Shown piece after piece: positions 1-64,000 of a stretch of DNA of 64,000 nt. The stretch is from Novosphingobium sp. Fuku2-ISO-50 (lineage in GTDB: Bacteria > Pseudomonadota > Alphaproteobacteria > Sphingomonadales > Sphingomonadaceae), in contig NZ_KQ954285.1 in the NCBI RefSeq assembly GCF_001519055.1, forward strand, positions 572,678 to 636,677, written 5' to 3'. Made by a program: the position numbers and the translations under genes. A model generated the notes under the pieces. The model did not search any database. It was given only the letters and a program-made list of their open reading frames with translations, and was not told where the DNA came from. Position 1 is the first letter of the stretch. Each line of letters opens with the position of its first letter.

Positions 1-781
1 CACAATCGAGCCGCAACGCCTGATCGACGATCGCCGCGCGCTCGGGACCTTCGCCCAGAATGACGAGATTCCATTCCGGCCCCATCGCGGCAAAGGCGCG
101 CACCAGGCGGGGCAGATTCTTGACCGCGCGCAGCCCGGCGAGCGTGCCGAGCCATTTTTCGCCGGGGCGCTTGATCACCCGGGGCAGCGCATCGCGCCGC
201 ACTTTGCCCGGATCGACGGCATAATGCGCGGTCGGGATACCGTTGGCGATGCGGTGTACCCGCCCCGGCGGTTGCGCCCAGGCGCCCAGCGCGATCGTTT
301 CCAAGCGCTGCGAGGGCACCACCAGCGCCCGCGCGCGCGCCAGCGCCATGCGCCGATACCAGTTGCGCTGCCACTTCAGCCCGTCGGCCTCGTCGGCGTT
401 GAAGCCGTCTTCGTGATGGATCAACGGGGCAAGCCCCTGCATCGGGCCAAACAGCGCATGCGCCATGACCGCATCCATCGCGCCCCAATTGTAAGTCAGG
501 ATCAGGTCAAACCCGCGCATCGCACGCGCCAGCGTCTGCAACCGGCGCACGCCAAAGCGCCCGGCGAGCGGCGGAAAGCCAAACGGGAAATGCACCGAAA
601 GCCCCGGCTCGATCAGATCGCGCGCGCCCATGGCATCGGGCAGGGCCGAAACGATCGAATGGCTGACCCCTTGGCCGAAACGGTTGATCAGCGCGACCGC
701 GCGGCGCTCCTTGCCCCCGGCAGCGAACGTCGAATGAAGATGCAGGATATGCGGGCGCCGACGCGGGGCTTGCGCGCTCAT
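1..781 (-). CDS. Glycosyltransferase family 4 (GT-B), C-terminus cut by window edge
   Basis: Open from ATG at 781 to the window edge; 260 residues are visible and the C-terminal part is missing. The order of features matches GT4/GT1 glycosyltransferases that move a sugar from a nucleotide donor to lipid or polysaccharide precursors: N-terminal HILHLHSTF strand followed by AGGKERR (21-27), HHEDGF (122-127), NGIP near 180-183, the second-domain opener GTLAGLRAVKN (212-222) and LGEGPER (242-248). The start overlaps the stop of the upstream hydrolase gene by 4 nt (ATGA), suggesting co-translation. Donor and acceptor cannot be deduced. The family call is firm; the exact role is open. Confidence 0.85.
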   Translation of the reverse strand, partial: MSAQAPRRRPHILHLHSTFAAGGKERRAVALINRFGQGVSHSIVSALPDAMGARDLIEPGLSVHFPFGFPPLAGRFGVRRLQTLARAMRGFDLILTYNWGAMDAVMAHALFGPMQGLAPLIHHEDGFNADEADGLKWQRNWYRRMALARARALVVPSQRLETIALGAWAQPPGRVHRIANGIPTAHYAVDPGKVRRDALPRVIKRPGEKWLGTLAGLRAVKNLPRLVRAFAAMGPEWNLVILGEGPERAAIVDQALRLDC

Positions 782-1647
782 GCCAACCCGCCGAGCAGCC
801 GCTGAATAGCCGCGCGCACCGGCGGCTCGTCAAGCGTCGGCGCATGGCCGATGCCCGGCAGCGTGATCAGCTCCACCCCGGCGCGCGCCGCCATCGCCGC
901 CGCCGTTTGCGCCGACAGGATGTCCGAAGCTCCCCCGCGCACCACCAGCACCGGCCGCCCAACCCCTGCGCCGGACACCAACGCCTCGAACAGGGGCCAC
1001 AAGTCCGGCGCGGGGCTCGCGCCCTCGTCGTCGGCAAAAGGACGGGCAATCGCCATGTCATAGTCAAAGACAATCGCGCCGTCGCGCTCGCGCATGACCC
1101 GGCGCGCCAGACGCAACCAGTCCGCAGCGCCAAGCCCGGGATAGGTATCGCCTTGCGCCGCAGCGAGCGCCGCCGCAGCCGCGCCCCAATCGGCAAAGCG
1201 CGCCGGTACGCCGACATAGCCGCGAATGCGTTCGAGCCCTGCCGGATCGATTTCCGGCCCGATGTCATTGAGCACCGCGCCGACGATCCGCGTCGCATCG
1301 ACGCCTGCCAGCATCATCGTCAACAGCCCGCCAAGCGAGGTGCCCACCGCGACAAACCGCTCGACGCCAAGGTCTGCGAGCAGGAGAAGGCAGTCGCCAA
1401 GATAGTGCGCCGGGGCATACGTCGTCGGATCGGCGGCATATTGGCTTTGCCCGCGCCCGCGCAGATCGGGGCAGATCACCCGCCGCCCCGGCGCGATCGC
1501 CCCCGCCAGATCCTCGAAATCGCGTGCGTTGCGCGTGAGGCCCGGCAGGCACAGCACGGGCGCGCGCGACGGATCGCCGGGATAGATGCGCGCCGACAGG
1601 GTCAATCCGTCGGCGCTTTGCCAGGTGTGCGTGTCGAATGGAGCCAT
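778..1647 (-). CDS. Alpha/beta hydrolase
   Basis: 289 aa, alpha/beta-hydrolase fold. Seen: oxyanion region LPGLTRN (34-40), DLRGRGQS (61-68), nucleophile elbow GTSLGG (102-107) with Ser104, and LPGIGHAP with the likely catalytic His near the C-terminus. An upstream extension is in frame, but the family begins close to MAPFDTHTW, so the ATG at 1647 was chosen. Divergent from selO and coupled by ATGA overlap to the glycosyltransferase downstream. Substrate unknown; an esterase or lactonase role is likely from the fold only. Confidence 0.85.
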   Translation of the reverse strand: MAPFDTHTWQSADGLTLSARIYPGDPSRAPVLCLPGLTRNARDFEDLAGAIAPGRRVICPDLRGRGQSQYAADPTTYAPAHYLGDCLLLLADLGVERFVAVGTSLGGLLTMMLAGVDATRIVGAVLNDIGPEIDPAGLERIRGYVGVPARFADWGAAAAALAAAQGDTYPGLGAADWLRLARRVMRERDGAIVFDYDMAIARPFADDEGASPAPDLWPLFEALVSGAGVGRPVLVVRGGASDILSAQTAAAMAARAGVELITLPGIGHAPTLDEPPVRAAIQRLLGGLA

Positions 1648-1680
1648 GATCCTGATCGGTTGCGGGCAAAGCGCCCGATT

Positions 1681-1716
1681 CGCAAGTGACTTCGCAAGTG
1701 ACTTCGCAAGTCGCTT
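1681..1716. repeat. Three tandem 12-bp repeats in a divergent promoter region
   Basis: Unit cgcaagtgactt occurs at 1681-1692 and 1693-1704, then cgcaagtcgctt at 1705-1716. The last copy also forms an imperfect dyad with gaagtgcttgcg about 20 bp further on. It sits between the divergent hydrolase (start 1647) and selO (start 1770), where an activator or repressor could bind. Confidence 0.8.
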
Positions 1717-1769
1717 CATGCGTCGCGAAGTGCTTGCGCATGGGGGGCCAAGCTCGCACAAGGACGCGC

Positions 1770-3185
1770 ATGGATCACCCCGTCGCCCCCCCTCCGACGC
1801 TGGACATGCCGGACAGCTATCATCCCGATCCGCGTATCGCGACGCTGGCGGACTGGCTGGGCGATGCGGTCCGCCCGGCGGATTTCCCCGAAACGCGGCT
1901 GCGCCTGCGCAACGATCGCGCCGCTGCCGAGGTCGGCCTCGACCGGCTGAGCGATGCGCAATGGGTCGCGCATTTCGGCCGCTTTGCCCCGCTGCCCGGC
2001 AATCTGCCGCAACCGCTCGCGCTGCGCTATCACGGCCATCAGTTTCAGGTCTACAATCCCGAACTGGGCGACGGGCGCGGGTTTCTCCATGCGCAAATGC
2101 GCGACCGGGCCGGGCGCCTGCTCGATCTGGGCACCAAGGGATCGGGGCAGACGCCGTGGAGCCGACGCGGCGATGGCCGATTGACGCTCAAAGGCGCAGT
2201 GCGCGAGGCGCTGGCGACCGAAATGCTCGAAGCGCTGGGCGTTGCCACCAGCCGCACGTTCAGCGTGATCGAAACCGGCGAGGCGCTGTGGCGCGGCGAC
2301 GAGCCTTCGCCGACCCGTTCGGCGGTGCTCGTCCGGCTGAGCCACGGCCATATCCGCATCGGCACGTTCCAGCGCCTGCTCGCGCTTGAGGCGACGGACG
2401 AAATGCACGCGCTGATCGCCTATTGCCTCGAAACCTTTCCCGGTTCGCAAGGGCCTGCCGATGCAAGCCCGGCCACCCGGTTGCTGAACCAGGTCGTCGA
2501 ACGCCTGGCAGACCTCGCCGCGCAATGGATGGTCGCAGGGTTCGTCCATGGCGTGCTCAATACCGACAACATGAACGTGACCGGCGAAAGTTTCGATTAT
2601 GGCCCGTGGCGCTGGCTGCCGCGCTGGGACCCGCAATTCACCGCCGCCTATTTCGATCATCAGCGGCTCTATGCCTTTGGCCGTCAGCCGCAAACGCTGC
2701 ACTGGAACTGCGGGCAATTGGCCGTGGCCTTGCGCCTGGTCGAAGACGCGCCGCCGCTGATCGCCGCGCTTGCCCGGTTTCCGGAGCTTTATCGCGCGGC
2801 GATGGCGCGGCGGTGGTGCTGGCGGCTGGGGATCGCGCCTCGCGGCGTCGACGCCGACAGCGCGCTGATCGCGCAATGCGAAAAGGCCATGGTCGAAACC
2901 GGGCAGGGCCCCGATGCCTTTTTCCATGCGCGGCGCGGCGGGCGCGGTGCGACAGGCGCTCTGGCCGAGGCGCTGGCGCCTTATCGCCCCGTATCGGACA
3001 ATCATCCTTATTGGGACGACAACGCGCCCGAAACCATGACGATCGATGATGTCGAGGCAATCTGGGCGCGGATCGCCGATGATGACGACTGGGGCGCGTT
3101 TCATGCCAAGATTGCGGCGGTAAGGCGCATGGGCGAAGCCCTTGGCCCCGTTTTGCCTCCTGCCGGGCATGTTTCGCCCGGCTAG
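1770..3185 (+). CDS. selO: Protein adenylyltransferase SelO (YdiU family)
   Basis: 471 aa, close to the usual ~480. SelO has an inverted kinase fold and transfers AMP from ATP to protein side chains, with a proposed redox-stress role. Signature blocks are present: YHGHQFQVYNPELGDGRG (87-104), KGSGQTPWSRRGDGR (123-137), and near 257-270 HGVLNTDNMN followed by the metal-binding DYGP motif. The C-terminus ends PPAGHVSPG with no cysteine or selenocysteine in the last residues, so the C-terminal redox residue found in some homologues is absent. An upstream in-frame ATG at 1686 would read through the 12-bp repeats; ATG 1770 is preferred. Confidence 0.92.
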   Translation: MDHPVAPPPTLDMPDSYHPDPRIATLADWLGDAVRPADFPETRLRLRNDRAAAEVGLDRLSDAQWVAHFGRFAPLPGNLPQPLALRYHGHQFQVYNPELGDGRGFLHAQMRDRAGRLLDLGTKGSGQTPWSRRGDGRLTLKGAVREALATEMLEALGVATSRTFSVIETGEALWRGDEPSPTRSAVLVRLSHGHIRIGTFQRLLALEATDEMHALIAYCLETFPGSQGPADASPATRLLNQVVERLADLAAQWMVAGFVHGVLNTDNMNVTGESFDYGPWRWLPRWDPQFTAAYFDHQRLYAFGRQPQTLHWNCGQLAVALRLVEDAPPLIAALARFPELYRAAMARRWCWRLGIAPRGVDADSALIAQCEKAMVETGQGPDAFFHARRGGRGATGALAEALAPYRPVSDNHPYWDDNAPETMTIDDVEAIWARIADDDDWGAFHAKIAAVRRMGEALGPVLPPAGHVSPG

Positions 3186-3238
3186 CCTTTACCTATGGGT
3201 TATGGCAGGCACACAGGACAAGGACGGATCAGGCAAGC

Positions 3239-4654
3239 GTGGCAACCCGCGAAATCATTTCCCACGAACCGGCAACCGGCGCGCAAGTGTGGCAAGGCCG
3301 CATCGGCGATGTCGAAGACGCGGTCGCGCGCGCGCGGCGGGCCTGGCCGGCCTGGGCAGCGCAGCCCCATTCCAACCGCATCGAGCTGGTCCGCCGTTTT
3401 GCCAACGAAGTGCGCCGCGTGCAGGAAAGTCTGGCGACTCTTATCGCGCGCGAAACCGGCAGGCCGCTGTGGGAAACGCGCAGCGAAGTCGATGACGTGA
3501 TCAACCGGGTCGAAATCGCGGTGCGCGGCTATGCCGAACGCACCTCGCAACGCCGTCTCGACAGCGCGCTGCAAGGAAGCGCGGCGCTGCGTCACAAGCC
3601 GCACGGGGTCATGGCGGTGATCACCCCGGCCAGCGGCCCGGCCTCGGTCCCGGCGGGGCATATCGTCCCGGCGCTGATCGCGGGCAACACCGTGATATTC
3701 AAGCCGTCGGAGCGTTGCCCGGCCAGTGGCGAGCTGCTGGTCCAATGCTTTCATCGCGCCGGCGTTTCGGCAACGGTCCTGCAAATGCTGACCGGCGGCG
3801 CCGAACAAGGCCAGGAACTGGTGACCAGCGATGGCGTCGACGGCGTGCTGTTTACCGGTTCGGCCCATGTCGGCATTGCCATCAACCGCCGCCTGGCGGC
3901 CAATCCGGGCAAACTGGTCGCGCTGGAAATGGGCGGCAACAATCCGATCGTGGTATGGGATACGCCCAAGATCACCGATGCGGCGGTGCTGGTGGTGCAA
4001 TCGGCCTTTGCCGGTGCCGGGCAGCGCTGCACGGCGGCGCGGCGGCTGATCGTCAAGGCCTCGATGGCCGATGCGCTGCTCGATGAAGTGCGCATGTTGG
4101 CCGACAGGCTGATCGTCGGCGCGCCGTTCGATGATCCCGCGCCGTTCATGGGCCCGGTGATCGACAATCGCACAGCCGACGGCCTGACCGAAAGTTTTGT
4201 CTATCTGCTGTCCAACGGCGGACGACCGATCAAGCATCTGGTCCGGCTTGACGAGGCGAACCCGTTCCTGAGCCCCGCCATCATCGATGTGACGCGGATG
4301 AAGGATCGGCCCGATGTCGAACTGTTCGGCCCGCTGCTGCAAGTCGTGGTGGTCGATGACTTCGAGGCGGCGATTGCCGAGGCCAATGCCACGCGGTTTG
4401 GCCTGTGCGCCGCGCTGGTCGGCGGCGGGCCGCAGGAATACAACCGGTTCTGGGCGCAAGTCCGCGCCGGAGTGATCAACTGGAACCGACCGACTCACGC
4501 GCATTCGAACGGTGCGCCGCTGGGCGGGGTCGGGCTGTCGGGCAATCACCGCCCGGCGGCGTTCTACGCAGCGGATTCGTGCGCCTATCCGGTTGCCTCG
4601 GCCGAACTCGATCAACCGCGGGCCGGCATCGGCGTGGGGCTGAAGGACGCCTGA
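3239..4654 (+). CDS. astD: Succinylglutamate-semialdehyde dehydrogenase-like aldehyde dehydrogenase
   Basis: 471 aa with a GTG start. NAD-dependent aldehyde dehydrogenase with general base Glu230 in LEMGGNN and nucleophile Cys264 in GQRCTAARR. The local wording (GSAHVG, LEMGGNNP, QSAFAGAGQRCTAARR, FGPLLQV) resembles AstD, which oxidises N-succinylglutamate semialdehyde in the arginine succinyltransferase pathway. No astA, astB, astC or astE is nearby, so the AstD function is inferred from sequence alone; another semialdehyde substrate is possible. It follows selO by 53 bp in the same direction. Confidence 0.8.
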   Translation: MATREIISHEPATGAQVWQGRIGDVEDAVARARRAWPAWAAQPHSNRIELVRRFANEVRRVQESLATLIARETGRPLWETRSEVDDVINRVEIAVRGYAERTSQRRLDSALQGSAALRHKPHGVMAVITPASGPASVPAGHIVPALIAGNTVIFKPSERCPASGELLVQCFHRAGVSATVLQMLTGGAEQGQELVTSDGVDGVLFTGSAHVGIAINRRLAANPGKLVALEMGGNNPIVVWDTPKITDAAVLVVQSAFAGAGQRCTAARRLIVKASMADALLDEVRMLADRLIVGAPFDDPAPFMGPVIDNRTADGLTESFVYLLSNGGRPIKHLVRLDEANPFLSPAIIDVTRMKDRPDVELFGPLLQVVVVDDFEAAIAEANATRFGLCAALVGGGPQEYNRFWAQVRAGVINWNRPTHAHSNGAPLGGVGLSGNHRPAAFYAADSCAYPVASAELDQPRAGIGVGLKDA

Positions 4655-4664
4655 GCGGCGCGGT

Positions 4665-4892
4665 TTACGGGAAAGCCTCGCTGGCGACCGGATGCGGCGC
4701 AGTCACCGGCCCGGGCGGCACAATCGCCAGATTGCGCGCATTCTGCTGCGACAGATCGGGATCGACCAGCAAGGGCGCCTGCAACGCGGCGCTCATCGCC
4801 GGATCGTGCGCGGCGGGCGCAGCGGGTGGATCGCCGGCGTGGCATCCGGCCAAAGCCAGCACTATCCCCAAAGGCATCCAACGCGCGGTCAT
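4665..4892 (-). CDS. Small lipoprotein, unknown function
   Basis: 75 aa. A short signal sequence ends in the lipobox LALAGC (residues 12-17), then a Pro/Ala-rich tail. This predicts an anchored periplasmic lipoprotein. No family recognised. Convergent with astD, 10 bp apart. The clean lipobox right after the N-terminus argues that this is a real gene rather than a shadow frame. Confidence 0.6.
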   Translation of the reverse strand: MTARWMPLGIVLALAGCHAGDPPAAPAAHDPAMSAALQAPLLVDPDLSQQNARNLAIVPPGPVTAPHPVASEAFP

Positions 4893-4961
4893 GCCGCCCT
4901 TGTCGCACCTGCGCGGTTAACACGCGGTGAGCAAGGACGGCACGATCATCGAAGTTTGCCG

Positions 4962-5225
4962 TTACCAGCGCCGTTCGTGATCGTAGCGAACCATGACATG
5001 GGCCGGGCGCCATTCGTGGTGATAGCCTTCGTAATAGGCCGGGCCATAGCCGCGCGAGGCCCAGCCGCGATCGCGGCCCCAATCGCCTCTCCCTTCATGG
5101 GAGCGCCCTTCGTAGGCGCGACCGTCATAAGAATGCGCCGAGGCCGGAACGGCAGCGGCCACACCGGCCAGCGCCACCGCGCCAAGAAGCAATTTGGCAA
5201 CGAACGATTTCGACCTGGTCATCAT
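4962..5225 (-). CDS. Small secreted Arg/Tyr/Gly-rich protein
   Basis: 87 aa. Signal peptide with a basic start (MMTRSKSFVAK), hydrophobic core and cleavage after VPASA. The mature part is rich in Gly, Arg, Tyr and His with Asp/Glu (YDGRAYEGR-type repeats, then YYEGYHHEWRP). Such short periplasmic proteins, some with RcnB-like tails, are common in sphingomonads. Function unknown; the high His/Glu content might bind metal, but that is inference. Confidence 0.65.
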   Translation of the reverse strand: MMTRSKSFVAKLLLGAVALAGVAAAVPASAHSYDGRAYEGRSHEGRGDWGRDRGWASRGYGPAYYEGYHHEWRPAHVMVRYDHERRW

Positions 5226-5391
5226 GACACGTTATCCTGCTTCGTTCGAGCGGCTCCACCCTGGGGTCGTTCGATGGTTCATGTTTAAGCCTTGAAAGCT
5301 GAACGGATTTGGAATGAGCGTGTCAGAATTGCCGATCGGGTGAAATTATCCGGCTTGCCTGCCGACCTTTCCCCCTGCCACAGCATCGCGC

Positions 5392-6297
5392 ATGAACCAC
5401 CCCTCCCCCGCCAGCCCCGCGCATCATGCGCGCGCCGCCTTTGCTGCGGGATTGACGGCTTATGTCCTGTGGGGGTTTCTGCCGCTGCTGTTTCACGCGC
5501 TGCGCGATGTGCCGCCGCTGGAACTGGTCGCCTGGCGGGTGGTGTTCACTCTGCCGGTCTGTCTCGTCTTCGTTACGGCAAGCCGGGGCTGGGGCGATCT
5601 TGCCGCAACGCTGCGCCGGCCCGATCTGGCCCTGCGGCTGGTGCTCAGCGCGCTGTTCATCGGCACCAACTGGATCCTCTATGTCAACGCGGTGATCCAC
5701 GGCCACGTCCTGGCGACGAGCCTTGGCTATTACATCAACCCGCTGCTCAATGTCCTGATCGGCACCGCGTTCCTGGGCGAGCGGCTGAGCTGGCGGCAAT
5801 GGAGCGCGGTGGTGATCGCCGGGGTCGGCATCGCGCTTTTGCTGGCCGGGGCGATTCAGATGCTGGGCATCGCGCTCGAACTGGCGGCAAGCTTTGCGCT
5901 CTATGGCCTGATGCGCAAGACGACCCCGGTCACCGCGATCACCGGGCTGACGGTCGAAACGCTGCTGCTGTTTCCGGTTGCCGCCGTCTGGGCGTGGATC
6001 GTCGCCCAAGGCCCCCACGGATCGAGCATGGCCCAAGGCGGACTGACGGGCGCGCTGCTTGCCTCATCCGGGCTGATAACCGCCATTCCGCTGATACTGT
6101 TCGCGTTTGCGGCGCGCAATCTTGCACTTTCCATGCTGGGGTTCATGCAGTTTGCCGCGCCGACGATCGTGTTTCTGATCGGCGTGTTCGTCATCGGCGA
6201 ACCGCTCGATCCCCTGCGGCTGGCCTGCTTCGTGCTGATCTGGATCGCGGTCGCGCTGTTTATCTGGGATACCTGGCGGCGCACACGCTATCTTTGA
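5392..6297 (+). CDS. rarD: RarD-type EamA/DMT family transporter
   Basis: 301 aa inner-membrane protein with about ten hydrophobic helices in two EamA repeats. The N-terminal stretch (AAFAAGLTAYVLWGFLPL) and TNWILYVNAVIHGHVLATSL are typical of RarD, named for chloramphenicol sensitivity in Pseudomonas; the physiological substrate is unknown. Convergent with pyrC across a long perfect inverted repeat. Confidence 0.85.
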   Translation: MNHPSPASPAHHARAAFAAGLTAYVLWGFLPLLFHALRDVPPLELVAWRVVFTLPVCLVFVTASRGWGDLAATLRRPDLALRLVLSALFIGTNWILYVNAVIHGHVLATSLGYYINPLLNVLIGTAFLGERLSWRQWSAVVIAGVGIALLLAGAIQMLGIALELAASFALYGLMRKTTPVTAITGLTVETLLLFPVAAVWAWIVAQGPHGSSMAQGGLTGALLASSGLITAIPLILFAFAARNLALSMLGFMQFAAPTIVFLIGVFVIGEPLDPLRLACFVLIWIAVALFIWDTWRRTRYL

Positions 6298-6299
6298 TG

Positions 6300-6377
6300 G
6301 GGCGGCACCGGCCCGCTCCCCCACCCGACCTCCCACAGGATACCATCGTCGGGTGGGGGAGCGGGCCGGTGCCGCCC
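6300..6377. repeat. Perfect 30-bp inverted repeat between convergent genes
   Basis: Arms at 6300-6329 and 6348-6377 are exact reverse complements, separated by 18 bp. It lies 3 bp after the rarD stop and 6 bp before the pyrC stop. The stem is very GC-rich and lacks a strong T-run on either side, so it could act as a bidirectional terminator or mRNA 3' stabiliser, or be a copy of a dispersed palindromic element. Confidence 0.9.
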
Positions 6378-6382
6378 TTAAA

Positions 6383-7429
6383 TCATTGAATCAAACGCCA
6401 GCCCAGTGTTTCGCCCGCATGGAACGGCACGATCATGGTGCCGTTGCAATCGATCGCGTCGGGCACGGTCACCGGCTCACGCACAAGCGTTACCGTGCCC
6501 TCGTTGACCGGCAGGCGATAGAACGCCGGGCCGTTGAGCGAGGCAAAGGCTTCGAACCGATCGAGAGCGCCTTCTTCGTCGAACACCGTGGCATAGCTTT
6601 CAAGCGCAAACGGCGCGTTGAAAATCCCCGCGCAGCCGCAGGCCGCTTCTTTCAGATGCCGGGCATGGGGCGCGGTATCGGTGCCGAGGAACACGCGCGA
6701 AAAGCCCGATGTTGCCAGCTTGCGCAGCGCCAGCCGATGATGTTCGCGCTTGGCCACCGGCAGGCAATAGGCATGCGGACGAATCCCGCCGACGAGCATG
6801 GCATTGCGATTGATATGCAAGTGCTGCGGGGTGATCGTCGCGGCAACATTGGGCCCGGCATTTTCGACAAAGGCGGCCGCCTCGGCCGTGGTGATATGTT
6901 CGAACACCACGCGAAGCTCGGGCAAGTCGGCAATCAACCGGGTCATCGTGCGGTCGATGAACACCGCCTCGCGGTCAAAGATGTCGACATGCGAATCGGT
7001 CACTTCGCCATGGACGAGCAACGGCATGCCGATCGCCGCCATGCGTTCGAGCACCGGATAGATCCGCGCAATATCGGTCACCCCATGCGCCGATCCGGTG
7101 GTGGCATGGGCGGGATAGAGCTTGGCCGCAACGAACACGCCGTCCGCGTAGCCCCGCGCCACCTCGTCGGGGGCGGTCGCATCGGTCAGGTACAGCGTCA
7201 TCAGCGGGGTAAACGCCGGATTGGACGCGCCCTGATCAAGCGCCGCCATGATCCGCGCGCGATAGGCCGAGACCCCGGCCGCATCGGTCATCGGCGGATT
7301 GAGATTGGGCATGACGATGGCGCGGGCAAACTGGCGCGCGGTATGCGGCACGACGCCTTGCAGAATCGCGCCATCGCGCAAATGCACATGCCAGTCATCG
7401 GGGCGGCGAAGGGTGAGAGTCGTGGTCAT
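6383..7429 (-). CDS. pyrC: Dihydroorotase, PyrC type
   Basis: 348 aa. Catalyses reversible cyclisation of N-carbamoyl-aspartate to dihydroorotate, step three of pyrimidine synthesis. The metal-binding HxH lies in DWHVHLRDG (12-20), followed by IVMPNLNPP, the carboxylated-lysine region [11 protein letters not shown] near residue 100, and HGEVTD. This is the compact E. coli-like class. ATG 7429 (MTTTLTL) was chosen over an in-frame codon six residues upstream because homologues start at RRPDDWH minus a few residues. Confidence 0.95.
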
Positions 7430-7468
7430 GGCCTTCCCCATAAGCATCTCGCCCCCTATCTGTCACCC

Positions 7469-8212
7469 ATGCCCTGTCACGATCATGCCCCCCGCCTCGA
7501 TTCGCGCGCCATCGTGCGCCTGTCGCCGCTCGATCCGGGCGAGGATGTCGCCGCCTTCCTGCAAGGTCTGGTCACCAACGATGTCACCGGCGCCTTGCCG
7601 GTCTGGGCCGGTCTGCTGACCGCGCAGGGCAAGGCCTTGTTCGATTTTCTGGTCTGGCGCGACGGCGATACGCTGTTGCTCGATTGCGAGGCAGCCGTGG
7701 CCGATGCCTTGGCGAAGCGATTGACGCTCTATCGCCTGCGTCGCCGCATCGCCATTGCGCGCGACGATACCCTCGGCGTGTTCTGGCAGGCCGACGGCGG
7801 CGATCTGCCCGCAGGCGCAGCGCCCGACCCGCGCCTGGCCGAACTCGGCTGGCGCTGGATTGCCCCGAAAGGCCAGGGCGATCACGCGGCGGACGAGGCC
7901 TGGCTCGCCCATCGCCTTGCGCTCGGGGTGACCGAGGGGCAGGCCGAACTTGGCAGCGATGCCACGCTCTGGCTCGAAACCAATGCCGCCGATCTTCACG
8001 GCGTCAGCTTTACCAAGGGCTGTTATGTGGGGCAGGAAAACACCGCGCGGATGAATTGGCGGCAAAAGGTCAATCGGCGGCTGGTGGTCGTGCCGATCGC
8101 GCAGTCACGCCCGGAACGTCAGCGCGCCGCCTATCCCGCGCTGGGTCTGGCCGTCGATCATCGCCGCGTCGAAGAGATTGTCGATGCGCCCGGCTGGATG
8201 GAACTCGCCTGA
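7469..8212 (+). CDS. ygfZ: Folate-binding YgfZ/GcvT-like iron-sulfur maintenance protein
   Basis: 247 aa. YgfZ proteins use tetrahydrofolate in repair or assembly of certain Fe-S enzymes. The signature KGCYVGQE is present near residue 183, after LHGVSFT. The N-terminal GcvT-like domain contains FLQGLVTNDV. The frame stays open far upstream on this strand, but the domain begins only at the ATG at 7469; the upstream part is antisense to pyrC. Confidence 0.9.
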   Translation: MPCHDHAPRLDSRAIVRLSPLDPGEDVAAFLQGLVTNDVTGALPVWAGLLTAQGKALFDFLVWRDGDTLLLDCEAAVADALAKRLTLYRLRRRIAIARDDTLGVFWQADGGDLPAGAAPDPRLAELGWRWIAPKGQGDHAADEAWLAHRLALGVTEGQAELGSDATLWLETNAADLHGVSFTKGCYVGQENTARMNWRQKVNRRLVVVPIAQSRPERQRAAYPALGLAVDHRRVEEIVDAPGWMELA

Positions 8213-8221
8213 ACCCCAGCT

Positions 8222-8263
8222 CCTCAACTACAGCCCCTCAACTACAGCCCCTCAACTACAGCC
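8222..8263. repeat. Three perfect 14-bp tandem repeats
   Basis: Unit cctcaactacagcc is repeated exactly three times (8222-8235, 8236-8249, 8250-8263) between the ygfZ stop and the convergent TetR gene. It is non-coding and a likely variable-number tandem repeat. Confidence 0.85.
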
Positions 8264-8273
8264 GCGCAACCGC

Positions 8274-8852
8274 TCAGCCGCAACTGTTACCTTCGAGTTC
8301 TTCGCGCAGCATGCGTTCGGCGCGATCGCGCGCGGCCGTGCGCGGCAATTCGAGCGCCAGGCTCAGCGGACCGCCCAGCAAGGCATCGCCCAGCGCCATG
8401 AGCGTCAGCGCCAGCGTATTGTCGCGGCGCTTTTCCCCGCCGAATTCATCAAGTTCGACCACAAGATCGTGAATCGTCTCGACAATCGGATCGAGCGCGT
8501 CCTTGTTGCCGGTCACCAGCATCCATGACGCCAGCGCGCCCGCGCCTTCGCGGTCGAAGGCATCGAACGTCAGATCGACGACATCGCGCGGCGTGCCGAT
8601 TCCCGAACGATGGGCCAGCACCGCCTCGCGGATCTTGGCGCAGATCATGCCTGTCAGATAGCGCGCAAGATCGCCCTGCAACCCCGCCGCCGAGCCGAAA
8701 TGATGCAACAGATTGGCATGAGTGCGCCCGATCATCGCCGCCACGGCTTTCAGCGTGACAGCCTGCGGCCCGGCCTCGATCAGCAACAGGCGCGCCGCTT
8801 CGAGCGCGGCGATACGGCTTTCTTCCGGACTGAGACGTCGTCGTGTTGCCAT
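8274..8852 (-). CDS. TetR family transcriptional regulator
   Basis: 192 aa. The N-terminal helix-turn-helix is clear: RIAALEAARLLLIEAGPQAV, then TLKAVAAMIGRTHANLLHHF (about residues 33-52). The C-terminal ligand domain is all-helical and typical in length. ATG 8852 starts just before the HTH; an upstream extension was rejected. Ligand and targets unknown; the nearest divergent or adjacent genes (GNAT, ygfZ) give no clear clue. Confidence 0.85.
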   Translation of the reverse strand: MATRRRLSPEESRIAALEAARLLLIEAGPQAVTLKAVAAMIGRTHANLLHHFGSAAGLQGDLARYLTGMICAKIREAVLAHRSGIGTPRDVVDLTFDAFDREGAGALASWMLVTGNKDALDPIVETIHDLVVELDEFGGEKRRDNTLALTLMALGDALLGGPLSLALELPRTAARDRAERMLREELEGNSCG

Positions 8853-8954
8853 TCGACCCTTGGTATGACCCCATGGCGCGGCGAGCAGAAACGGCCCACC
8901 GACCGCTTCTGCCCTAGGGCCGCGTCGCAAGAATGGCAAGAAAGCTGCGAACGA

Positions 8955-9518
8955 TCAGGCCGCGCGCCTGAGCATGGCCGGATCGGCGGGGTCTGCCGGG
9001 CCGCTCACCGGGGGGCACAAGACCAGTGCGTGAGGCACGACCATGCCAAACCGTCCCTGTGCCGCGCTATGGCGCAGACGCGCCGGGCCTGCCGGAATGA
9101 ACCCGAGCCTCGACAAGACCCGGGCGCTTGCCGGGCTGTCGACGAACTGGCTGGCAAGGACGCGGCAATGGCCAAGCGTGCGCGCCAGCGTGAGCGCGGC
9201 GCGCGCCGCTTCGGTGGCATAGCCCCGGCTTCGATGCCCGGACGCGATCCAGATGCCCAGCTCGGCGTCTCCTTGGGAATCAGGCCCTCCGCAATCGGCC
9301 CGATCACAATCGGTAAAGCCGACCGTGCCGATCATCGGCGCACCGCCTTCGGCCCCGTGCAGATCGGGTCGCGTAATCACGAAACGGGGATGGCGCAGCG
9401 CCTGCGGCATGACAGTCCAGTCATGCGCAATCGCCTCGTCATGAGTCAAATCGTGAAGCTCGGCCCGATCTTCGGGCCAGGCAGGCCGCAAAAACAGCCG
9501 TTCGCTGCGAATGAACAC
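8955..9518 (-). CDS. GNAT family N-acetyltransferase (RimJ/RimL-like)
   Basis: 187 aa with a GTG start preceded by AGGAG seven bases upstream. It has the RimJ/RimL opening RSERLFLRPAWPED, central ELGIWIASGHRSRGYATEAA forming the acetyl-CoA pyrophosphate loop (R/QxxGxG/A-like), and SARVLSRLGFIPAG near the C-terminus. Acceptor unknown: ribosomal protein N-termini, amino acids and small amines are all used in this family. Confidence 0.85.
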   Translation of the reverse strand: MFIRSERLFLRPAWPEDRAELHDLTHDEAIAHDWTVMPQALRHPRFVITRPDLHGAEGGAPMIGTVGFTDCDRADCGGPDSQGDAELGIWIASGHRSRGYATEAARAALTLARTLGHCRVLASQFVDSPASARVLSRLGFIPAGPARLRHSAAQGRFGMVVPHALVLCPPVSGPADPADPAMLRRAA

Positions 9519-9657
9519 GTGCGTTCTCCTTCATCCGCCCCGCCATTCCCAAACAGGCGATCACGCTTTCCCGTCGGAACGTCCCGTTGAATTCGGATCG
9601 CTCTCGACGCGCCAGTAATCGCCTGAGGTGACAAGACTATTTCGACAAGCACGGGAT

Positions 9658-9696
9658 GCATCCAATTTGCGGCAAACAGCGCCGCAAAACGGATGC
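9658..9696. repeat. Imperfect hairpin upstream of GNAT gene
   Basis: GCATCC and GGATGC form the outer stem and TTTGCGGC/GCCGCAAA the inner stem, around loop AAACAGC. No T-run adjoins it. It may be part of the GNAT 5' region or a second stem beyond the rpmA terminator. Confidence 0.6.
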
Positions 9697-9725
9697 ATTG
9701 GTGCATGGAGGATGAGGGAGATACG

Positions 9726-9757
9726 AAAAGAGGGAGACGGGCGGGGCCCTCTCCCTC
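9726..9757 (-). terminator. Intrinsic terminator after rplU-rpmA
   Basis: On the minus strand an 8-bp stem GAGGAGA-type (GAGGGAGA pairing with TCTCCCTC) closes a GC-rich loop and is followed by TTTT. It lies 72 bp after the rpmA stop. Confidence 0.8.
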
Positions 9758-9829
9758 GTTCAGCCGATCTGCATCAGCAAGACCGGCAGGGCCACCCCGT
9801 CAGGATGGCCCTTTGGCAAGACCATCCGC

Positions 9830-10099
9830 TTATTCTGCGGCTTCGGCCATCTTGTCGACCGACACATATTTGCGGCCGAGCTTGCCCGAATGAAAACGCA
9901 CGCGACCTTCCGCGAGCGCAAACAGGGTGTGATCCTTGCCGAGACCGACATTCACGCCCGGATAGACGCGGGTTCCGCGCTGACGAATGATGATGTTGCC
10001 ACCGATCACGTCCTGGCCGCCGAACTTCTTCACGCCAAGGCGCTTCGATTGCGAGTCGCGACCGTTGCGCGACGAACCGCCTGCTTTCTTGTGTGCCAT
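9830..10099 (-). CDS. rpmA: 50S ribosomal protein L27
   Basis: 89 aa. The N-terminus [20 protein letters not shown] is the conserved flexible arm that reaches the peptidyl transferase centre, followed by [20 protein letters not shown]. Second gene of rplU-rpmA, 27 bp after rplU. It does not need the N-terminal cleavage seen in Firmicutes. Confidence 0.98.
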
Positions 10100-10126
10100 G
10101 GTTGGTTACTCCTCGAACTGGTCGGA

Positions 10127-10423
10127 TCAGGCGACGGACAGGATGCGCAGCAGGGTAAGCTGCTGGCGATGGCCGTTCTTGCGACGGTAGTTATGGCGGC
10201 GGCGCTTCTTGAACACCACGACCTTTTCCGACTTCGCCTGAGCGATGATTTCGGCCGAAACCGTCACTTTGGCGGGGTCCGCCAACGCGCCCTCTTCACC
10301 AGCGAGAAGGATATCGCCGAGGGTGATCGTTTCACCGGCTTCACCAGCCAGCTTTTCGACGGCGATCTTGTCTCCGGCGGCGACCCGATACTGTTTGCCG
10401 CCCGTGCGCACGATTGCGAACAT
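10127..10423 (-). CDS. rplU: 50S ribosomal protein L21
   Basis: 98 aa. [14 protein letters not shown] start and [18 protein letters not shown]-terminal block are L21 signatures; the protein binds 23S rRNA. ATG 10423 was chosen because the family begins exactly at MFAIV, with AGCAGGAA just upstream. Preceded by a strong promoter and a leader hairpin that may regulate the rplU-rpmA operon. Confidence 0.98.
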
Positions 10424-10518
10424 GGTTCCTGCTATCCGTTTCAATGCCTGACCCACCAAGCACCCCGATCATCCGGCACCCAAAGGCAGCGGCGAATCGT
10501 GGACAGCGGGCAATTGAG

Positions 10519-10546
10519 CGGAACCCCGCGAAATTGCGAAGCTCCG
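10519..10546 (-). promoter_or_regulatory. Candidate rplU leader hairpin
   Basis: On the minus strand CGGAGCTTCGC can pair with GCGGGGTTCCG (three G-U pairs) around a 6-nt loop, just after the predicted transcription start. Ribosomal-protein leaders often carry autoregulatory structures, but that role is inference. Confidence 0.35.
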
Positions 10547-10558
10547 GAAAGAGGGGCG

Positions 10559-10587
10559 CCGATAATCGAATGCGGCGAAGCTGTCAA
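10559..10587 (-). promoter_or_regulatory. Sigma-70-type promoter for rplU-rpmA
   Basis: Minus strand TTGACA (10587-10582), then 16-17 bp, then TTATCG/TATCGG as -10. A perfect -35 in this GC-rich context is notable. It predicts a leader of about 125 nt. Confidence 0.55.
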
Positions 10588-10652
10588 CGATTCACGATCA
10601 GCCGACATGCATCGCCACTGGCGGTCACCGCGCGTCATGCTATGGCACGGCC

Positions 10653-11201
10653 ATGCCCAAGGTGTCATCAGCCCCCTTCACCCGATCCGCCCTTATGCTC
10701 GCATTCATGCTGGCCGGCTGCGGCGGCGCGACCACATACCCGTCGCTGGCGCAACGCCCGGCAGAGCGGGCGTTTATCGAGGAAGCCGCCGCGACTGCGC
10801 CGATCACGCCGCAAGCCTCCGCCTCACCCGATTCGGCAACCGTCGGGCACGTCGAATCGCTGCGCGCCGATGCGGCCCGCGCGGCGCAGGAATTTGCCCA
10901 TCGCGCGCAAGAAGCCGATGATCTGAGCAAAGCGGCACGAGGCACCGGCGTCGGCAGCGAAGCCTGGGCAGCGGCGACCACGGCCATGGCCGCGCTCGAT
11001 TCGGCACGCAGCGATACCGCCTTGCCGCTGGCCGATCTCGACGCGCTGATGGTCGGCACCGCCGTCTCCGCAGCCCAAAGCGGCGGTGCGCGGGGCGCTG
11101 CGACGTATGCGGTGATTGCGCGCGCCGACAGCGATGTCGCCGCCATGCTCGCCGATGAAGACGCGCGAATCGCCGCGCTCCAACGCGCTGCAGAAAATTA
11201 G
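10653..11201 (+). CDS. Putative lipoprotein, Ala-rich helical
   Basis: 182 aa. Signal peptide ends in the lipobox MLAGC (residues 19-23), followed by GGATTYPSLAQRPAERAFIE. The rest is Ala-rich and probably helical or coiled (EFAHRAQEADDLSKAAR). No named family recognised. The exported N-terminus supports a real gene. It converges on moaE with its end overlapping moaE by 4 bp. Confidence 0.7.
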   Translation: MPKVSSAPFTRSALMLAFMLAGCGGATTYPSLAQRPAERAFIEEAAATAPITPQASASPDSATVGHVESLRADAARAAQEFAHRAQEADDLSKAARGTGVGSEAWAAATTAMAALDSARSDTALPLADLDALMVGTAVSAAQSGGARGAATYAVIARADSDVAAMLADEDARIAALQRAAEN

Positions 11202-11644
11202 GTCCAGCGCGCGCGGTCGGCGTGATCTTGCGCGCGCGGTTCGATCCAGCGCCAGCCTTGCGCCGTGCGCTCGCGCTTCCACAGCCACGATTCGCTCTTG
11301 AGGTGGTCCATCACGAAATCGGTCGCGGCAAAGGCGTCGCGGCGATGGCGCGCGGCGGCGGCAACCAGCACGATCGGCGCATCGGGCCCCATTTCGCCGA
11401 CACGGTGCAGCAAGAGCAAGCCCTCCAGCGCCCAGCGCCGCGCGGCGGTCTGCGCCAGCGCCGCGAATCCGGGCAACGTCATCGGCTCGTAATGGCGGAT
11501 CTCAAGCGCTTCGACCCCACTGTCGGCGCGCACTTTGCCCAGAAAGCTGACCACGCCGCCCGCCGCCGGAACGCGCGCGGCAAAGGCCGCGAGTTCGCCC
11601 GCGGGATCAAACGCGCCGGGCACAAGGCGGACATCGAGGATCAT
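11198..11644 (-). CDS. moaE: Molybdopterin synthase catalytic subunit
   Basis: 148 aa. MoaE transfers sulfur from MoaD thiocarboxylate to precursor Z (cPMP) to make molybdopterin. Seen: GGVVSFLGKVR, LEIRHYEPMT, LLLHRVGEMG, the FVMDHLKSESWLWKRE block with the catalytic Lys pair, and a trailing W-rich tail. ATG 11644 begins 2 bp after the moaD stop, fitting an equimolar operon. Confidence 0.95.
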   Translation of the reverse strand: MILDVRLVPGAFDPAGELAAFAARVPAAGGVVSFLGKVRADSGVEALEIRHYEPMTLPGFAALAQTAARRWALEGLLLLHRVGEMGPDAPIVLVAAAARHRRDAFAATDFVMDHLKSESWLWKRERTAQGWRWIEPRAQDHADRARWT

Positions 11645-11645
11645 C

Positions 11646-11891
11646 TCAGCCACCGCTGACCGGGGGCAGAAACGCCAGTTCGTCGCCCGCCCCGAGCATG
11701 ATTCCGCCGCTTTCCGCCAACAGCCGGCCATTGAGCGCAAGCCTTACGCGATCATCGAGCAGCGCCACGGCCAGCTCGCGGTCAAGCCCGGCAAGCACTT
11801 GCTCCAGCGGGCCGGTCGGCACTGCCAGTTCGGCCATGCCGGCCAGATCTTCGAGTCGGCCAAGGAATACCAGCCGCGCACCACGATCCAT
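11646..11891 (-). CDS. moaD: Molybdopterin synthase sulfur carrier subunit
   Basis: 81 aa with a ubiquitin-like fold and the essential C-terminal Gly-Gly (PPVSGG), which is adenylated then thiocarboxylated. LALNGRLL and GAGDELAFLPPVSGG are typical of MoaD. It lies between moaA (8 bp upstream) and moaE (1 bp downstream). Confidence 0.93.
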   Translation of the reverse strand: MDRGARLVFLGRLEDLAGMAELAVPTGPLEQVLAGLDRELAVALLDDRVRLALNGRLLAESGGIMLGAGDELAFLPPVSGG

Positions 11892-11899
11892 CGCCGCCT

Positions 11900-12922
11900 C
11901 TATCCGCCCGTGACCGACATGTGCCGCGCCAGCCTGGGCCGCCCGCCCGGCCCCGAAATCGCGAAATCGTGCCGTTCCTGCTTTTCGCCCATGGCGCGGG
12001 CAAAGGCGTCGTTCAGCGCCGCTTCGCGATCGTCACTGCGCAGCGCCGCGCGCAGATCGACCTGCCCTTCACCGCCCAGACACATGAACAGTTGCCCCGT
12101 TGCGGTCAGCCGCACGCGATTGCACCCTTCGCAGAAATTGCCCGTCAGCGGCGTGATGAAGCCCAGCCGCCCGCCGGTTTCGACAACATCGACATAGCGC
12201 GCCGGACCGCCGCTGCGTGCCGCACTGGGCACCAGGGTCCAGCGCTGTTCGAGCGCATGGCGTACAGCATCGAGCGGCAGATAATGATCGAAGCGGTCGC
12301 CTTCGACCTCGCCCAGCGGCATGACCTCGATCAGCGTGATCGCGTAGCCTTCGCCATGCGCCCAGGCGACAAGGTCGGCGATTTCGTGCTCGTTTATGCC
12401 CTTGAGCGCGACGGTGTTGATCTTGACCGCCAGCCCCGCCTCGCGCGCAGCCGCGATTCCCGCCAGCACGTTGCCCAGCATGTCGCGCCGGGCCAGCGCG
12501 GCAAACCGCTCCGGATCGCGCGTGTCGAGCGAGACATTGATGCGGCGCACCCCGGCATCGGCCAGATCGCCCGCAAATTCGGCCAGCCGCGTGCCATTGG
12601 TCGTCAGCGTCAGCTCGTCGAGATCATCGCCGATATGGCGGCCCAGCGCACGCACGAGGTCGATCATGTCGCGCCGCACCAGCGGCTCGCCGCCGGTCAG
12701 GCGGATCTTGCGCACGCCGCGCGCCATGAACGCGCGCGCGGCGAGATAGATCTCTTCGAGCGTCAGCACGTCCGCGCGGGGCAGGAACTGCATGCGCTCG
12801 GGCATGCAATAGGTGCATCGCAAATCGCAACGGTCGGTCAGCGACAGGCGCAAATAGGTGATCGACCGCGCAAAGCGATCGATCAGCGGGCCCGGAGAGC
12901 CGAAAGGCGCCGACGCGTTCAT
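11900..12922 (-). CDS. moaA: GTP 3',8-cyclase MoaA
   Basis: 340 aa radical-SAM enzyme starting molybdenum cofactor synthesis from GTP. First 4Fe-4S cluster motif CDLRCTYC (about 34-41), [14 protein letters not shown], and the second cluster region [12 protein letters not shown] with a later Cys in LFMCLG; ends in the functional Gly-Gly tail (SVTGG). ATG 12922 ([10 protein letters not shown]) begins shortly before the conserved [12 protein letters not shown]; the longer frame upstream runs antisense to the SDR region. First gene of moaA-moaD-moaE; moaC, moaB and mog homologues are not in the window. Confidence 0.96.
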
Positions 12923-12936
12923 GCGACCTGATATAA

Positions 12937-13710
12937 TCAACGCGCCAGATATAGAAAGTCGCGCGGATACGATTCCAGGTTTGCCCCGCCGTCGACGAAC
13001 AGCGTTTCGCCGGTGGTCGCGCGCGCAGTGGCCAGATGCAGCACGGCATCGGCAATGTCTTCGGGCCGCGACAGCCGATCGAGCGGCATCAGCCGGCCCA
13101 GCCGCTCCCACTGCGCCGGGTCATAGTCATCGGTCGGCAAAGTCAGCCCCGGCGCCACCGCATTGACCCGCACGCGCGGCGCCAGCGCCCGCGCCATCGT
13201 CCGGACCGAGGCATGAAGCGCCTGTTTCGACAGGGTATAGCTGATCTGATCGGGCACCGGGTTTCTGACCCGCTGGTCGATGATCTGCACCACCGCGCCT
13301 TCGCCGTTGCTCTGCGCCAGGGCTGCGGCCAGCGCGCGCGTCAGGATCAGCGGGGCATGGCAATTGACCCGGAAATGCGCTTCGAGCGTCGCGCCGTCGA
13401 ACGTGCCCGCGTTGTCATCGTGAAACAGCGAGGCACAATTGACCAGCAGCACCGGCGCGCGGGCAGCCGCCGCGATCGCCGCCGGGATCAGCGCTTCGAC
13501 CGCCGCCAGGTCCGACAGATCGGCCGCCAGCGGATGAACCGTCGCCCCCAATGCGCCAAGCCGGGCGACGAATGCCGCATCAAAGCTTTTCGGATCGTGC
13601 GCATGGAGCGCAAGGTCGTACCCCGCTCCTGCCAGCCGTTCGGCAATCGCCGCACCGATCCGGCGCCACCCGCCGGTAATCACCGCGAGTGGCCGATCGA
13701 CGGGGGTCAT
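12937..13710 (-). CDS. folM: Pteridine reductase-like short-chain dehydrogenase (FolM-type)
   Basis: 257 aa SDR. NADPH loop TGGWRRIG near residues 12-19 has the Arg-rich form of pteridine reductases. In place of the usual catalytic Ser there is Asp (IIDQRV), spaced 13 residues before the catalytic Tyr of YTLSK, as in PTR1 (Asp181/Tyr194/Lys198). PGLTLP also matches. It likely reduces dihydromonapterin or dihydrofolate-type pterins. Its ATG overlaps the folB stop by 4 nt, tying it to pterin metabolism. The substrate is inferred. Confidence 0.75.
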
Positions 13711-14153
13711 CCCCGCCGATGCCGGGTCAGCGTCATGCCGATTTCTTCGCCCGCCTCGCTGATCGCCAGCTTGACGATCTTGACGGTGACCCGCTGGACC
13801 CGCGCGTCTTGCAGGAACAGCGTTTCGGCGATGTGATCGCCGATCGATTCGATCAGCGTGAAATGGACCCCCTGCGGCAATCCGCGCGTCGCCGCGAATT
13901 TCAGATCCATGTAATTCTTGCTGGCCGACAGCGGCGTATCGGGCGCAAACTGCGGCTCGGGCGCCAGCGCGACGGCGATCGAAATGCGCAGGGGTTGCGG
14001 ACGGCCGGTCTCTTCCGAGTAAACCCCGGTGAGCACGTCGGTCTCGATATTGGCGACTTCAAGGATAAGGCTGTCTGACACGGCGCGGGCCTCTGACAGC
14101 AGGGGTGCAGCTTGTCCAGCTTCCGACGCACGCAAAACCGCGATTCCGCCCAT
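13707..14153 (-). CDS. folB: Dihydroneopterin aldolase family protein
   Basis: 148 aa. FolB converts dihydroneopterin to 6-hydroxymethyl-dihydropterin in folate synthesis. Seen: SLILEVANIETDVLTGVYSEE with the conserved active-site region, YMDLKFAA, and FTLIESIGDHIAETLF. AGGAGG ends 5 bp before ATG 14153, which supports this start and gives about 25 residues ahead of the usual beginning; GTG 14078 (VSDSLILE) is the alternative. Coupled to the folM-like gene. Confidence 0.85.
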   Translation of the reverse strand: MGGIAVLRASEAGQAAPLLSEARAVSDSLILEVANIETDVLTGVYSEETGRPQPLRISIAVALAPEPQFAPDTPLSASKNYMDLKFAATRGLPQGVHFTLIESIGDHIAETLFLQDARVQRVTVKIVKLAISEAGEEIGMTLTRHRRG

Positions 14154-14195
14154 CATTACCTCCTCTTATCGCCGACCTGTTCAATCCCCGGCCAT

Positions 14196-15083
14196 TCAAT
14201 TCATCGACCAGCGTGCGAAAATTGCCGTGGGCAAGACACGCCCGCCCTCGCCGGTTTCGACCAGCGCGAGATCACCATGTTCGATCGTGCCGGGCAAGTG
14301 CCGCAGCGCTTCATCGAGCAGACCCGCCAGCGCCAGCGAAGACATGCGCACCGCATAGACCGTCAGGAACAGAAACCGGCTTTGCACATCGAGCAGCCGC
14401 GCGCATTCGCCGATCAGCCCCGGCAGACCTTCTTCGAGCCGCCAGACTTCGCCTTCGGGTCCGCGTCCGAATTTGGGCGGATCGAGAATGATCCCGTCAT
14501 AACGCCGACCGCGCCGCACTTCGCGTGCGGCAAATTTCACCGCGTCATCGACGATCCAGCGAATGGGCCGCGATTCCATCCCCGACAGCGCGGCATTGGC
14601 CCGCGCCTGCGCCACCGACTTCTTCGAGGCGTCGAGATGGGTCACCGGGCCAAACTGCGACAAGGACAGCGTGCCGACCCCGGTATAGCCAAACAGATTG
14701 AGCGTCGATGCCTCTGTGGCGCCCGCCAGCCGGGTGCCCATCCAGTCCCACACCGGGGCCATGTCGGGGAAAAAGCCGAGATGGCGAAACGGCGTGCAAC
14801 TGGCGGTAAAGCGCACATCGCCGCGCGCCAGCGGCCAGCCGTCGCGCGGGACGGGCCGATCGAAATGCCAACGCCCGCCGCCGTCCTCGTCGGACCCCGG
14901 AATGAATTCGCCGTCCGCTGCCCAATCGGCCTGACGCGGGCTCCACAGCGCCTGCGGCTCGGGGCGGATGAACCGATAGGGGCCATAGGCTTCAAGCTTT
15001 CGCCCGTGGCCCGAATCGATCAGCGCAAAGTCGTCCCAGCCTTCGCCGATCATCAGCCGGGGCGAAAGAACGAGCTGGGCCAT
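14196..15083 (-). CDS. RlmI-like class I SAM-dependent methyltransferase
   Basis: 295 aa. SAM-binding motif I NLFGYTGVGTLSLSQFG, motif II with HLDASKKSV, and catalytic-type DPPKFGRGP near residue 205, as in RlmI/RlmK-like rRNA methyltransferases. The N-terminal PUA domain of full RlmI is absent. Start ATG overlaps the thrC stop by one base (TGATG). The target, rRNA or another RNA, is inferred. Confidence 0.8.
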   Translation of the reverse strand: MAQLVLSPRLMIGEGWDDFALIDSGHGRKLEAYGPYRFIRPEPQALWSPRQADWAADGEFIPGSDEDGGGRWHFDRPVPRDGWPLARGDVRFTASCTPFRHLGFFPDMAPVWDWMGTRLAGATEASTLNLFGYTGVGTLSLSQFGPVTHLDASKKSVAQARANAALSGMESRPIRWIVDDAVKFAAREVRRGRRYDGIILDPPKFGRGPEGEVWRLEEGLPGLIGECARLLDVQSRFLFLTVYAVRMSSLALAGLLDEALRHLPGTIEHGDLALVETGEGGRVLPTAIFARWSMN

Positions 15084-16489
15084 CAGCCGTGACGCGGCGT
15101 TGCGCGCGCGGTGACATAGTCCTTCACCGCGTCATACGTGCCCGCCAGACGATCGTAGCGTTCTTCACGGTCGAACAAGTCGCCCACTCGCGCAGGCAAG
15201 GCCGGGCGCACGCCGATCGCGCTTTCCACCGCGTCGCCAAACTTGGCCGGATGCGCCGTCGCCAGCGTGACCACCGGAACATCGGCGGGCAGAGCCTGCG
15301 CCGCGCGCGCAGCGTGAAGCCCGATCGCGGTATGCGGATCGATCACTTCGCCGCATGCTTCATAGGCCCAGCGCTGCGCCGCGATCATCTGGTCGGCATC
15401 GGCGCGTGCGCTGGTAAACAGGCCTGCCGCCGCCGCGCGCTGCGCATTGGTCAGGTGCAGCACTTTGGTCGCGTCAAACGTCTTCATCTGCTGCGCGATC
15501 AGCGCGCCGTCGCGCCCGGCGGCATCGAACAGCAGGCGTTCGAAATTCGACGAGACCTGAATGTCCATCGAAGGCGCGGCAGTCGGCGTGACGGACCCCG
15601 CGGAATAGTCGCCTGTCGACAGCGCACGATGGAGGATGTCGTTGATATTGGTCGCAACGATCAGCCGCTCGATCGGCAGGCCCATCTGCGCCGCGACATA
15701 GCCGGCAAAGACATCGCCGAAATTGCCCGTCGGGACCGCAAAGGCAACCTTGCGATGCGGCGCGCCAAGCTGCAGCGCGGCGGCGAAATAATAGACCACT
15801 TGCGCCATCAGGCGCGCCCAGTTGATCGAATTGACTGCCGCAATGCCGAAACGGGCGGTGACTTCGGTGTCGTTGAACATCCGCTTCACGGTCGCCTGCG
15901 CGTCGTCAAAGCTGCCGTCGATGGCGATGTTGAAGACATTGGGCGCGAGCACGCTGGTCATCTGGCGCCGCTGCACATCGCTGACCCGGCCATGGGGATG
16001 CAGCATGAAAATGTCGACTTTGGCCCGGCCCGCGACCGCGTCGATCGCCGCCGAGCCGGTATCGCCCGACGTCGCCCCGACAATCGTCAGATGATCGTCG
16101 CGACGGCCCAGAAATTCCTCGAACAGCAGGCCGAGCAACTGCAGCGCGACATCCTTGAACGCCAGCGTCGGGCCGTGAAACAGTTCGAGCAGCCAGTGGC
16201 GCTCGTCAAACTGGCGAAGCGGCGTGACGGCGGCATGGGCAAACCGGCCATAGGCCTTTGTCGTCAGCTCGAGCAGCCGTTCCGGCGTCAGGCTGTCGCC
16301 GACAAACGGCTGCATCACCCGCAGCGCCAGTTCGGCATAAGGCAGTCCGGCGAGCGCGGCGATTTCGTCGGGTGAAAAGCGCGGCCAGGCTTCGGGGACA
16401 TAAAGCCCGCCATCGCTGGCGAGCCCCGCCAGAGTCACCCCTTCGAAATCGAGCGCGGGCGCAAGCCCGCGTGTGCTGACATACTTCAT
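15083..16489 (-). CDS. thrC: Threonine synthase
   Basis: 468 aa PLP enzyme making threonine from O-phosphohomoserine. MKYVSTRGLAP start, PLP-lysine motif HGPTLAFKDVALQ, TSGDTGSAAI phosphate loop, and PTGNFGDVFAGY are the long-form (class II) threonine synthase signatures. ATG 16489 was chosen over one four codons upstream. Sits after SURF1, a common arrangement in sphingomonads. Confidence 0.97.
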   Translation of the reverse strand: MKYVSTRGLAPALDFEGVTLAGLASDGGLYVPEAWPRFSPDEIAALAGLPYAELALRVMQPFVGDSLTPERLLELTTKAYGRFAHAAVTPLRQFDERHWLLELFHGPTLAFKDVALQLLGLLFEEFLGRRDDHLTIVGATSGDTGSAAIDAVAGRAKVDIFMLHPHGRVSDVQRRQMTSVLAPNVFNIAIDGSFDDAQATVKRMFNDTEVTARFGIAAVNSINWARLMAQVVYYFAAALQLGAPHRKVAFAVPTGNFGDVFAGYVAAQMGLPIERLIVATNINDILHRALSTGDYSAGSVTPTAAPSMDIQVSSNFERLLFDAAGRDGALIAQQMKTFDATKVLHLTNAQRAAAAGLFTSARADADQMIAAQRWAYEACGEVIDPHTAIGLHAARAAQALPADVPVVTLATAHPAKFGDAVESAIGVRPALPARVGDLFDREERYDRLAGTYDAVKDYVTARATPRHG

Positions 16490-16568
16490 GACAAACCCCA
16501 TGTGGTCGCCGGGCGACTAGCCGTCATGAGCCCGGATGGCAACCAGCCAGAGGTCGGCGAAATAGGGG

Positions 16569-17183
16569 TCAACGCCGACGCAGCGCCAGGATGTAGATGA
16601 TCAGCGCGGTCGCTGCGAAAGCAAACCACTGGATCGCATAAGACCAATGGTTGTTGGGTATATCGCGCGGATCGGGCCGGGCATTGGCGATGAGCCCGGC
16701 CAGCGGCGGCTCGGCGACGATGTGCCAATCGGCCTTTCGCGGCCCCGCAGACCCGGGCGGCAGGACCACCCCCGCCTTGGGCCCGGGCACGGCGACTCCG
16801 GCCAGCGCGCCCCCGGCCCATCGCACCGGCGCCAGGCCAAACGACCAGCCGAGCACCACCGGCACCATGGTCGCGTCGGCGCCCGAACGATGGATGCACA
16901 GCACGACATGCGCCCAGCCCGAGCGGCCTTCGGCATTGCGCCCGGCAACGACCTGGTCCGCGCCGGTTTCGGGGCAAGCCCATACGACATGGCGATAGGC
17001 GGCGTCATGCGGCAGGTCCGCGCCTGTCACCACCAGCGGCGCGGCAATCTGTTCGGCAGCGGCAAAGCGCGCCAGCAAGGCTTCTTTCCAGGCGCGGCGC
17101 TGCAATTGCCACATGCCCAGCGCGATCATCATGCCCACGGCAAGCAGCACGACCAGCGTCGCGATCAGCGGAGGACGACGCAC
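16569..17183 (-). CDS. SURF1 family cytochrome oxidase assembly protein
   Basis: 204 aa. Two membrane helices flank a periplasmic domain: LIATLVVLLAVGMMIALGMWQLQRR at the start and NNHWSYAIQWFAFAATALI near the end, both SURF1 hallmarks. It assists heme a insertion into subunit I of the aa3 oxidase. GTG start 17183 is preceded by GGGAGGAG and overlaps the DUF983 stop by one base (TAGTG). Confidence 0.9.
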   Translation of the reverse strand: MRRPPLIATLVVLLAVGMMIALGMWQLQRRAWKEALLARFAAAEQIAAPLVVTGADLPHDAAYRHVVWACPETGADQVVAGRNAEGRSGWAHVVLCIHRSGADATMVPVVLGWSFGLAPVRWAGGALAGVAVPGPKAGVVLPPGSAGPRKADWHIVAEPPLAGLIANARPDPRDIPNNHWSYAIQWFAFAATALIIYILALRRR

Positions 17184-17662
17184 TATGCTTCTCCTCCCGG
17201 TTTCGGGGAGGGGGACCGCCCGAAGGGTGGTGGAGGGGTTTGGCCGGATGGCGCGGCAACGGCGGCGGAAGAAGGTGTCTCCCCTCCACCAGCCCGCGCC
17301 CCGCCCCCGATCTGCAAAGGCGCGACGGCGCGCCAATGCGCAACCTGAACCAGCCGCAGCGCACCCACGATCACCGCCGCAACCACCGGCGGCCAGATCA
17401 GCGCATGGACCCACAGCGGCGGGCGACAGGCATCATCGAGCTTCAACGCGGCCAGAACCAGCACCACGACCAGCGGCAGGACGACAAGATAGAGCCCGCG
17501 CCCCGACGGCGCCTCGGCGGCAAAATCGAGCCCGCACCCCGCGCAAGGCTGCAAACCCCGACGCGGCGCGCCGCAACGCGGGCACAAAGCGAAAAGGGCA
17601 GCCCGAACCAGACCGGGCTGCCCCTTCGCGGAGGAAAAATCGCCTCCAGGGATCATCTGCAT
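17183..17662 (-). CDS. DUF983 family protein with repeat-derived C-terminus
   Basis: 159 aa from ATG 17662. Two CxxC pairs (CPRCGAPRRGLQPCAGC) followed by two membrane helices define DUF983. Members often sit in cytochrome oxidase clusters, and a metal-related assembly role is inferred. A terminator-like hairpin (17596-17623) lies inside its 5' end. The last ~40 residues (Gly/Pro/Ser-rich) are encoded by GC-rich inverted repeats resembling a dispersed element, beyond the usual DUF983 end. The start is uncertain. Confidence 0.7.
   Translation of the reverse strand: MQMIPGGDFSSAKGQPGLVRAALFALCPRCGAPRRGLQPCAGCGLDFAAEAPSGRGLYLVVLPLVVVLVLAALKLDDACRPPLWVHALIWPPVVAAVIVGALRLVQVAHWRAVAPLQIGGGARAGGGETPSSAAVAAPSGQTPPPPFGRSPSPKPGGEA
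17596..17623 (-). terminator. Terminator-like hairpin after ctaE, inside DUF983 start
   Basis: A perfect 10-bp stem (GGGCAGCCCG/CGGGCTGCCC) with an 8-nt loop is followed on the minus strand by CTTTTC. It lies 110 bp after the ctaE stop and within the first 25 codons of the DUF983 frame, so it may attenuate the DUF983-SURF1-thrC end of the operon. Confidence 0.7.
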
Positions 17663-17674
17663 GCTTTCGCCATC

Positions 17675-17706
17675 GTGACCGGAATCACCCGTGACCGGAA
17701 TCACCG
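17675..17706. repeat. Two tandem 16-bp dyad units
   Basis: gtgaccggaatcacc is repeated at 17675-17689 and 17691-17705. Each copy begins GTGA and ends TCAC, giving a short dyad. Located between ctaE and DUF983. Confidence 0.75.
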
Positions 17707-17732
17707 GGATTTGGGTCACTCGCAATTGCGGA

Positions 17733-18557
17733 TCATTCGATCGCCGCGCCCCAGTTGCCCCAGACGTAGATCGTCACGAACAGGAACAGCCAGACGACGT
17801 CGACAAAGTGCCAATACCAGGCCGCCGCTTCCAGACCGAAATGCTGGCGCGGCGTGAAATCGTTGCGATAGGCACGGACCAGACAGACGATCAGGAAGAT
17901 CGTGCCGACAATGACGTGGAACCCGTGAAACCCGGTCGCCATGTAAAACGCCGAGCCATACGTGTTCTTGCCAAAGGCAAACGGCGCATGGGCATATTCA
18001 TAGGCCTGAATCGAGCTGAACATCATGCCCAGCAGGATCGTCGCCCACAGCCCGCGCTTGAGATCGGTGCGATTGCCGTGAATCAGCGCATGGTGCGCCC
18101 AGGTCAGCGTCGTACCCGAACACAACAGGATCAGCGTGTTGAGCAGCGGCAGGTCAAAGGCGTTCATCACCGCAGTGATCGCCTTGGGCGGCCATTGCCC
18201 GCCGATCACGTCGACCGCGATCTTCGACGGAAACAGCGAAAAGTCGAAAAAGGCCCAGAACCAGCCGACAAAGAACATCACTTCGGAGGCGATGAACAGG
18301 ATCATCCCATACCGCTGATGCAACTGCACGACCGGGGTGTGATGCCCCTCGTGCGCTTCCTTGATCACTTTGCCCCACCACGAGAACATGGTGAGCGCCA
18401 CGCCAAACAGGCCCGCCAGCGCAACGCTGACGCCGCCGGGCGTCTTGTGCATGAACAACACCAGCCCGCTGGTCATCGTCAGCGCGGACATCGCGCCGGC
18501 AAACGGCCAGATGTCGGGCGGCAGGATGTGATAATCGTGGTTCTTGGCGCCGGCCAT
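17733..18557 (-). CDS. ctaE: Cytochrome c oxidase subunit III (aa3)
   Basis: 274 aa with seven helices. MAGAKNHDYHILPPDIWPF start, WWGKVIKEAHEGHHTPVV, FIASEVMFFVGWFWAFF and the C-terminal AAAWYWHFVDVVWLFLF are COX3 signatures; the conserved Glu of SEVMFF lies at the proton/O2 entry. Part of the oxidase cluster, separated from ctaG by 157 bp. Confidence 0.97.
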   Translation of the reverse strand: MAGAKNHDYHILPPDIWPFAGAMSALTMTSGLVLFMHKTPGGVSVALAGLFGVALTMFSWWGKVIKEAHEGHHTPVVQLHQRYGMILFIASEVMFFVGWFWAFFDFSLFPSKIAVDVIGGQWPPKAITAVMNAFDLPLLNTLILLCSGTTLTWAHHALIHGNRTDLKRGLWATILLGMMFSSIQAYEYAHAPFAFGKNTYGSAFYMATGFHGFHVIVGTIFLIVCLVRAYRNDFTPRQHFGLEAAAWYWHFVDVVWLFLFVTIYVWGNWGAAIE

Positions 18558-18714
18558 GATCGTCCTATTCCCCCAGAATTCTGTCTAGCAGATCTTGTTT
18601 TGCGGACATGGGGAACAGACCCCTGTCCGATTTCATCAGAATGTCTAGCGATTCAGGAACCGGCGGACAAGTGCCGTTATGACCGCCAGGAAAGCCTTTC
18701 AACCACTGGCCCTT
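18558..18714. other. 157-bp ctaG-ctaE gap with hairpin and short repeats
   Basis: Contains a hairpin at 18603-18629 (CGGACA and GGGG arms pairing with CCCC and TGTCCG) and two copies of tgtctagc flanking it, near 18585 and 18643. No gene seen. It could be a processing site that sets relative mRNA levels. Confidence 0.5.
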
Positions 18715-19278
18715 TCAGCCGCCGGCGGCGGGCAAGAACGTATAGGACAGCGTGATTTCCTGGACGTCGCTGGCATCATCGTCCTTCAGCATGGCGGGAT
18801 CGACGTAATAGATCACCGGCATGCGCACTTCCTGCCCGGCCTCAAGCCGCTGATTGCTGAAGCAAAAGCACTGGATCTTGTGAAAATAGGCGCCGGTCTG
18901 TTCGGGCGTGACATTGTATACCGCGCGACCGACGATGGCGTGATCGCTGATGTTCTTTGCATAGAAATACGCCATCTTGCGCTCGCCCACACGCCCCTCT
19001 TGCGTGACCTGCAACGGGCGAAAGATCCACTTCATCCCTGGCGCAACATTGGCGTCAAAGCGGATGGTGATCGGGCGCCCGGTGACGCGGATCGAGGCCG
19101 CCTGCGCGACCGTCGCGCGCTGCGTTGTGCCGTTGAACCCGGTCGCCTGGCAAAACAGGCGATAGAACGGAACCGCCGCATAGCCGAGGCCGAGCATGCC
19201 CAAACCCATTCCAGCGGCCAGCAGCCCGACTTTGTGATTGGCCGTGAAACGGCCGCCTGAACGGGTCGCCATGGTCAT
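18715..19278 (-). CDS. ctaG: Cytochrome c oxidase assembly protein CtaG/Cox11
   Basis: 187 aa. One N-terminal membrane helix (KVGLLAAGMGLGMLGLGYAAVPFYRLFCQ) then a periplasmic Ig-like domain with the copper-binding motif CFCF (QCFCFSNQ). Cox11 delivers copper to the CuB site of subunit I. Start overlaps the 72-aa gene stop by 4 nt. Confidence 0.96.
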   Translation of the reverse strand: MTMATRSGGRFTANHKVGLLAAGMGLGMLGLGYAAVPFYRLFCQATGFNGTTQRATVAQAASIRVTGRPITIRFDANVAPGMKWIFRPLQVTQEGRVGERKMAYFYAKNISDHAIVGRAVYNVTPEQTGAYFHKIQCFCFSNQRLEAGQEVRMPVIYYVDPAMLKDDDASDVQEITLSYTFLPAAGG

Positions 19279-19493
19279 TTCCCGTCGGGCGAGGGCGATG
19301 TGGAGGCCGCCGGATGCGAAGCGGCCGCCGCGCGCATGGCCGATTGGTTCCTGATCTTGACGATGGTGATCGCAAAGAACAGCACGACCAGCGCGAGCAG
19401 GACCACGGCCAGCGCGCGCGAACGCGATTTCTGGCGCGCACGAAATGCCGCCAGTTCGGCAGGCGAAAGCGGCTGCGATCGGGAATCCGTCAT
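19275..19493 (-). CDS. Small single-span membrane protein of the cta cluster
   Basis: 72 aa. Basic N-terminus, one helix (ALAVVLLALVVLFFAITIV) and a short Ala/Pro/Ser-rich tail. Small proteins in this ctaB-ctaG position are common in alphaproteobacterial oxidase clusters (CoxF-like). Its function is unknown; position and ATGA coupling to ctaG suggest an assembly role. Confidence 0.8.
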   Translation of the reverse strand: MTDSRSQPLSPAELAAFRARQKSRSRALAVVLLALVVLFFAITIVKIRNQSAMRAAAASHPAASTSPSPDGK

Positions 19494-19496
19494 GCG

Positions 19497-20423
19497 TCAG
19501 GCTCCATAGCTGGCCACAACCCGGTCAACCACCAGCATGGCAAAAAGAACGAAAAGATAGAGAATCGAATAGGCAAACAGGCGCTTTTCCGGCTTCATCG
19601 TATCGCCCGTCCCGGACGACCGGCGCAGCCCCACCCACGCCGACAGCGCAAGGAACACGAGCCCCAGCGCGAGCGCCGAAAAGCCATAGACCTTGCCCGC
19701 AAACCCCAGCCACCAAGGCACCAGCGTCAGCGGCAAAAGCAGCGCGGCATAGCCCAGAATCTGATGCCGGGTGGCGCGCTCTCCGGCGACAACCGGCATC
19801 ATCGGGATACCGACTTTGGCATAATCGGTCTGCACGAACAGCGCGAGCGCCCAAAAGTGCGGCGGCGTCCACATGAAGATGATCAGGAACAGCAGCACCG
19901 GCATCAGCGTGATATGCCCGGTTACCGCGATCCAGCCGATCATCGGCGGAAAGGCCCCGGCGCCGCCGCCGATCACGATGTTCTGCGGCGTGCGCGGTTT
20001 CAGCCAGACGGTATAGATCCACGCGTAATAAAAGATCGACAGCGCCAGAATCGCCGCAGCGAGCCAGCCGATCGCCAGCCCCATGACCATGACCGCGCCA
20101 CCCGACAGGGCAAAGCCGAAATCGCGCGCCGAAGTCCGCTCCATCTTTCCGGCGGGCAGCGGGCGATGACGCGTGCGCTTCATGCCCGCATCGATGTCGG
20201 CTTCCCACCACTGGTTGAGCGCCGCCGCGCCGCCGGCGCCGACCGCGATGCACAAGATCGCGGTAAACGCCAGCACCGGGTCGAGATGCCCCGGCGCGGC
20301 GAGCAAGCCGCACAGCCCGGTAAAAATGACCAGAGTCATCACCCTGGGCTTGGTCAGGGCAAAGAAATCACGCCAGTCGGCGTCAAGCGGGGTGAAGCTG
20401 GTTTGAGTTGGGGCGATTGTCAT
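19497..20423 (-). CDS. ctaB: Protoheme IX farnesyltransferase (heme O synthase)
   Basis: 308 aa, UbiA-type membrane prenyltransferase with about nine helices. Prenyl-diphosphate site [20 protein letters not shown] (D-rich) and the second Asp-containing loop after [11 protein letters not shown]. It makes heme O, precursor of heme A for aa3 oxidase. ATG 20423 is preceded by AGGTACA. An in-frame extension upstream was rejected. Confidence 0.96.
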
Positions 20424-20553
20424 TGTACCTGAAGCTATAAAGGTGCCTGTCGCACAGGGAAAGCGAAAGCGACGGGCCATCGGGGACTGGATAAATGCGA
20501 AAATCCGGGTAAAGCTCGATCGACATCTCTACTGGATTGATGGAGTATTATTG

Positions 20554-21078
20554 ATGCGCCTGCCCGCCCGCTCGCTTTGCCGGATCGCGCTTCTTGCATC
20601 GGCGCTGGCCGCGGCGCCGGCCATGGCCGCAGTCCATGCCCCGCATCTCGACATCGCCAGCTTCGATCAGCTCGCGCAGCCATTGCCGTTGCCCTACAAC
20701 ACCACGGCCGATGCCGACCGCGCGGTGGCCGAGGCGCGCCAGCGCGCGATCGCGCGGCACAAGCTGCTGCTGGTCGATCTTGGCGGCAACTGGTGCCCCG
20801 ATTGCCGCATTCTGGCCGGAACGCTCGAAAACCCCAGGCTCAAGGCCTTTGTCGAAGAGCATTACGAACTGGTCATGGTCGATATTGGCCGGTTTGATAA
20901 AAATCTCCAGATCCCCGCGCGTTATGGCATCACCCGGCGGCTCGACGGCGTGCCTGCCTTGCTGGTCATCGACCCGCACGACAATCGCCTGATCGACAAG
21001 GGCCATGTCACGGCGCTGGCCGACGCGCGCAACATGTCGCCGCAAGCGCTTGCCGACTGGCTGGCAAGCTGGCTCTGA
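20554..21078 (+). CDS. Exported thioredoxin-like protein
   Basis: 174 aa. Signal peptide (MRLPARSLCRIALLASALAAAPAMA) then a thioredoxin fold: LLLVDLGGNWCPDCRILAG with redox pair CPDC, and LDGVPALLVIDP with the cis-Pro. It resembles thioredoxin-family proteins with a WCxxC reducing site. ATG 20554, after GGAG, precedes the signal peptide. It is on the opposite strand inside the cta cluster; a role in copper-thiol reduction for the oxidase is possible but unproven. Confidence 0.8.
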   Translation: MRLPARSLCRIALLASALAAAPAMAAVHAPHLDIASFDQLAQPLPLPYNTTADADRAVAEARQRAIARHKLLLVDLGGNWCPDCRILAGTLENPRLKAFVEEHYELVMVDIGRFDKNLQIPARYGITRRLDGVPALLVIDPHDNRLIDKGHVTALADARNMSPQALADWLASWL

Positions 21079-21093
21079 TTGCGCCGATCCCCA

Positions 21094-22059
21094 TCAGTCG
21101 AGCCGCGCAAGCCAATCGAGCAACAGGCGGTTGACCGCTTCCGGGCGTTCCTGCTGCGTCCAGTGGCCACATCCTTCGAGCATGTGGCCTTCGACGTGGG
21201 GCGCAAAGCGGCGCATCATCGCCACCGGATCGGCGACCTGGCCGAACAGCGTGCTGGCCGGATCGCGCGTCCCGCCGATATAGAGCGCCGGTTGATCGAG
21301 CGTGCGCCCCGCCAGCGGTGACAGCCAGGCAAAGTCCGCCTCGTGATTGCGATAGCGGTTAAGCGGGCCGCGCAGCCCCGATGCGGCAAATTCACCGACG
21401 TAGAAATCGAGATCGGCCTCGGTCAGCCATGGCGGCAAAGTCGTCGGCGCTTTCAGACCGTCGAGCAACAGCGCATCGACCGGCTTGACCGGCCAGGCAT
21501 CGCTCGGCGCCTCGCCCGAAATCGAACAGAGGAAAAGCGTGAGAAACCGGCGCAGATCGGGTTCCAGCTCGGCCTCGGCGCGACCGGGCTTCTGGAAATA
21601 TTCCTGATAGAAGAACAGGCCCTGCGCGGTGAACTTTTCGCGGAACACTTCGGTAAACGGGCGGCTTGGCGCACCGGCAAAGGGCACCGACAGACCCGCC
21701 ACCGCGCGAAACTGATCGGGCCGGACAAAGGCCGAATTCCACACGATCGGCGCGCCCCAGTCGTGCCCCACCAGAATCGCAGGGGCCTCGCCCGACAGCG
21801 CCTGCTTGAGCCCCACCAGGTCGCCCACGAGGTGTTCCATCGCATAGGCCGAAACGGCCTCGGGCTTGTCCGACCCGCCATAGCCACGCACATCGATGGC
21901 CGCGACCTGATAGCCCGCCGCTGCCACCGGCCCGATCTGGTGACGCCAGGAATACCAGCTTTCGGGAAAGCCGTGGACCATGATCACCAGCGGCCCGGTT
22001 CCTTCGAGCGCGACGCGAAAGGTCGCTTCGCCGCAATCGATTCGCCGAAATTCCGGCAT
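21094..22059 (-). CDS. Epoxide hydrolase-like alpha/beta hydrolase
   Basis: 321 aa. HGFPESWYSWRHQIGPVAAAGY and DVRGYGGSDKP, nucleophile motif GHDWGA (Asp in the elbow), cap with YQEYFQKPGRAE, and C-terminal GCGHWTQQERP with catalytic His: the soluble epoxide hydrolase pattern. It may open epoxides or cleave C-halogen bonds; substrate unknown. ATG 22059 has GGGAGAGA upstream. It interrupts the ctaD-ctaB order. Confidence 0.85.
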   Translation of the reverse strand: MPEFRRIDCGEATFRVALEGTGPLVIMVHGFPESWYSWRHQIGPVAAAGYQVAAIDVRGYGGSDKPEAVSAYAMEHLVGDLVGLKQALSGEAPAILVGHDWGAPIVWNSAFVRPDQFRAVAGLSVPFAGAPSRPFTEVFREKFTAQGLFFYQEYFQKPGRAEAELEPDLRRFLTLFLCSISGEAPSDAWPVKPVDALLLDGLKAPTTLPPWLTEADLDFYVGEFAASGLRGPLNRYRNHEADFAWLSPLAGRTLDQPALYIGGTRDPASTLFGQVADPVAMMRRFAPHVEGHMLEGCGHWTQQERPEAVNRLLLDWLARLD

Positions 22060-22131
22060 CCGAGTCTCTCCCACCTTGATTTAAGTGATCGTTTAACAGG
22101 CCTTGCACCCGGAGCAAAGAGGCCCGAACGC

Positions 22132-22161
22132 AAAACACCCCGGCCTTGCGGGCCGGGGTGT
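22132..22161 (-). terminator. Intrinsic terminator after ctaC-ctaD
   Basis: An 11-bp GC-rich stem (ACACCCCGGCC against GGCCGGGGTGT, with a short loop) is followed on the minus strand by TTTTGCG. It lies 32 bp after the ctaD stop. Confidence 0.85.
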
Positions 22162-22192
22162 CCTGGTTTTCACGATCGGAGTTGCGGCTCGA

Positions 22193-23875
22193 TCAATGGG
22201 CTGCGGCGGTATCGATCACCGGCAGCGTTTCGAACTGGTGGAACGGCGGCGGCGAGGACAGCGTCCATTCCAGCGTCGTTGCCCCTTCACCCCAGTAATT
22301 GCCTTCGGCCTTGCGCCCGAAGGTGAAGGCATAGGCCATGTTGATGAAAAAGATCATCATCGAGACCGACATGATCATATAGCCGTTGGTCGCCACTTCG
22401 TTCCAATGTTCGAACGCCGGAGCATAGTCCGGATAGCGGCGCGGCATGCCCTGCGTGCCAAGGAAATGCATCGGGAAGAAGATCAGGTTCACCCCGACGA
22501 AGAACACCCAGAATTGCAGGTGCGCCAGGAATTCGCTGTGCCAGCGGCCGCTCATTTTGGGGAACCAGTAAAAGAACCCGGCAAACAGCGAAGTGACCGC
22601 GCCCAGCGACAGCACGTAGTGGAAATGCGCCACGACGTAGTAAGTGTCCTGAAGATTGTCATCGATGCCGCCATTCGACAGCACCACGCCGGTCACACCG
22701 CCGACAGTGAACAGGAAAATGAAGCCGATCGCCCAGACCATCGGCGATTTGAACTCGATCGAACCGCCCCACATCGTCGCGATCCACGAAAAGATCTTGA
22801 TGCCGGTCGGCACCGCAATGACCATCGTCGCGGCGGTGAAATACATCTTCGTGTCGACGTCGAGCCCGGTGGTGTACATGTGGTGGGCCCAGACGATGAA
22901 GCCCACAACCCCGATCGCGATCATGGCGTAGGCCATCCCGAGATAGCCGAACACCGGCTTTTTCGAGAAAGTCGAGATGATCTGGCTGATGATCCCGAAA
23001 CCGGGCAGGATCATGATGTAGACTTCGGGGTGACCGAAGAACCAGAACAAGTGCTGATAGAGCACCGGATCGCCGCCGCCCGCCGGATCAAAGAACGTCG
23101 TGCCGAAATTGCGATCGGTCAGCAGCATGGTGATCGCCGCCGCCAGCACCGGCAGCGACAGCAGCAACAGGAACGCGGTGACCAGCACCGACCACACGAA
23201 CAACGGCATCTTGTGCAAGGTCATGCCCGGCGCACGCATGTTGAAAATGGTGGTGATGAAATTGATCGCGCCGAGGATCGATCCGGCGCCCGCAAGGTGC
23301 AGCGAAAAGATCGCGAAATCGACCGCAGGCCCGGGCGAACCCGACGTCGACAGCGGGGCATAGACCGTCCAGCCCGTGCCCGCGCCGTTGCCCACCCCGC
23401 CCGGCACGAAGGCCGACAACATCAGCGAGCAGAACCCGGCAAAAGTGAGCCAGAACGAGATGTTGTTCATGCGCGGAAAGGCCATGTCGGGCGCACCGAT
23501 CATGATCGGCACGAACCAGTTGCCAAAGCCGCCGATCATCGCCGGCATGACCATGAAGAACACCATGATCAGCCCGTGCGCGGTGATCAGTACGTTCCAC
23601 AAGTGAAGCTGCTGGTCAAAGCTGGGGTTCTTTTCGCCCAGAAACGAGGCGACCGCGCCGAGGTACTGAATGCCGGGATGCATCAGTTCGGCGCGCATGA
23701 TCCCCGAAACCGCACCGCCGATAACGCCGGCGAAAATTGCGAACAACAAGTAGAGTGTGCCGATGTCCTTGTGATTGGTGGACATGAACCACCGCGCAAA
23801 AAAGCTCGGCTTGTGGTCGTGCGCTTCATCGTGATGCGCATCGAAACCTTCGTGGTCTGCTGGAATGCTGGCCAT
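22193..23875 (-). CDS. ctaD: Cytochrome c oxidase subunit I (aa3)
   Basis: 560 aa, twelve helices. Catalytic core of the aa3 heme-copper oxidase. Heme ligand region [17 protein letters not shown], the His-Tyr crosslink motif [16 protein letters not shown] (type A1, with Glu of the D-channel), the CuB His pair WAHHMYTTG, and VAHFHYVLS with heme a and a3 ligands. ATG 23875 follows ctaC after 32 bp; the longer open frame upstream is antisense noise. Confidence 0.98.
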
Positions 23876-23907
23876 TGAAATGCGACCTTCGAAAATCGGA
23901 GATGGAA

Positions 23908-24939
23908 TCAGGCGCCGGGCTTGGCAGTGGCGGAAGCGGCACCGGAAACGGCAGGGGTATCGGCTGAGGCCGCCTTGGCAGCGGGCGCACCGACAGTGCC
24001 GCCCTGTGCCTTGACCCAGGCCTCGAACTTGGGCCGGGGAACGGCTTCGACGACGATCGGCATATAGCCGTGGCGCACGCCGCACAGTTCGGAGCACTGG
24101 CCGTAATAGACGCCCGGCTCGTTGATATGCATCACGCGTTCGTTGATCCGGCCCGGGATCGCGTCAAGCTTGAACCACAGCGAAGGCACCGAGAACGAGT
24201 GAATCACGTCCGACCCGGTGGTCTGGATGCGGATGTCTTCGCCCACCGGCACGACCATGCGATTGTCGGCGCCAAGCTGCGGCTGTTCGCCCCGCTTGAT
24301 CGCGTCTTCGGGCGAGAGAATGTTCGAAATCACTTCGAACCCGCCGTTGTCGGGATAACCATAGCCCCAATACCACTGATAGCCGGTAACCTTGACCGTC
24401 ACCGCGCCTTTGGCGGGCGCGCGGTATTGATGCGCGATCAGGCGGATCGAGGGCACGGCGACGAGCACCAGGATCAGCACCGGCGCCAAAGTCCAGACCA
24501 CCTCGATCGCCGTATTGTGGCTGACTTTCGACGGCACCGGATTGGCACGGCGGTTGAACCGGGCCATGACCACGAGCAGCAGCAACAGCACCAGCAGCGT
24601 AACCGCCGTGATGATCGGCATCAACAGCGCGTCGTGCATGCGCTGCGCTTCCTTGCCGGTCGGCGAATACTGGTCCTGAAACCCGATCGCGCCTGCGATC
24701 GGCTGCCCCTTGCCTGCCACCGGGCGCGCCGGGACATAAGCATCTGCCGAAGCCTTGGCAGGGGCGGCCGAAACGGCGGGGACGGCAGTCTCGACCGCGG
24801 CGGATGACGCCGCAGCCAGCGGCGCCGCAGGTGGTGCTGATTGCGCCAGCACGATCGCCGGGCTCATCACGATCACGGCGGCCAACCCCAGCCTCGCGAA
24901 CGTTTTTGCCACGGCACGGGAATTTTCGGCAATGGTCAT
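23908..24939 (-). CDS. ctaC: Cytochrome c oxidase subunit II (aa3)
   Basis: 343 aa. Signal peptide, two helices, then the periplasmic CuA domain. The CuA ligands are in [13 protein letters not shown], with the upstream His in [25 protein letters not shown] is the electron-entry aromatic stretch. An Ala/Pro-rich linker of about 45 residues precedes helix 1 and the tail is Ala-rich. ATG 24939 (MTIAENSR) was chosen for its signal peptide; ATG 24981 is possible. First gene of the oxidase operon. Confidence 0.95.
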
Positions 24940-25018
24940 CGTCGAACTATCCGTTCCCTCTTTGCGCGCGATCAATGACATCGCGGCACATCCCAAACAT
25001 TATTCTGTGTTATCGCTT

Positions 25019-25047
25019 GCTATACGTGCGATTGAGAAGGCGCTCAA
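25019..25047 (-). promoter_or_regulatory. Candidate promoter for ctaC-ctaD
   Basis: Minus strand TTGAGC (25047-25042), 17-bp spacer, TATAGC (25024-25019). It is about 80 bp upstream of the ctaC start in the divergent ctaC/pyrE region. Confidence 0.4.
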
Positions 25048-25213
25048 GCACCGTTGCGGTCATTTTTTCACCCTTATGCGGCGCGCGGGGCTCGCCGTGC
25101 CGAATCGGCGCAAAAAGGCTTGCCCCAAGCGCTTTGGCGCGCCATTTGCCGGTTCATTCACCCCCCGGGCTTGCGCCACCTGCTCGCCCCCATGCAAAGT
25201 TCTCGGACCGACC

Positions 25214-25831
25214 ATGCAAGACAACGAAATCCTTTCCGAATTCCGCGCGAGCGGGGCCCTGCTCGAAGGACATTTCCTGCTCTCGTCGGGCCGACACAGC
25301 GCGCATTACCTGCAATGTGCGCGCGTCTTGATGGACCCGATGCGCGCAACGCGGCTGGCCTCAGCCCTTGCGGCAAAATTGCCGCGCGAATTGCGCCAGC
25401 AGATCCAGAAAGTGGTCTCACCGGCCATGGGCGGCGTGATCATCGGCCATGAAATGGGCCGCGCGCTCGGCGTCGAAGCCATGTTCGTCGAACGCCCGAC
25501 CGGCACTTTCGAGCTGCGCCGGGGGTTTGCGCTGCAGCCGGGCGAACGCGTGCTGATGGTCGAAGACGTGGTGACCACCGGACTGTCGAGCCGCGAGGCG
25601 ATTCGCGCCATCGAGGCCGCCGGCGGCGTCGTCATCGCCGCTGCCGCACTGGTCGACCGATCTGCCGGGGCGGCCGATTTCGGCGTGCCGTTTCATTCGC
25701 TGATCGCGCTCAGCTTTCCGACGTATGCCCCCGACGAAGTTCCCGCAGAACTGGCCGCGATACCCGCGATCAAGCCGGGCAGCCGGGCCGAAAGCGCCGA
25801 CGGCGAAAGCAAAACCGGGGCGGCGGCGTGA
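25214..25831 (+). CDS. pyrE: Orotate phosphoribosyltransferase
   Basis: 205 aa. PRPP-binding motif [14 protein letters not shown] and the substrate loop [15 protein letters not shown] identify PyrE, which makes OMP from orotate and PRPP. The frame is open upstream, but conserved sequence begins at [10 protein letters not shown], so ATG 25214 was used. First gene of a seven-gene coupled operon; its stop overlaps pdxJ. Confidence 0.95.
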
Positions 25832-26562
25832 ACGGCCCGCAACGGCTGCGCCTGGGGGTCAACATCGATCATGTCGCCACCGTGCGCAACGCGCGCGGCG
25901 GCGATCATCCCGATCCGGTGCGCGCGGCGCAGATCGTGGCCGAAGTCGGCGGCGACGGGATCACCGCGCATTTGCGCGAAGACCGCCGTCATATCCGCGA
26001 CGAAGACATCGCCCGCATTCAGGCCGCGACGAACCTGCCGCTGAACTTTGAAATGGCCGCGACCGACGAAATGGTCGCGATCGCGCTGCGCCATCGCCCC
26101 CATGCCGCCTGCATCGTGCCCGAGCGGCGCGAGGAGCGCACCACCGAGGGCGGGCTCGATGCCGCCGGGCAGCACAACCGGCTGGCCCCGGCGATCGCGC
26201 GCCTTGTCGACGCGGGCATTCGGGTCAGCCTGTTCATCGCGCCCGAGCCGCGCCAGATCGAAGCCGCGATCCGGCTTGGCGCGCCGGTGGTCGAACTGCA
26301 CACCGGCGAATATGCCCATGCCACCGGCGAAGCGCGCGCGATCGAGCTGAAACGGATCGCCGACATGGCCGCGCTCGCCGCGCGCAACGGCATCGAGCCG
26401 CATGCCGGCCATGGCCTGACGTATGACAATGTTCAGCCGATCGCCGCGATCCCGCAACTGGCCGAGCTCAACATCGGGCACTATCTGATCGGTGAGGCGA
26501 TCTTTACCGGGCTCGCCGACGCGGTGCGCCGCATGCGCGCGTTGATGGACGAAGCGCGTTGA
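25828..26562 (+). CDS. pdxJ: Pyridoxine 5'-phosphate synthase
   Basis: 244 aa, TIM barrel. [49 protein letters not shown] and VELHTGEYA are PdxJ signatures; it condenses DXP with 3-amino-2-oxopropyl phosphate in vitamin B6 synthesis. GTG start overlaps the pyrE stop (GTGA). Confidence 0.97.
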
Positions 26563-26990
26563 TCATCGGGCTGGGGTCCGACTTGTGCAATATCGAGCGG
26601 ATCCAGGCTTCGCTCGACCGCTTTGGCGCGCGCTTTGAAGAGCGCGTGTTTACCGCAGCCGAACAAGCCAAGGCCGCACGCCGGCCTTTTTCCAAAGCGG
26701 GCACGCTGGCCAAGCGGTTTGCGGCCAAGGAAGCCTTTTCCAAAGCGGTCGGCACCGGATTTCGTGCGGGCGTGTTCATGAAAGACATTGGCGTGATCAA
26801 TGCCCCATCGGGCGCGCCGACACTGGCGCTGAGCGGCGGCGCGGCGGCGCGGCTCAGCGCCATCACCCCGCCGGGGCACGAAGCGGTGATCCATCTGACG
26901 CTGACCGACGATCATCCCTGGGCGCAGGCCTTCGTGGTGATCGAGGCGCGCCCGCTTGGGCTGACTGGCATTGGCGGGATTGGCGCATGA
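26559..26990 (+). CDS. acpS: Holo-[acyl-carrier-protein] synthase
   Basis: 143 aa, 4'-phosphopantetheinyl transferase. Mg-binding Asp in [15 protein letters not shown] and Glu in [18 protein letters not shown]. Begins with TTG overlapping the pdxJ stop (TTGA); the conserved N-terminus IIGLGSDL leaves no room for an ATG start. The C-terminal tail ([11 protein letters not shown]) is slightly long. The pdxJ-acpS-lepB order is classical. Confidence 0.96.
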
Positions 26991-27871
26991 CGCACGACGA
27001 ACGCCAGCCCGAATCCCGGCCCGAACCCCGGCCCGAACTGGCGCCCGATACCCCCGCCACGCCGGGCTGGCTGATCGAACTGCGCGGGCTGGTGATGATG
27101 CTCGCGGCGGTGGTGACGTTTCACAGCCTGGTGGCCAAGCCGTTCTACATCCCGTCGATCTCGATGATGCCCAACCTGCTTGTCGGCGACCGGCTGGTGG
27201 TGTCGAAATACCCGTATGGCTGGTCGTGGGTTTCCGCCTCGTTCCACGTCCTGCCACGTTCGCGGCTGCGCCTGTTTCCGCGCACGCCGGAATATGGCGA
27301 CATCGTCATTGTCGTACCGCCCGATCGCGACGAGGACTATATCAAACGCGTGGTCGCCTTGCCGGGCGATCGCATCGCGGTCAAAGGCGGACAGATCATT
27401 CTCAACGGCAAGCCGGTGCCCCAGGTCGTCGAACCCTCGCTGATCCTGCCGGTCGATCCCAATCAGCCGTGCGATCCCGACGATTTTCCGGGCTTGCGCT
27501 TTCGCGGAGCGGACGGGCGGCGCTATTGCGAATTGCCGATCTATCGCGAAACCCTGCCCAACGGGGCGACCTATCGCATTATCGATCACCGCGACCAACC
27601 GCTCGACCACTATCCCGAAATCCGCGTGCCCGACGGCTATGTCTTCCTGATGGGGGATAACCGCGATCATTCCGCCGACAGCCGCGCACCGGTCGAAAGC
27701 AACGGCCTCGGGGGCCCGGTGCCCTTATCGAGCGTCGGCGGTCGCGCCGAATTCCTGACCTTTTCGCTCGACGGCAGCCAGGGGTGGAACCCGGCGAGCT
27801 GGTGGAAGGCCTTGCGGGCCGGACGATCGTGGACCAGACTGCGCCCGATGATCGCAGCGCGGGCGAAATGA
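26987..27871 (+). CDS. lepB: Signal peptidase I
   Basis: 294 aa. One N-terminal membrane anchor, catalytic Ser in [14 protein letters not shown] and general base Lys in [28 protein letters not shown] is box E. It cleaves Sec/Tat signal peptides at the outer face of the inner membrane. The cytoplasmic N-terminus is Pro/Glu/Arg-rich. ATG overlaps the acpS stop. Confidence 0.97.
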
Positions 27872-29013
27872 TGGATGGGCAGGACAACCCCGGCCCTGTT
27901 CAGGCCATGATTCAGGCAACCGGGGATCAGCATCCCAGCGGACCGACCGACATCCGCGACGGGCTGATCCGTCAGGAAGCCAAACGCGCTGCCGTCTGGG
28001 GCGGCGTGGCCGCGCTGATCGGGCTGGCCGTCTATCTTGCGCAACCCCTGATGGTCATTTTTGGCGGGATCGTGTTTGCCGCGATGATCGATGGCGGGCA
28101 GCGCCTGCTGGGACGCATCCTGCCCGTGCCGCGCGGCGCGCGGATTGCGCTCGTGCTGGTCGCGGCGGTGCTGTTTCTCGTCTGGCTGGCGCTGTTTGCC
28201 GGTAGCCAGATCGCCGCGGAGGCCGTCGCCATGCCCAGCATCGTCGCCGCCGAGGCGCAACGGCTGAGCGATCTCGCGCGCAGCCACGGCCTGCTCGCAC
28301 AGCGGGTCGACGTGCCCGCGCTGTGGGAGCGTATTGCCGAGCAACTCGCGGGCGGAGTGGGCCCGGTGACCCGCGCTCTGGGCGGTCTGTTCGGCGGATT
28401 TGCCACCGCGTTCCTGATCGTGATCCTGGGCATCTATTTCGTGCTGGAACCAGACCTCTATCAGGGCGGCGTGGCCTGGCTGTTGCCCGCATCGACCCGC
28501 GATCAATGGCACGGCACGGCCCATAAAATGGGACGCGCGCTGCGCCGATTGTTGTTCGGGCGGCTGATCGGCATGGCATCCGAAGGGTTTGCGACCTGGC
28601 TCTTGCTGACCGTCTGGGGCGTGCCGATGGCGGCCCTGCTCGGCCTTTTGACCGGATCGCTGGCCTTTCTTCCCAATATCGGCGCGCCGATTTCGGGCGG
28701 GCTGATGATCCTGGTCGGCTTTTCCGCCGGCTTTCATACCGGGCTTTATTGCATTGCGGTCTATGCGCTGGTGCAGATCGTCGACGGCAATATCGTCGTG
28801 CCGATGGTTGCGAAAAAGACCGCCAATCTGGCCCCTGCGCTGGTGCTCGGCGCGCAGTTGATCTTTGGCGTGCTGTTTGGCCTGCTCGGGCTCATGCTCG
28901 CCGATCCCCTGGTCGCCATGCTCAAGATCGCGCTGCAACGGCAGGCCGAGCGCAATGAACAGGGGCGCGAGGATGACGCGCCCGGATTGGCCGAAGGGAG
29001 CCCCGCTGCGTGA
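27868..29013 (+). CDS. AI-2E family transporter (PerM/YdiK type)
   Basis: 381 aa with about seven helices. GGIVFAAMIDGGQRLLGRIL, the central ILGIYFVLEPDLYQGG and FLPNIGAPISGG, then VQIVDGNIVVPMVAKKTANL are family marks. Substrate is uncertain; members have been linked to AI-2, Na+/H+ exchange or unknown substrates. ATG overlaps the lepB stop (ATGA). Confidence 0.88.
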   Translation: MMDGQDNPGPVQAMIQATGDQHPSGPTDIRDGLIRQEAKRAAVWGGVAALIGLAVYLAQPLMVIFGGIVFAAMIDGGQRLLGRILPVPRGARIALVLVAAVLFLVWLALFAGSQIAAEAVAMPSIVAAEAQRLSDLARSHGLLAQRVDVPALWERIAEQLAGGVGPVTRALGGLFGGFATAFLIVILGIYFVLEPDLYQGGVAWLLPASTRDQWHGTAHKMGRALRRLLFGRLIGMASEGFATWLLLTVWGVPMAALLGLLTGSLAFLPNIGAPISGGLMILVGFSAGFHTGLYCIAVYALVQIVDGNIVVPMVAKKTANLAPALVLGAQLIFGVLFGLLGLMLADPLVAMLKIALQRQAERNEQGREDDAPGLAEGSPAA

Positions 29014-30149
29014 AGCGCATGCTGGCCGGATTTGCGCTGCTGATGGTGGGGCTGATCGGGATCGAAGCCATGGCGCTGCGCTGGGGTTGGCTTGAGCTCG
29101 AATCCTGGCGCATGGCGCCGCGCGTGGCGTTCGAGGCGCTGCCCGCGCTGCCCGGCGATGCCTACGAATGGCCGTCGCGCTGGATCGCCCGTCCCGACTT
29201 GCCGCGCGATCCGGCGCAATACCTGCCGCCCGGCATCGGCCATGAACGCCATGGGCGCGCCTTTGTCTTTGTTCTCCACCCGACGACCTTCATGGGGCGC
29301 AATCACTGGAACGCGCCGATCGACCATGCCAATTCGCGGATGCGGGCAGAGCTTTCCGTGCGTTCGACGGCGAGTGTGTTCAACGACGAAGCGGGTGTCT
29401 ATGCGCCCCGCTATCGCCAGGCCGCGCTGGGCACGTTCCTGGCCGATCGCCCCGAATCGCAGCGCGCGCTGGCTTTGGCCGAAGGCGATGCGCGCATGGC
29501 GCTGACAGCATTCCTGCACACCATTCCCGCAGCGGCGCCGATCGTGCTGGTCGGGCACGGTCAGGGCGCGCTGATCCTCATGCGCCTGATCCGCGACATG
29601 GTACGCGGCACGCCGCTCTCCGCGCGGGTCATCGCGGTCTATCTGGCGGGCTGGCCGGTTTCGCCGCAGCATGATCTGCCGGTGATGGGAATGTCCGCCT
29701 GCACACGCGCCGATCAGGCGGGCTGCGTCATGGCCTGGATGAGTTTTGCCAAACCGGCCGATCCGCGCGAGGCGCTGGCCATGGCCATGCATTACCCGAC
29801 GCTCGACGGCGTATTGCCGAGTGCCGGGCCGAGTGCCGGGGGCGATCGTCCGCTCTGTACCAATCCGCTGACCGGCGGCGAAACGCCAGACGCCCCCGTC
29901 TCGGCCAATCTCGGCAGCATCGCTCTGGGCGATGAAGTGCGCGGTCAGGCTCTGGTGCGGCCCTCGACCGGGGCGCAATGCGACCGCGACAGCGGGCTGC
30001 TGCTGATCATGGCCCCGCCCCACCTTGGTGATGAAATCATGCCCGGCAACAATTACACCGCTTATGACTTTGCGCTGTTCTGGCGCAACTTGCGCGGCGA
30101 CATCGCCCGCCGCGAAGGCGTTTGGCTGCACGAACAGCCGACCTCATGA
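29010..30149 (+). CDS. DUF3089 family alpha/beta-hydrolase-like protein
   Basis: 379 aa. Hydrophobic N-terminal anchor ([19 protein letters not shown]), [25 protein letters not shown] with a G-x-G-x-G elbow where the usual nucleophile Ser is replaced by Gln, and [15 protein letters not shown] at the end. The replaced nucleophile leaves its catalytic status open. GTG start overlaps the preceding stop. Confidence 0.8.
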
Positions 30150-30613
30150 TCACGACCCGCGCGCCCGAATTCCGCGAGTCGCTTCCCGGAGGCGGCGTCC
30201 TGCTCGGGCTCGATCCGGGCACGAAGACGATCGGCCTGGCATTTTGCGATGCCGGCTGGCGCTTTGCCTCGCCGGCCAAGACGATCATGCGGCGCAAATT
30301 TCGCGACGACAAGGCCGAGATCGCAGCTCTGATCGCTGCACGGCAGGTGGTCGGGCTGGTCATCGGCCTGCCGCTCAATATGGACGGCAGCGACAGCCCG
30401 CGCGCGCAGGCGGCACGCGCCATGGCGCGCAATCTGGCCGATCTCGCGCTGCCGACCTTGATGTGGGACGAACGCTGGTCCACCCGCGCCGCCGAGCGCG
30501 CGATGATCGATCAGGACATGAGCCGCGCGCGCCGCGCCGAACGCATCGATGCCCATGCCGCCGCGCTGATCCTGCAAGGTGCGATCGACGCGCTGACCGG
30601 CGCGCTGTTCTGA
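30146..30613 (+). CDS. ruvX: Putative pre-16S rRNA nuclease RuvX/YqgF
   Basis: 155 aa, RNase H-like fold. [17 protein letters not shown] carries the catalytic Asp, [20 protein letters not shown] follows, then [13 protein letters not shown] with the second acidic residue and [10 protein letters not shown] with the third. YqgF processes the 5' end of 16S rRNA. Last gene of the coupled operon; ATG overlaps the DUF3089 stop. Confidence 0.95.
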
Positions 30614-30657
30614 GAAGCGGGTTGCAATCCGCCACTGACCCATGCAGGACGAAGGAC

Positions 30658-31143
30658 ATGGACCAATCAGAAGCCAATGAAAACGCGTTCGAGCGCTTTT
30701 CCCGCGACAACTCGTTCGATCCCTCCGCATGGAGCGAGCGGATGAATTTCGGCGGGCACAGCGGTTTTATCGGCATGCGCTATCATCAGCACGGTGACAA
30801 CTGGATCGAGCTCGGCTTCGATTGGCGCGACGATCTGGTCGGCGATCCCGAAACCGGGGTGCTGGCCTCGGGCCCGATCATCAGCTTGCTCGACAACGCC
30901 ACCTCGATGTCGGTGTGGACGCGTACCGGCCAATTCCGTCCGCAAGTCACGCTGGACCTGCGGATCGATTACACCCGCGCCGCAGCCCCGCGAAAGCCGA
31001 TCGTCGCACGCGCCGAATGTTATCAGTTGCGCCGGTCGATGGCCTTTGTGCGCGGCATTGCCCATGATGGCGATCCGGCCGACCCGGTCGCGCATGCCGC
31101 CGGGATTTTCATGCTGGTCGAAGGGCAGGAGTGGGCAAAGTGA
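30658..31143 (+). CDS. PaaI/hotdog family thioesterase (first copy)
   Basis: 161 aa hotdog-fold protein. Conserved GHSGFIGMRY and SGPIISLLDNATSM (active-site helix) with VTLDLRIDYTRAA. Likely hydrolyses acyl- or aryl-CoA esters. The ATG at 30658 follows AAGGAC. Coupled to a second hotdog gene by TGATG; the two may form a heteromer. Confidence 0.85.
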   Translation: MDQSEANENAFERFSRDNSFDPSAWSERMNFGGHSGFIGMRYHQHGDNWIELGFDWRDDLVGDPETGVLASGPIISLLDNATSMSVWTRTGQFRPQVTLDLRIDYTRAAAPRKPIVARAECYQLRRSMAFVRGIAHDGDPADPVAHAAGIFMLVEGQEWAK

Positions 31144-31547
31144 TGATGAAAAGCACCGAGCTTCCCCCTTATGCGCAGGCGATGGGCATGGAATTTGCCG
31201 GAACCGACAACGGCAGCCCGCTGATCGCGATGGATTTTGCCGAACGCGCCATGGGCCGCCCCGGATTCCTGCATGGCGGGGCGATCGGCGGCTTGCTGGA
31301 AATGGCCGGCTTTACCGCGCTTGAGGCCGAGCTGGAGCGACAAGGCGCCGATGTGCGGATCAAGCCGATCAATATCAGCGTCGAATATCTGCGCGGCGGA
31401 CTGCCCGAGCGGATTTACGCGCGCGGCGAAGTCGTCCGCGCCGGACGCCGCGTCGCCAATGTGCGGATCGACGCGTGGCAATCCGACCGCGAGCGCCCGG
31501 TCGCCAGTTGCTGGATGAATTTCCAGCTTTCGCCCAAAAAAACCTAA
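31143..31547 (+). CDS. PaaI/hotdog family thioesterase (second copy)
   Basis: 134 aa. MGRPGFLHGGAIGGLLEMAG is the hotdog active-site stretch (HGG with catalytic acid nearby), with INISVEYLRGG on the following strand. Start ATG 31143 overlaps the preceding stop by one base; GTG 31131 is an alternative. Convergent with the precorrin-2 dehydrogenase gene, ends overlapping by 4 bp. Confidence 0.85.
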   Translation: MMKSTELPPYAQAMGMEFAGTDNGSPLIAMDFAERAMGRPGFLHGGAIGGLLEMAGFTALEAELERQGADVRIKPINISVEYLRGGLPERIYARGEVVRAGRRVANVRIDAWQSDRERPVASCWMNFQLSPKKT

Positions 31548-32314
31548 AGCCGCAACTCGACAACCACCCCTTCGGGCTCGGGATCGCCGGGGGCGAGGCG
31601 CCAGGCATCAGCGCGGGCGCGGGCCAGGATCGCAGGCGGCACGTCCGGCCCGGCGATCAGCGCATCGGCGTGACCGAGCAGGCGGGCCTGACGCAAAGTC
31701 AGATCGTCGGGATCGGTGCTGGTCAGATGCATGACATGGCGCCCCGGCTTTGCGGGCACGGCATCATCGATCCAGCGCGTCACCGCGGCGCCGTCGTGTT
31801 CGCGAAACGGATCGAGCGCCCCCCCGGCGCCCAGCGCGGCATCGAGCGCGCGGCGCCGCGTCGCGCCATCGGGCCAGCGCGCGCGCAGGGCTTCGCGCGC
31901 TGCACACAGCGCCCCGGCCAGAGCGCCCAGACTGTGGGGCAACAGGACATCGAGCCGCAGCCGCAGCGCCTTGGCCAGTCCCGCACTCGCCCCGCCGGTG
32001 CCCACCGCGATCAGGACCGGCGCGCGATCGACCAGCGAGGGGGTGGTGAAATCGCACAAATCGGGCCGATCTACGACATTGACCAGCAACCCGGCGCAGC
32101 GCGCGCGCAACGCATCGGCACGAGCGGCGGTTTCATCATCATGCGCAATGAACGCCAGCCGTGCGCCACGATCGATCCCTTGCGCGAGATCGTCGATGAC
32201 CAGCCCCCCCGCGCGCATCACCAGCCGCCGCTTTGCCGCCGCCGCTTCGCCGCCGCCCAGCACGATCACCGGCTGATCCTTGATGCGGTGAAACAGCGGG
32301 AGCGCGGGCAACAT
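31544..32314 (-). CDS. cysG: Siroheme synthase-type precorrin-2 dehydrogenase/ferrochelatase
   Basis: 256 aa. Full N-terminal CysG domain (MLPALPLFHRIKDQPVIVLGGGEAAAAKR, NVVDRPDLCDF, IAVGTGGASAGLAKALR) for NAD-dependent precorrin-2 oxidation and iron insertion. After it only about 60 residues remain that resemble the start of the SUMT domain (VMHLTSTDPDDLTLRQARLLG), so the uroporphyrinogen methylase half is missing. ATG overlaps the lysA stop by one base. A separate cobA would be needed elsewhere. Confidence 0.85.
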   Translation of the reverse strand: MLPALPLFHRIKDQPVIVLGGGEAAAAKRRLVMRAGGLVIDDLAQGIDRGARLAFIAHDDETAARADALRARCAGLLVNVVDRPDLCDFTTPSLVDRAPVLIAVGTGGASAGLAKALRLRLDVLLPHSLGALAGALCAAREALRARWPDGATRRRALDAALGAGGALDPFREHDGAAVTRWIDDAVPAKPGRHVMHLTSTDPDDLTLRQARLLGHADALIAGPDVPPAILARARADAWRLAPGDPEPEGVVVELRL

Positions 32315-33573
32315 CAGACGAGGAAATCCGGCACGCGCTCGGCAGCCAGGATCGTCGCCGGGGCGATACGATCGGCAACCACCGCCCAGCGATCGCCATC
32401 GACCATCACTTCGGGCACCATGGCGCGCGAATTATAGGTGTTGGCCATTGTCGCGCCATAGGCCCCGGCGGTGCGGAACACGGCCAGATCGCCCCGCGTG
32501 ACATCGTCGATGTCGCGCGCCATGGCAAAAGTGTCGCTCGATTCGCAGATCGGCCCGACGATATTCGCCGTGATCCGCTGTCCGTTGGGCGCCACGGCGG
32601 CAAAATCGTGCCAGGCGTCATACAAGGCCGGACGCGCCAGATCGTTCATCGCCGCATCGATCACGACCCAGGGATGGACCGCGCCTTCCTTGACGCGGAT
32701 CACCCGCGTGACCAGTACGCCGGTGTTGCCGGTGATCACCCGGCCCGGCTCGAACATCAGCGTTACGCCCCAATCGGCGGTGACGCGCGCGACCATCGCG
32801 GCATAATCTGCGGGCTGGGGAAAGACTTCGCCTGCCTTGTACGGCACGCCAACCCCGCCGCCGAGGTCCATGTGCGTCACCGCGTAGCCGCTCTTGCGGA
32901 TTTCGCGCATCAGCCCGCCGACTTTGGTGAACGCCGCCTCAAGCGGGTCGAGCCGCGACAACTGGCTGCCGATGTGCAGGGCGAGGCCGCGCATGGCGAG
33001 ACCCGGCTCTGCGCAAAGCCGGGCATAGATCGCCGCCGCGCGGTCGAACGGCACGCCAAACTTGTTTTCCGCCTTGCCGGTCGAAATCTTGCCGTGCGTT
33101 CCGGCATCGACATCGGGATTGACGCGCAGCGCGCATGCGGCCGTGCGGCCCAGACCGCGCGCGATCTCCGCCAGTTCGAGCCCTTCTTCAAGGCTTTCGA
33201 GATTGAACTGACCGATCCCGGCCTCGAGCGCGCGGGTCATTTCGGCATCGGTCTTGCCGACGCCCGAAAAGACCACGCCATCCGGCGCCATCCCGGCGGC
33301 GAGCGCCCGTTCCAGCTCTCCGCCCGAAACGACATCGGCGCCATAGCCTTCGGCGGCGAGCACTTTGAGCACGGCAAGATTGGGGTTCGACTTGACCGCA
33401 AAGGCGATCCGCGCCGACGGCACGATCGACAACGCATCGCGAAACACCCGCGCATGGCGAGTCAGCGTCGCGCGCGAATAGACATAGACCGGCGTGCCGA
33501 CGGCATCGGCAATGCGCGGCAAGGGCACGGCTTCGGCATGGAGCACGCCGTCCTGGTAATGAAAATGGTCCAT
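32314..33573 (-). CDS. lysA: Diaminopimelate decarboxylase
   Basis: 419 aa PLP enzyme, last step of lysine synthesis. PLP-Lys in AFAVKSNPNLAVLK, HIGSQ, LDLGGG-like HMDLGGGVGVPY, EPGR loop and CESSDTFA are all seen. ATG 33573 (MDHFHYQDG) is the normal family start; the upstream frame overlaps lptM. Follows argH and lptM as in many alphaproteobacteria. Confidence 0.97.
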   Translation of the reverse strand: MDHFHYQDGVLHAEAVPLPRIADAVGTPVYVYSRATLTRHARVFRDALSIVPSARIAFAVKSNPNLAVLKVLAAEGYGADVVSGGELERALAAGMAPDGVVFSGVGKTDAEMTRALEAGIGQFNLESLEEGLELAEIARGLGRTAACALRVNPDVDAGTHGKISTGKAENKFGVPFDRAAAIYARLCAEPGLAMRGLALHIGSQLSRLDPLEAAFTKVGGLMREIRKSGYAVTHMDLGGGVGVPYKAGEVFPQPADYAAMVARVTADWGVTLMFEPGRVITGNTGVLVTRVIRVKEGAVHPWVVIDAAMNDLARPALYDAWHDFAAVAPNGQRITANIVGPICESSDTFAMARDIDDVTRGDLAVFRTAGAYGATMANTYNSRAMVPEVMVDGDRWAVVADRIAPATILAAERVPDFLV

Positions 33574-33595
33574 CTGAAAAATCGGTTCCGCAAAA

Positions 33596-33874
33596 TCAGT
33601 TTTCGGGGGGCAGATTGAAAGGATCGTCGCCACGTTCCTCGGACCGCACGCGCGCATCGACATTGCGTTCGGGCTTGGATTCGACCGGCGGTTTGAGCAA
33701 CTGATCGGCGTTGGGTTTGTAGGTGCTGCCATAGGGCGCGCGGGGCAAGTCATGACCGGGCTCGGGTTTCAGCACCCGGCGATTGCCGCAGCCTGCCAGC
33801 GCCAGCGCAGACAGCGCAACGAGCAACACAGTCGGGCGGGGCAGAATCGGGCGGGGCAAGATCCGGCGGGTCAT
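33596..33874 (-). CDS. LptM-like small lipoprotein
   Basis: 92 aa. Signal peptide and lipobox LALAGCGNRRVLKPEPG. The Cys-Gly-x-x-x-x-Leu pattern and the argH-lysA neighbourhood match alphaproteobacterial LptM/YifL-type lipoproteins, which help assemble the LPS translocon LptD. Proline-rich tail. ATG 33874 lies 2 bp after the argH stop; a TTG at 33880 is possible. The LptM function is inferred. Confidence 0.75.
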   Translation of the reverse strand: MTRRILPRPILPRPTVLLVALSALALAGCGNRRVLKPEPGHDLPRAPYGSTYKPNADQLLKPPVESKPERNVDARVRSEERGDDPFNLPPEN

Positions 33875-33876
33875 GA

Positions 33877-35295
33877 TCAATTCTCCAGTCCGAGCGCGCT
33901 GCGCGCCTCCGCGACGCGCAAGGCGACTTGCGTCGGGGCGGTTCCGCCATGGCTGGCGCGCGCCGCGACCGAGGCTTCGACGCTGAGCGCGGCATAGACC
34001 CGATCATCGATTCGCGCATCGATCGCGCGCAGATCGTCGAGCGGCACCTGATCGAGCGCGATGCCCCGGCTTTCGGCCAGCCGCACCGCCGTACCGGTGA
34101 TATGATGCGCCTGGCGAAACGGGATGTCGGCCTGGCGGACCAGCCAATCGGCCAGATCGGTCGCGGTGGCATAGCCAAGCTCCGCCGCCGCGCGCATGCG
34201 ATCGGTGCGAAACCGCGCCTCGGCGACCATCCCGGTCATCGCCGCGACCGACAGCGCGAGCAGCGAGGCCGCCTCGAACACCGGCGGCTTGTCGTCCTGC
34301 ATGTCCTTTGAATAAGCCAGCGGCAGGCCCTTCATGGTGATCATCAGCGACGTCAGGCTGCCGACGATCCGCCCGGAATGGCCGCGCACCAGTTCGGCAG
34401 CATCGGGATTTTTCTTCTGCGGCATGATCGAGCTGCCGGTCGACAGGCTGTCGGGCAAGACGACGAAACCGAACGGCTGGCTAGCCCAGATGATGAATTC
34501 TTCGGCCAGCCGCGACAGGTGCAGCGAAATCTGCGCCGCCGTCATCAGGAAATCGAGCGCGAAATCGCGATCCGATACCGAATCGAGGCTGTTGGCGGTC
34601 GGGCGGTCAAATCCCAGCGCCGCCGCCGTCGCCGTGCGATCGATCGGAAAGCCGGTCCCGGCCAGCGCCGCCGCGCCCAGCGGACATTCGTTCATCCGCA
34701 CGCGCGCATCGGCCAGCCGCGAACGATCGCGTCGGATCATTTCGTAATAGGCCATCAGATGGTGGCCGAGCGTGACCGGCTGCGCGGTCTGGAGATGGGT
34801 AAAGCCGGGCATGATCGACCCGGCGTGTTCGCCCGCGCGAGTCACCAGCGCGACTTGCAGCGCGCGCAGCCCGGCATCGGCCTCGTCGATCGCATCGCGC
34901 ACCCACAGGCGGAAATCGGTCGCCACCTGGTCGTTGCGGCTGCGCGCAGTGTGCAGCCGCCCGGCGGCGGGGCCGATCAGTTCGGCCAGCCGGCTTTCGG
35001 TGGTCATGTGAATGTCTTCGAGATCCCAGTTTTCGGGAACCCCATTGGCTGCATATTCCGCCGCGATCCTGTCGAGCCCACCGGCAATCGCCGCGGCATC
35101 CTCGGACGAAACGATGCCTTGCGCGGCGAGCATGGCAACATGCGCCTTTGACGCGGCGATGTCCTGCCCCCACAGTGCCTTGTCGAAGGGGATCGAGGCA
35201 TTTATCTCACGCATGATCGCCGACGGGCCGGCGGCAAACCGGCCTCCCCACATTTTATTGGCCCACATCTGATCGGAGCCCGAAGTGCCACTCAT
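33877..35295 (-). CDS. argH: Argininosuccinate lyase
   Basis: 472 aa from ATG 35295. Fumarase-superfamily enzyme cleaving argininosuccinate to arginine and fumarate. [12 protein letters not shown] start, [28 protein letters not shown] and [11 protein letters not shown] signature with the catalytic Ser loop. ATG 35268 (MWANKMWGG) would avoid an 11-bp overlap with the divergent TlpA-like gene and is equally plausible. Confidence 0.95.
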
Positions 35296-35857
35296 CTCGC
35301 TGCGCCTGCCTCTTGCCGTTATGCTCGCCGGGTTTAGTCTCGCCGGGTGCGATAGAGAGCCGCGCGCCCCGGCGCAACCGCAGAGCACTTCCGCCGCCGC
35401 TGCAGGCGCTTCAGGCGAAGCATTTGCCGGGCGGATCGACCGCAGCCACAAGGGCGCCGCGCTGCCGCAGGCGACGGTCACCGATCCGTCCGGGGCAAAG
35501 CTTGCCATCGAAAGCCTCAAGGGCAAGCCGGTGCTGATCAACCTGTGGGCGACATGGTGCGCGCCTTGCGTCAAGGAACTGCCCACGCTCGACGCGCTGG
35601 CCGCGCGCGAGGCGGGCAAGCTTGCCATCGTGACCGTTTCGCAGGACATGGCCCAGCCCGAAAAAGTGGCTGCCACGCTGCATTACAGCCATCTTCACCC
35701 CTGGCTCGACCCCGACAACACACTCGGCTTTTTCTACAACAGCGGCGAATTGCCGACGAGCGTGCTGTATGATGCCCAAGGGCGCGAAGTATGGCGCATG
35801 GTCGGCGCGCACGACTGGACGGGCACGACCGAATGGGCAGGGACAGCGCCGAACTGA
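35285..35857 (+). CDS. TlpA-like periplasmic thioredoxin, lipoprotein
   Basis: 190 aa. GTG start gives a signal peptide and lipobox ([10 protein letters not shown]) followed by a TlpA/ResA domain: [20 protein letters not shown] with redox pair CAPC, and [13 protein letters not shown] with cis-Pro. It reduces disulfides, for example in cytochrome c maturation or copper-site preparation. Divergent from argH with overlapping 5' ends. Confidence 0.88.
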
Positions 35858-35887
35858 TCGCGCCCGCGCCCGGTTGAGCCGTACGTC

Positions 35888-35918
35888 GGGCCGGGGCTGC
35901 CCCGTCCCGGGCCCTTTT
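35888..35918 (+). terminator. Intrinsic terminator after TlpA-like gene
   Basis: GGGCC and GGG pair with CCC and GGCCC around a GC-rich loop, followed directly by TTTTCT. Thirty bases after the stop. Confidence 0.75.
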
Positions 35919-36113
35919 CTCCATCATGCACAAAAAATGTCCGGCGAGGTTGGCCGGGAGAGGCGACCGCATGCCGTAAGGGAAAGCGCCGCGCACCGCC
36001 TGCCGCAAGGGATTTGCATGAGTCAGGCCCCGCGCAAAGCCCCTTTTCGTTGCCGTTTCCATCCCCTAACCAATCCCTTAAACCCAATCGCTTGAACAGA
36101 GTCGGGAAGATGC

Positions 36114-36932
36114 ATGGGAATGGATGAAGGCCGGCTTGAGGACGGCGCTCGCGCGCTGCCGCTGGCACAATTGGCCGATCGGCTGAAGCCGCACGGCGAT
36201 CGTTTCCTGCTGCATGGCGCGGCGGGCTGGATGCAGGGGCGCACGATGTATGGCGGCGCATCCTCGTTCATCGGCTATGTCGCCGCGCGCCGCGCCTTTC
36301 CCGATCTGCCGCCGCTGCGCGCGGCACAGATCGGCTTCATCGCCCCGGTGGGCGAGGACGTCGAGGCGCGCGTCGCCATGTTGCGCACCGGACGAAGCGT
36401 CAGCCATGTCGAGACCTCGCTGTGGTGCGAAGGCGCACTGGTCCATCGCGCCACCTGGCTGTTCGGGCTGGCGCGCCCGGGCAACGGATCCAAAAGCGCC
36501 GAGCGACTGATCGATTTCACCGCGCCCGAAGATGGCGAAGCGGTTTCCCCCGCAGCGAGTGCGCCCGCCTTCATTCATCGCATGGACATGCGCCGCGCCG
36601 CGCCCCGGGGCAGCGATACGCGCATCGCGCTTCGCCGCTGGGTACGGCTCAAGGAACGCGACGGGCTTGATCCTTATGCCGAACTCGTCGCGATCGGCGA
36701 TACGCTGCCGCCCGGATCGATCCGCGCGATGGAGCGGCCCGGCCCGATCAGTTCGATCAACTGGTCGCTGACGCTGCTCGGCACCGACATTGCCACGCGC
36801 GACGGCTGGTGGCTGCTCGAAACCGCATCGAACCACATGGCCGACGGTTTTTCGAGCGAGACTCTGCGGATGTGGAATGCCGACGGGGTCGAAGTGATGC
36901 GCGGCCTGCAATCGGTGGCGATATTCGGATAA
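36114..36932 (+). CDS. TesB-like acyl-CoA thioesterase (double hotdog)
   Basis: 272 aa. Two hotdog halves: MYGGASSFIGYVAARRAFPD (active-site helix of half one) and a C-terminal WWLLETASNHMADGFSSETL with MWNADGVEVMRGLQ, typical of the acyl-CoA thioesterase II/thioesterase-like superfamily. First gene of a fatty-acyl-CoA cluster. ATG 36120 is an alternative start. Confidence 0.8.
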   Translation: MGMDEGRLEDGARALPLAQLADRLKPHGDRFLLHGAAGWMQGRTMYGGASSFIGYVAARRAFPDLPPLRAAQIGFIAPVGEDVEARVAMLRTGRSVSHVETSLWCEGALVHRATWLFGLARPGNGSKSAERLIDFTAPEDGEAVSPAASAPAFIHRMDMRRAAPRGSDTRIALRRWVRLKERDGLDPYAELVAIGDTLPPGSIRAMERPGPISSINWSLTLLGTDIATRDGWWLLETASNHMADGFSSETLRMWNADGVEVMRGLQSVAIFG

Positions 36933-36984
36933 GAGGTGCAGACCGCCATACGCAATGGTATGGTCCTGTCAGGAGAGGACGATA

Positions 36985-38229
36985 ATGCAACTGGCGAATC
37001 CCGCAGATCATGGCTTTGAGCCAGCGCGCCTGGCGCGAATCGCGACCTTTCTCGAACGCGATTACGTCGGCCCCGGACGGTTTCCCGGCGCCGACATCCT
37101 GATCGCCCGCGACGGCGTGCCGGTATGGCGCGCAACGATGGGTCAGATGCGCGCCGATGGTGGCGCCTGGCGCCCGGACGCGATCTGCCGCATCGCCTCG
37201 ATGAGCAAGCCGATCGTGTCGATCGCATTCATGATGCTGGTCGAACAAGGGCTGATCGCGCTCGACGATCCGGTGACCAAAGTCGTCCCCGAATTTGCCG
37301 ACTTGCGCGTCTATGCCGGCGGTGGGGGCGATGTGCCGTTTACCCCCGGGCCGCTGGCCACGCCGATGCGCATGGTCGACCTGCTGACGCACCGGTCGGG
37401 CCTCAGCTACGGCATTCAGAACCGCAACAACATCGACGCCGCCTATCGCAAGGGTCGGCTCGACGGGCACCCCAGCCTGGCCGACAACGACACTTTCATT
37501 GCCGAGCTGGCCAAGCTGCCGCTCGAATTCAACCCCGGCGAGGCCTGGCAATATTCGGTCGCGATCGACGTCCTGGGCGTGATCGTCAGCCGTCTTTCCG
37601 GGCAGAGCCTCGGCGCCTTTCTTCAGGAGCGGATTTTCGAGCCGCTGGGCATGGTCGACACCGGGTTTTCCTGCCCCGCCGACAAGGCCGACCGGCTGAC
37701 CGACGCCTGGATGCATGTCCCGGGCGGCAAGCCGAAGATGTTCGACGCGGCGGAAAAATCGAGCACCTTGCGCGCGCCCCGCTTTGAAAGCGGGGGCGGC
37801 GGGCTGGTTTCGACCGTGGCCGATTATCATCGTTTCTGCGCCATGCTGGTCGGCGGCGGAGCGGCAGACGGCACAAGGCTGATCAGCCCGGCCACGCTGC
37901 GCCTGATGACGGCGAACCATTTGCGCGATCGCGATGGCCGAAGCACCGACCTGCCGCACATCGCGCGCGCGCTGTTCAGCGATGCCCGACAAGCCGGAAC
38001 CGGCTTTGGCCTCGGCTTTGCCGTGACGATCGACCCGGTGCAAACGCTGACTCCGGGCAATGCGGGCGAATTCTTCTGGAGCGGGATCTATTCGACCAAG
38101 TTCTTCGTCGATCCGACCGAAGGGCTGTCGATGGTATTCATGACCCAGGTCTACCCATCGGTCGTCTTCCCGATCCGCGAACAGCTCAAGACCCTGATCT
38201 ACGCCGCGCTGACCGACAGCCGCGCCTGA
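36985..38229 (+). CDS. Beta-lactamase-fold serine hydrolase (class C-like esterase)
   Basis: 414 aa. Catalytic SxxK in SMSKP (about 74-78), Tyr of the second motif in YSVAIDVLG, and a C-terminal [17 protein letters not shown]. No signal peptide, so it is probably a cytoplasmic esterase (EstB type) rather than an antibiotic beta-lactamase. ATG 36985 follows AGGAGAGGAC. Its place among acyl-CoA genes suggests ester cleavage of a growth substrate; inferred. Confidence 0.85.
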
Positions 38230-38249
38230 ACAACCGAAAGGAATTAGCC

Positions 38250-39506
38250 ATGTCCGACCCCATCACCGGCGCGCGCGAGCACATCGAGGCCGCACGCAAG
38301 GCCGCCGCAGTGATCGACGACATTCCCGCCGATACCGCCTTGATTCCGGTCACCCAGGTCGGCGTGATCGGCGCCGGGACGATGGGCGGCGGGATCACCA
38401 TGAATTTCCTGACCGCCGGCATTCCGGTGACGATCGTCGAGACGACCCAGGAAGCGCTCGATCGGGGCGTCGCGACAATCCGCCGCAATTACGAAACCAC
38501 CGTCAAGAAGGGCAAGATGGACGCCGCCCATGCCGAGCGCGCGATCGGCCTGTTGACCCCGACGCTCGATTTCGCCGCGCTGGCCACTGCCGACCTCATC
38601 ATCGAGGCGATCTATGAAAACATGGACGTCAAGAAAGAGGTGTTTGCCCGACTCGACGCGACGGCCAAGCCCGGCGCGATCCTCGCCAGCAACACCAGCT
38701 ATCTGGACATCGACGAAATCGCCGCGAGCACCAGCCGCCCGTCATCGGTGCTCGGCATGCATTTCTTTTCGCCCGCCAATGTGATGAAGCTGCTCGAAGT
38801 GGTGCGCGGGCGTGAAACCGGCAAGGCGGAGCTGGCAACGGCGATGGCACTGTCGACGAAAATCGGCAAGATCGCGGTCGTCTCGGGCGTGTGCCACGGG
38901 TTTATCGGCAATCGCATGCTGTCCCCGCGTCAGCAGGCCGCGCATGCGCTGATCATGGAAGGCGCGAAATACTGGGAAGTCGACGAAGCGCTGCTCGAAT
39001 TCGGCTTTCCGATGGGCCCCTGGCAGATGGCCGACCTCGCCGGGATCGACATCGGCTGGCACCGTGATCCCCATCGCATCGAAAGCTTGCGCGATGCGCT
39101 TTGCGCAGTGGGCCGCTGGGGCCAGAAGACCAGGAAGGGCTTCTACGACTACGACGACAACCGCCAGCGCACCCCTTCGGACGAAGTGAAGGCGATCATT
39201 GCCGAATTCGCCGCCAAAGAAGGCAAAGCCCAGCGCGAAATCGGCAAGGACGAGATCCGCGAACGCCTGCTCTATCCGATGATCAGCGAAGGCGCGCTGA
39301 TCCTGGCCGAGGGCATTTCGCAGCGCGCGGGCGACATCGATACCGTCTGGCTCAATGGCTATGGCTGGCCCGCATGGACCGGCGGCCCGATGTTCTGGGC
39401 CGATGCGATCGGGCTCAAGACCGTGGTCGACGGCCTGACGCGCCATGGCCAGCCGGTTGCCCCCTTGCTCGCGGCCAAAGCGGCGGCGGGCGAAACCTTC
39501 AACTAG
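38250..39506 (+). CDS. 3-hydroxyacyl-CoA dehydrogenase
   Basis: 418 aa. NAD-binding [16 protein letters not shown] (about 38-53), [33 protein letters not shown] and the second-domain [11 protein letters not shown], plus a C-terminal helical repeat. It oxidises the 3-hydroxyacyl-CoA of beta-oxidation. Stand-alone version lacking the hydratase half of FadB/FadJ. ATG follows GGAATTAGCC. The downstream ligase starts 13 bp later. Confidence 0.93.
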
Positions 39507-39519
39507 GGGAACGCAGGCC

Positions 39520-41127
39520 ATGGCGGCTCAGCCTCTCGGCGTCGAGGACATCATGGCGGCGGAATTCATTCCGTTGCCCGACATTCTTGCCGCCCACGCC
39601 GCGCGGCGGGGCGCGGCGGGGCAGGACGGGGCGATCGCGCTTGCCGACGAACGCCGCCGGGTGAGCTGGGCCGAGCTTGACGCGACGGTCGAACGGATCG
39701 CCGCCGGATTGCAGGCGGCGGGCGTGGCCCCGCGCGAACCGGTGGCGATCGCCGCGACCAATTCGGTCGAGGCGGCGCTGGTGTTCCTCGGCATCCTGCG
39801 TGCCGGCGCGGCGGCGGCCCTGCTGACATCGACCGCATCGGGCGAAACGGTCATGGCCATGCTGAAAGACAGCACCGCGCATGTGCTGTTTCTCGACAAG
39901 GCGATGGCAGACAAGATTGCCGAGTTTCCCTTTCCGGCAGGCGTGACCCGCATCGCGGTGGACGACAGCGATGCCGGGGTTCCGCTGTCCGCATGGCTGC
40001 CCCCGGTCGGCACCCGCGCCGCGCCGGTGACCATCGCGCCGCAAGACCCGTTCAACATCATCTATTCCTCGGGCACCACGGGCAGCCCCAAGGGCATCGT
40101 GCAAAGCCACCAGATGCGCCACGAATATGCCCGGCGCACGCTGGCTGGCGGCTATGGCGATGCGACTTGCGTGATCTGTTCGACGCCGCTCTATTCGAAC
40201 ACCACGCTGGTCAGCTTTTTTCCCGCGCTGGCAGGCGGGGGCAAAGTCGTGCTGATGGCGCGATTCGACGCGCATCGCTTTCTCGAATTGTCGCAAGCCG
40301 AGCGCGTGACGCACGCCATGCTGGTGCCGGTGCAATACCGGCGGATCATGGAATTGCCCGATTTCGACCGGTTCGACTTGTCGTCCTATGTGCTCAAATC
40401 CTGCACGTCCGCGCCGTTTCCCGCCTGGCTCAAGGCCGACGTGCTCGCACGCTGGCCCGGCGGGCTGATCGAGGGCTATGGCATGACCGAAGGCGGGGCG
40501 ACGACAATCCTCCTCGCGCACGAATTCCCCGACAAGCTGCACACCGTCGGGCGCGTCACCCCCGGCCATGTGATGAAGATCATCGACGACGAAGGCCGCG
40601 AATTGCCGCCGGGCGAAACGGGCGAAATCGTCGGCCATTCGCCGATCATGATGAACGGCTATCACGGCAAGGACGACCAGACTCGCGAAGTCGAATGGTT
40701 CGACGCCGAAGGGCGCCGCTATATCCGCCATGGCGATGTCGGCCGCTTCGACGAAGACGGCTTCCTGATCCTCATGGACCGATCAAAGGACATGATCATT
40801 TCCGGCGGGTTCAACATCTACCCCACCGATCTCGAAGCCGTGCTCCACCGCCAGGCCGCCGTGCGCGAAGCGGCGGTGATCGGCGTGCCTTCGGACAAAT
40901 GGGGCGAAACCCCGTTTGCCGTCGTCGTGCCGGTCGATCGCGGGGCCGATCCGCAGGCGATCCTTGCCGAGGCCAACGCCCATCTGGGCAAGACGCAGCG
41001 GATCAGCGGCATCGCACTGGTCGACGAACTGCCGCGCAGCCCGATCGGCAAAGTGCTCAAGCGCGAATTGCGCGATCGCTTTGGCGGCAATCCGATTACC
41101 CAGGCCTTTTCCCAGACACTTGCATGA
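39520..41127 (+). CDS. AMP-dependent acyl-CoA synthetase/ligase
   Basis: 535 aa, ANL superfamily. P-loop IIYSSGTTGSPKGI, acyl pocket region LIEGYGMTEGG, RHGDVGRFDEDGFL, hinge DRSKDMIISGGFNIYPTDLE and catalytic Lys near the end (IGKVLKREL). It activates a carboxylic acid to the CoA thioester. Substrate unknown; together with HAD and thiolase it completes a partial beta-oxidation set lacking a dedicated dehydrogenase and hydratase. Confidence 0.92.
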   Translation: MAAQPLGVEDIMAAEFIPLPDILAAHAARRGAAGQDGAIALADERRRVSWAELDATVERIAAGLQAAGVAPREPVAIAATNSVEAALVFLGILRAGAAAALLTSTASGETVMAMLKDSTAHVLFLDKAMADKIAEFPFPAGVTRIAVDDSDAGVPLSAWLPPVGTRAAPVTIAPQDPFNIIYSSGTTGSPKGIVQSHQMRHEYARRTLAGGYGDATCVICSTPLYSNTTLVSFFPALAGGGKVVLMARFDAHRFLELSQAERVTHAMLVPVQYRRIMELPDFDRFDLSSYVLKSCTSAPFPAWLKADVLARWPGGLIEGYGMTEGGATTILLAHEFPDKLHTVGRVTPGHVMKIIDDEGRELPPGETGEIVGHSPIMMNGYHGKDDQTREVEWFDAEGRRYIRHGDVGRFDEDGFLILMDRSKDMIISGGFNIYPTDLEAVLHRQAAVREAAVIGVPSDKWGETPFAVVVPVDRGADPQAILAEANAHLGKTQRISGIALVDELPRSPIGKVLKRELRDRFGGNPITQAFSQTLA

Positions 41128-41141
41128 GAGGAACATGAAAT

Positions 41142-42317
41142 ATGCGTGATGCAGTCATCGTAGCGGGCGCGCGGACCCCGATCGGGCGTGCCTACAAGGG
41201 CGCCTTCAACGCCACGCCCGGCGCCACGCTCGGCTCGCTGTCGCTGCGCGCGGCGGTCGAACGGGCCGGGATCGAAGGCGGCGAAATCGACGATGTGATC
41301 TGGGGCGCGGCGCTGCAACAGGGCGCCCAGGCCGGCAATATCGCGCGTCAGGTCGCCTTGCGCGCCGGGCTTCCGGTCACCGTGTCGGGTCAGTCGATGG
41401 ATCGCCAGTGCTCTTCGGGGCTGATGGCGATCGCCACTGCGTCAAAGCAGGTGATCTTTGACCGCATGGACGTCGTCGCCGCCGGTGGTCAGGAATCGAT
41501 CAGCATGGTGCAGACCAAGGACATGCGCGTCGAGCCCGATCCGCAGCTCTATGCCATGCACAACGCGATCTACATGCCGATGCTGCAGACCGCCGAAGTG
41601 GTCGGCCAGCGCTATGGCATCGGCCGCGATGTGTGCGACGCCTATGCCTTTCAGTCGCAGCAGCGCACCGCCGCCGCCCAGGCCGCAGGCGTCTTCGCCG
41701 AGGAAATCGTGCCTGCCAGCGCGCTCATGGCCGTCGCCGACAAAGTTTCGGGCGAAGTCAGCCATCGCGAAGTCCTGCTGACCAAGGACGAGGGCAACCG
41801 TCCGGAAACCACGCTCGAAGGGCTGAATTCGCTCAAGACGGTGTTGCCCGACGGGATCGTGACCGCCGGCAACGCCAGCCAGCTGTCCGACGGGTCGGCC
41901 GCCGTGATCGTGATGGAAGGTGCGCTCGCTGCGAAAAAGGGCCTGACCCCGCTGGGCCGCTATATCGGCATGGCGGTCGCCGGCACCGAGCCCGACGAAA
42001 TGGGCATCGGCCCGGTCTTTGCCATCCCCAAGCTGCTCAGCCGTTTCGATCTGACCATCGATGACATCGGGCTGTGGGAATTGAACGAAGCCTTTGCCGT
42101 GCAAGTGCTCTATTGCCGCGATCGCCTCGGCATTCCCAACGACTTGCTCAATGTCAGCGGCGGCTCGATCTCGATCGGCCACCCTTATGGCATGACCGGC
42201 GCGCGCTGTTCGCTTCACGCGCTGCTCGAAGGCAAGCGTCGCGGCGCCAAATATGCGGTCGTGACGATGTGCGTCGGCGGCGGCATGGGCGCGGCCGGCC
42301 TGTTCGAAATCTTCTGA
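41142..42317 (+). CDS. Acetyl-CoA acetyltransferase (thiolase)
   Basis: 391 aa. Nucleophile Cys in [39 protein letters not shown] and C-terminal [14 protein letters not shown] with the second Cys. Tetrameric degradative-type thiolase fold. ATG lies 14 bp after the ligase stop with AGAGGAAC upstream. A plus-strand terminator follows. Confidence 0.94.
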
Positions 42318-42329
42318 TTTCAAGGTGAT

Positions 42330-42360
42330 CGGGGTGCGGTGATCCGCGCCCCGTTCGTTT
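42330..42360 (+). terminator. Terminator after the acyl-CoA cluster
   Basis: A 10-bp stem (CGGGGTGCGG against CCGCGCCCCG, one G-T pair) with loop TGAT, followed by TTCGTTT, begins 12 bp after the thiolase stop. Confidence 0.75.
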
Positions 42361-43037
42361 CAGGTTTCCGCCCAGCTGCTGATCAGGCGGTGATAGACGC
42401 GGGTCAGGCGCAGCACTTCGCGATCATCGGCACCATGCCGGGCGGCCAGCCCCTGAATCGACTGATCGAGATCGAACAGCGTCTCGCGCGCGTCATGGTC
42501 GCGCACCAGCGATTGCAGCCAGAAAAAACACGCCAGCCGTTCCCCTGCCGTGACGGGCGTCACCCGGTGCAGACTGGTCGACGGGTAGAGCACCATGGCC
42601 CCGGCGGGCAGGACATGCGAGACCGTGCCGAACGCGCCGTCGATGGTCAGTTCGCCCCCTTCATATCCTTCGGACAGGAAAAGCGTCGCCGACAGGTCGG
42701 TGCGGATCAGCGCGCCCGTCCCGGCATCGCGGCGGATGGCGTTGTCGACATGCGCGCCAAAGCCTTCGCCCGGCCCATAGCGGTTGAACAGCGGCGGATA
42801 GATCGTGCGCGGCAAAGCGGCGGACAGAAACAGCGGATTGCGCGCCAGCGCCGCCTCGACCCGCGCGCGCGCAGCCATGGCGACGGCGCCGGTTTCGGGC
42901 AATTGGCGGTTGCGCTTGGCCAGTGCGGCGCCGGGGCCGCTGGTGACATTGCCATCGACCCAGTCCGCGTCGGCGAGCGTGCGCCCCAGTGCAAGCGCTT
43001 CATCGCGCGGCAGGACATCGGGGATGACAATCAGCAT
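42360..43037 (-). CDS. PKHD-type Fe(II)/2-oxoglutarate dioxygenase (PiuC/YbiX-like)
   Basis: 225 aa. RYGPGEGFGAHVDNAIR carries the first His and the Asp of the metal triad, GGELTIDG and ASHRVTPVTAGERLACFFWLQS region hold the last His and the 2-oxoglutarate Arg. PiuC proteins are iron-regulated and usually sit near TonB siderophore receptors, none of which is in this window. A Fur-like box upstream supports iron control. ATG 43037 is the usual start. Confidence 0.88.
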   Translation of the reverse strand: MLIVIPDVLPRDEALALGRTLADADWVDGNVTSGPGAALAKRNRQLPETGAVAMAARARVEAALARNPLFLSAALPRTIYPPLFNRYGPGEGFGAHVDNAIRRDAGTGALIRTDLSATLFLSEGYEGGELTIDGAFGTVSHVLPAGAMVLYPSTSLHRVTPVTAGERLACFFWLQSLVRDHDARETLFDLDQSIQGLAARHGADDREVLRLTRVYHRLISSWAET

Positions 43038-43094
43038 GGGGCGTTCTCGGCAGCAAGGCGGGATGCGCGCTTCTTGCATTGCCGATCATATTTT

Positions 43095-43113
43095 GCAAGT
43101 CATTCTCAATTGC
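43095..43113 (-). promoter_or_regulatory. Fur-like iron box upstream of the dioxygenase
   Basis: GCAAGTCATTCTCAATTGC differs from the dyad GCAAATGATTCTCATTTGC at three of nineteen positions. It is 58 bp upstream of the dioxygenase ATG, in promoter position. Confidence 0.6.
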
Positions 43114-43126
43114 AATTGACGAGAGC

Positions 43127-43537
43127 CTAGGCGATTCCCGCTTCCTGCTTGCCCGGCCTTTCGGCAAAGCCCTGCATCCCCATCCACCATTGCAGCGCAA
43201 TGATCGCCCCTTTGGCCGGTTGCAGCAGGCTCAGCAGCAGCACCACCGCGAGGATCAGCGCAATCGCCACCGTCACCCACATCGGGATCGCCGTCGCGCT
43301 GCCCAGAACGATCATGACCGGCGCCAGAATGTGCCCGGTGATCAGGATCGCGACATAAGGCGGGAAATCGTCCGCCGCATGCAGCGTCCAGTCCTGCCCA
43401 CACAAGGGGCAGCGATCGACCGGCTTCAAAAAGCGCGCAAACAGATGCACCCCGCCGCAACGCGGGCATTTGCCCAGCAGCCCCCGACGCATCGCCGCAG
43501 ACAACGAATGCGGCAGATCGGGCAGAAACGGGGTCAT
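43127..43537 (-). CDS. DUF983 family protein (der neighbour)
   Basis: 136 aa. Zinc-ribbon-like CPRCGGVHLFARFLKPVDRCPLC then two membrane helices (FPPYVAILITGHILAPVMIVL and VTVAIALILAVVLLLSLL). Second DUF983 of the window. Coupled to der by a 4-nt overlap (ATGA). Function unknown. Confidence 0.85.
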   Translation of the reverse strand: MTPFLPDLPHSLSAAMRRGLLGKCPRCGGVHLFARFLKPVDRCPLCGQDWTLHAADDFPPYVAILITGHILAPVMIVLGSATAIPMWVTVAIALILAVVLLLSLLQPAKGAIIALQWWMGMQGFAERPGKQEAGIA

Positions 43538-44922
43538 TTGTTGGCGAACGGATTTTTCGGACTGCGCAGCGTCAGACGAATCGGCACTGCGTCAAAGCCC
43601 AGTTCGCGGCGGATGCCGTTGACCAGATAGCGGCGATAGCTTTCGGGCAACTGGTCGAGCCGCGTGCCGAACAGGACAAAGCCCGGCGGGCGCGTCTTGG
43701 CCTGCGTGATATAGCGCAGCTTGATCCGCCTGCCCCCCGGCGCGGGCGGCGGATTGGCTTCGAGCGCGGTATCGAACCAGCGGTTGAGCGCAGCGGTCGG
43801 CACGCGCTGGCTCCATGCATCGCGCAAGGTAAAGGCCACACTCAGCATCTGGTCGAGCCCTTTGCCCGTCCGCGCCGAAACCGCGATCAGCGGCACCCCG
43901 CGCACTTGCGCAAGCCCCTCGTCGAGCGCGGCGCGCACGCCGTTGAACAGCCCGCTCGGGTCTTCGGCGACATCCCACTTGTTGATCGCGATCATCAACG
44001 CGCGACCTTCTTCGAGCACCATCGAGGCGATCTTGAGATCCTGATGCTCAAGCCCGCGCGTCGCATCGAGCAACAGCACGACGACTTCGGCAAAATCGAC
44101 CGCGTGGCGCGCATCGGCAACCGACAGCTTTTCCAGCTTTTCGACCACCAGCGCCTTTTTGCGCATGCCCGCCGTGTCGATCAGCCGCACCGGGCGCGCT
44201 TCGCCGTTGGCCGGATCGGTCCAGGTAAAATCGACCGCGATCGAATCACGCGTGATCCCGGCCTCCGGCCCGGTCAGCAGGCGGTCTTCGCCCAGAATGC
44301 GGTTGATCAGCGTCGATTTGCCGGCATTGGGGCGACCCACGACAGCGAACTTGAGCACGCTTTTGGGATCGTATTCATACTCTTCCTCGGCGTCATCGTC
44401 CGCGCTCTCTTCCGGCTCTCCGACCAGCGGGAGCAGCGCCTGGAACAGATCGCCCAGCCCCTGACCATGTTCGGCGGAAAACGCGATCGGATCGCCAAAG
44501 CCCAGGGCATAGGATTCAAACAGTCCGTGATCGCCGGCGCTGCCTTCGGCCTTGTTGGCAAGCAGGACCACCGGCACGTTCAATTCGTGCAAGTGCCGCC
44601 CGATTTCCTCGTCCAGCGGGGTCAGTCCGGATCGCGCGTCGATCACGAACAGCGCCACGCTCGCACCCTGCAGCGCCGCTTCGGTCTGCGCGCGCATGCG
44701 TCCGGGCAGGCTGGCGGGATTATCGTCTTCCCAGCCCGCAGTATCGACGATCGTGAAGGCCAGGCCCAACAGGTTTGCTTCGCCCAGACGACGGTCGCGG
44801 GTCACCCCCGGCTGATCGTCGACAAGCGCAAGCTTCTTGCCCACCAATCGATTGAACAGAGTGGACTTGCCGACATTGGGGCGGCCGATGATCACAACAT
44901 GCGGTAAATTGGGGGCGGACAT
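43534..44922 (-). CDS. der: Ribosome biogenesis GTPase Der (EngA)
   Basis: 462 aa with two tandem GTPase domains and a KH-like end. G1 motifs GRPNVGKST (13-21) and GRPNAGKST (about 196), G3 DTAGWEDD and DTAGMRKKA, G4 NKAEG and NKWDV. It acts in 50S assembly. The interdomain linker has an acidic stretch (ADDDAEEEYEYD). ATG 44922 was chosen over an upstream frame start. Confidence 0.97.
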   Translation of the reverse strand: MSAPNLPHVVIIGRPNVGKSTLFNRLVGKKLALVDDQPGVTRDRRLGEANLLGLAFTIVDTAGWEDDNPASLPGRMRAQTEAALQGASVALFVIDARSGLTPLDEEIGRHLHELNVPVVLLANKAEGSAGDHGLFESYALGFGDPIAFSAEHGQGLGDLFQALLPLVGEPEESADDDAEEEYEYDPKSVLKFAVVGRPNAGKSTLINRILGEDRLLTGPEAGITRDSIAVDFTWTDPANGEARPVRLIDTAGMRKKALVVEKLEKLSVADARHAVDFAEVVVLLLDATRGLEHQDLKIASMVLEEGRALMIAINKWDVAEDPSGLFNGVRAALDEGLAQVRGVPLIAVSARTGKGLDQMLSVAFTLRDAWSQRVPTAALNRWFDTALEANPPPAPGGRRIKLRYITQAKTRPPGFVLFGTRLDQLPESYRRYLVNGIRRELGFDAVPIRLTLRSPKNPFANK

Positions 44923-45045
44923 GCAGACTGCCGTGCCGCTTTGTCGGCAGAAAGGCAAGCAATTGCGATAAGTGCCCCGGCATCAGTGGAGACCTTACGC
45001 GCCATTAACCTTACAGGGTTGGCGTGCCTTAACGACACCCGGTCC

Positions 45046-45951
45046 ATGTTCCATGGCATGACGGGATGGATTGAACGCAGAATCGGTCGGGGGGCCGGAA
45101 CCGGATGGGGGCTCGCCGCAGTGTTGGCCCTTGCCGTTCCGTTCGTCCCCAGTGCGGCCACGGCACGCCCCGCCGGCATCGCGCCCAGCGTCGATGCCGG
45201 CGATGACAGCAGCGACGATGATGCGCTGCCTTATATGCAATGCGTGCCGTTCGCGCGGCAGGCTTCGGGCATTCAGCTTCGCGGCGACGCGCTGACCTGG
45301 TGGGATCAGGCCGACGGGCTCTACGCCCGCGGCCATGTCCCGCAAGCAGGCGCGGTGATGAGCTTTCGCCCCTATCGCGCGATGTCGCTGGGCCATGTCG
45401 CGATGGTCAGCAAAGTGATCGATTCGCGCACCGTGCTCTTGCGCCATGCCAATTGGTCGCCGATCGGCGGCAGACGCGGCCAGGCCGAGATCGACGTGCG
45501 CGCAGTCGACGTCTCTCCGGCCAACGACTGGAGCGAAGTGCGTGTGTGGTACGCCCCGATCGGCGATCTGGGCACGACGCATTGGCCGGTCAACGGTTTC
45601 ATCTACAAACATGCCCCGCGCAAGGGCGAGCCGCCGCTGCTGTCGGCCCGAACCACGCTGGCCCAGGCCGACACGCCGCGCGTAACGCGCCTTTCGGCGA
45701 TGCCTGCGCCTTCCAGCCGGATCGACAGCGACTTCCTCGATGGCATCCGGCCCGAAACCGGAGCTGCCGTCCCGCACACGGCCAGGCCGAACGCCACCGC
45801 CGCGCCGCGCCCTGTGCGCAACTACCTGTTTGCCCACGCAGCACCGTCATCGGCCCCGACAAAGCTCACCCCGACAAGGCTCACCCCGGCGCTGCGCGAC
45901 GATCCGATCGGCCGAATCATCGCCGCCCGGATGAAAACCGCCGAAAACTGA
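45046..45951 (+). CDS. Exported CHAP-domain amidase/peptidase
   Basis: 301 aa. Signal peptide with likely cleavage after SAATA (residue 40), then a CHAP domain with Cys66 in MQCVPFAR, His117 in SLGHVAMV and LLRHANWSP. CHAP enzymes hydrolyse peptidoglycan cross-links or other amides. A long Pro/Thr/Ala-rich tail follows, with a short KLTPTRLTP repeat. An upstream start at 44941 lacks support. Possibly involved in cell-wall turnover. Confidence 0.85.
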   Translation: MFHGMTGWIERRIGRGAGTGWGLAAVLALAVPFVPSAATARPAGIAPSVDAGDDSSDDDALPYMQCVPFARQASGIQLRGDALTWWDQADGLYARGHVPQAGAVMSFRPYRAMSLGHVAMVSKVIDSRTVLLRHANWSPIGGRRGQAEIDVRAVDVSPANDWSEVRVWYAPIGDLGTTHWPVNGFIYKHAPRKGEPPLLSARTTLAQADTPRVTRLSAMPAPSSRIDSDFLDGIRPETGAAVPHTARPNATAAPRPVRNYLFAHAAPSSAPTKLTPTRLTPALRDDPIGRIIAARMKTAEN

Positions 45952-45958
45952 TCGGGGA

Positions 45959-46504
45959 TCAGGACGTAACCGCTTCCTCGCGCCATGCGCCCACGGGCAG
46001 GTCGTCAAGCGTCCACTCGCCGATCTGCCAGCGCACCAGCCGCAGCGTCGGCAGGCCCACCGCCGCCGTCATCCGCCGCACTTGCCGATTGCGCCCTTCG
46101 CGCAAAGTCAGGCGAATCCAGCAATCGGGCACGCTTTTGCGATAGCGTACCGGCGGATCGCGCGGCCACAGGTCGGGCGGCGCAATCCGCTCCGCTTGCG
46201 CGGGCAACGTCATCCCGTCCTTGAGCATGACACCGCGCCGCAACTGTTCGAGCTGCGCCTCGTCCGCCTCGCCTTCGACTTGCGCCAGATAGGTCTTGGG
46301 CAGCTTGAACCGGGGGTCGGCGATCCGCGCCTGCAACCGCCCGTCATCGGTCAGCAGCAAGAGCCCCTCGCTGTCGCGATCGAGGCGCCCCGCCGGATAG
46401 ACCCCCGGCACCGCGACAAAATCGGCCAATGTCGCCCGCGCCCCGTCATCGGTAAACTGCGACAGCACCCCATAGGGCTTGTTGAACAACACCAGACGCG
46501 CCAC
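45959..46504 (-). CDS. rluE: rRNA pseudouridine synthase, RluE type
   Basis: 181 aa RsuA-family enzyme lacking the S4 domain. [10 protein letters not shown], catalytic Asp in [21 protein letters not shown] and [15 protein letters not shown]. In E. coli RluE modifies U2457 of 23S rRNA. GTG start has GGAGG five bases upstream. Confidence 0.9.
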
Positions 46505-46528
46505 GTGATCCTCCGTTGGGGCGCTCTA

Positions 46529-47764
46529 TCACGCCGTCTTGCGCCAGGCGACCTCGCGGATCGGGCCGGTCAACGGGCCGTAGGCGACCAGCCCGATCAG
46601 CGACAGCAGCGCCGGAATCAGGAACGCGAGGCGAAACGAGCCCGTTTGCGCGACGACCAGCCCGGTGATCATCGGCGCGGCAACGCCCGACATGTTGCCG
46701 ATCAGATTCTGCGTCCCCATCCAGCGCCCCGCCGCCGCCGGGCCCGCCAAAGTCTGACCGGCGCCAAAGTTCAAGGGGCTGATCACGCCGCAAAAGACCG
46801 CCGTCGCCGCCAGCCAGATCACCACGGTATCGTGCGAAGCGAGCGTCGCCCCCACAAACATCGCCCCGCAACCGGCCATGCCGCCCATCAAAAACGCCTT
46901 GCGCACCACGGCGCCGTCGCGCCCGCCCGCAATCAGGCGGTCGGACATCACGCCGCTGAACGCGCTGCCCAGGGCTTGCCCGACCGGGATCGCCGCGCCG
47001 ACTACCGCCATGCGCTGCAACGAATAATGCTCTGACGAAACCAGAAACGTCGGCAGCCAGGTCAGCAACAGATACGTCGGATAGGCATAGCAGAACTGCC
47101 CGATCGCAATCCCCCACAGCCCGCGCTGCGACAGGATTTCGCCCCAGCCGGGCACGCGCAGCGGCTCTGTCCGACCGCGCCCCTCGCCCGTCGGCAAACG
47201 CGTCGCAAACCACAAGGGCAGCCACAGCAACGACGCCGCCCCGATCACCCAGAACACCGGGCGCCAGCCATAGCGCGCCAGCACCAGCCCGCCGACCAGC
47301 GTCCCCGCCACCGGCCCCAGAAACAGCCCGATCGAAATCGCCGCATTGGCCCGTCCGCGCTGATGCTCTGCCGCGTGTTCCGCCAGCAGGCGCGCATTGG
47401 CCGGAAAGATCACGCTTTCCCCGATACCGATCGCCAGCCGCAGCATCAGCAGGCTGCCAAACCCCGTGGCCATCCCGCACGCCATCGTCGCCGCCGACCA
47501 GGCCAGCAACCCGGCGGGCAGCACCCAGCGCACGGGCCAGCGCTGCACCACCGCGCCCGAAAGCGGCTGCACCAGCGCATAGCTCCAGAAAAACGATGAC
47601 AGCAGCACCCCCAGCGCGCGGGGATCGATCGCCAGATCATGGCTCAGGACGGGCGCGGCCACCGCCAGACTGCCCCGGTCGGCATAATTGATGAACATCG
47701 CCAGCGCCAGAAGCAGCACCAGCCATGCGGACACCCCCTGCTTGCGCGCGCCCGCCACCGCCAT
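46529..47764 (-). CDS. MFS transporter, anion:cation symporter-like
   Basis: 411 aa, twelve helices. N-terminal NYADRGSLAVAAPVL, GIGESVIFPANARLLAEH after helix 4, and ISIGLFLGPVAGTLVGG are typical of the ACS subfamily (sugar acids, organic anions). Substrate unknown. ATG 47764 chosen; GTG 47776 is in frame. Close to a toxin-antitoxin pair on the same strand. Confidence 0.85.
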   Translation of the reverse strand: MAVAGARKQGVSAWLVLLLALAMFINYADRGSLAVAAPVLSHDLAIDPRALGVLLSSFFWSYALVQPLSGAVVQRWPVRWVLPAGLLAWSAATMACGMATGFGSLLMLRLAIGIGESVIFPANARLLAEHAAEHQRGRANAAISIGLFLGPVAGTLVGGLVLARYGWRPVFWVIGAASLLWLPLWFATRLPTGEGRGRTEPLRVPGWGEILSQRGLWGIAIGQFCYAYPTYLLLTWLPTFLVSSEHYSLQRMAVVGAAIPVGQALGSAFSGVMSDRLIAGGRDGAVVRKAFLMGGMAGCGAMFVGATLASHDTVVIWLAATAVFCGVISPLNFGAGQTLAGPAAAGRWMGTQNLIGNMSGVAAPMITGLVVAQTGSFRLAFLIPALLSLIGLVAYGPLTGPIREVAWRKTA

Positions 47765-47885
47765 GATCCACCCCACCCTCGTTTGCAGGCAGGATCACGG
47801 CGAACCGGGCGCGGGTCAAGGGTCAACGAAACAAGGGATCGCCACGACATCCATCATCGAAACGGATCTCAAAAAAGACCCCGCA

Positions 47886-48164
47886 TCACCCCGCCACAGC
47901 CGCGCGCAAGGCATCATTCATACGTGCCTGCCATCCCGGACCTGTGGCGCGCCATGCCGCAATCACATCGGGATCGAGCCGCAGCGTGATCGACTTCTTG
48001 GCATCGGGCTTGGTCGTCCCCACCGGTCGTCCACGTTTGCCTTTGCCAAAGGCAGAACGGATATGCGCCGGGATTTGTTCGCCGTGCAGCGCGCGGGCGA
48101 AATCCGCTTCGGTCCATTCGGGATTGTCGTCATCAAAAACGACCGGCTGCGGTTTATCCGACAT
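47886..48164 (-). CDS. brnA: BrnA family antitoxin
   Basis: 92 aa. Short acidic N-terminus binds toxin; the C-terminal ribbon-helix-helix (KKSITLRLDPDVIAAWRATGPGWQARMNDALR) binds DNA. BrnA neutralises BrnT and represses the operon. Overlaps the brnT stop by 11 bp, with toxin first, as usual for this family. Confidence 0.93.
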   Translation of the reverse strand: MSDKPQPVVFDDDNPEWTEADFARALHGEQIPAHIRSAFGKGKRGRPVGTTKPDAKKSITLRLDPDVIAAWRATGPGWQARMNDALRAAVAG

Positions 48165-48405
48165 GGCGCTTCACCTCCTTTGCATGAGCGCGGCGCAAAC
48201 TGATCACCCGAATCACGCCGCCGCGATCCGTACCCGCCAGGCAAAAGGCCAAGCCGTCGATCATTCCGTAAAGGCGGAAGCGCGGTTCATCGAACCGTCC
48301 ATCGTCGACATAGGCCAGGACATCGAGTTCGCTCGCCCGCGCCAACGAAATGCCATGCTTGGCCACGTTGACGGCGTCTTTCACCGGATCGAACTCGACA
48401 TCCAT
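48154..48405 (-). CDS. brnT: BrnT family ribonuclease toxin
   Basis: 83 aa RelE-like ribonuclease. FDPVKDAVNVAKHGISLARA (typical start), FRLYGMIDGLAFCLAGT and RVISLRRAHAKEVKRH hold the fold and the basic active-site residues. ATG 48405 lies next to a dyad operator, and no clear ribosome-binding site precedes it. Confidence 0.93.
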   Translation of the reverse strand: MDVEFDPVKDAVNVAKHGISLARASELDVLAYVDDGRFDEPRFRLYGMIDGLAFCLAGTDRGGVIRVISLRRAHAKEVKRHVG

Positions 48406-48407
48406 CA

Positions 48408-48465
48408 ATTATTTGTAACTGCACTTTATTCGCAACGCAAGCATTTTCATGCAGCTACAAATAAT
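48408..48465 (-). promoter_or_regulatory. brnTA operator: 16-bp inverted repeat
   Basis: attatttgtaactgca (48408-48423) and tgcagctacaaataat (48450-48465) match at 15 of 16 positions in inverted orientation with 26 bp between. Just upstream of brnT, in a locally AT-rich region; likely the BrnA binding site. Confidence 0.65.
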
Positions 48466-48560
48466 CTACGGCTTGCTGATGCAAAGGGGGGAAATCGCGC
48501 ATTTCGGATAATTTGCGTTGGCCGCGGCGGAACGACAACGGCCATTTTTCGCAGCCCGGT

Positions 48561-49442
48561 CTATTTCCGCAAGGTCTTGATGATCGCCGAAAAATCGAGC
48601 CCCGCATTCCCCGCTGCGGCAAAGGCTTCGTACAGATCGGCGGCGCGGTGCCCCATCGGGACATCGGCGCCGGTTTCGGCGGCGGCGGCCATGGCGAGCC
48701 GCAAGTCCTTCAGCATCAGCGCGGTGGTAAAGCCGCCCTGATAATCGGCGTCGGCGGGCGTTTTCGGGCCGACGCCGGGGACGGGGCAATAGCTCGTCAT
48801 CGACCAGCACTGGCCCGAGGCCTTTGAGGCGATGTCGTAGAACGTCTGCAGGTCGAGCCCAAGCTTTTCGGCCATGGCAAAGGTTTCGCACGTGGCGACC
48901 ATCGAGGCGCCAAGCAGCATGTTGTTGCAGATCTTGGCCGCCTGCCCCGCGCCCGCAGCGCCCGCGTGGATGACCGACGTGCCCATTGCCGCCAGAATCG
49001 GCTGCGCAGCGGCATAAGCGGCATCGGTGCCGCCGGCCATGAATGTCAGCGTGGCACCTTTGGCTGCGGCAATCCCGCCCGAGACGGGGGCATCGACCAT
49101 CGGGTGGCCTTTTTCTGCGGCAAGGGCGATGACGTCGCGCGCGGTGGCGACGTCGATCGTCGAACAATCGATCAGCACCGCGCCCCTCGGCGCCCATTTG
49201 AACACGTCGTTCTGATAGACGCTGCGCACGATCTTGCCGTCGGGCAGCATGGTCACCACCGCATCGACGCCGTCAAGCGCGGCGTTGATGCTGGTATGCG
49301 TGGCACAACCCGCCAGCTTTGCCCGGCCAAGCGCGGCCGCATCGAGATCGAAGGCTTCGACCTTGTATCCCTTGGCGACGAGATTGGCAGCCATGCCGCC
49401 GCCCATGTTGCCCAGTCCGATGAAGGCAATGCGCTTGGCCAT
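48561..49442 (-). CDS. mmsB: 3-hydroxyisobutyrate dehydrogenase
   Basis: 293 aa beta-hydroxyacid dehydrogenase. NAD motif FIGLGNMGGGMAANL, substrate motif MVDAPVSGGIAAAKGATLT and catalytic Lys in GAGQAAKICNN. Oxidises 3-hydroxyisobutyrate to methylmalonate semialdehyde in valine breakdown. Last gene of the minus-strand set with enoyl-CoA hydratase, HIBYL-CoA hydrolase and acyl-CoA dehydrogenase. Confidence 0.93.
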   Translation of the reverse strand: MAKRIAFIGLGNMGGGMAANLVAKGYKVEAFDLDAAALGRAKLAGCATHTSINAALDGVDAVVTMLPDGKIVRSVYQNDVFKWAPRGAVLIDCSTIDVATARDVIALAAEKGHPMVDAPVSGGIAAAKGATLTFMAGGTDAAYAAAQPILAAMGTSVIHAGAAGAGQAAKICNNMLLGASMVATCETFAMAEKLGLDLQTFYDIASKASGQCWSMTSYCPVPGVGPKTPADADYQGGFTTALMLKDLRLAMAAAAETGADVPMGHRAADLYEAFAAAGNAGLDFSAIIKTLRK

Positions 49443-49497
49443 AAGACGATCCTTTCCGTGTGTGCCGGTCTGGCCGGCGTTGATCAAAACGTGAAAC

Positions 49498-50280
49498 TCA
49501 GCGGCCCGTAAACACCCCTGCACGCTTTTCGATGAACGCAGCCATGCCTTCGGCCTTGTCGTCCGTCGCGGTCAGCACCTGAAACACGCGGCGCTCGAAC
49601 AAAATGCCCTGATCGAGCGTGGTTTCGAACGCGGCGTTGACCAACTCCTTGTTGGCGACAGCGGCAAGCGGGGGCATCGCGGCGATCGCCTCGGCGGTCT
49701 TGATCGCTTCGGCCAGCAAGTCGGCAAGCGGCACGACCCGCGCGACGAGCCCGGCGCGTTCCGCTTCGTGCGCGTCCATCATGCGCCCGGTCAGGCACAT
49801 TTCCATCGCCTTGGCCTTGCCGATCGCGCGCGTCAGGCGCTGCGAGCCGCCCATGCCGGGGGCCACGCCAAGCTTCACTTCGGGCTGGCCGAATTTCGCG
49901 TTTTCCGACGCGATGATGAAATCGGCCATCATCGCCAGTTCGCACCCGCCGCCCAGCGCAAAACCGTTGACCGCCGCGATCCACGGCTTGCGCGTGGCCT
50001 TGACGACATGGCTGGTCCAGCGCGCGAAGAAATCCTGCGCAAAGAAGTCCGCTGCCGACTTTTCGGCCATTTCCTTGATGTCGGCACCGGCGGCAAAGGC
50101 CTTTTCGCCCGATCCGGTCAGAACCGCGCAGCGCTGCCCTGCATCGGCCTCGAACGCGGCGAACGCGGCGATCAGGTCTTCGAGAACAAGCGAATTGAGC
50201 GCGTTCAGCGCCTTTGGCCGGTTGAGCGTGATCAGCGTGACGGGCCCACGGGTTTCAACCAGGATCGTTTCATAGCTCAT
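49498..50280 (-). CDS. Enoyl-CoA hydratase
   Basis: 260 aa crotonase. Oxyanion-hole [15 protein letters not shown], catalytic Glu residues in [15 protein letters not shown] and [13 protein letters not shown]. Probably hydrates methacrylyl-CoA to 3-hydroxyisobutyryl-CoA in this context, though crotonyl-CoA activity is also likely. ATG 50280 overlaps the upstream stop by 4 nt. Confidence 0.92.
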
Positions 50281-51341
50281 AGCGGTTTCCATTCTTCATC
50301 GTGCGGCAGCGGCGCAAAGATCGCATCGATCAGATCGTCGGTGACCGCTTCGGGGCTGGGCGGATTCCATTTCGGCGCATGATCCTTGTCGATGATCACC
50401 GCGCGCACCCCTTCGGCAAAGTCGGGGCGCAGCAGCACGCGGCTGCCGATGCGGTATTCCATCGCCATGTTCGCGGCGAAGTCTTCGCAATGCAGGCTGT
50501 CGCGCAATTGGCGCAGCGCCACTTTGCAGGTCTGCGGGCTCTTGGTCGCCAGCGTGGCGAGCGTGGCGGTCGCCCATTCGCCGCCATCGGCTGCGAGCGC
50601 GGCCAGGATGTCCTCGTAACGATCAGAGGCAAACAGGCGGTCGATCGTATCGGCCTGCGCGGCAATCTTCGCCACGGGCGGCACTGTCGACAGCCGATGC
50701 AGGATCGCCGCCGCCTGATCGGGGTCGGCGGCCAGCGCGGCTTTGGCTTCGGCCAGCGCGGATTGCGGCAGAAAATGCGTGGCAAGACCTGCCCAAAGGC
50801 AATCCGCCCCGTCGAGCCGCGCCCCGGTCAACGCCATATATTGCCCCAGCCGCCCGGCAAGGCGCGACAGATACCAGCCGCCGCCGACATCGGGAAACAG
50901 GCCGATCCCGGTTTCGGGCATCGCCAGGCGAGTCGCTTCGGTCGCGACGCGATATGTCGCGGGCCCCGCGATGCCGACACCGCCGCCCATCGTGATCCCG
51001 TCCATGAACGCGATCACCGGCTTGGGATAAGTCAGGATCAGATGGTTGAGCTGATATTCCTCATGGAAGAATCGCCGCCCCGAAGCGCCGCCGTCGTTGA
51101 GCGCCGAATCGCGCAGGAATGCGATGTCGCCGCCTGCGCAAAAGCCGCGCCCTTCGGCATGATCGATGATCACCGCGCCGACCGCCGGATCGTCGCGCCA
51201 CGACAACAGCGCCGCGATCATCGCCCGCACCATCGGCAGCGTCAGCGCATGAAGCGCGCGCGGACGGTTGAGCGACAGATGCCCGACGCGGCCTTCGACG
51301 CGCGCCAGCACCGGATCGGCGATTTCGGCTTCTGCGCTCAT
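50277..51341 (-). CDS. 3-hydroxyisobutyryl-CoA hydrolase (crotonase family)
   Basis: 354 aa, longer than a hydratase as expected for [38 protein letters not shown] and [18 protein letters not shown] carry the catalytic Glu/Asp pattern of HIBYL-CoA hydrolases, and the C-terminus ends with the typical [20 protein letters not shown]. Releases CoA from 3-hydroxyisobutyryl-CoA ahead of mmsB. ATG overlaps the stop of the dehydrogenase. Confidence 0.93.
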
Positions 51342-52480
51342 TTCAACAAGTCCCTTCCCACGATCATGCGCATGACTTCATTGGTTCCTTCGAGAATGCG
51401 GTGAACGCGCAAATCGCGCCAGAACCGCTCGATCGGATAGTCTTTCAGATAGCCATAGCCGCCAAACATCTGCAGCGCACGATCGACGATCGATGATCCG
51501 TTGTCGGTCGCCAATTTCTTGGCCATCGCCGAAAAACGAGTCTTGTCGGGCGCATCGGCGCCGACTTTGGCTGCGGCGAGATAGAGCAGCGCACGCGCCG
51601 CCTCCAGATCGGTGGCCATGTCGGCCAGTTGGAATTGCGTGTTCTGAAACTCGGCGATCGTGCGGCCGAATTGCGAGCGGGTTTTGACATAGGCGATCGC
51701 CTCGTCAAGACAGCGCTGCGCCCCGCCCAGCGAACAGGCGCCAATATTCAGCCGCCCGCCGTCGAGCCCGGCCATGGCAAAGCGAAAGCCTTCGCCCTCT
51801 TCGCCGATCCGGTTGGCCACGGGCACGCGCACGGCGTCAAACATCACTTGCGCGGTGGGCGAAGCGTTCCAGCCCAGCTTGCGCTCGGGCGCGCCAAACG
51901 AGACGCCGGGCATGTCGCGGTCGATCACCAGACAGGAAATGCCCTTGGGCCCCGGCTCGCCGGTGCGGACCATGGTGACATAGATGTCGTTGACCCCGCT
52001 GCCGGAAATGAACTGCTTCGTGCCCGAAACGACATAATGATCACCTTCGCGCCGCGCCGTGGTGCGCAAGGCCGCCGCGTCAGAGCCCGATCCCGGCTCG
52101 GTCAGGCAATAGCTCGCCATCAGGTCCATCGGGATCAGGCGCGGCAGATAGCGCGCCTTGAGATCGGCACTGCCAAACCGGTCGATCATCCACGAGGCCA
52201 TGTTGTGAATCGACAGAAAGGCCGATGTCGCCGGGCACCCATAAGCGAGCGCTTCGAAAATCAGCGCCGCTTCGAGCCGGCCAAGCCCGATCCCGCCCGC
52301 CTCTTCACTGACATAGATCGCGGCAAAGCCCAGCTCGGCGGCGGCGCGGATGGTGTCGCGCGGAAATTCGTGGCGGTCATCCCATCCGGCGGCGTGGGGC
52401 ACGATCGCATCGGCGGCGAAGCGGCGCGCCATGTCCTGGATGGCGAGCTGGTCTTCGGTCAGGCTGAACAACTGGGTCAT
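51338..52480 (-). CDS. Acyl-CoA dehydrogenase, isobutyryl-CoA type
   Basis: 380 aa FAD enzyme. MASYCLTEPGSGSDAAALRT and QFGRTIAEFQNTQFQLADM, then MFGGYGYLKDYPIERFWRDLR with the catalytic Glu later in ILEGTNEVMRMIV. Position at the head of the valine genes favours isobutyryl-CoA as substrate. ATG 52480 (MTQLFSLTEDQ) is the family start; a longer frame upstream was rejected. Confidence 0.92.
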   Translation of the reverse strand: MTQLFSLTEDQLAIQDMARRFAADAIVPHAAGWDDRHEFPRDTIRAAAELGFAAIYVSEEAGGIGLGRLEAALIFEALAYGCPATSAFLSIHNMASWMIDRFGSADLKARYLPRLIPMDLMASYCLTEPGSGSDAAALRTTARREGDHYVVSGTKQFISGSGVNDIYVTMVRTGEPGPKGISCLVIDRDMPGVSFGAPERKLGWNASPTAQVMFDAVRVPVANRIGEEGEGFRFAMAGLDGGRLNIGACSLGGAQRCLDEAIAYVKTRSQFGRTIAEFQNTQFQLADMATDLEAARALLYLAAAKVGADAPDKTRFSAMAKKLATDNGSSIVDRALQMFGGYGYLKDYPIERFWRDLRVHRILEGTNEVMRMIVGRDLLK

Positions 52481-52569
52481 GATGGGGCCTATGCTGCTGA
52501 CGTGTCGACGCGGCAATGGCCGCGCGCAGTGTGATGGACGCCCCGCGCCGGTTTGGCCATAAGCGGGGC

Positions 52570-53652
52570 ATGACGGCGATCGATTTCGATACATGGGACC
52601 GCGCGTTGCGACTGGTCGCGATCGGCGAGATGCTGATGGTCGCGCTGGTGGTCGCGCGCAGCGGGGCGACGCGCGCGATCCGGCGCGGGACGGTGCTGCT
52701 GCTGGCGGGGGTCATCGGATACCTGGTGCAATCGTCCGATGGCCCCGCGATCATGGCCACGCCGCCGGGCTTTGTCGCGATAGCGGGCTTGGTCGCGACG
52801 GTCGGTGCAACGGCAACGCCGCTCGCGCTGTGGTTTTTTACCCACGCCCTGTTCGAACGTCCGCCCGACCGGCGCATCGGCGGCGCGGCGGCGGCGATCC
52901 TTGTGGCGGGCGTGGTGATTCCGGCGAGCGGCGGCTGGTGCCGTTATGTCTGGCCCTGGCTCGATCGGCTGTGTCATCTGGTGATGGCGCTGCTGGTGAT
53001 CCATGCGCTGATCGTCGCCTTGCGCAGCCGCTCCGACGATCTCAGCGAAAAACGCCGCCGCTTTGCGCTGGCCTTCGTCGCGATCGTCGCAGGCGAAGCG
53101 CTGGTCGTCGTCCTGGGCGAGGCCTGGTTCGGCTATGCCCGGGAACCCGTGGCCTTTCGCCTGATCGAAGCCATGCTCGTCGTCGCGGCCGGTCTGATCG
53201 TCGGCGGCGCCTTGCTCGAAGCGGATCTCGATCTGATCGGCAGGGCGCCACCGGCCCCGGACGAGCCCATCGCCGGGGATGTCATGCCGCCTGCCGAGCG
53301 CGTGCTGTGCGACCGGCTGAACGCGGCGATGGCGGCGGGGGCCTGGCGTCAGCCGGGACTGACCATCGGCGACCTTGCCGGGCAGCTCGGCGTGCCCGAA
53401 CATCGCCTGCGCGCGCTGATCAACCGGCGGCTGGGGCATCGCAATTTTTCCGCATTCCTCAACCTGCATCGCATTGCCGAGGCGCGGGCGCGCCTGTCCG
53501 ACCCCGACGATGTCGCCTTGCCCGTGCTGACGATCGCGATGGACCTCGGCTATGGCTCGCTGGCCCCCTTCAACCGCGCCTTTCGCGAAGAGACCGGGCA
53601 GACGCCGACCGATTTTCGCCGGGCTGCGTTCGCCGTCGATCGAAAAACCTGA
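52570..53652 (+). CDS. AraC family regulator with N-terminal membrane domain
   Basis: 360 aa. The first ~220 residues hold about seven hydrophobic segments (VAIGEMLMVALVVARSG onward), then a C-terminal AraC DNA-binding domain with two HTHs: LTIGDLAGQLGVPEHRLRALI and IAMDLGYGSLAPFNRAFREE. A membrane-bound sensor-regulator, likely controlling the adjacent fatty acid hydroxylase; inferred. Divergent from the valine operon. Confidence 0.88.
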   Translation: MTAIDFDTWDRALRLVAIGEMLMVALVVARSGATRAIRRGTVLLLAGVIGYLVQSSDGPAIMATPPGFVAIAGLVATVGATATPLALWFFTHALFERPPDRRIGGAAAAILVAGVVIPASGGWCRYVWPWLDRLCHLVMALLVIHALIVALRSRSDDLSEKRRRFALAFVAIVAGEALVVVLGEAWFGYAREPVAFRLIEAMLVVAAGLIVGGALLEADLDLIGRAPPAPDEPIAGDVMPPAERVLCDRLNAAMAAGAWRQPGLTIGDLAGQLGVPEHRLRALINRRLGHRNFSAFLNLHRIAEARARLSDPDDVALPVLTIAMDLGYGSLAPFNRAFREETGQTPTDFRRAAFAVDRKT

Positions 53653-53748
53653 TCGATTTCGAAATGAACCGGCATTTTCCGGCATCGGGAGGACCGTGCG
53701 CCGCGCCTCTGTCAGGGCAGCGCAGACCGTTTCCCGATGGAGTCCCCC

Positions 53749-54573
53749 ATGCCCGATATGCTGTCGCTGCTGTCCCATTTCGCCCGCCACTTGCAGGGCG
53801 GCATTACCGAGGAACTGCTCCGTTACCTGGCCGGCGCAGGCGGTGTCGCGGCGCTGGTCTGGCTGGGCGGACGGCGGCTGGCGCATCGCAAGATCCAGAC
53901 GCGCCGCGCCAGCACAAGCGACGTGCTGCGCGAAGTGCGCCAGTCGCTGTGGACAATCATGGTCTTTGCAGTGGTCGACCTGCTGACCGTGGCGTTGATC
54001 ATGGCCGGGGTGATCGCGATGGCGCACGGGCCCGCCAGCGCGATAACGATCGGCTGGCAGATCGTCGCGCTGATCGTGCTGCACGATGCCTGGTTTTACT
54101 GGATGCACCGCGCGCTCCATTCCCGCGCGCTGTTCCGCGCAACGCACCTTGCCCACCATCGCAGCCGCACGCCGACCAGTTGGGCCGCCTACAGCTTTGC
54201 CACCGGCGAAGCCGTGTGCGAGGCGCTGGTGATCCCGGCGATGTTCCTGATCGTGGCACGGATCGCGCCGGTCGAACCGCTCGCCGCGTTCATTTTTCTC
54301 GGCCACCAGATCGCGCGTAACGCGATCGGCCATTCGGGCCATGAACTGGCGTGGAGCGGCTTTACGCGCAGCCTTTTGACCGCATGGCTGACCACCACGA
54401 CGCACCATGACCTGCACCACAGCGAAGGCCGCTATAACTACGGCCTCTATTTCACCTGGTGGGACCGCTGGATGGGTACGGAACATCCCCGTTATCATGA
54501 CCGTTTCGAAGCGGTGGCGACCCGGCCTCGCGAACAGGCCACCACCATCGGGGTCAGCCCATTGTCGGAATGA
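53749..54573 (+). CDS. Fatty acid hydroxylase/sterol desaturase family protein
   Basis: 274 aa membrane di-iron enzyme. Three His boxes: HDAWFYWMHRALH, HLAHHRS and TTTTHHDLHHSEG; several hydrophobic segments. Hydroxylates or desaturates a lipid or carotenoid-like substrate. ATG 53749 has GGAG upstream. The 3' end overlaps the convergent mmsA by 20 bp. Confidence 0.9.
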   Translation: MPDMLSLLSHFARHLQGGITEELLRYLAGAGGVAALVWLGGRRLAHRKIQTRRASTSDVLREVRQSLWTIMVFAVVDLLTVALIMAGVIAMAHGPASAITIGWQIVALIVLHDAWFYWMHRALHSRALFRATHLAHHRSRTPTSWAAYSFATGEAVCEALVIPAMFLIVARIAPVEPLAAFIFLGHQIARNAIGHSGHELAWSGFTRSLLTAWLTTTTHHDLHHSEGRYNYGLYFTWWDRWMGTEHPRYHDRFEAVATRPREQATTIGVSPLSE

Positions 54574-56053
54574 CGAAGGCATTGCCGCCGTCGACCGAGC
54601 CGTCGGGCCAGCGCTGGGTGATCGTCTTGACCTTGGTCCAGAATTTCACGCCTTCCATGCCGTGCTGGTTGGTGTCGCCAAAGGCCGAGCGTTTCCACCC
54701 GCCAAAGCTGTGATAGGCGACGGGCACCGGGATCGGCACGTTGATCCCGACCATGCCGACATTGACTCGCCTGGCGAATTCGCGCGCGGCATGGCCGTTG
54801 CGGGTAAACAGCGCGACGCCGTTGCCGTATTGATGCTTGCTGGGCAGCGCGACAGCTTCGTCAAAGGTCTTGGCGCGCACGATCTGTAGCACGGGGCCGA
54901 ATATCTCGTTGTGATAGCTGTCCATCGTGTCGGTGACATGGTCGATCAGCGTCGGGCCGACGAAAAAGCCCTGCTCGTACCCCTGCAAGGCAAAGCCGCG
55001 TCCGTCGATCACCAGTTCGGCGCCTTCCTCGGCGGCGCGCGCGATCCATGCCTCGATCTTCGCTTTGGCCTGCGCGGTCACGACCGGGCCGTAATGCGCC
55101 TCGGGATCGGTCGAAATGCCGACTTTCAGCGCCTCGATCGCCGGGATCAGCTTGGCCTTCAGGCGTTCGGCAGTCTCGTCACCGACCGGCACCACCACGG
55201 GCAAGGCCATGCAGCGCTCGCCCGCCGAACCGAAAGCGGCGCCAAGCAGATCGTTCACCACCTGATCGAGATCGGCATCGGGCAGGACGATGCCGTGATT
55301 CTTGGCCCCGCCCATCGCCTGGACCCGCTTTCCGGCTGCCGCGCCGCGCTGATAGACATAGTTGGCGATGTCCGACGATCCGACGAAGCTGACCGCGCCG
55401 ATCGCCGGATGGTCGAGAATCGCATCGACCATTTCCTTGTCGCCATGCACGACCTGAAAGATCCCGGCAGGCAGGCCCGCTTCGAGAAACAGCTCGGCCA
55501 GCCGCAGCGGCACCGACGGATCGCGTTCCGACGGCTTGCAGATAAAGGCGTTGCCCGTCGCGACGGCCACCGCGCCCATCCACAAGGGGATCATCGCCGG
55601 AAAGTTGAACGGGGTGATCCCCGCGCCGATGCCGACCGGCTGACGCATCGAATAGACATCGATCCCCGGCCCGGCGCCGTCGGTATATTCGCCCTTTTGC
55701 GCATGCGGAATGCCGCAGGCGAATTCGACCACTTCGAGCCCGCGCTGAATGTCGCCGCGCGAATCCGCGATCACTTTGCCGTGTTCGCTCGACAAAAGGT
55801 GCGCCAGCTCGGTCATGTGCGCCTCAACCAGTTCCTTGAAACGGAACAGCACGCGCGCCCGCCGTTGCGGATTGGTCGCCGCCCAGGCAGGCTGCGCCGC
55901 CTCGGCAGCAGCAACCGCACGCTCAAGCGCGGCTGCCCCGCCCAGCACGACTTCGGCCTGTACCGCGCCGGTGTTGGGATCGTAGATCGCGCTGCGCCGC
56001 GCCTGATCGAGCCCGGCGGTGCCGCCCGCAATGAAATGATCGATGATGCGCAT
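54554..56053 (-). CDS. mmsA: Methylmalonate-semialdehyde dehydrogenase (CoA-acylating)
   Basis: 499 aa. MRIIDHFIAGG start, ITPFNFPAMIPLWM, MGGAKNHGIVLPDAD and catalytic Cys in SAGERCMALPVVV; C-terminal QHGMEGVKFWTKVKTITQRW is typical of MmsA. Converts methylmalonate semialdehyde to propionyl-CoA in valine and thymine breakdown. Separated from mmsB by about 5 kb, with the LysR gene divergent. Confidence 0.96.
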   Translation of the reverse strand: MRIIDHFIAGGTAGLDQARRSAIYDPNTGAVQAEVVLGGAAALERAVAAAEAAQPAWAATNPQRRARVLFRFKELVEAHMTELAHLLSSEHGKVIADSRGDIQRGLEVVEFACGIPHAQKGEYTDGAGPGIDVYSMRQPVGIGAGITPFNFPAMIPLWMGAVAVATGNAFICKPSERDPSVPLRLAELFLEAGLPAGIFQVVHGDKEMVDAILDHPAIGAVSFVGSSDIANYVYQRGAAAGKRVQAMGGAKNHGIVLPDADLDQVVNDLLGAAFGSAGERCMALPVVVPVGDETAERLKAKLIPAIEALKVGISTDPEAHYGPVVTAQAKAKIEAWIARAAEEGAELVIDGRGFALQGYEQGFFVGPTLIDHVTDTMDSYHNEIFGPVLQIVRAKTFDEAVALPSKHQYGNGVALFTRNGHAAREFARRVNVGMVGINVPIPVPVAYHSFGGWKRSAFGDTNQHGMEGVKFWTKVKTITQRWPDGSVDGGNAFVIPTMG

Positions 56054-56110
56054 GGGGTTGGCTCCTCTGCCCGAATTTTCGTTCGAGAGCGGGCCTGCAC
56101 CCATGAAGCG

Positions 56111-56157
56111 TTGCATGCAATGCCGGAAAATGCGATCCACACCTGCAATTATGCAGG
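56111..56157. promoter_or_regulatory. Candidate LysR operator dyads between mmsA and LysR gene
   Basis: ttgcatgcaa (56111-56120) and cctgcaattatgcagg (56142-56157) are perfect dyads. The second spans the LysR start codon, suggesting autorepression. Confidence 0.5.
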
Positions 56158-57044
56158 CACCCGACTGGAACGACTATCAGGCTTTCCTGGCCGTTGCGCG
56201 CGGCGGGCAGATGGCGCGCGCCGCCGCCGCGATGGGCGTCGATGCCACGACCATCGGTCGCCGTTTGCGTCGGCTTGAAACGCGGCTGGGCGCAACGTTG
56301 TTCGAGCAGACGCGCGAAGGGCAAGTGCTGACCGAAGCGGGCGAAGCGCTGCTTGCCGAAGTCGAGGCCATGGCGCAGGCGGCCAGCCGCATTGCCGAAC
56401 AGGCGGGCGGCGGCGGCCCTTCGGGCCTGTTGCGCGTCAGCCTGACCGAAGGGTTTGCCGGTGCGATCGTCGCCCCCGCGCTCAAGAGCTTTATCGAGGC
56501 GCACCCCCGGCTGACTGTCGATCTGGTTGCCTCGTCGGGCCTGCTCAGCCCGTCAAAGCGCGAAGCGGATCTCGCCGTCACGCTGTCGCGCCCGCGCGCG
56601 GGCCCGGTGATCGCGGGAAAGCTGTCCGACTATGCCTTGCGGCTCTATGCCACGCGCGGCTACCTCGCGCAGAACGGCACCCCGGCCCATGGGGCGGACC
56701 TTGCGCGCGGACACCGGTTGATCGGCTATGTCCCCGATCTGCTTTACGCGCCCGAACTGCGCTATCTTGCCGAATTCGAACCCGGGCTCAGCGCGGTCGT
56801 GCGCTCCCCCTCGATCATGGCGCAGGCGCGGATGATCGCCGCCGGCGCCGGGATCGGGGTGCTGCCGTGCTTCATGGGCGATGCCGACAAGTGGCTCGTC
56901 CCGGTGCTGCCCGAACGGCGGATCATCCGCAGCTTCTGGCTGGTCACGCACAAGGACACGCACAGTCTGGCGCGGGTGCGCGCGTTCAAGGACTGGCTGG
57001 CCGCCCTGACCGCGCGCGAACGCCCCAAGCTGCTTCCGCGGTAA
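56151..57044 (+). CDS. LysR family regulator, probably of mmsA
   Basis: 297 aa. Winged HTH QMARAAAAMGVDATTIGRRLRRLETRLGA (about residues 19-50), then a substrate-binding domain GLLRVSLTEGFAGAIVAP. Divergent from mmsA across about 100 bp with dyads, so regulation of valine catabolism is likely. ATG 56151 precedes the HTH by a normal distance; longer upstream frames lack support. Confidence 0.9.
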   Translation: MQAPDWNDYQAFLAVARGGQMARAAAAMGVDATTIGRRLRRLETRLGATLFEQTREGQVLTEAGEALLAEVEAMAQAASRIAEQAGGGGPSGLLRVSLTEGFAGAIVAPALKSFIEAHPRLTVDLVASSGLLSPSKREADLAVTLSRPRAGPVIAGKLSDYALRLYATRGYLAQNGTPAHGADLARGHRLIGYVPDLLYAPELRYLAEFEPGLSAVVRSPSIMAQARMIAAGAGIGVLPCFMGDADKWLVPVLPERRIIRSFWLVTHKDTHSLARVRAFKDWLAALTARERPKLLPR

Positions 57045-57061
57045 AGCGTTTTGGCGCGTTG

Positions 57062-57222
57062 GAGCCTGATCCGAAAGTCGGCGACGGAGGACTGGCGAGG
57101 GATTTTTCGTGCCAACGAGGAGTGATTGCCGCCGCGATGCGGTTTCATCGCGGCAAAATCACGACGAAACTGGCGCGGGAAAGACCCGCCAGGCCTGACC
57201 CGCAGACTTTCGGATCAGGCTC
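57062..57222. repeat. 161-bp palindromic element between LysR gene and DUF3297
   Basis: Perfect 18-bp terminal inverted repeats (57062-57079, 57205-57222) enclose an internal hairpin (CGCGATG/CATCGCG, 57133-57152) and two copies of actggcg-type sequence. The right arm abuts the DUF3297 stop codon. Possibly a small non-autonomous mobile or REP-like element, or a 3' UTR structure. Confidence 0.8.
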
Positions 57223-57534
57223 TTAGAGCTTCAGGACGGGCGCGTCTTCGCCCAGGTCTTCGTACCAGGCTTCGACTGCGCCGGTCAGCTTGATGGTCAA
57301 GGGATTGCCCTTGCGATCGAACGTGCGCCCGGCCTGCACGCGCACCCAGCTTTCGGACACGCAATATTCCTCGACATTGTGGCGCACCACGCCCTTGAAG
57401 CGGATGCCGATGCCGCGCCCCAGTTTGTCGGCATCGAAAAACGGGCTGCGCGGGCTGATGGCCAGACGATCGGGCGGAAGATCGCCGGTCGTCGGGGTTG
57501 CGGTTTCGGGCGAGGTGTTTTCAGGCTCGGTCAT
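57223..57534 (-). CDS. DUF3297 family protein
   Basis: 103 aa. LPPDRLAISPRSPFFDADKL, GIGIRFKGVVRHNVEEYCVSE and IKLTGAVEAWYEDL match the DUF3297 pattern common in proteobacteria. Function unknown; no motif points to catalysis. Confidence 0.88.
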   Translation of the reverse strand: MTEPENTSPETATPTTGDLPPDRLAISPRSPFFDADKLGRGIGIRFKGVVRHNVEEYCVSESWVRVQAGRTFDRKGNPLTIKLTGAVEAWYEDLGEDAPVLKL

Positions 57535-57604
57535 GGTTCAGCGCAATTATCTTTCCGCCCCTACTTGTCAATCATCAGCCAAGGCGATAGAGGCGCGGCC
57601 CTGT

Positions 57605-57634
57605 CCAGACAGCAATCTGCCAGACAGCAATCTG
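57605..57634. repeat. Exact tandem 15-bp repeat just upstream of tRNA-Val
   Basis: ccagacagcaatctg occurs twice back to back (57605-57619, 57620-57634), ending two bases before the tRNA. Each copy also contains short arms CCAGA/TCTG(G), so a small hairpin is possible. Confidence 0.85.
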
Positions 57635-57636
57635 GC

Positions 57637-57711
57637 GGGCGCGTAGCTCAGTGGTAGAGCACACCCTTCACACGGGTGGGGTCGCAGGTTCAATCCCTGC
57701 CGCGCCCACCA
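57637..57711 (+). tRNA. tRNA-Val (anticodon CAC)
   Basis: 75 nt with CCA encoded. Acceptor GGGCGCG pairs with CGCGCCC, D-loop GCTCAGTGGTAGAGC, anticodon stem CACCC/GGGTG with loop TTCACAC giving anticodon CAC, T-arm GCAGGTTCAATCCCTGC. Its 3' end is the likely integration target of the adjacent element. Confidence 0.97.
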
Positions 57712-57740
57712 TAAAACCCTCTGAAATAAGGGGATTTTAT
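57710..57740. terminator. Bidirectional A/T-rich hairpin between tRNA-Val and integrase
   Basis: ataaaaccct and ggggattttat form an imperfect stem around ctgaaataa. It could end both the tRNA and the integrase transcripts. Confidence 0.55.
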
Positions 57741-57836
57741 GGAAACGGATTTTCCCGGAAAAATTTTCAAAGCGGAAAATAACGGGAACAAACGCCTTAT
57801 TTCGGGTCGAGCCCGTACAAATCGCGTACACGGCCA

Positions 57837-58967
57837 TCACGCTCTCTCCTTCTTTTTGCTGGCTCCGGCGCTGAACAGAGACAGCTTGGTCCGCTCCTCG
57901 GCAGCACGCAGACCACGCAATTGCGCCTGGTGAATTTTCTCGGCCGTCTGCTCGGCATGGGTATAAGTTCTGCGCATCAGACTGGTGTCAGACCACCCGC
58001 CGAATTCACCCGCAGCCTTCTCGTCGATGCCCTGCCGCACGTTCATTTCCTGGCCGAAGCCATGGCGCCCGGCGGCATGAAATGGCAGCAGATCGATGCC
58101 AGCCAGTTTGCAGGCCTTGGCCCATCCCTTTCGAGGGCTTGATCGATCAGCGAAACCGAAAACACGCAGATTGTCCTGCGTGCGGTCGAACCCGCGCGGA
58201 TAAAGTCGAGGCAGCGAAGCCAGCTCCCTGACCAATTCCTGTGGAACCGTGATCCATCGATCATCATGCCCCTTCGCCGCCGGGATGCAGACCATGTTCT
58301 GATCCAGCTTCAAATGACGGTCGGGATGCATCGCCACGGCCTGGCTGATCCGCGCGCCCGTCATGAACATGAACATGGCCAAAGCAGCATGACGCCGCGG
58401 CGCGTGCTGGCGGAATTTGAGCAGCCACTCCCAGCTTCCGGGCGTCTTCTTGACCCGGCTTTTCCGACCGCGCTTGAGATCCTGCGCGACCCGCTCCTCT
58501 TTGGAGTAGCCCTTGATGCGTATCGGGGCGCAATGGCCAAGGTCATGCGCATTGTTGATGACAGATCGAACGGGCGTCACGACATGACGGACCCACGTGT
58601 CTGTTGATGCCTCTGGATAGAGCTCCTCGCCCAGTTCACGCACGAGCTTGGGCGTAATGTCTGCGACAGCCATCGAGCCAAGCTTGGTCAGGATTGGAAC
58701 GAGATACCCAGCATCCGCCTCGCTCGGCTTGTAGAGAAGCACAGCATCAGCGAATGTGAACTTGGCTGGCGGCTGCGCCTCAGCATCCTCGCCTAGGACG
58801 TGGCGGCGTATTTGCCTCTCCTCCTCGGCACGGCACCAGTCCCACGCGCCTGCTTCTTCAGATGCGCCAGTGCTGCATCGATAGTAGTCGGTGATGGGGG
58901 CGCCGAGATATTCGACGCGCCCGCGCGCCCACCACGTTGGGCCTCTGCGGAACGGTTCGAGGGGCAT
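57837..58967 (-). CDS. Tyrosine recombinase/integrase
   Basis: 376 aa. Catalytic Arg206 in TGARISQ, Lys232 in AAKGHD, His297-x-x-x-Arg301 in HAAGRHGFG, Trp325 in GGWSD, and nucleophile Tyr335 in RRTYTH. The N-terminal arm-binding part (WWARGRVEYLGAPITDYYR) is typical of sphingomonad integrases. It points toward tRNA-Val, the probable attachment site. Start overlaps the next gene by 175 bp in another frame. Confidence 0.95.
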   Translation of the reverse strand: MPLEPFRRGPTWWARGRVEYLGAPITDYYRCSTGASEEAGAWDWCRAEEERQIRRHVLGEDAEAQPPAKFTFADAVLLYKPSEADAGYLVPILTKLGSMAVADITPKLVRELGEELYPEASTDTWVRHVVTPVRSVINNAHDLGHCAPIRIKGYSKEERVAQDLKRGRKSRVKKTPGSWEWLLKFRQHAPRRHAALAMFMFMTGARISQAVAMHPDRHLKLDQNMVCIPAAKGHDDRWITVPQELVRELASLPRLYPRGFDRTQDNLRVFGFADRSSPRKGWAKACKLAGIDLLPFHAAGRHGFGQEMNVRQGIDEKAAGEFGGWSDTSLMRRTYTHAEQTAEKIHQAQLRGLRAAEERTKLSLFSAGASKKKERA

Positions 58968-59164
58968 GGTTTGCGATATTCCAGAATTTGGTCGATCTGA
59001 TCGGCGGTAATGATCATGTTCCGCCCGAGCCGGTGGAAGGCACCGATGCGGTTGGCCTTCTCGCGCAATGCTCGTTCGGAAATGACAAGGCCCCGGGTGG
59101 ACAGCAACTCAACCCATTCGCTGGGCGGCCTCCCGGAATCGAGAATGGATGAGAGGACAGCCAT
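58793..59164 (-). CDS. Small DNA-binding protein overlapping the integrase gene
   Basis: 123 aa. MAVLSSILDSGRPPSEWVEL, then WVELLSTRGLVISERALREK and AFHRLGRNMIITADQIDQIL looks like a helix-turn-helix/excisionase-type domain; the tail is Ser/Ala/Lys-rich. Overlaps the integrase 5' end by 175 bp out of frame, so one start may be wrong. Function unknown; likely part of the recombination control. Confidence 0.6.
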   Translation of the reverse strand: MAVLSSILDSGRPPSEWVELLSTRGLVISERALREKANRIGAFHRLGRNMIITADQIDQILEYRKPCPSNRSAEAQRGGRAGASNISAPPSPTTIDAALAHLKKQARGTGAVPRRRGKYAATS

Positions 59165-59183
59165 TCCATGAGCTCCTCGTTGA

Positions 59184-59423
59184 TTAGTTTCTGGGATCAG
59201 GGTCTTGCGCAGGACTAGCCAGGGTGAGCCGCCCCATCGGGGTTGATCGACCGGCGGCGGCCACAAAGTGGTTTGCCACATAATCTTCGATGGCGGTTTC
59301 CGGCAGAAGAAGCCGACCGTTGACGCGAATATGGGAGAGCAGTCCCCGCGCAACCATGCGACGGACGCGAGACTCCGGCCAACCGCTGCGCGCGGCCAGC
59401 TTTGGCAGTGTCAGCAATTGCAT
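59184..59423 (-). CDS. Excisionase/AlpA-like HTH protein
   Basis: 79 aa. MQLLTLPKLAARSGWPESRV, then RVRRMVARGLLSHIRVNGRLLLPE: a MerR-like winged helix as in AlpA/Xis proteins. Short C-terminal tail. Divergent from the repressor gene and probably controlled by it. ATG 59423 was chosen. Confidence 0.8.
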   Translation of the reverse strand: MQLLTLPKLAARSGWPESRVRRMVARGLLSHIRVNGRLLLPETAIEDYVANHFVAAAGRSTPMGRLTLASPAQDPDPRN

Positions 59424-59453
59424 GACTAGCACCTCTGTAGTAGTTTGTGTTTG

Positions 59454-59502
59454 GAGTTTGGCAGAAACTCACAATTATTGGAGTAACTCATGTTTGTGAG
59501 TT
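59454..59502. promoter_or_regulatory. Cluster of GAGTT/AACTC half-sites, probable repressor operator
   Basis: Five half-sites: GAGTT 59454-59458, AACTC 59466-59470, GAGTA 59481-59485, AACTC 59485-59489, GAGTT 59498-59502. AACTCATGTTTGTGAGTT (59485-59502) is a perfect dyad. Lies between the divergent excisionase-like gene and the repressor gene. Confidence 0.65.
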
Positions 59503-59533
59503 CCGTCAAGGCGGAATCGTGTGCTGGTGCTGC

Positions 59534-59923
59534 ATGAGCATCGGCGCGCGTTTTCTGGAGATCCGTAAGGCCAAGGGGCTGAAGCAGACCGATGTCGCGG
59601 AAGCGATCGGCATCTCACACGGCGCCTTGGTCAATTATGAGAAGGGGCGTGAGCCTCCGGCCTCGGCGATCATCGCGTTCAGCCAAGTCTATGGCGTCAG
59701 CGCAAATTGGCTTCTGACCGGCGAAGGCCGACCTGATGCTGAGAGCCTGGGCAGCATCTATGCCCGTTCAATCGCGACCGCTTGGACCTTCCTGAGCCGC
59801 GGAGGCGACGATGTGGAACAGGACGCCCTGATAAAACTCGGGGGCGCGCTGTTTCAATACCTGCTGGAGCATGGCGAGATCAGCCCCGCCATGAGCGAGA
59901 AGATTTTTGCCCTGAGCGCCTGA
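59534..59923 (+). CDS. CI-like XRE family repressor
   Basis: 129 aa. HTH LKQTDVAEAIGISHGALVNYEKGRE (about 16-40), then SANWLLTGEGRP, a phage-repressor signature, and a helical C-terminus. No peptidase-type domain for RecA-driven cleavage is seen, so induction would work another way. ATG 59534 fits the HTH spacing. Expected to control the lysogeny-type switch of the element. Confidence 0.9.
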   Translation: MSIGARFLEIRKAKGLKQTDVAEAIGISHGALVNYEKGREPPASAIIAFSQVYGVSANWLLTGEGRPDAESLGSIYARSIATAWTFLSRGGDDVEQDALIKLGGALFQYLLEHGEISPAMSEKIFALSA

Positions 59924-59924
59924 C

Positions 59925-60323
59925 ATGAACGACAACCAGTTACCGCCAATTGCAGACGAACGCCTTCTGGCCGCTATGAAGGCCGTTAACCCTCCGGTAG
60001 AAAAGCTGATGGCTGACCGCCTCGCGCTGCGGCAGGAAATGAGGCAGACAAAGGATGAACTAGAACGCGTCCGCCATTACCTGATCCCACGGTACATTGG
60101 CATCGTCAAAGCCATCGCACTTGGGGCAGCAAACCTGGCCCTTATCGCCTTGGCCCTCGCCCTTTTCAAAGGTCTCTTCGAGGTCAAAACCACCGCAACC
60201 CTCTTTGCCTCTCTTTTGCTGCCAGTATGGATAGTTGATCAGGCCGAAAAGAGGTTTGGGCGCTGGGTAGTCCATCGCGACGGGCGGGCGGAGTATATCG
60301 AACGCGACAACAACGAACGATAA
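59925..60323 (+). CDS. Small two-helix membrane protein, unknown
   Basis: 132 aa. Helical N-terminus likely coiled (MADRLALRQEMRQTKDELERVRHY is coiled-coil-like), then two membrane segments (IVKAIALGAANLALIALALALF; TATLFASLLLPVWIVD). ATG begins one base after the repressor stop, so it is co-transcribed. No family recognised; superinfection exclusion or holin-like roles are possible but unsupported. Confidence 0.75.
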   Translation: MNDNQLPPIADERLLAAMKAVNPPVEKLMADRLALRQEMRQTKDELERVRHYLIPRYIGIVKAIALGAANLALIALALALFKGLFEVKTTATLFASLLLPVWIVDQAEKRFGRWVVHRDGRAEYIERDNNER

Positions 60324-60335
60324 TGAGGAGGGACT

Positions 60336-60453
60336 GACCGGTAAGTCGGCTTGGAATGGCAAAATTGGCCTGAGCCGACTTTCGTTCACCACGCTAAAAC
60401 CGCTATTGGCGCCGAGTCAAAATACTGACCTCCATCTGCCAAAACTACCGGTC
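60336..60453. repeat. Nested inverted repeats between membrane protein and NTPase genes
   Basis: gaccggta (60336-60343) and taccggtc (60446-60453) are inverted copies at the two ends; inside, aagtcggct (60343-60351) and agccgactt (60373-60381) form a 9-bp stem. It could be a terminator or boundary between modules. Confidence 0.6.
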
Positions 60454-60455
60454 GG

Positions 60456-63400
60456 TTAATCGTTCTTCGACCAAAACGCCTGCCTAGTCTCATCGCCTTC
60501 GAACCACATCAACCCATTATAGCGCGTACGGATGTCGGGGTATTGCTCTTTAACAACAGTTGTCGCGCTACGTTCGCCGATCACCGTCCAGAGCGGTTCA
60601 AGGCCATTGTTACGGGCGAGCGCCAGGAAAGGATCACGTCGAACTAGAACGTGGCTTTCGCGGTCGTCGCCTCGCCCACTCACCACGACCGGTATGCCGG
60701 CAGCGTCAAGAAATGTACCGGCATTGTTGACGTCAGCCGATAGCGAAAGCTCGTTGATGAGCCATGGGATTGGCACATGACGAGAGAACCCTTCAGGCAG
60801 GCTACCGTCGAGATGACTTTCCCACCCATAACTGATTGTCGGGCGGATCGCCGGATAGGTTTTGGGCTGATCAGGCTTGCGTGCCTCCAGTGTCGTCCAC
60901 AAATCATCGCGCCACGTGTCACGTCGAGCTAGCTCCCCAAGGTAAGCCTCATCAACGATCTGACTGGGCAGCCAATCGTGAAAATCATAGGCATTGGCTA
61001 CCGCGTCGTCGACTAGGCGCTTGCGAACACCAGGGGTGACGAGCAGCGCGGCGAGAAAGTGAAAGTCGCTCTGGAGCCACGGCACGCCGAAATACCGGTT
61101 CTCACGCTCGGCATCTATATCGTGTGCTGCATAACGATAGAGAGTGAGCCATTCGGGCGTATCAAAATCGCGGCACGTGGCAAGTCCTAACCGGCTAGCC
61201 GGCAAGTCGGGGTCCATGACCCAATCGCGCCGCCGCTCGACCGGGAGGGGTTCGCACACCAGCGGTGGAACGCGCGGTATGTCAAAACGTACCGCTCCCT
61301 CTTGGTCGGCCGGAATAATGGACGGTTCAAGATCGCGCGTGAATGAAATATCGAGTGGGGTGTTGTAGATCTTAGCACCATCTCCCCATTCGGGCTTCAG
61401 CCAGAAATTGTCGGCTAAACGAGCGAGTAGTTCCATGAGCGCGATCCGCTGATATTTCTTCCCGATACGCTCAATTCGCCCTCGATTTTCGCTACGCCCT
61501 GTGGAGTGGTTGTCGCCGGGAAAGCGCTTGTCTGTCCAGCCGAACGACAGGGCACGGTTGGCAACCCAAATCTTGCACTTCTGGGCATCGAACTCCTTGC
61601 CCTTGCCCTTGCCAGGTATGGACCATTCATTCCCGCCACTTCCAGATACCCAGTAGCTCGCCTCCACATCGAACCGCTTGCGCTGGGCTGGTGTGAGAAG
61701 CCTCATCAATGCTGCCTCGGCAATATTTATGCGGCGGCGGTCGGCGGCCGAAATTTTCACTTTGAACGTATTGACGTCCCAAGTGACGCGCTTCTCGGCG
61801 TGGGCGGCACGAACTTCGGTAAAGACTGCTTGCAAATCGCTGCGACCAAGCGTCACTTCATCGAAAAAGGCTTGCCCGCTTTCATCTGATGTAATTGGGC
61901 GAGGCCCGCTCAAGCGAGCATCGGCAAAATTCTTGACGCGACCTTCCAGGACGTAGCGTCCAAAATCGGCGATGCCGTAATAGCAGGACCCCAGGATTTG
62001 ACGAGCGCCGAGCTGTTTGCCGCGCGCATCAACCCGCGCTTTTGACACGTTGGAGTAGGGTGGTGATGCGCCATAGGGTGGACGGCAGCGCGCAAGATCG
62101 ATGACGGGATCTAGCGCACCAGCTGCTTCAGCGAGTTCAACTGTGCCGCGCGCATAGTCGCGTGCAAGCAGATGAACGGGAGGCACTCCCTCGAAACAAT
62201 ACGTCCACGCGACCATTGCCAACCTTGCTAGCTTGACCGGATCGAGTGTTCGGAGCGCCGCGCCATAAAGGGCTGCAAACAGTCGCTCGACAACGTATGG
62301 GTCGTCGCAGCCTGCGAAACGTGCGAATAATGGTGCGATGAGCGAGGGCCGGCTCGCAAAGATTGAGATCATTGCCTTCGAGGCAGTGTCTCGGACACGG
62401 GCGCTGGTAGATGTGCAAGTCCAAGCCAAGGTTATGAGCGCTAAGCCGAGTGTTCCGTCACCCGCACGAGTGACGCCGGCGCTGAGGCTCCAATCGGTCA
62501 GGCGAATAAGCGCATGGCCGGGATCATGATGTGCTGCATTGATCGCGACGGTCCAGAACGAGTCACGCTCAGCAAGGCAACGTTTCGTGAGGTTTCGATG
62601 AAGAAATTCAATGTTCCAAGGATGGTCCTCCACCACCGCCAGTTCAATGAGGACCGCAAGAACATCCTCACGGTCACGCCTTAGCCGATTTAGCAACTCG
62701 CGAGTCCGCTCAGAAAAGGCCGATGGCGCACGCCAGCGGATGCTATCAACAAAGGCATCCTCGACAGGCCAGTTATCCCACCAAATATCGAACCCGCCAG
62801 GCAAATGATCGACTAGCTCAACGCCATAACGATCAGCGAATTGGAGAAAGAGCGCGTAGAAAAGCCCTCTCCATTCATAGGCGACACCGTAAGAGCCGAG
62901 CAGGAACGCGAGCCGACCACCAGGTTCAAACAGGCCATTGGGCGTGGTCACACCCTGTAGCAACGCACGGGCGATCAGATGATCGCCGAAGCGCTGGAAT
63001 GAGAAGCGGATCACATCGGAGGGAGGCGTCAGAGGATCGGCACGGTCAACGTCCGGATCTGGATCGTAGCGCAGAAGACCACGAAATCGCAGTGTCTCTA
63101 GCCAAGTTTTTCCAGGCGGCGGTGCAAATCCTTCGAACGCATGTTCGACCAAACGATGCGCGTCGGTGCGCGTGACGCTATCACGACACCTGCAGGCCAT
63201 AAACGCGGCTAGCGCTAGAACCGCGCTACGCAGCGGGTCGACTAGGGTCTCGCTGCCATCATAGGTCGTACCGAGATGACGGCCGGTCGATACAAGGTAA
63301 AAATTCAGCACTTCGCTCGTGCCACGCATCCCCCGAGGAAAGTCGGTGCGGCCTTCAGCTTGCAAAGCAAGGCAGGTGGTGCGCAGAAACAGTGGATTGG

Positions 63401-64000
63401 AAAATTCGGGATTGAGCCAAGGTGTGGCGGGGCGGACGATACCACGCTTGTCCATATAAACCCGCGCGGCGCGCTCGACGTCCGCTGGTGTCTCGAAACC
63501 GGTGACCTCGACCTTGGTGGCGATTTGGCCAACTGCAGGTGTGATCAGATGGTCTAGATATTCGCGCCGACACGAAACGCAGAGCGATAGGTTGGGAAAG
63601 TCCAGAACCCGCCGCGCGAACCCTTGCAGTTTTTCCCGCCACAGCGCCGCGCCAGCGCCCTCGTTGAGCGCATCGATGGCAACGAGCCCCCGCATTCCTG
63701 CCACTTCAGCACGCGCAGATAACGCGCCGAGCAATTTGTCAAAGCTGGTGGGGCCCCATTCGCAATGGGCAAGTATCTGATTTTCGGGTGTACCATGGAC
63801 GGTGAAGTTCGTTCCGATCAGAAACAAAGCTGGCGCGCCAGCTGCGAGCGCGCGTTCGATCTCAGACGCCATCAGATGCGACTTGCCTGACCCGGCACGC
63901 CCATCGAGTAGAGCAAAGCGAGACGCGTCAGAGCGACAGGCGCTGGTGGCGAGCATCTCAAGCACGCCGCCCACCGCATCCTGCAATTTGCTCAGCGAAT
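60456..64000 (-). CDS. Large Avs-like STAND P-loop NTPase, N-terminus beyond window
   Basis: Frame stays open to the window end; about 1180 residues visible. Walker A GRAGSGKS (63902-63879), Walker B LVAIDALNEG, sensor SCRREY, then FSNPLFLRTTC and helical repeat-like sequence; the C-terminal part has LVRRDPFLALARNNGLEPLW. These features resemble antiphage Avs (AVAST) STAND NTPases, in which the C-terminal sensor recognises a phage protein and the N-terminal effector then acts. The effector lies outside the window. The recognition target cannot be deduced. Located in a tRNA-Val element with a CI-like repressor. Confidence 0.75.
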   Translation of the reverse strand, partial: SLSKLQDAVGGVLEMLATSACRSDASRFALLDGRAGSGKSHLMASEIERALAAGAPALFLIGTNFTVHGTPENQILAHCEWGPTSFDKLLGALSARAEVAGMRGLVAIDALNEGAGAALWREKLQGFARRVLDFPNLSLCVSCRREYLDHLITPAVGQIATKVEVTGFETPADVERAARVYMDKRGIVRPATPWLNPEFSNPLFLRTTCLALQAEGRTDFPRGMRGTSEVLNFYLVSTGRHLGTTYDGSETLVDPLRSAVLALAAFMACRCRDSVTRTDAHRLVEHAFEGFAPPPGKTWLETLRFRGLLRYDPDPDVDRADPLTPPSDVIRFSFQRFGDHLIARALLQGVTTPNGLFEPGGRLAFLLGSYGVAYEWRGLFYALFLQFADRYGVELVDHLPGGFDIWWDNWPVEDAFVDSIRWRAPSAFSERTRELLNRLRRDREDVLAVLIELAVVEDHPWNIEFLHRNLTKRCLAERDSFWTVAINAAHHDPGHALIRLTDWSLSAGVTRAGDGTLGLALITLAWTCTSTSARVRDTASKAMISIFASRPSLIAPLFARFAGCDDPYVVERLFAALYGAALRTLDPVKLARLAMVAWTYCFEGVPPVHLLARDYARGTVELAEAAGALDPVIDLARCRPPYGASPPYSNVSKARVDARGKQLGARQILGSCYYGIADFGRYVLEGRVKNFADARLSGPRPITSDESGQAFFDEVTLGRSDLQAVFTEVRAAHAEKRVTWDVNTFKVKISAADRRRINIAEAALMRLLTPAQRKRFDVEASYWVSGSGGNEWSIPGKGKGKEFDAQKCKIWVANRALSFGWTDKRFPGDNHSTGRSENRGRIERIGKKYQRIALMELLARLADNFWLKPEWGDGAKIYNTPLDISFTRDLEPSIIPADQEGAVRFDIPRVPPLVCEPLPVERRRDWVMDPDLPASRLGLATCRDFDTPEWLTLYRYAAHDIDAERENRYFGVPWLQSDFHFLAALLVTPGVRKRLVDDAVANAYDFHDWLPSQIVDEAYLGELARRDTWRDDLWTTLEARKPDQPKTYPAIRPTISYGWESHLDGSLPEGFSRHVPIPWLINELSLSADVNNAGTFLDAAGIPVVVSGRGDDRESHVLVRRDPFLALARNNGLEPLWTVIGERSATTVVKEQYPDIRTRYNGLMWFEGDETRQAFWSKND

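Follow-up and report, generated by a model that had tools for sequence, protein, structure and literature searches.

The window analysed here, the whole stretch of 64,000 nucleotides from Novosphingobium sp. Fuku2-ISO-50, carries a palindrome of 161 nt (positions 57062-57222, no strand assigned) between two convergent genes. A LysR-type gene on the plus strand (56043-57044) ends 17 bp before the element, and on the other side lies a minus-strand gene, recognised by its open reading frame (ORF) and a domain match, that encodes a DUF3297 protein (PF11730) and reads from 57534 to 57223. Its TAA stop codon, seen as TTA at 57223-57225, follows the right arm of the palindrome directly, just as the preliminary description had stated. 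Because the right arm adjoins this stop codon, the element is expected to be part of the 3' end of the DUF3297 mRNA, and, if it is transcribed, both convergent mRNAs would have a long hairpin at the 3' end. Beyond the DUF3297 gene there is a tRNA-Val (CAC) gene (57637-57711), followed by a tyrosine-integrase gene on the opposite strand (57837-58967), an arrangement that has the layout of a tRNA-integrated island; no second copy of the tRNA-Val 3' end was found in the window at up to three mismatches. A 15-bp tandem duplication, CCAGACAGCAATCTG twice over, lies just upstream of the tRNA-Val gene (57605-57634).

The element is an imperfect palindrome whose terminal 18 bp are perfect, the left inverted repeat (57062-57079, plus strand) and the right one (57205-57222, minus strand) matching in full, and the same ends are found in relatives. 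A repeat finder lengthens the arms to 36 nt at 83% complementarity. The internal pairing that had been noticed earlier is borne out by structure prediction, in which the 161 nt form a single hairpin of 60 pairs at -104.6 kcal/mol (z -11.4 against dinucleotide shuffles with a mean of -56.6 and a standard deviation of 4.2, none of the 200 being as low). Between the terminal repeats lies a core hairpin (57080-57204) that is common to relatives having other ends; the predicted fold places in it an outer GA/GA internal loop (left side 57101-57102, partner 57183-57184) and an inner one (left side 57120-57121, partner 57163-57164). The element is short, has terminal inverted repeats and contains no transposase gene. 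At zero to two mismatches, a 15-base part of the arm is found nowhere in the window except in the two arms, and the one further site at three mismatches is at chance level. No Rfam 15 family matched the element at the gathering score, the one match in the window being a tRNA, and the element region gave only two weak matches (E 1.2 and 4.1).

The preliminary description had proposed counting copies of the arm in the genome. That count is low in the genome of origin, with one full copy and an 83-bp right-hand piece of 96% identity, and it is in relatives that the family becomes evident. The 15-base arm part was found at 14 sites in this genome at two mismatches or fewer, three of them the known ends, versus 5 for the reversed control, and the remaining 11 sites are taken as near chance. 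When the best four candidates per genome were scored, 12 of 195 genomes of the genus matched at E 0.001 or better; the match reached at least 80 bp in 7 of the 12, and the others were short, some of them chance-like. One genome of the genus (G047) has at least 18 full copies, each of 164 bp, and a relative of it (G046) has at least three in addition to many cut by contig ends, both counts being lower bounds from the best 40 of about 50 candidates. Many contigs of the G046 draft end inside the element; the palindrome has probably interrupted the assembly there, which makes the copy numbers too low.

Matches are sparse elsewhere. At the family level 10 of 397 genomes matched, four of them over more than 100 bp, and a class-level search with a Mesorhizobium query matched 13 of 385, three of them over more than 100 bp. 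The element is patchy from species to species, and its carriers include Mesorhizobium jarvisii (L139) and plasmids of Aureimonas sp. AU20. With an Aureimonas copy as the query, 13 sites were found at E 0.001 or better on four plasmid records, one of which is from Agrobacterium. Matches in Aureimonas and Agrobacterium plasmids were obtained with the copies from Mesorhizobium, G456 and Aureimonas, and none in the plasmid search with those from the window, L296 and G047. The phage records and E. coli genomes searched contained no match to the element, and single-end matches in distant phyla were among the matches listed. G047 also holds two 153-bp spans (contig C1, 2075790-2075942 and 2144923-2145075) with inverted ends related to GAGTCTGATTCGAAATTC; such ends recur elsewhere in that genome and perhaps belong to another palindromic family.

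Target-site duplications, which the preliminary description had suggested looking for, are present in the relatives. In a set of 63 copies with distinct flanks, 50 of them full length, identical 3-bp flanks were found on 41 of the 50 full copies, and 40 of those 41 are TNA (TCA 11, TGA 11, TAA 10 and TTA 8, the one other being TTT). The genus also contains IS5-type elements with ends such as GAGCCTGATCCGAAACTA and GAGCCCGATCCAAAAGTT, each equal to the end of our element at 16 of 18 bases. Identical TNA flanks were seen at 16 of 30 such IS loci (929-955 bp), the IS ends having been picked by a script that gave a bonus to equal flanks. The one transposase protein tested matches DDE_Tnp_1 and DUF4096. 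Insertion sequences of the IS1031 subgroup target TNA and make 3-bp repeats, according to the part of the source drawn on here (PMC12016507). The element resembles the IS5 family and its IS1031 subgroup in having ends that start with GAGCC and a 3-bp TNA duplication, whereas it lacks a transposase and its core has no evident relation to the IS interior.

From the inverted ends, the dispersed copies, the TNA duplications in relatives, the same gene pair without the insert in related species (below) and the insertion sequences of the genus, which share the duplication and almost all of the end bases, we consider it very probable that the element is a MITE, a non-autonomous miniature transposon of IS5 type with IS1031-like target choice, the IS1031 subgroup being assigned by the target rule only. 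Several observations count against this reading. Of the 50 full copies, 9 lack identical flanks, and the window copy itself has TTG on the left (57059-57061), one base off the TTA on the right (57223-57225), an imperfect duplication. The usual view of bacterial MITEs is that they are IS elements which have lost their middle. Here the core is unlike the IS interior, so the element did not arise simply by internal deletion from the IS elements that were seen. Also against it, a transposase search of the element's own genome gave no match at E 1e-60, the two DUF4096 ORFs of that genome, both at contig ends, have no matching end, and an intact two-ended partner IS was seen neither there nor in G047, where only fragments were seen. 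As these searches found no matching transposase in its own genome, the window copy may be a relic that is probably no longer mobile.

Comparison with empty sites agrees with insertion at this locus. The convergent LysR-DUF3297 pair is without the insert in all five relatives examined (G128, G036, G013, G073 and G081, out of 30 DUF3297 loci), and the stop-to-stop gap is 18-73 bp in these relatives versus 178 bp, or 161 plus 17 bp, in the window. A short hairpin is predicted in the gap of four of the five, the fifth gap of 18 bp being left out, and the element may have taken over the place of such a hairpin. In the mechanism we propose, an IS5-family transposase would recognise both MITE ends in trans, and the palindrome would have moved into a TNA trinucleotide that was duplicated. 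The triplet hit here is the TAA that ends the DUF3297 gene, and insertion on a stop codon rebuilds it and leaves the protein intact. The earlier suggestion of a non-autonomous mobile element is thus backed by copies, target-site duplications, near-identical IS ends, empty sites and the covariation described below. The family is a new one of a known kind of element, and no account of it was found in searches of open-licence PMC papers. The RIME elements of rhizobia are likewise palindromic intergenic repeats of alphaproteobacteria, a likeness by description only, with no kinship claimed. By description only, too, the element can be likened to QMITE1 and QMITE2 of Coxiella, which are MITEs forming very long hairpins in the portion of PMC5896051 used here.

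The paired arms covary among the copies, as a check proposed in the preliminary description had called for. Taking the structure from the window copy gives it an advantage over slid versions, and relatedness of the copies inflates shuffle tests. Within these limits, 19 of 60 pairs in 12 aligned copies were changed on both sides and still paired, and none of 500 shuffles reached the pair count or the covariation score (slid structures gave at most 8). In 19 cores the same was true of 21 of 42 pairs, again with none of 500 shuffles as high and slid structures at 10 or fewer. The number of further pair types was less exceptional, its observed value being reached by 3 and 7 of 500 shuffles. While the stems change, the outer GA/GA loop is retained in 17 of the 19 copies, and so is a GACG on the right of the inner GA/GA loop. 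The stem changes and the kept GA/GA loops are consistent with the fold or sequence motifs being under selection, in RNA or in single-stranded DNA.

All four TNA triplets read TAA or TGA on one of the two strands, which means that an element inserted into a TNA on a stop codon rebuilds the stop. In order to count such insertions we removed 4 orthologous duplicates from the 63 copies and added 11, giving 70; 6 with flanks shorter than 300 bp were dropped, and the 64 left comprised 56 intergenic copies, 6 in a gene call and 2 without TNA. Exactly on the stop codon of a called gene lie 27 of the 56 intergenic copies, versus 17.9 expected (P 9e-5) from random TNA sites in the same intervals with gene calls from a home-made caller. 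The 142-bp subset from SKS4 gave 4 of 14 versus 3.1 expected, which is not significant. A first, cruder null had given 18 of 50 versus 8.9 for full copies and 8 of 13 versus 2.3 for short ones; the within-interval figure is the one relied on. The excess is modest, and survival of harmless insertions would suffice to produce it. The TNA target rule explains in a simple way why palindromes are found placed harmlessly and exactly at gene ends. The 83-bp piece in the element's own genome also adjoins a TTA stop, that of a 152-aa ORF. On the Aureimonas plasmid pAU20b (L360:1480-1662) the annotated stop of an AMP-binding protein gene reaches 2 bases into the element, the first bases of which therefore help to form the stop.

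Stop codons are also a meeting point with REP sequences, which crowd gene ends and, in the GTAG class, often provide a TAG stop, as set out in the sections of PMC3733652 used here, our source throughout for REPs. Like the GTAG and CGTC super-families described there, the element is palindromic, intergenic and near gene 3' ends; the CGTC-tagged class is reported as frequent among alphaproteobacteria and REPs are reported near the 3' ends of convergent genes, and the GACG by the inner stem, which is CGTC on the other strand, keeps a fixed place in those 17 of 19 copies. That our element is a CGTC-tagged REP-type repeat, perhaps a REP nested in longer arms, is nevertheless very improbable. The REPs reported measure 20-40 bp, carry their tag at one end and have 8-9 bp stems, whereas the element, at 161 bp, is four times too long, its CGTC tag is internal, no GTAG occurs in the window copy, and it has 18-bp transposon-like inverted ends, with TNA duplications in relatives. 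The REP half of the earlier suggestion was rejected on length, ends and duplications. The preliminary description had also allowed that a single copy without covariation would leave a local terminator-like structure, and the presence of a single full copy in the element's own genome, placed between convergent genes, could be taken that way. Dispersed copies and covariation were found instead: full-length relatives with duplications sit at unrelated loci, the insert is missing in relatives with the same gene pair, and positions 56950-57350 contain no T run and 0 intrinsic-terminator sites (a G+C-rich stem followed by a T run). A local terminator, which has next to no probability left, was rejected on these terminator counts and the dispersed copies.

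The covariation of the stems, the persistence of two GA/GA loops, the stop-codon excess and the short hairpins in the same gap of four relatives could also be read to mean that the core is a structured RNA useful to the host, or a bidirectional 3'-end element selected at gene ends, with mobility secondary. Yet the copies are patchy between species and a terminator-like site is absent; the excess on stops, besides being open to the explanation by surviving harmless insertions, is not seen in the SKS4 subset, and covariation in multicopy palindromes could stem from transposition or from the needs of a DNA hairpin. We regard a primarily host-serving core as distinctly improbable.

Besides the full copies, the set of 63 includes 13 short ones of 33-49 bp, and in 6 of these the flanks are identical. 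One short copy in G047 (L180) is flanked by TTA on both sides, and at the orthologous site in G046 two contig ends carry 116 bp and 93 bp of the long element. The scar at L180, 33 bp long, is made up of the first 29 bases and the last 11 of a full copy (L010), overlapping by 7 bp, as expected from a deletion between short direct repeats. In a strain that is Mesorhizobium-like in the region (L087) a short remnant lies where M. jarvisii has 160 bp. Full copies can shrink by internal deletion to a hairpin scar of 33 bp, as at this orthologous site in two relatives, and such scars show one way in which small 3'-end hairpins can arise.

The ends of the element appear to be separable from its core. 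Four genomes (G622, G460, G456 and G736) and the Aureimonas plasmids have the same core in elements of 161-162 bp with ends of the kind GAGCCTGTTTGRRAATYC, and identical TNA flanks were found on 6 of 9 examined copies of that kind. Conversely, a 142-bp element in the metagenome-assembled genome SKS4.bin33 has the first kind of ends and an interior that aligns poorly with that of the window copy. An IS with GAGCCTGTTTGRRAATYC-type ends was found at none of 14 DUF4096 loci (G460, G622, G456, G808 and G736), and no pair of such ends was found in the loci collected by that stage, one viral contig having a single end only. Across genera and families the core stays conserved and the ends differ, which raises the question of what the core is selected for. 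One answer, which we put forward tentatively and regard as possible though rather doubtful, is that the core is a persistent structured module under selection, either as RNA or as single-stranded DNA. It would have been refitted with IS5-type ends of at least two kinds, perhaps three, and have so changed its transposase, with the same ends carrying a different core in another bacterium, and with landing on stop codons and shrinkage to 33 bp as its usual life cycle at gene 3' ends. Because all these ends start with GAGCCTG, slow divergence of the two arms together is no less possible than a genuine exchange of ends.

A covariance model matched 26 of 385 genomes of the class at E 0.001 or better, with scores above 95 bits in three only (the genome of origin, G456 and G460) and of 36-64 bits in the other 23. 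The weak matches, inspected in overlapping sets of 12 and then 23 loci, lie in other alphaproteobacteria and have a motif order similar to that of the core; they are a lead and are not counted as members. In two genomes (G237 and G250) they have ends of the kind GAGCCTGTCT with CTAG at both sides. Several loci, L288, L296, L313, L295 and L306 among them, hold long hairpins with a core-like order of motifs and different outer ends, and some of the weak-match hairpins are followed by a second, REP-like hairpin.
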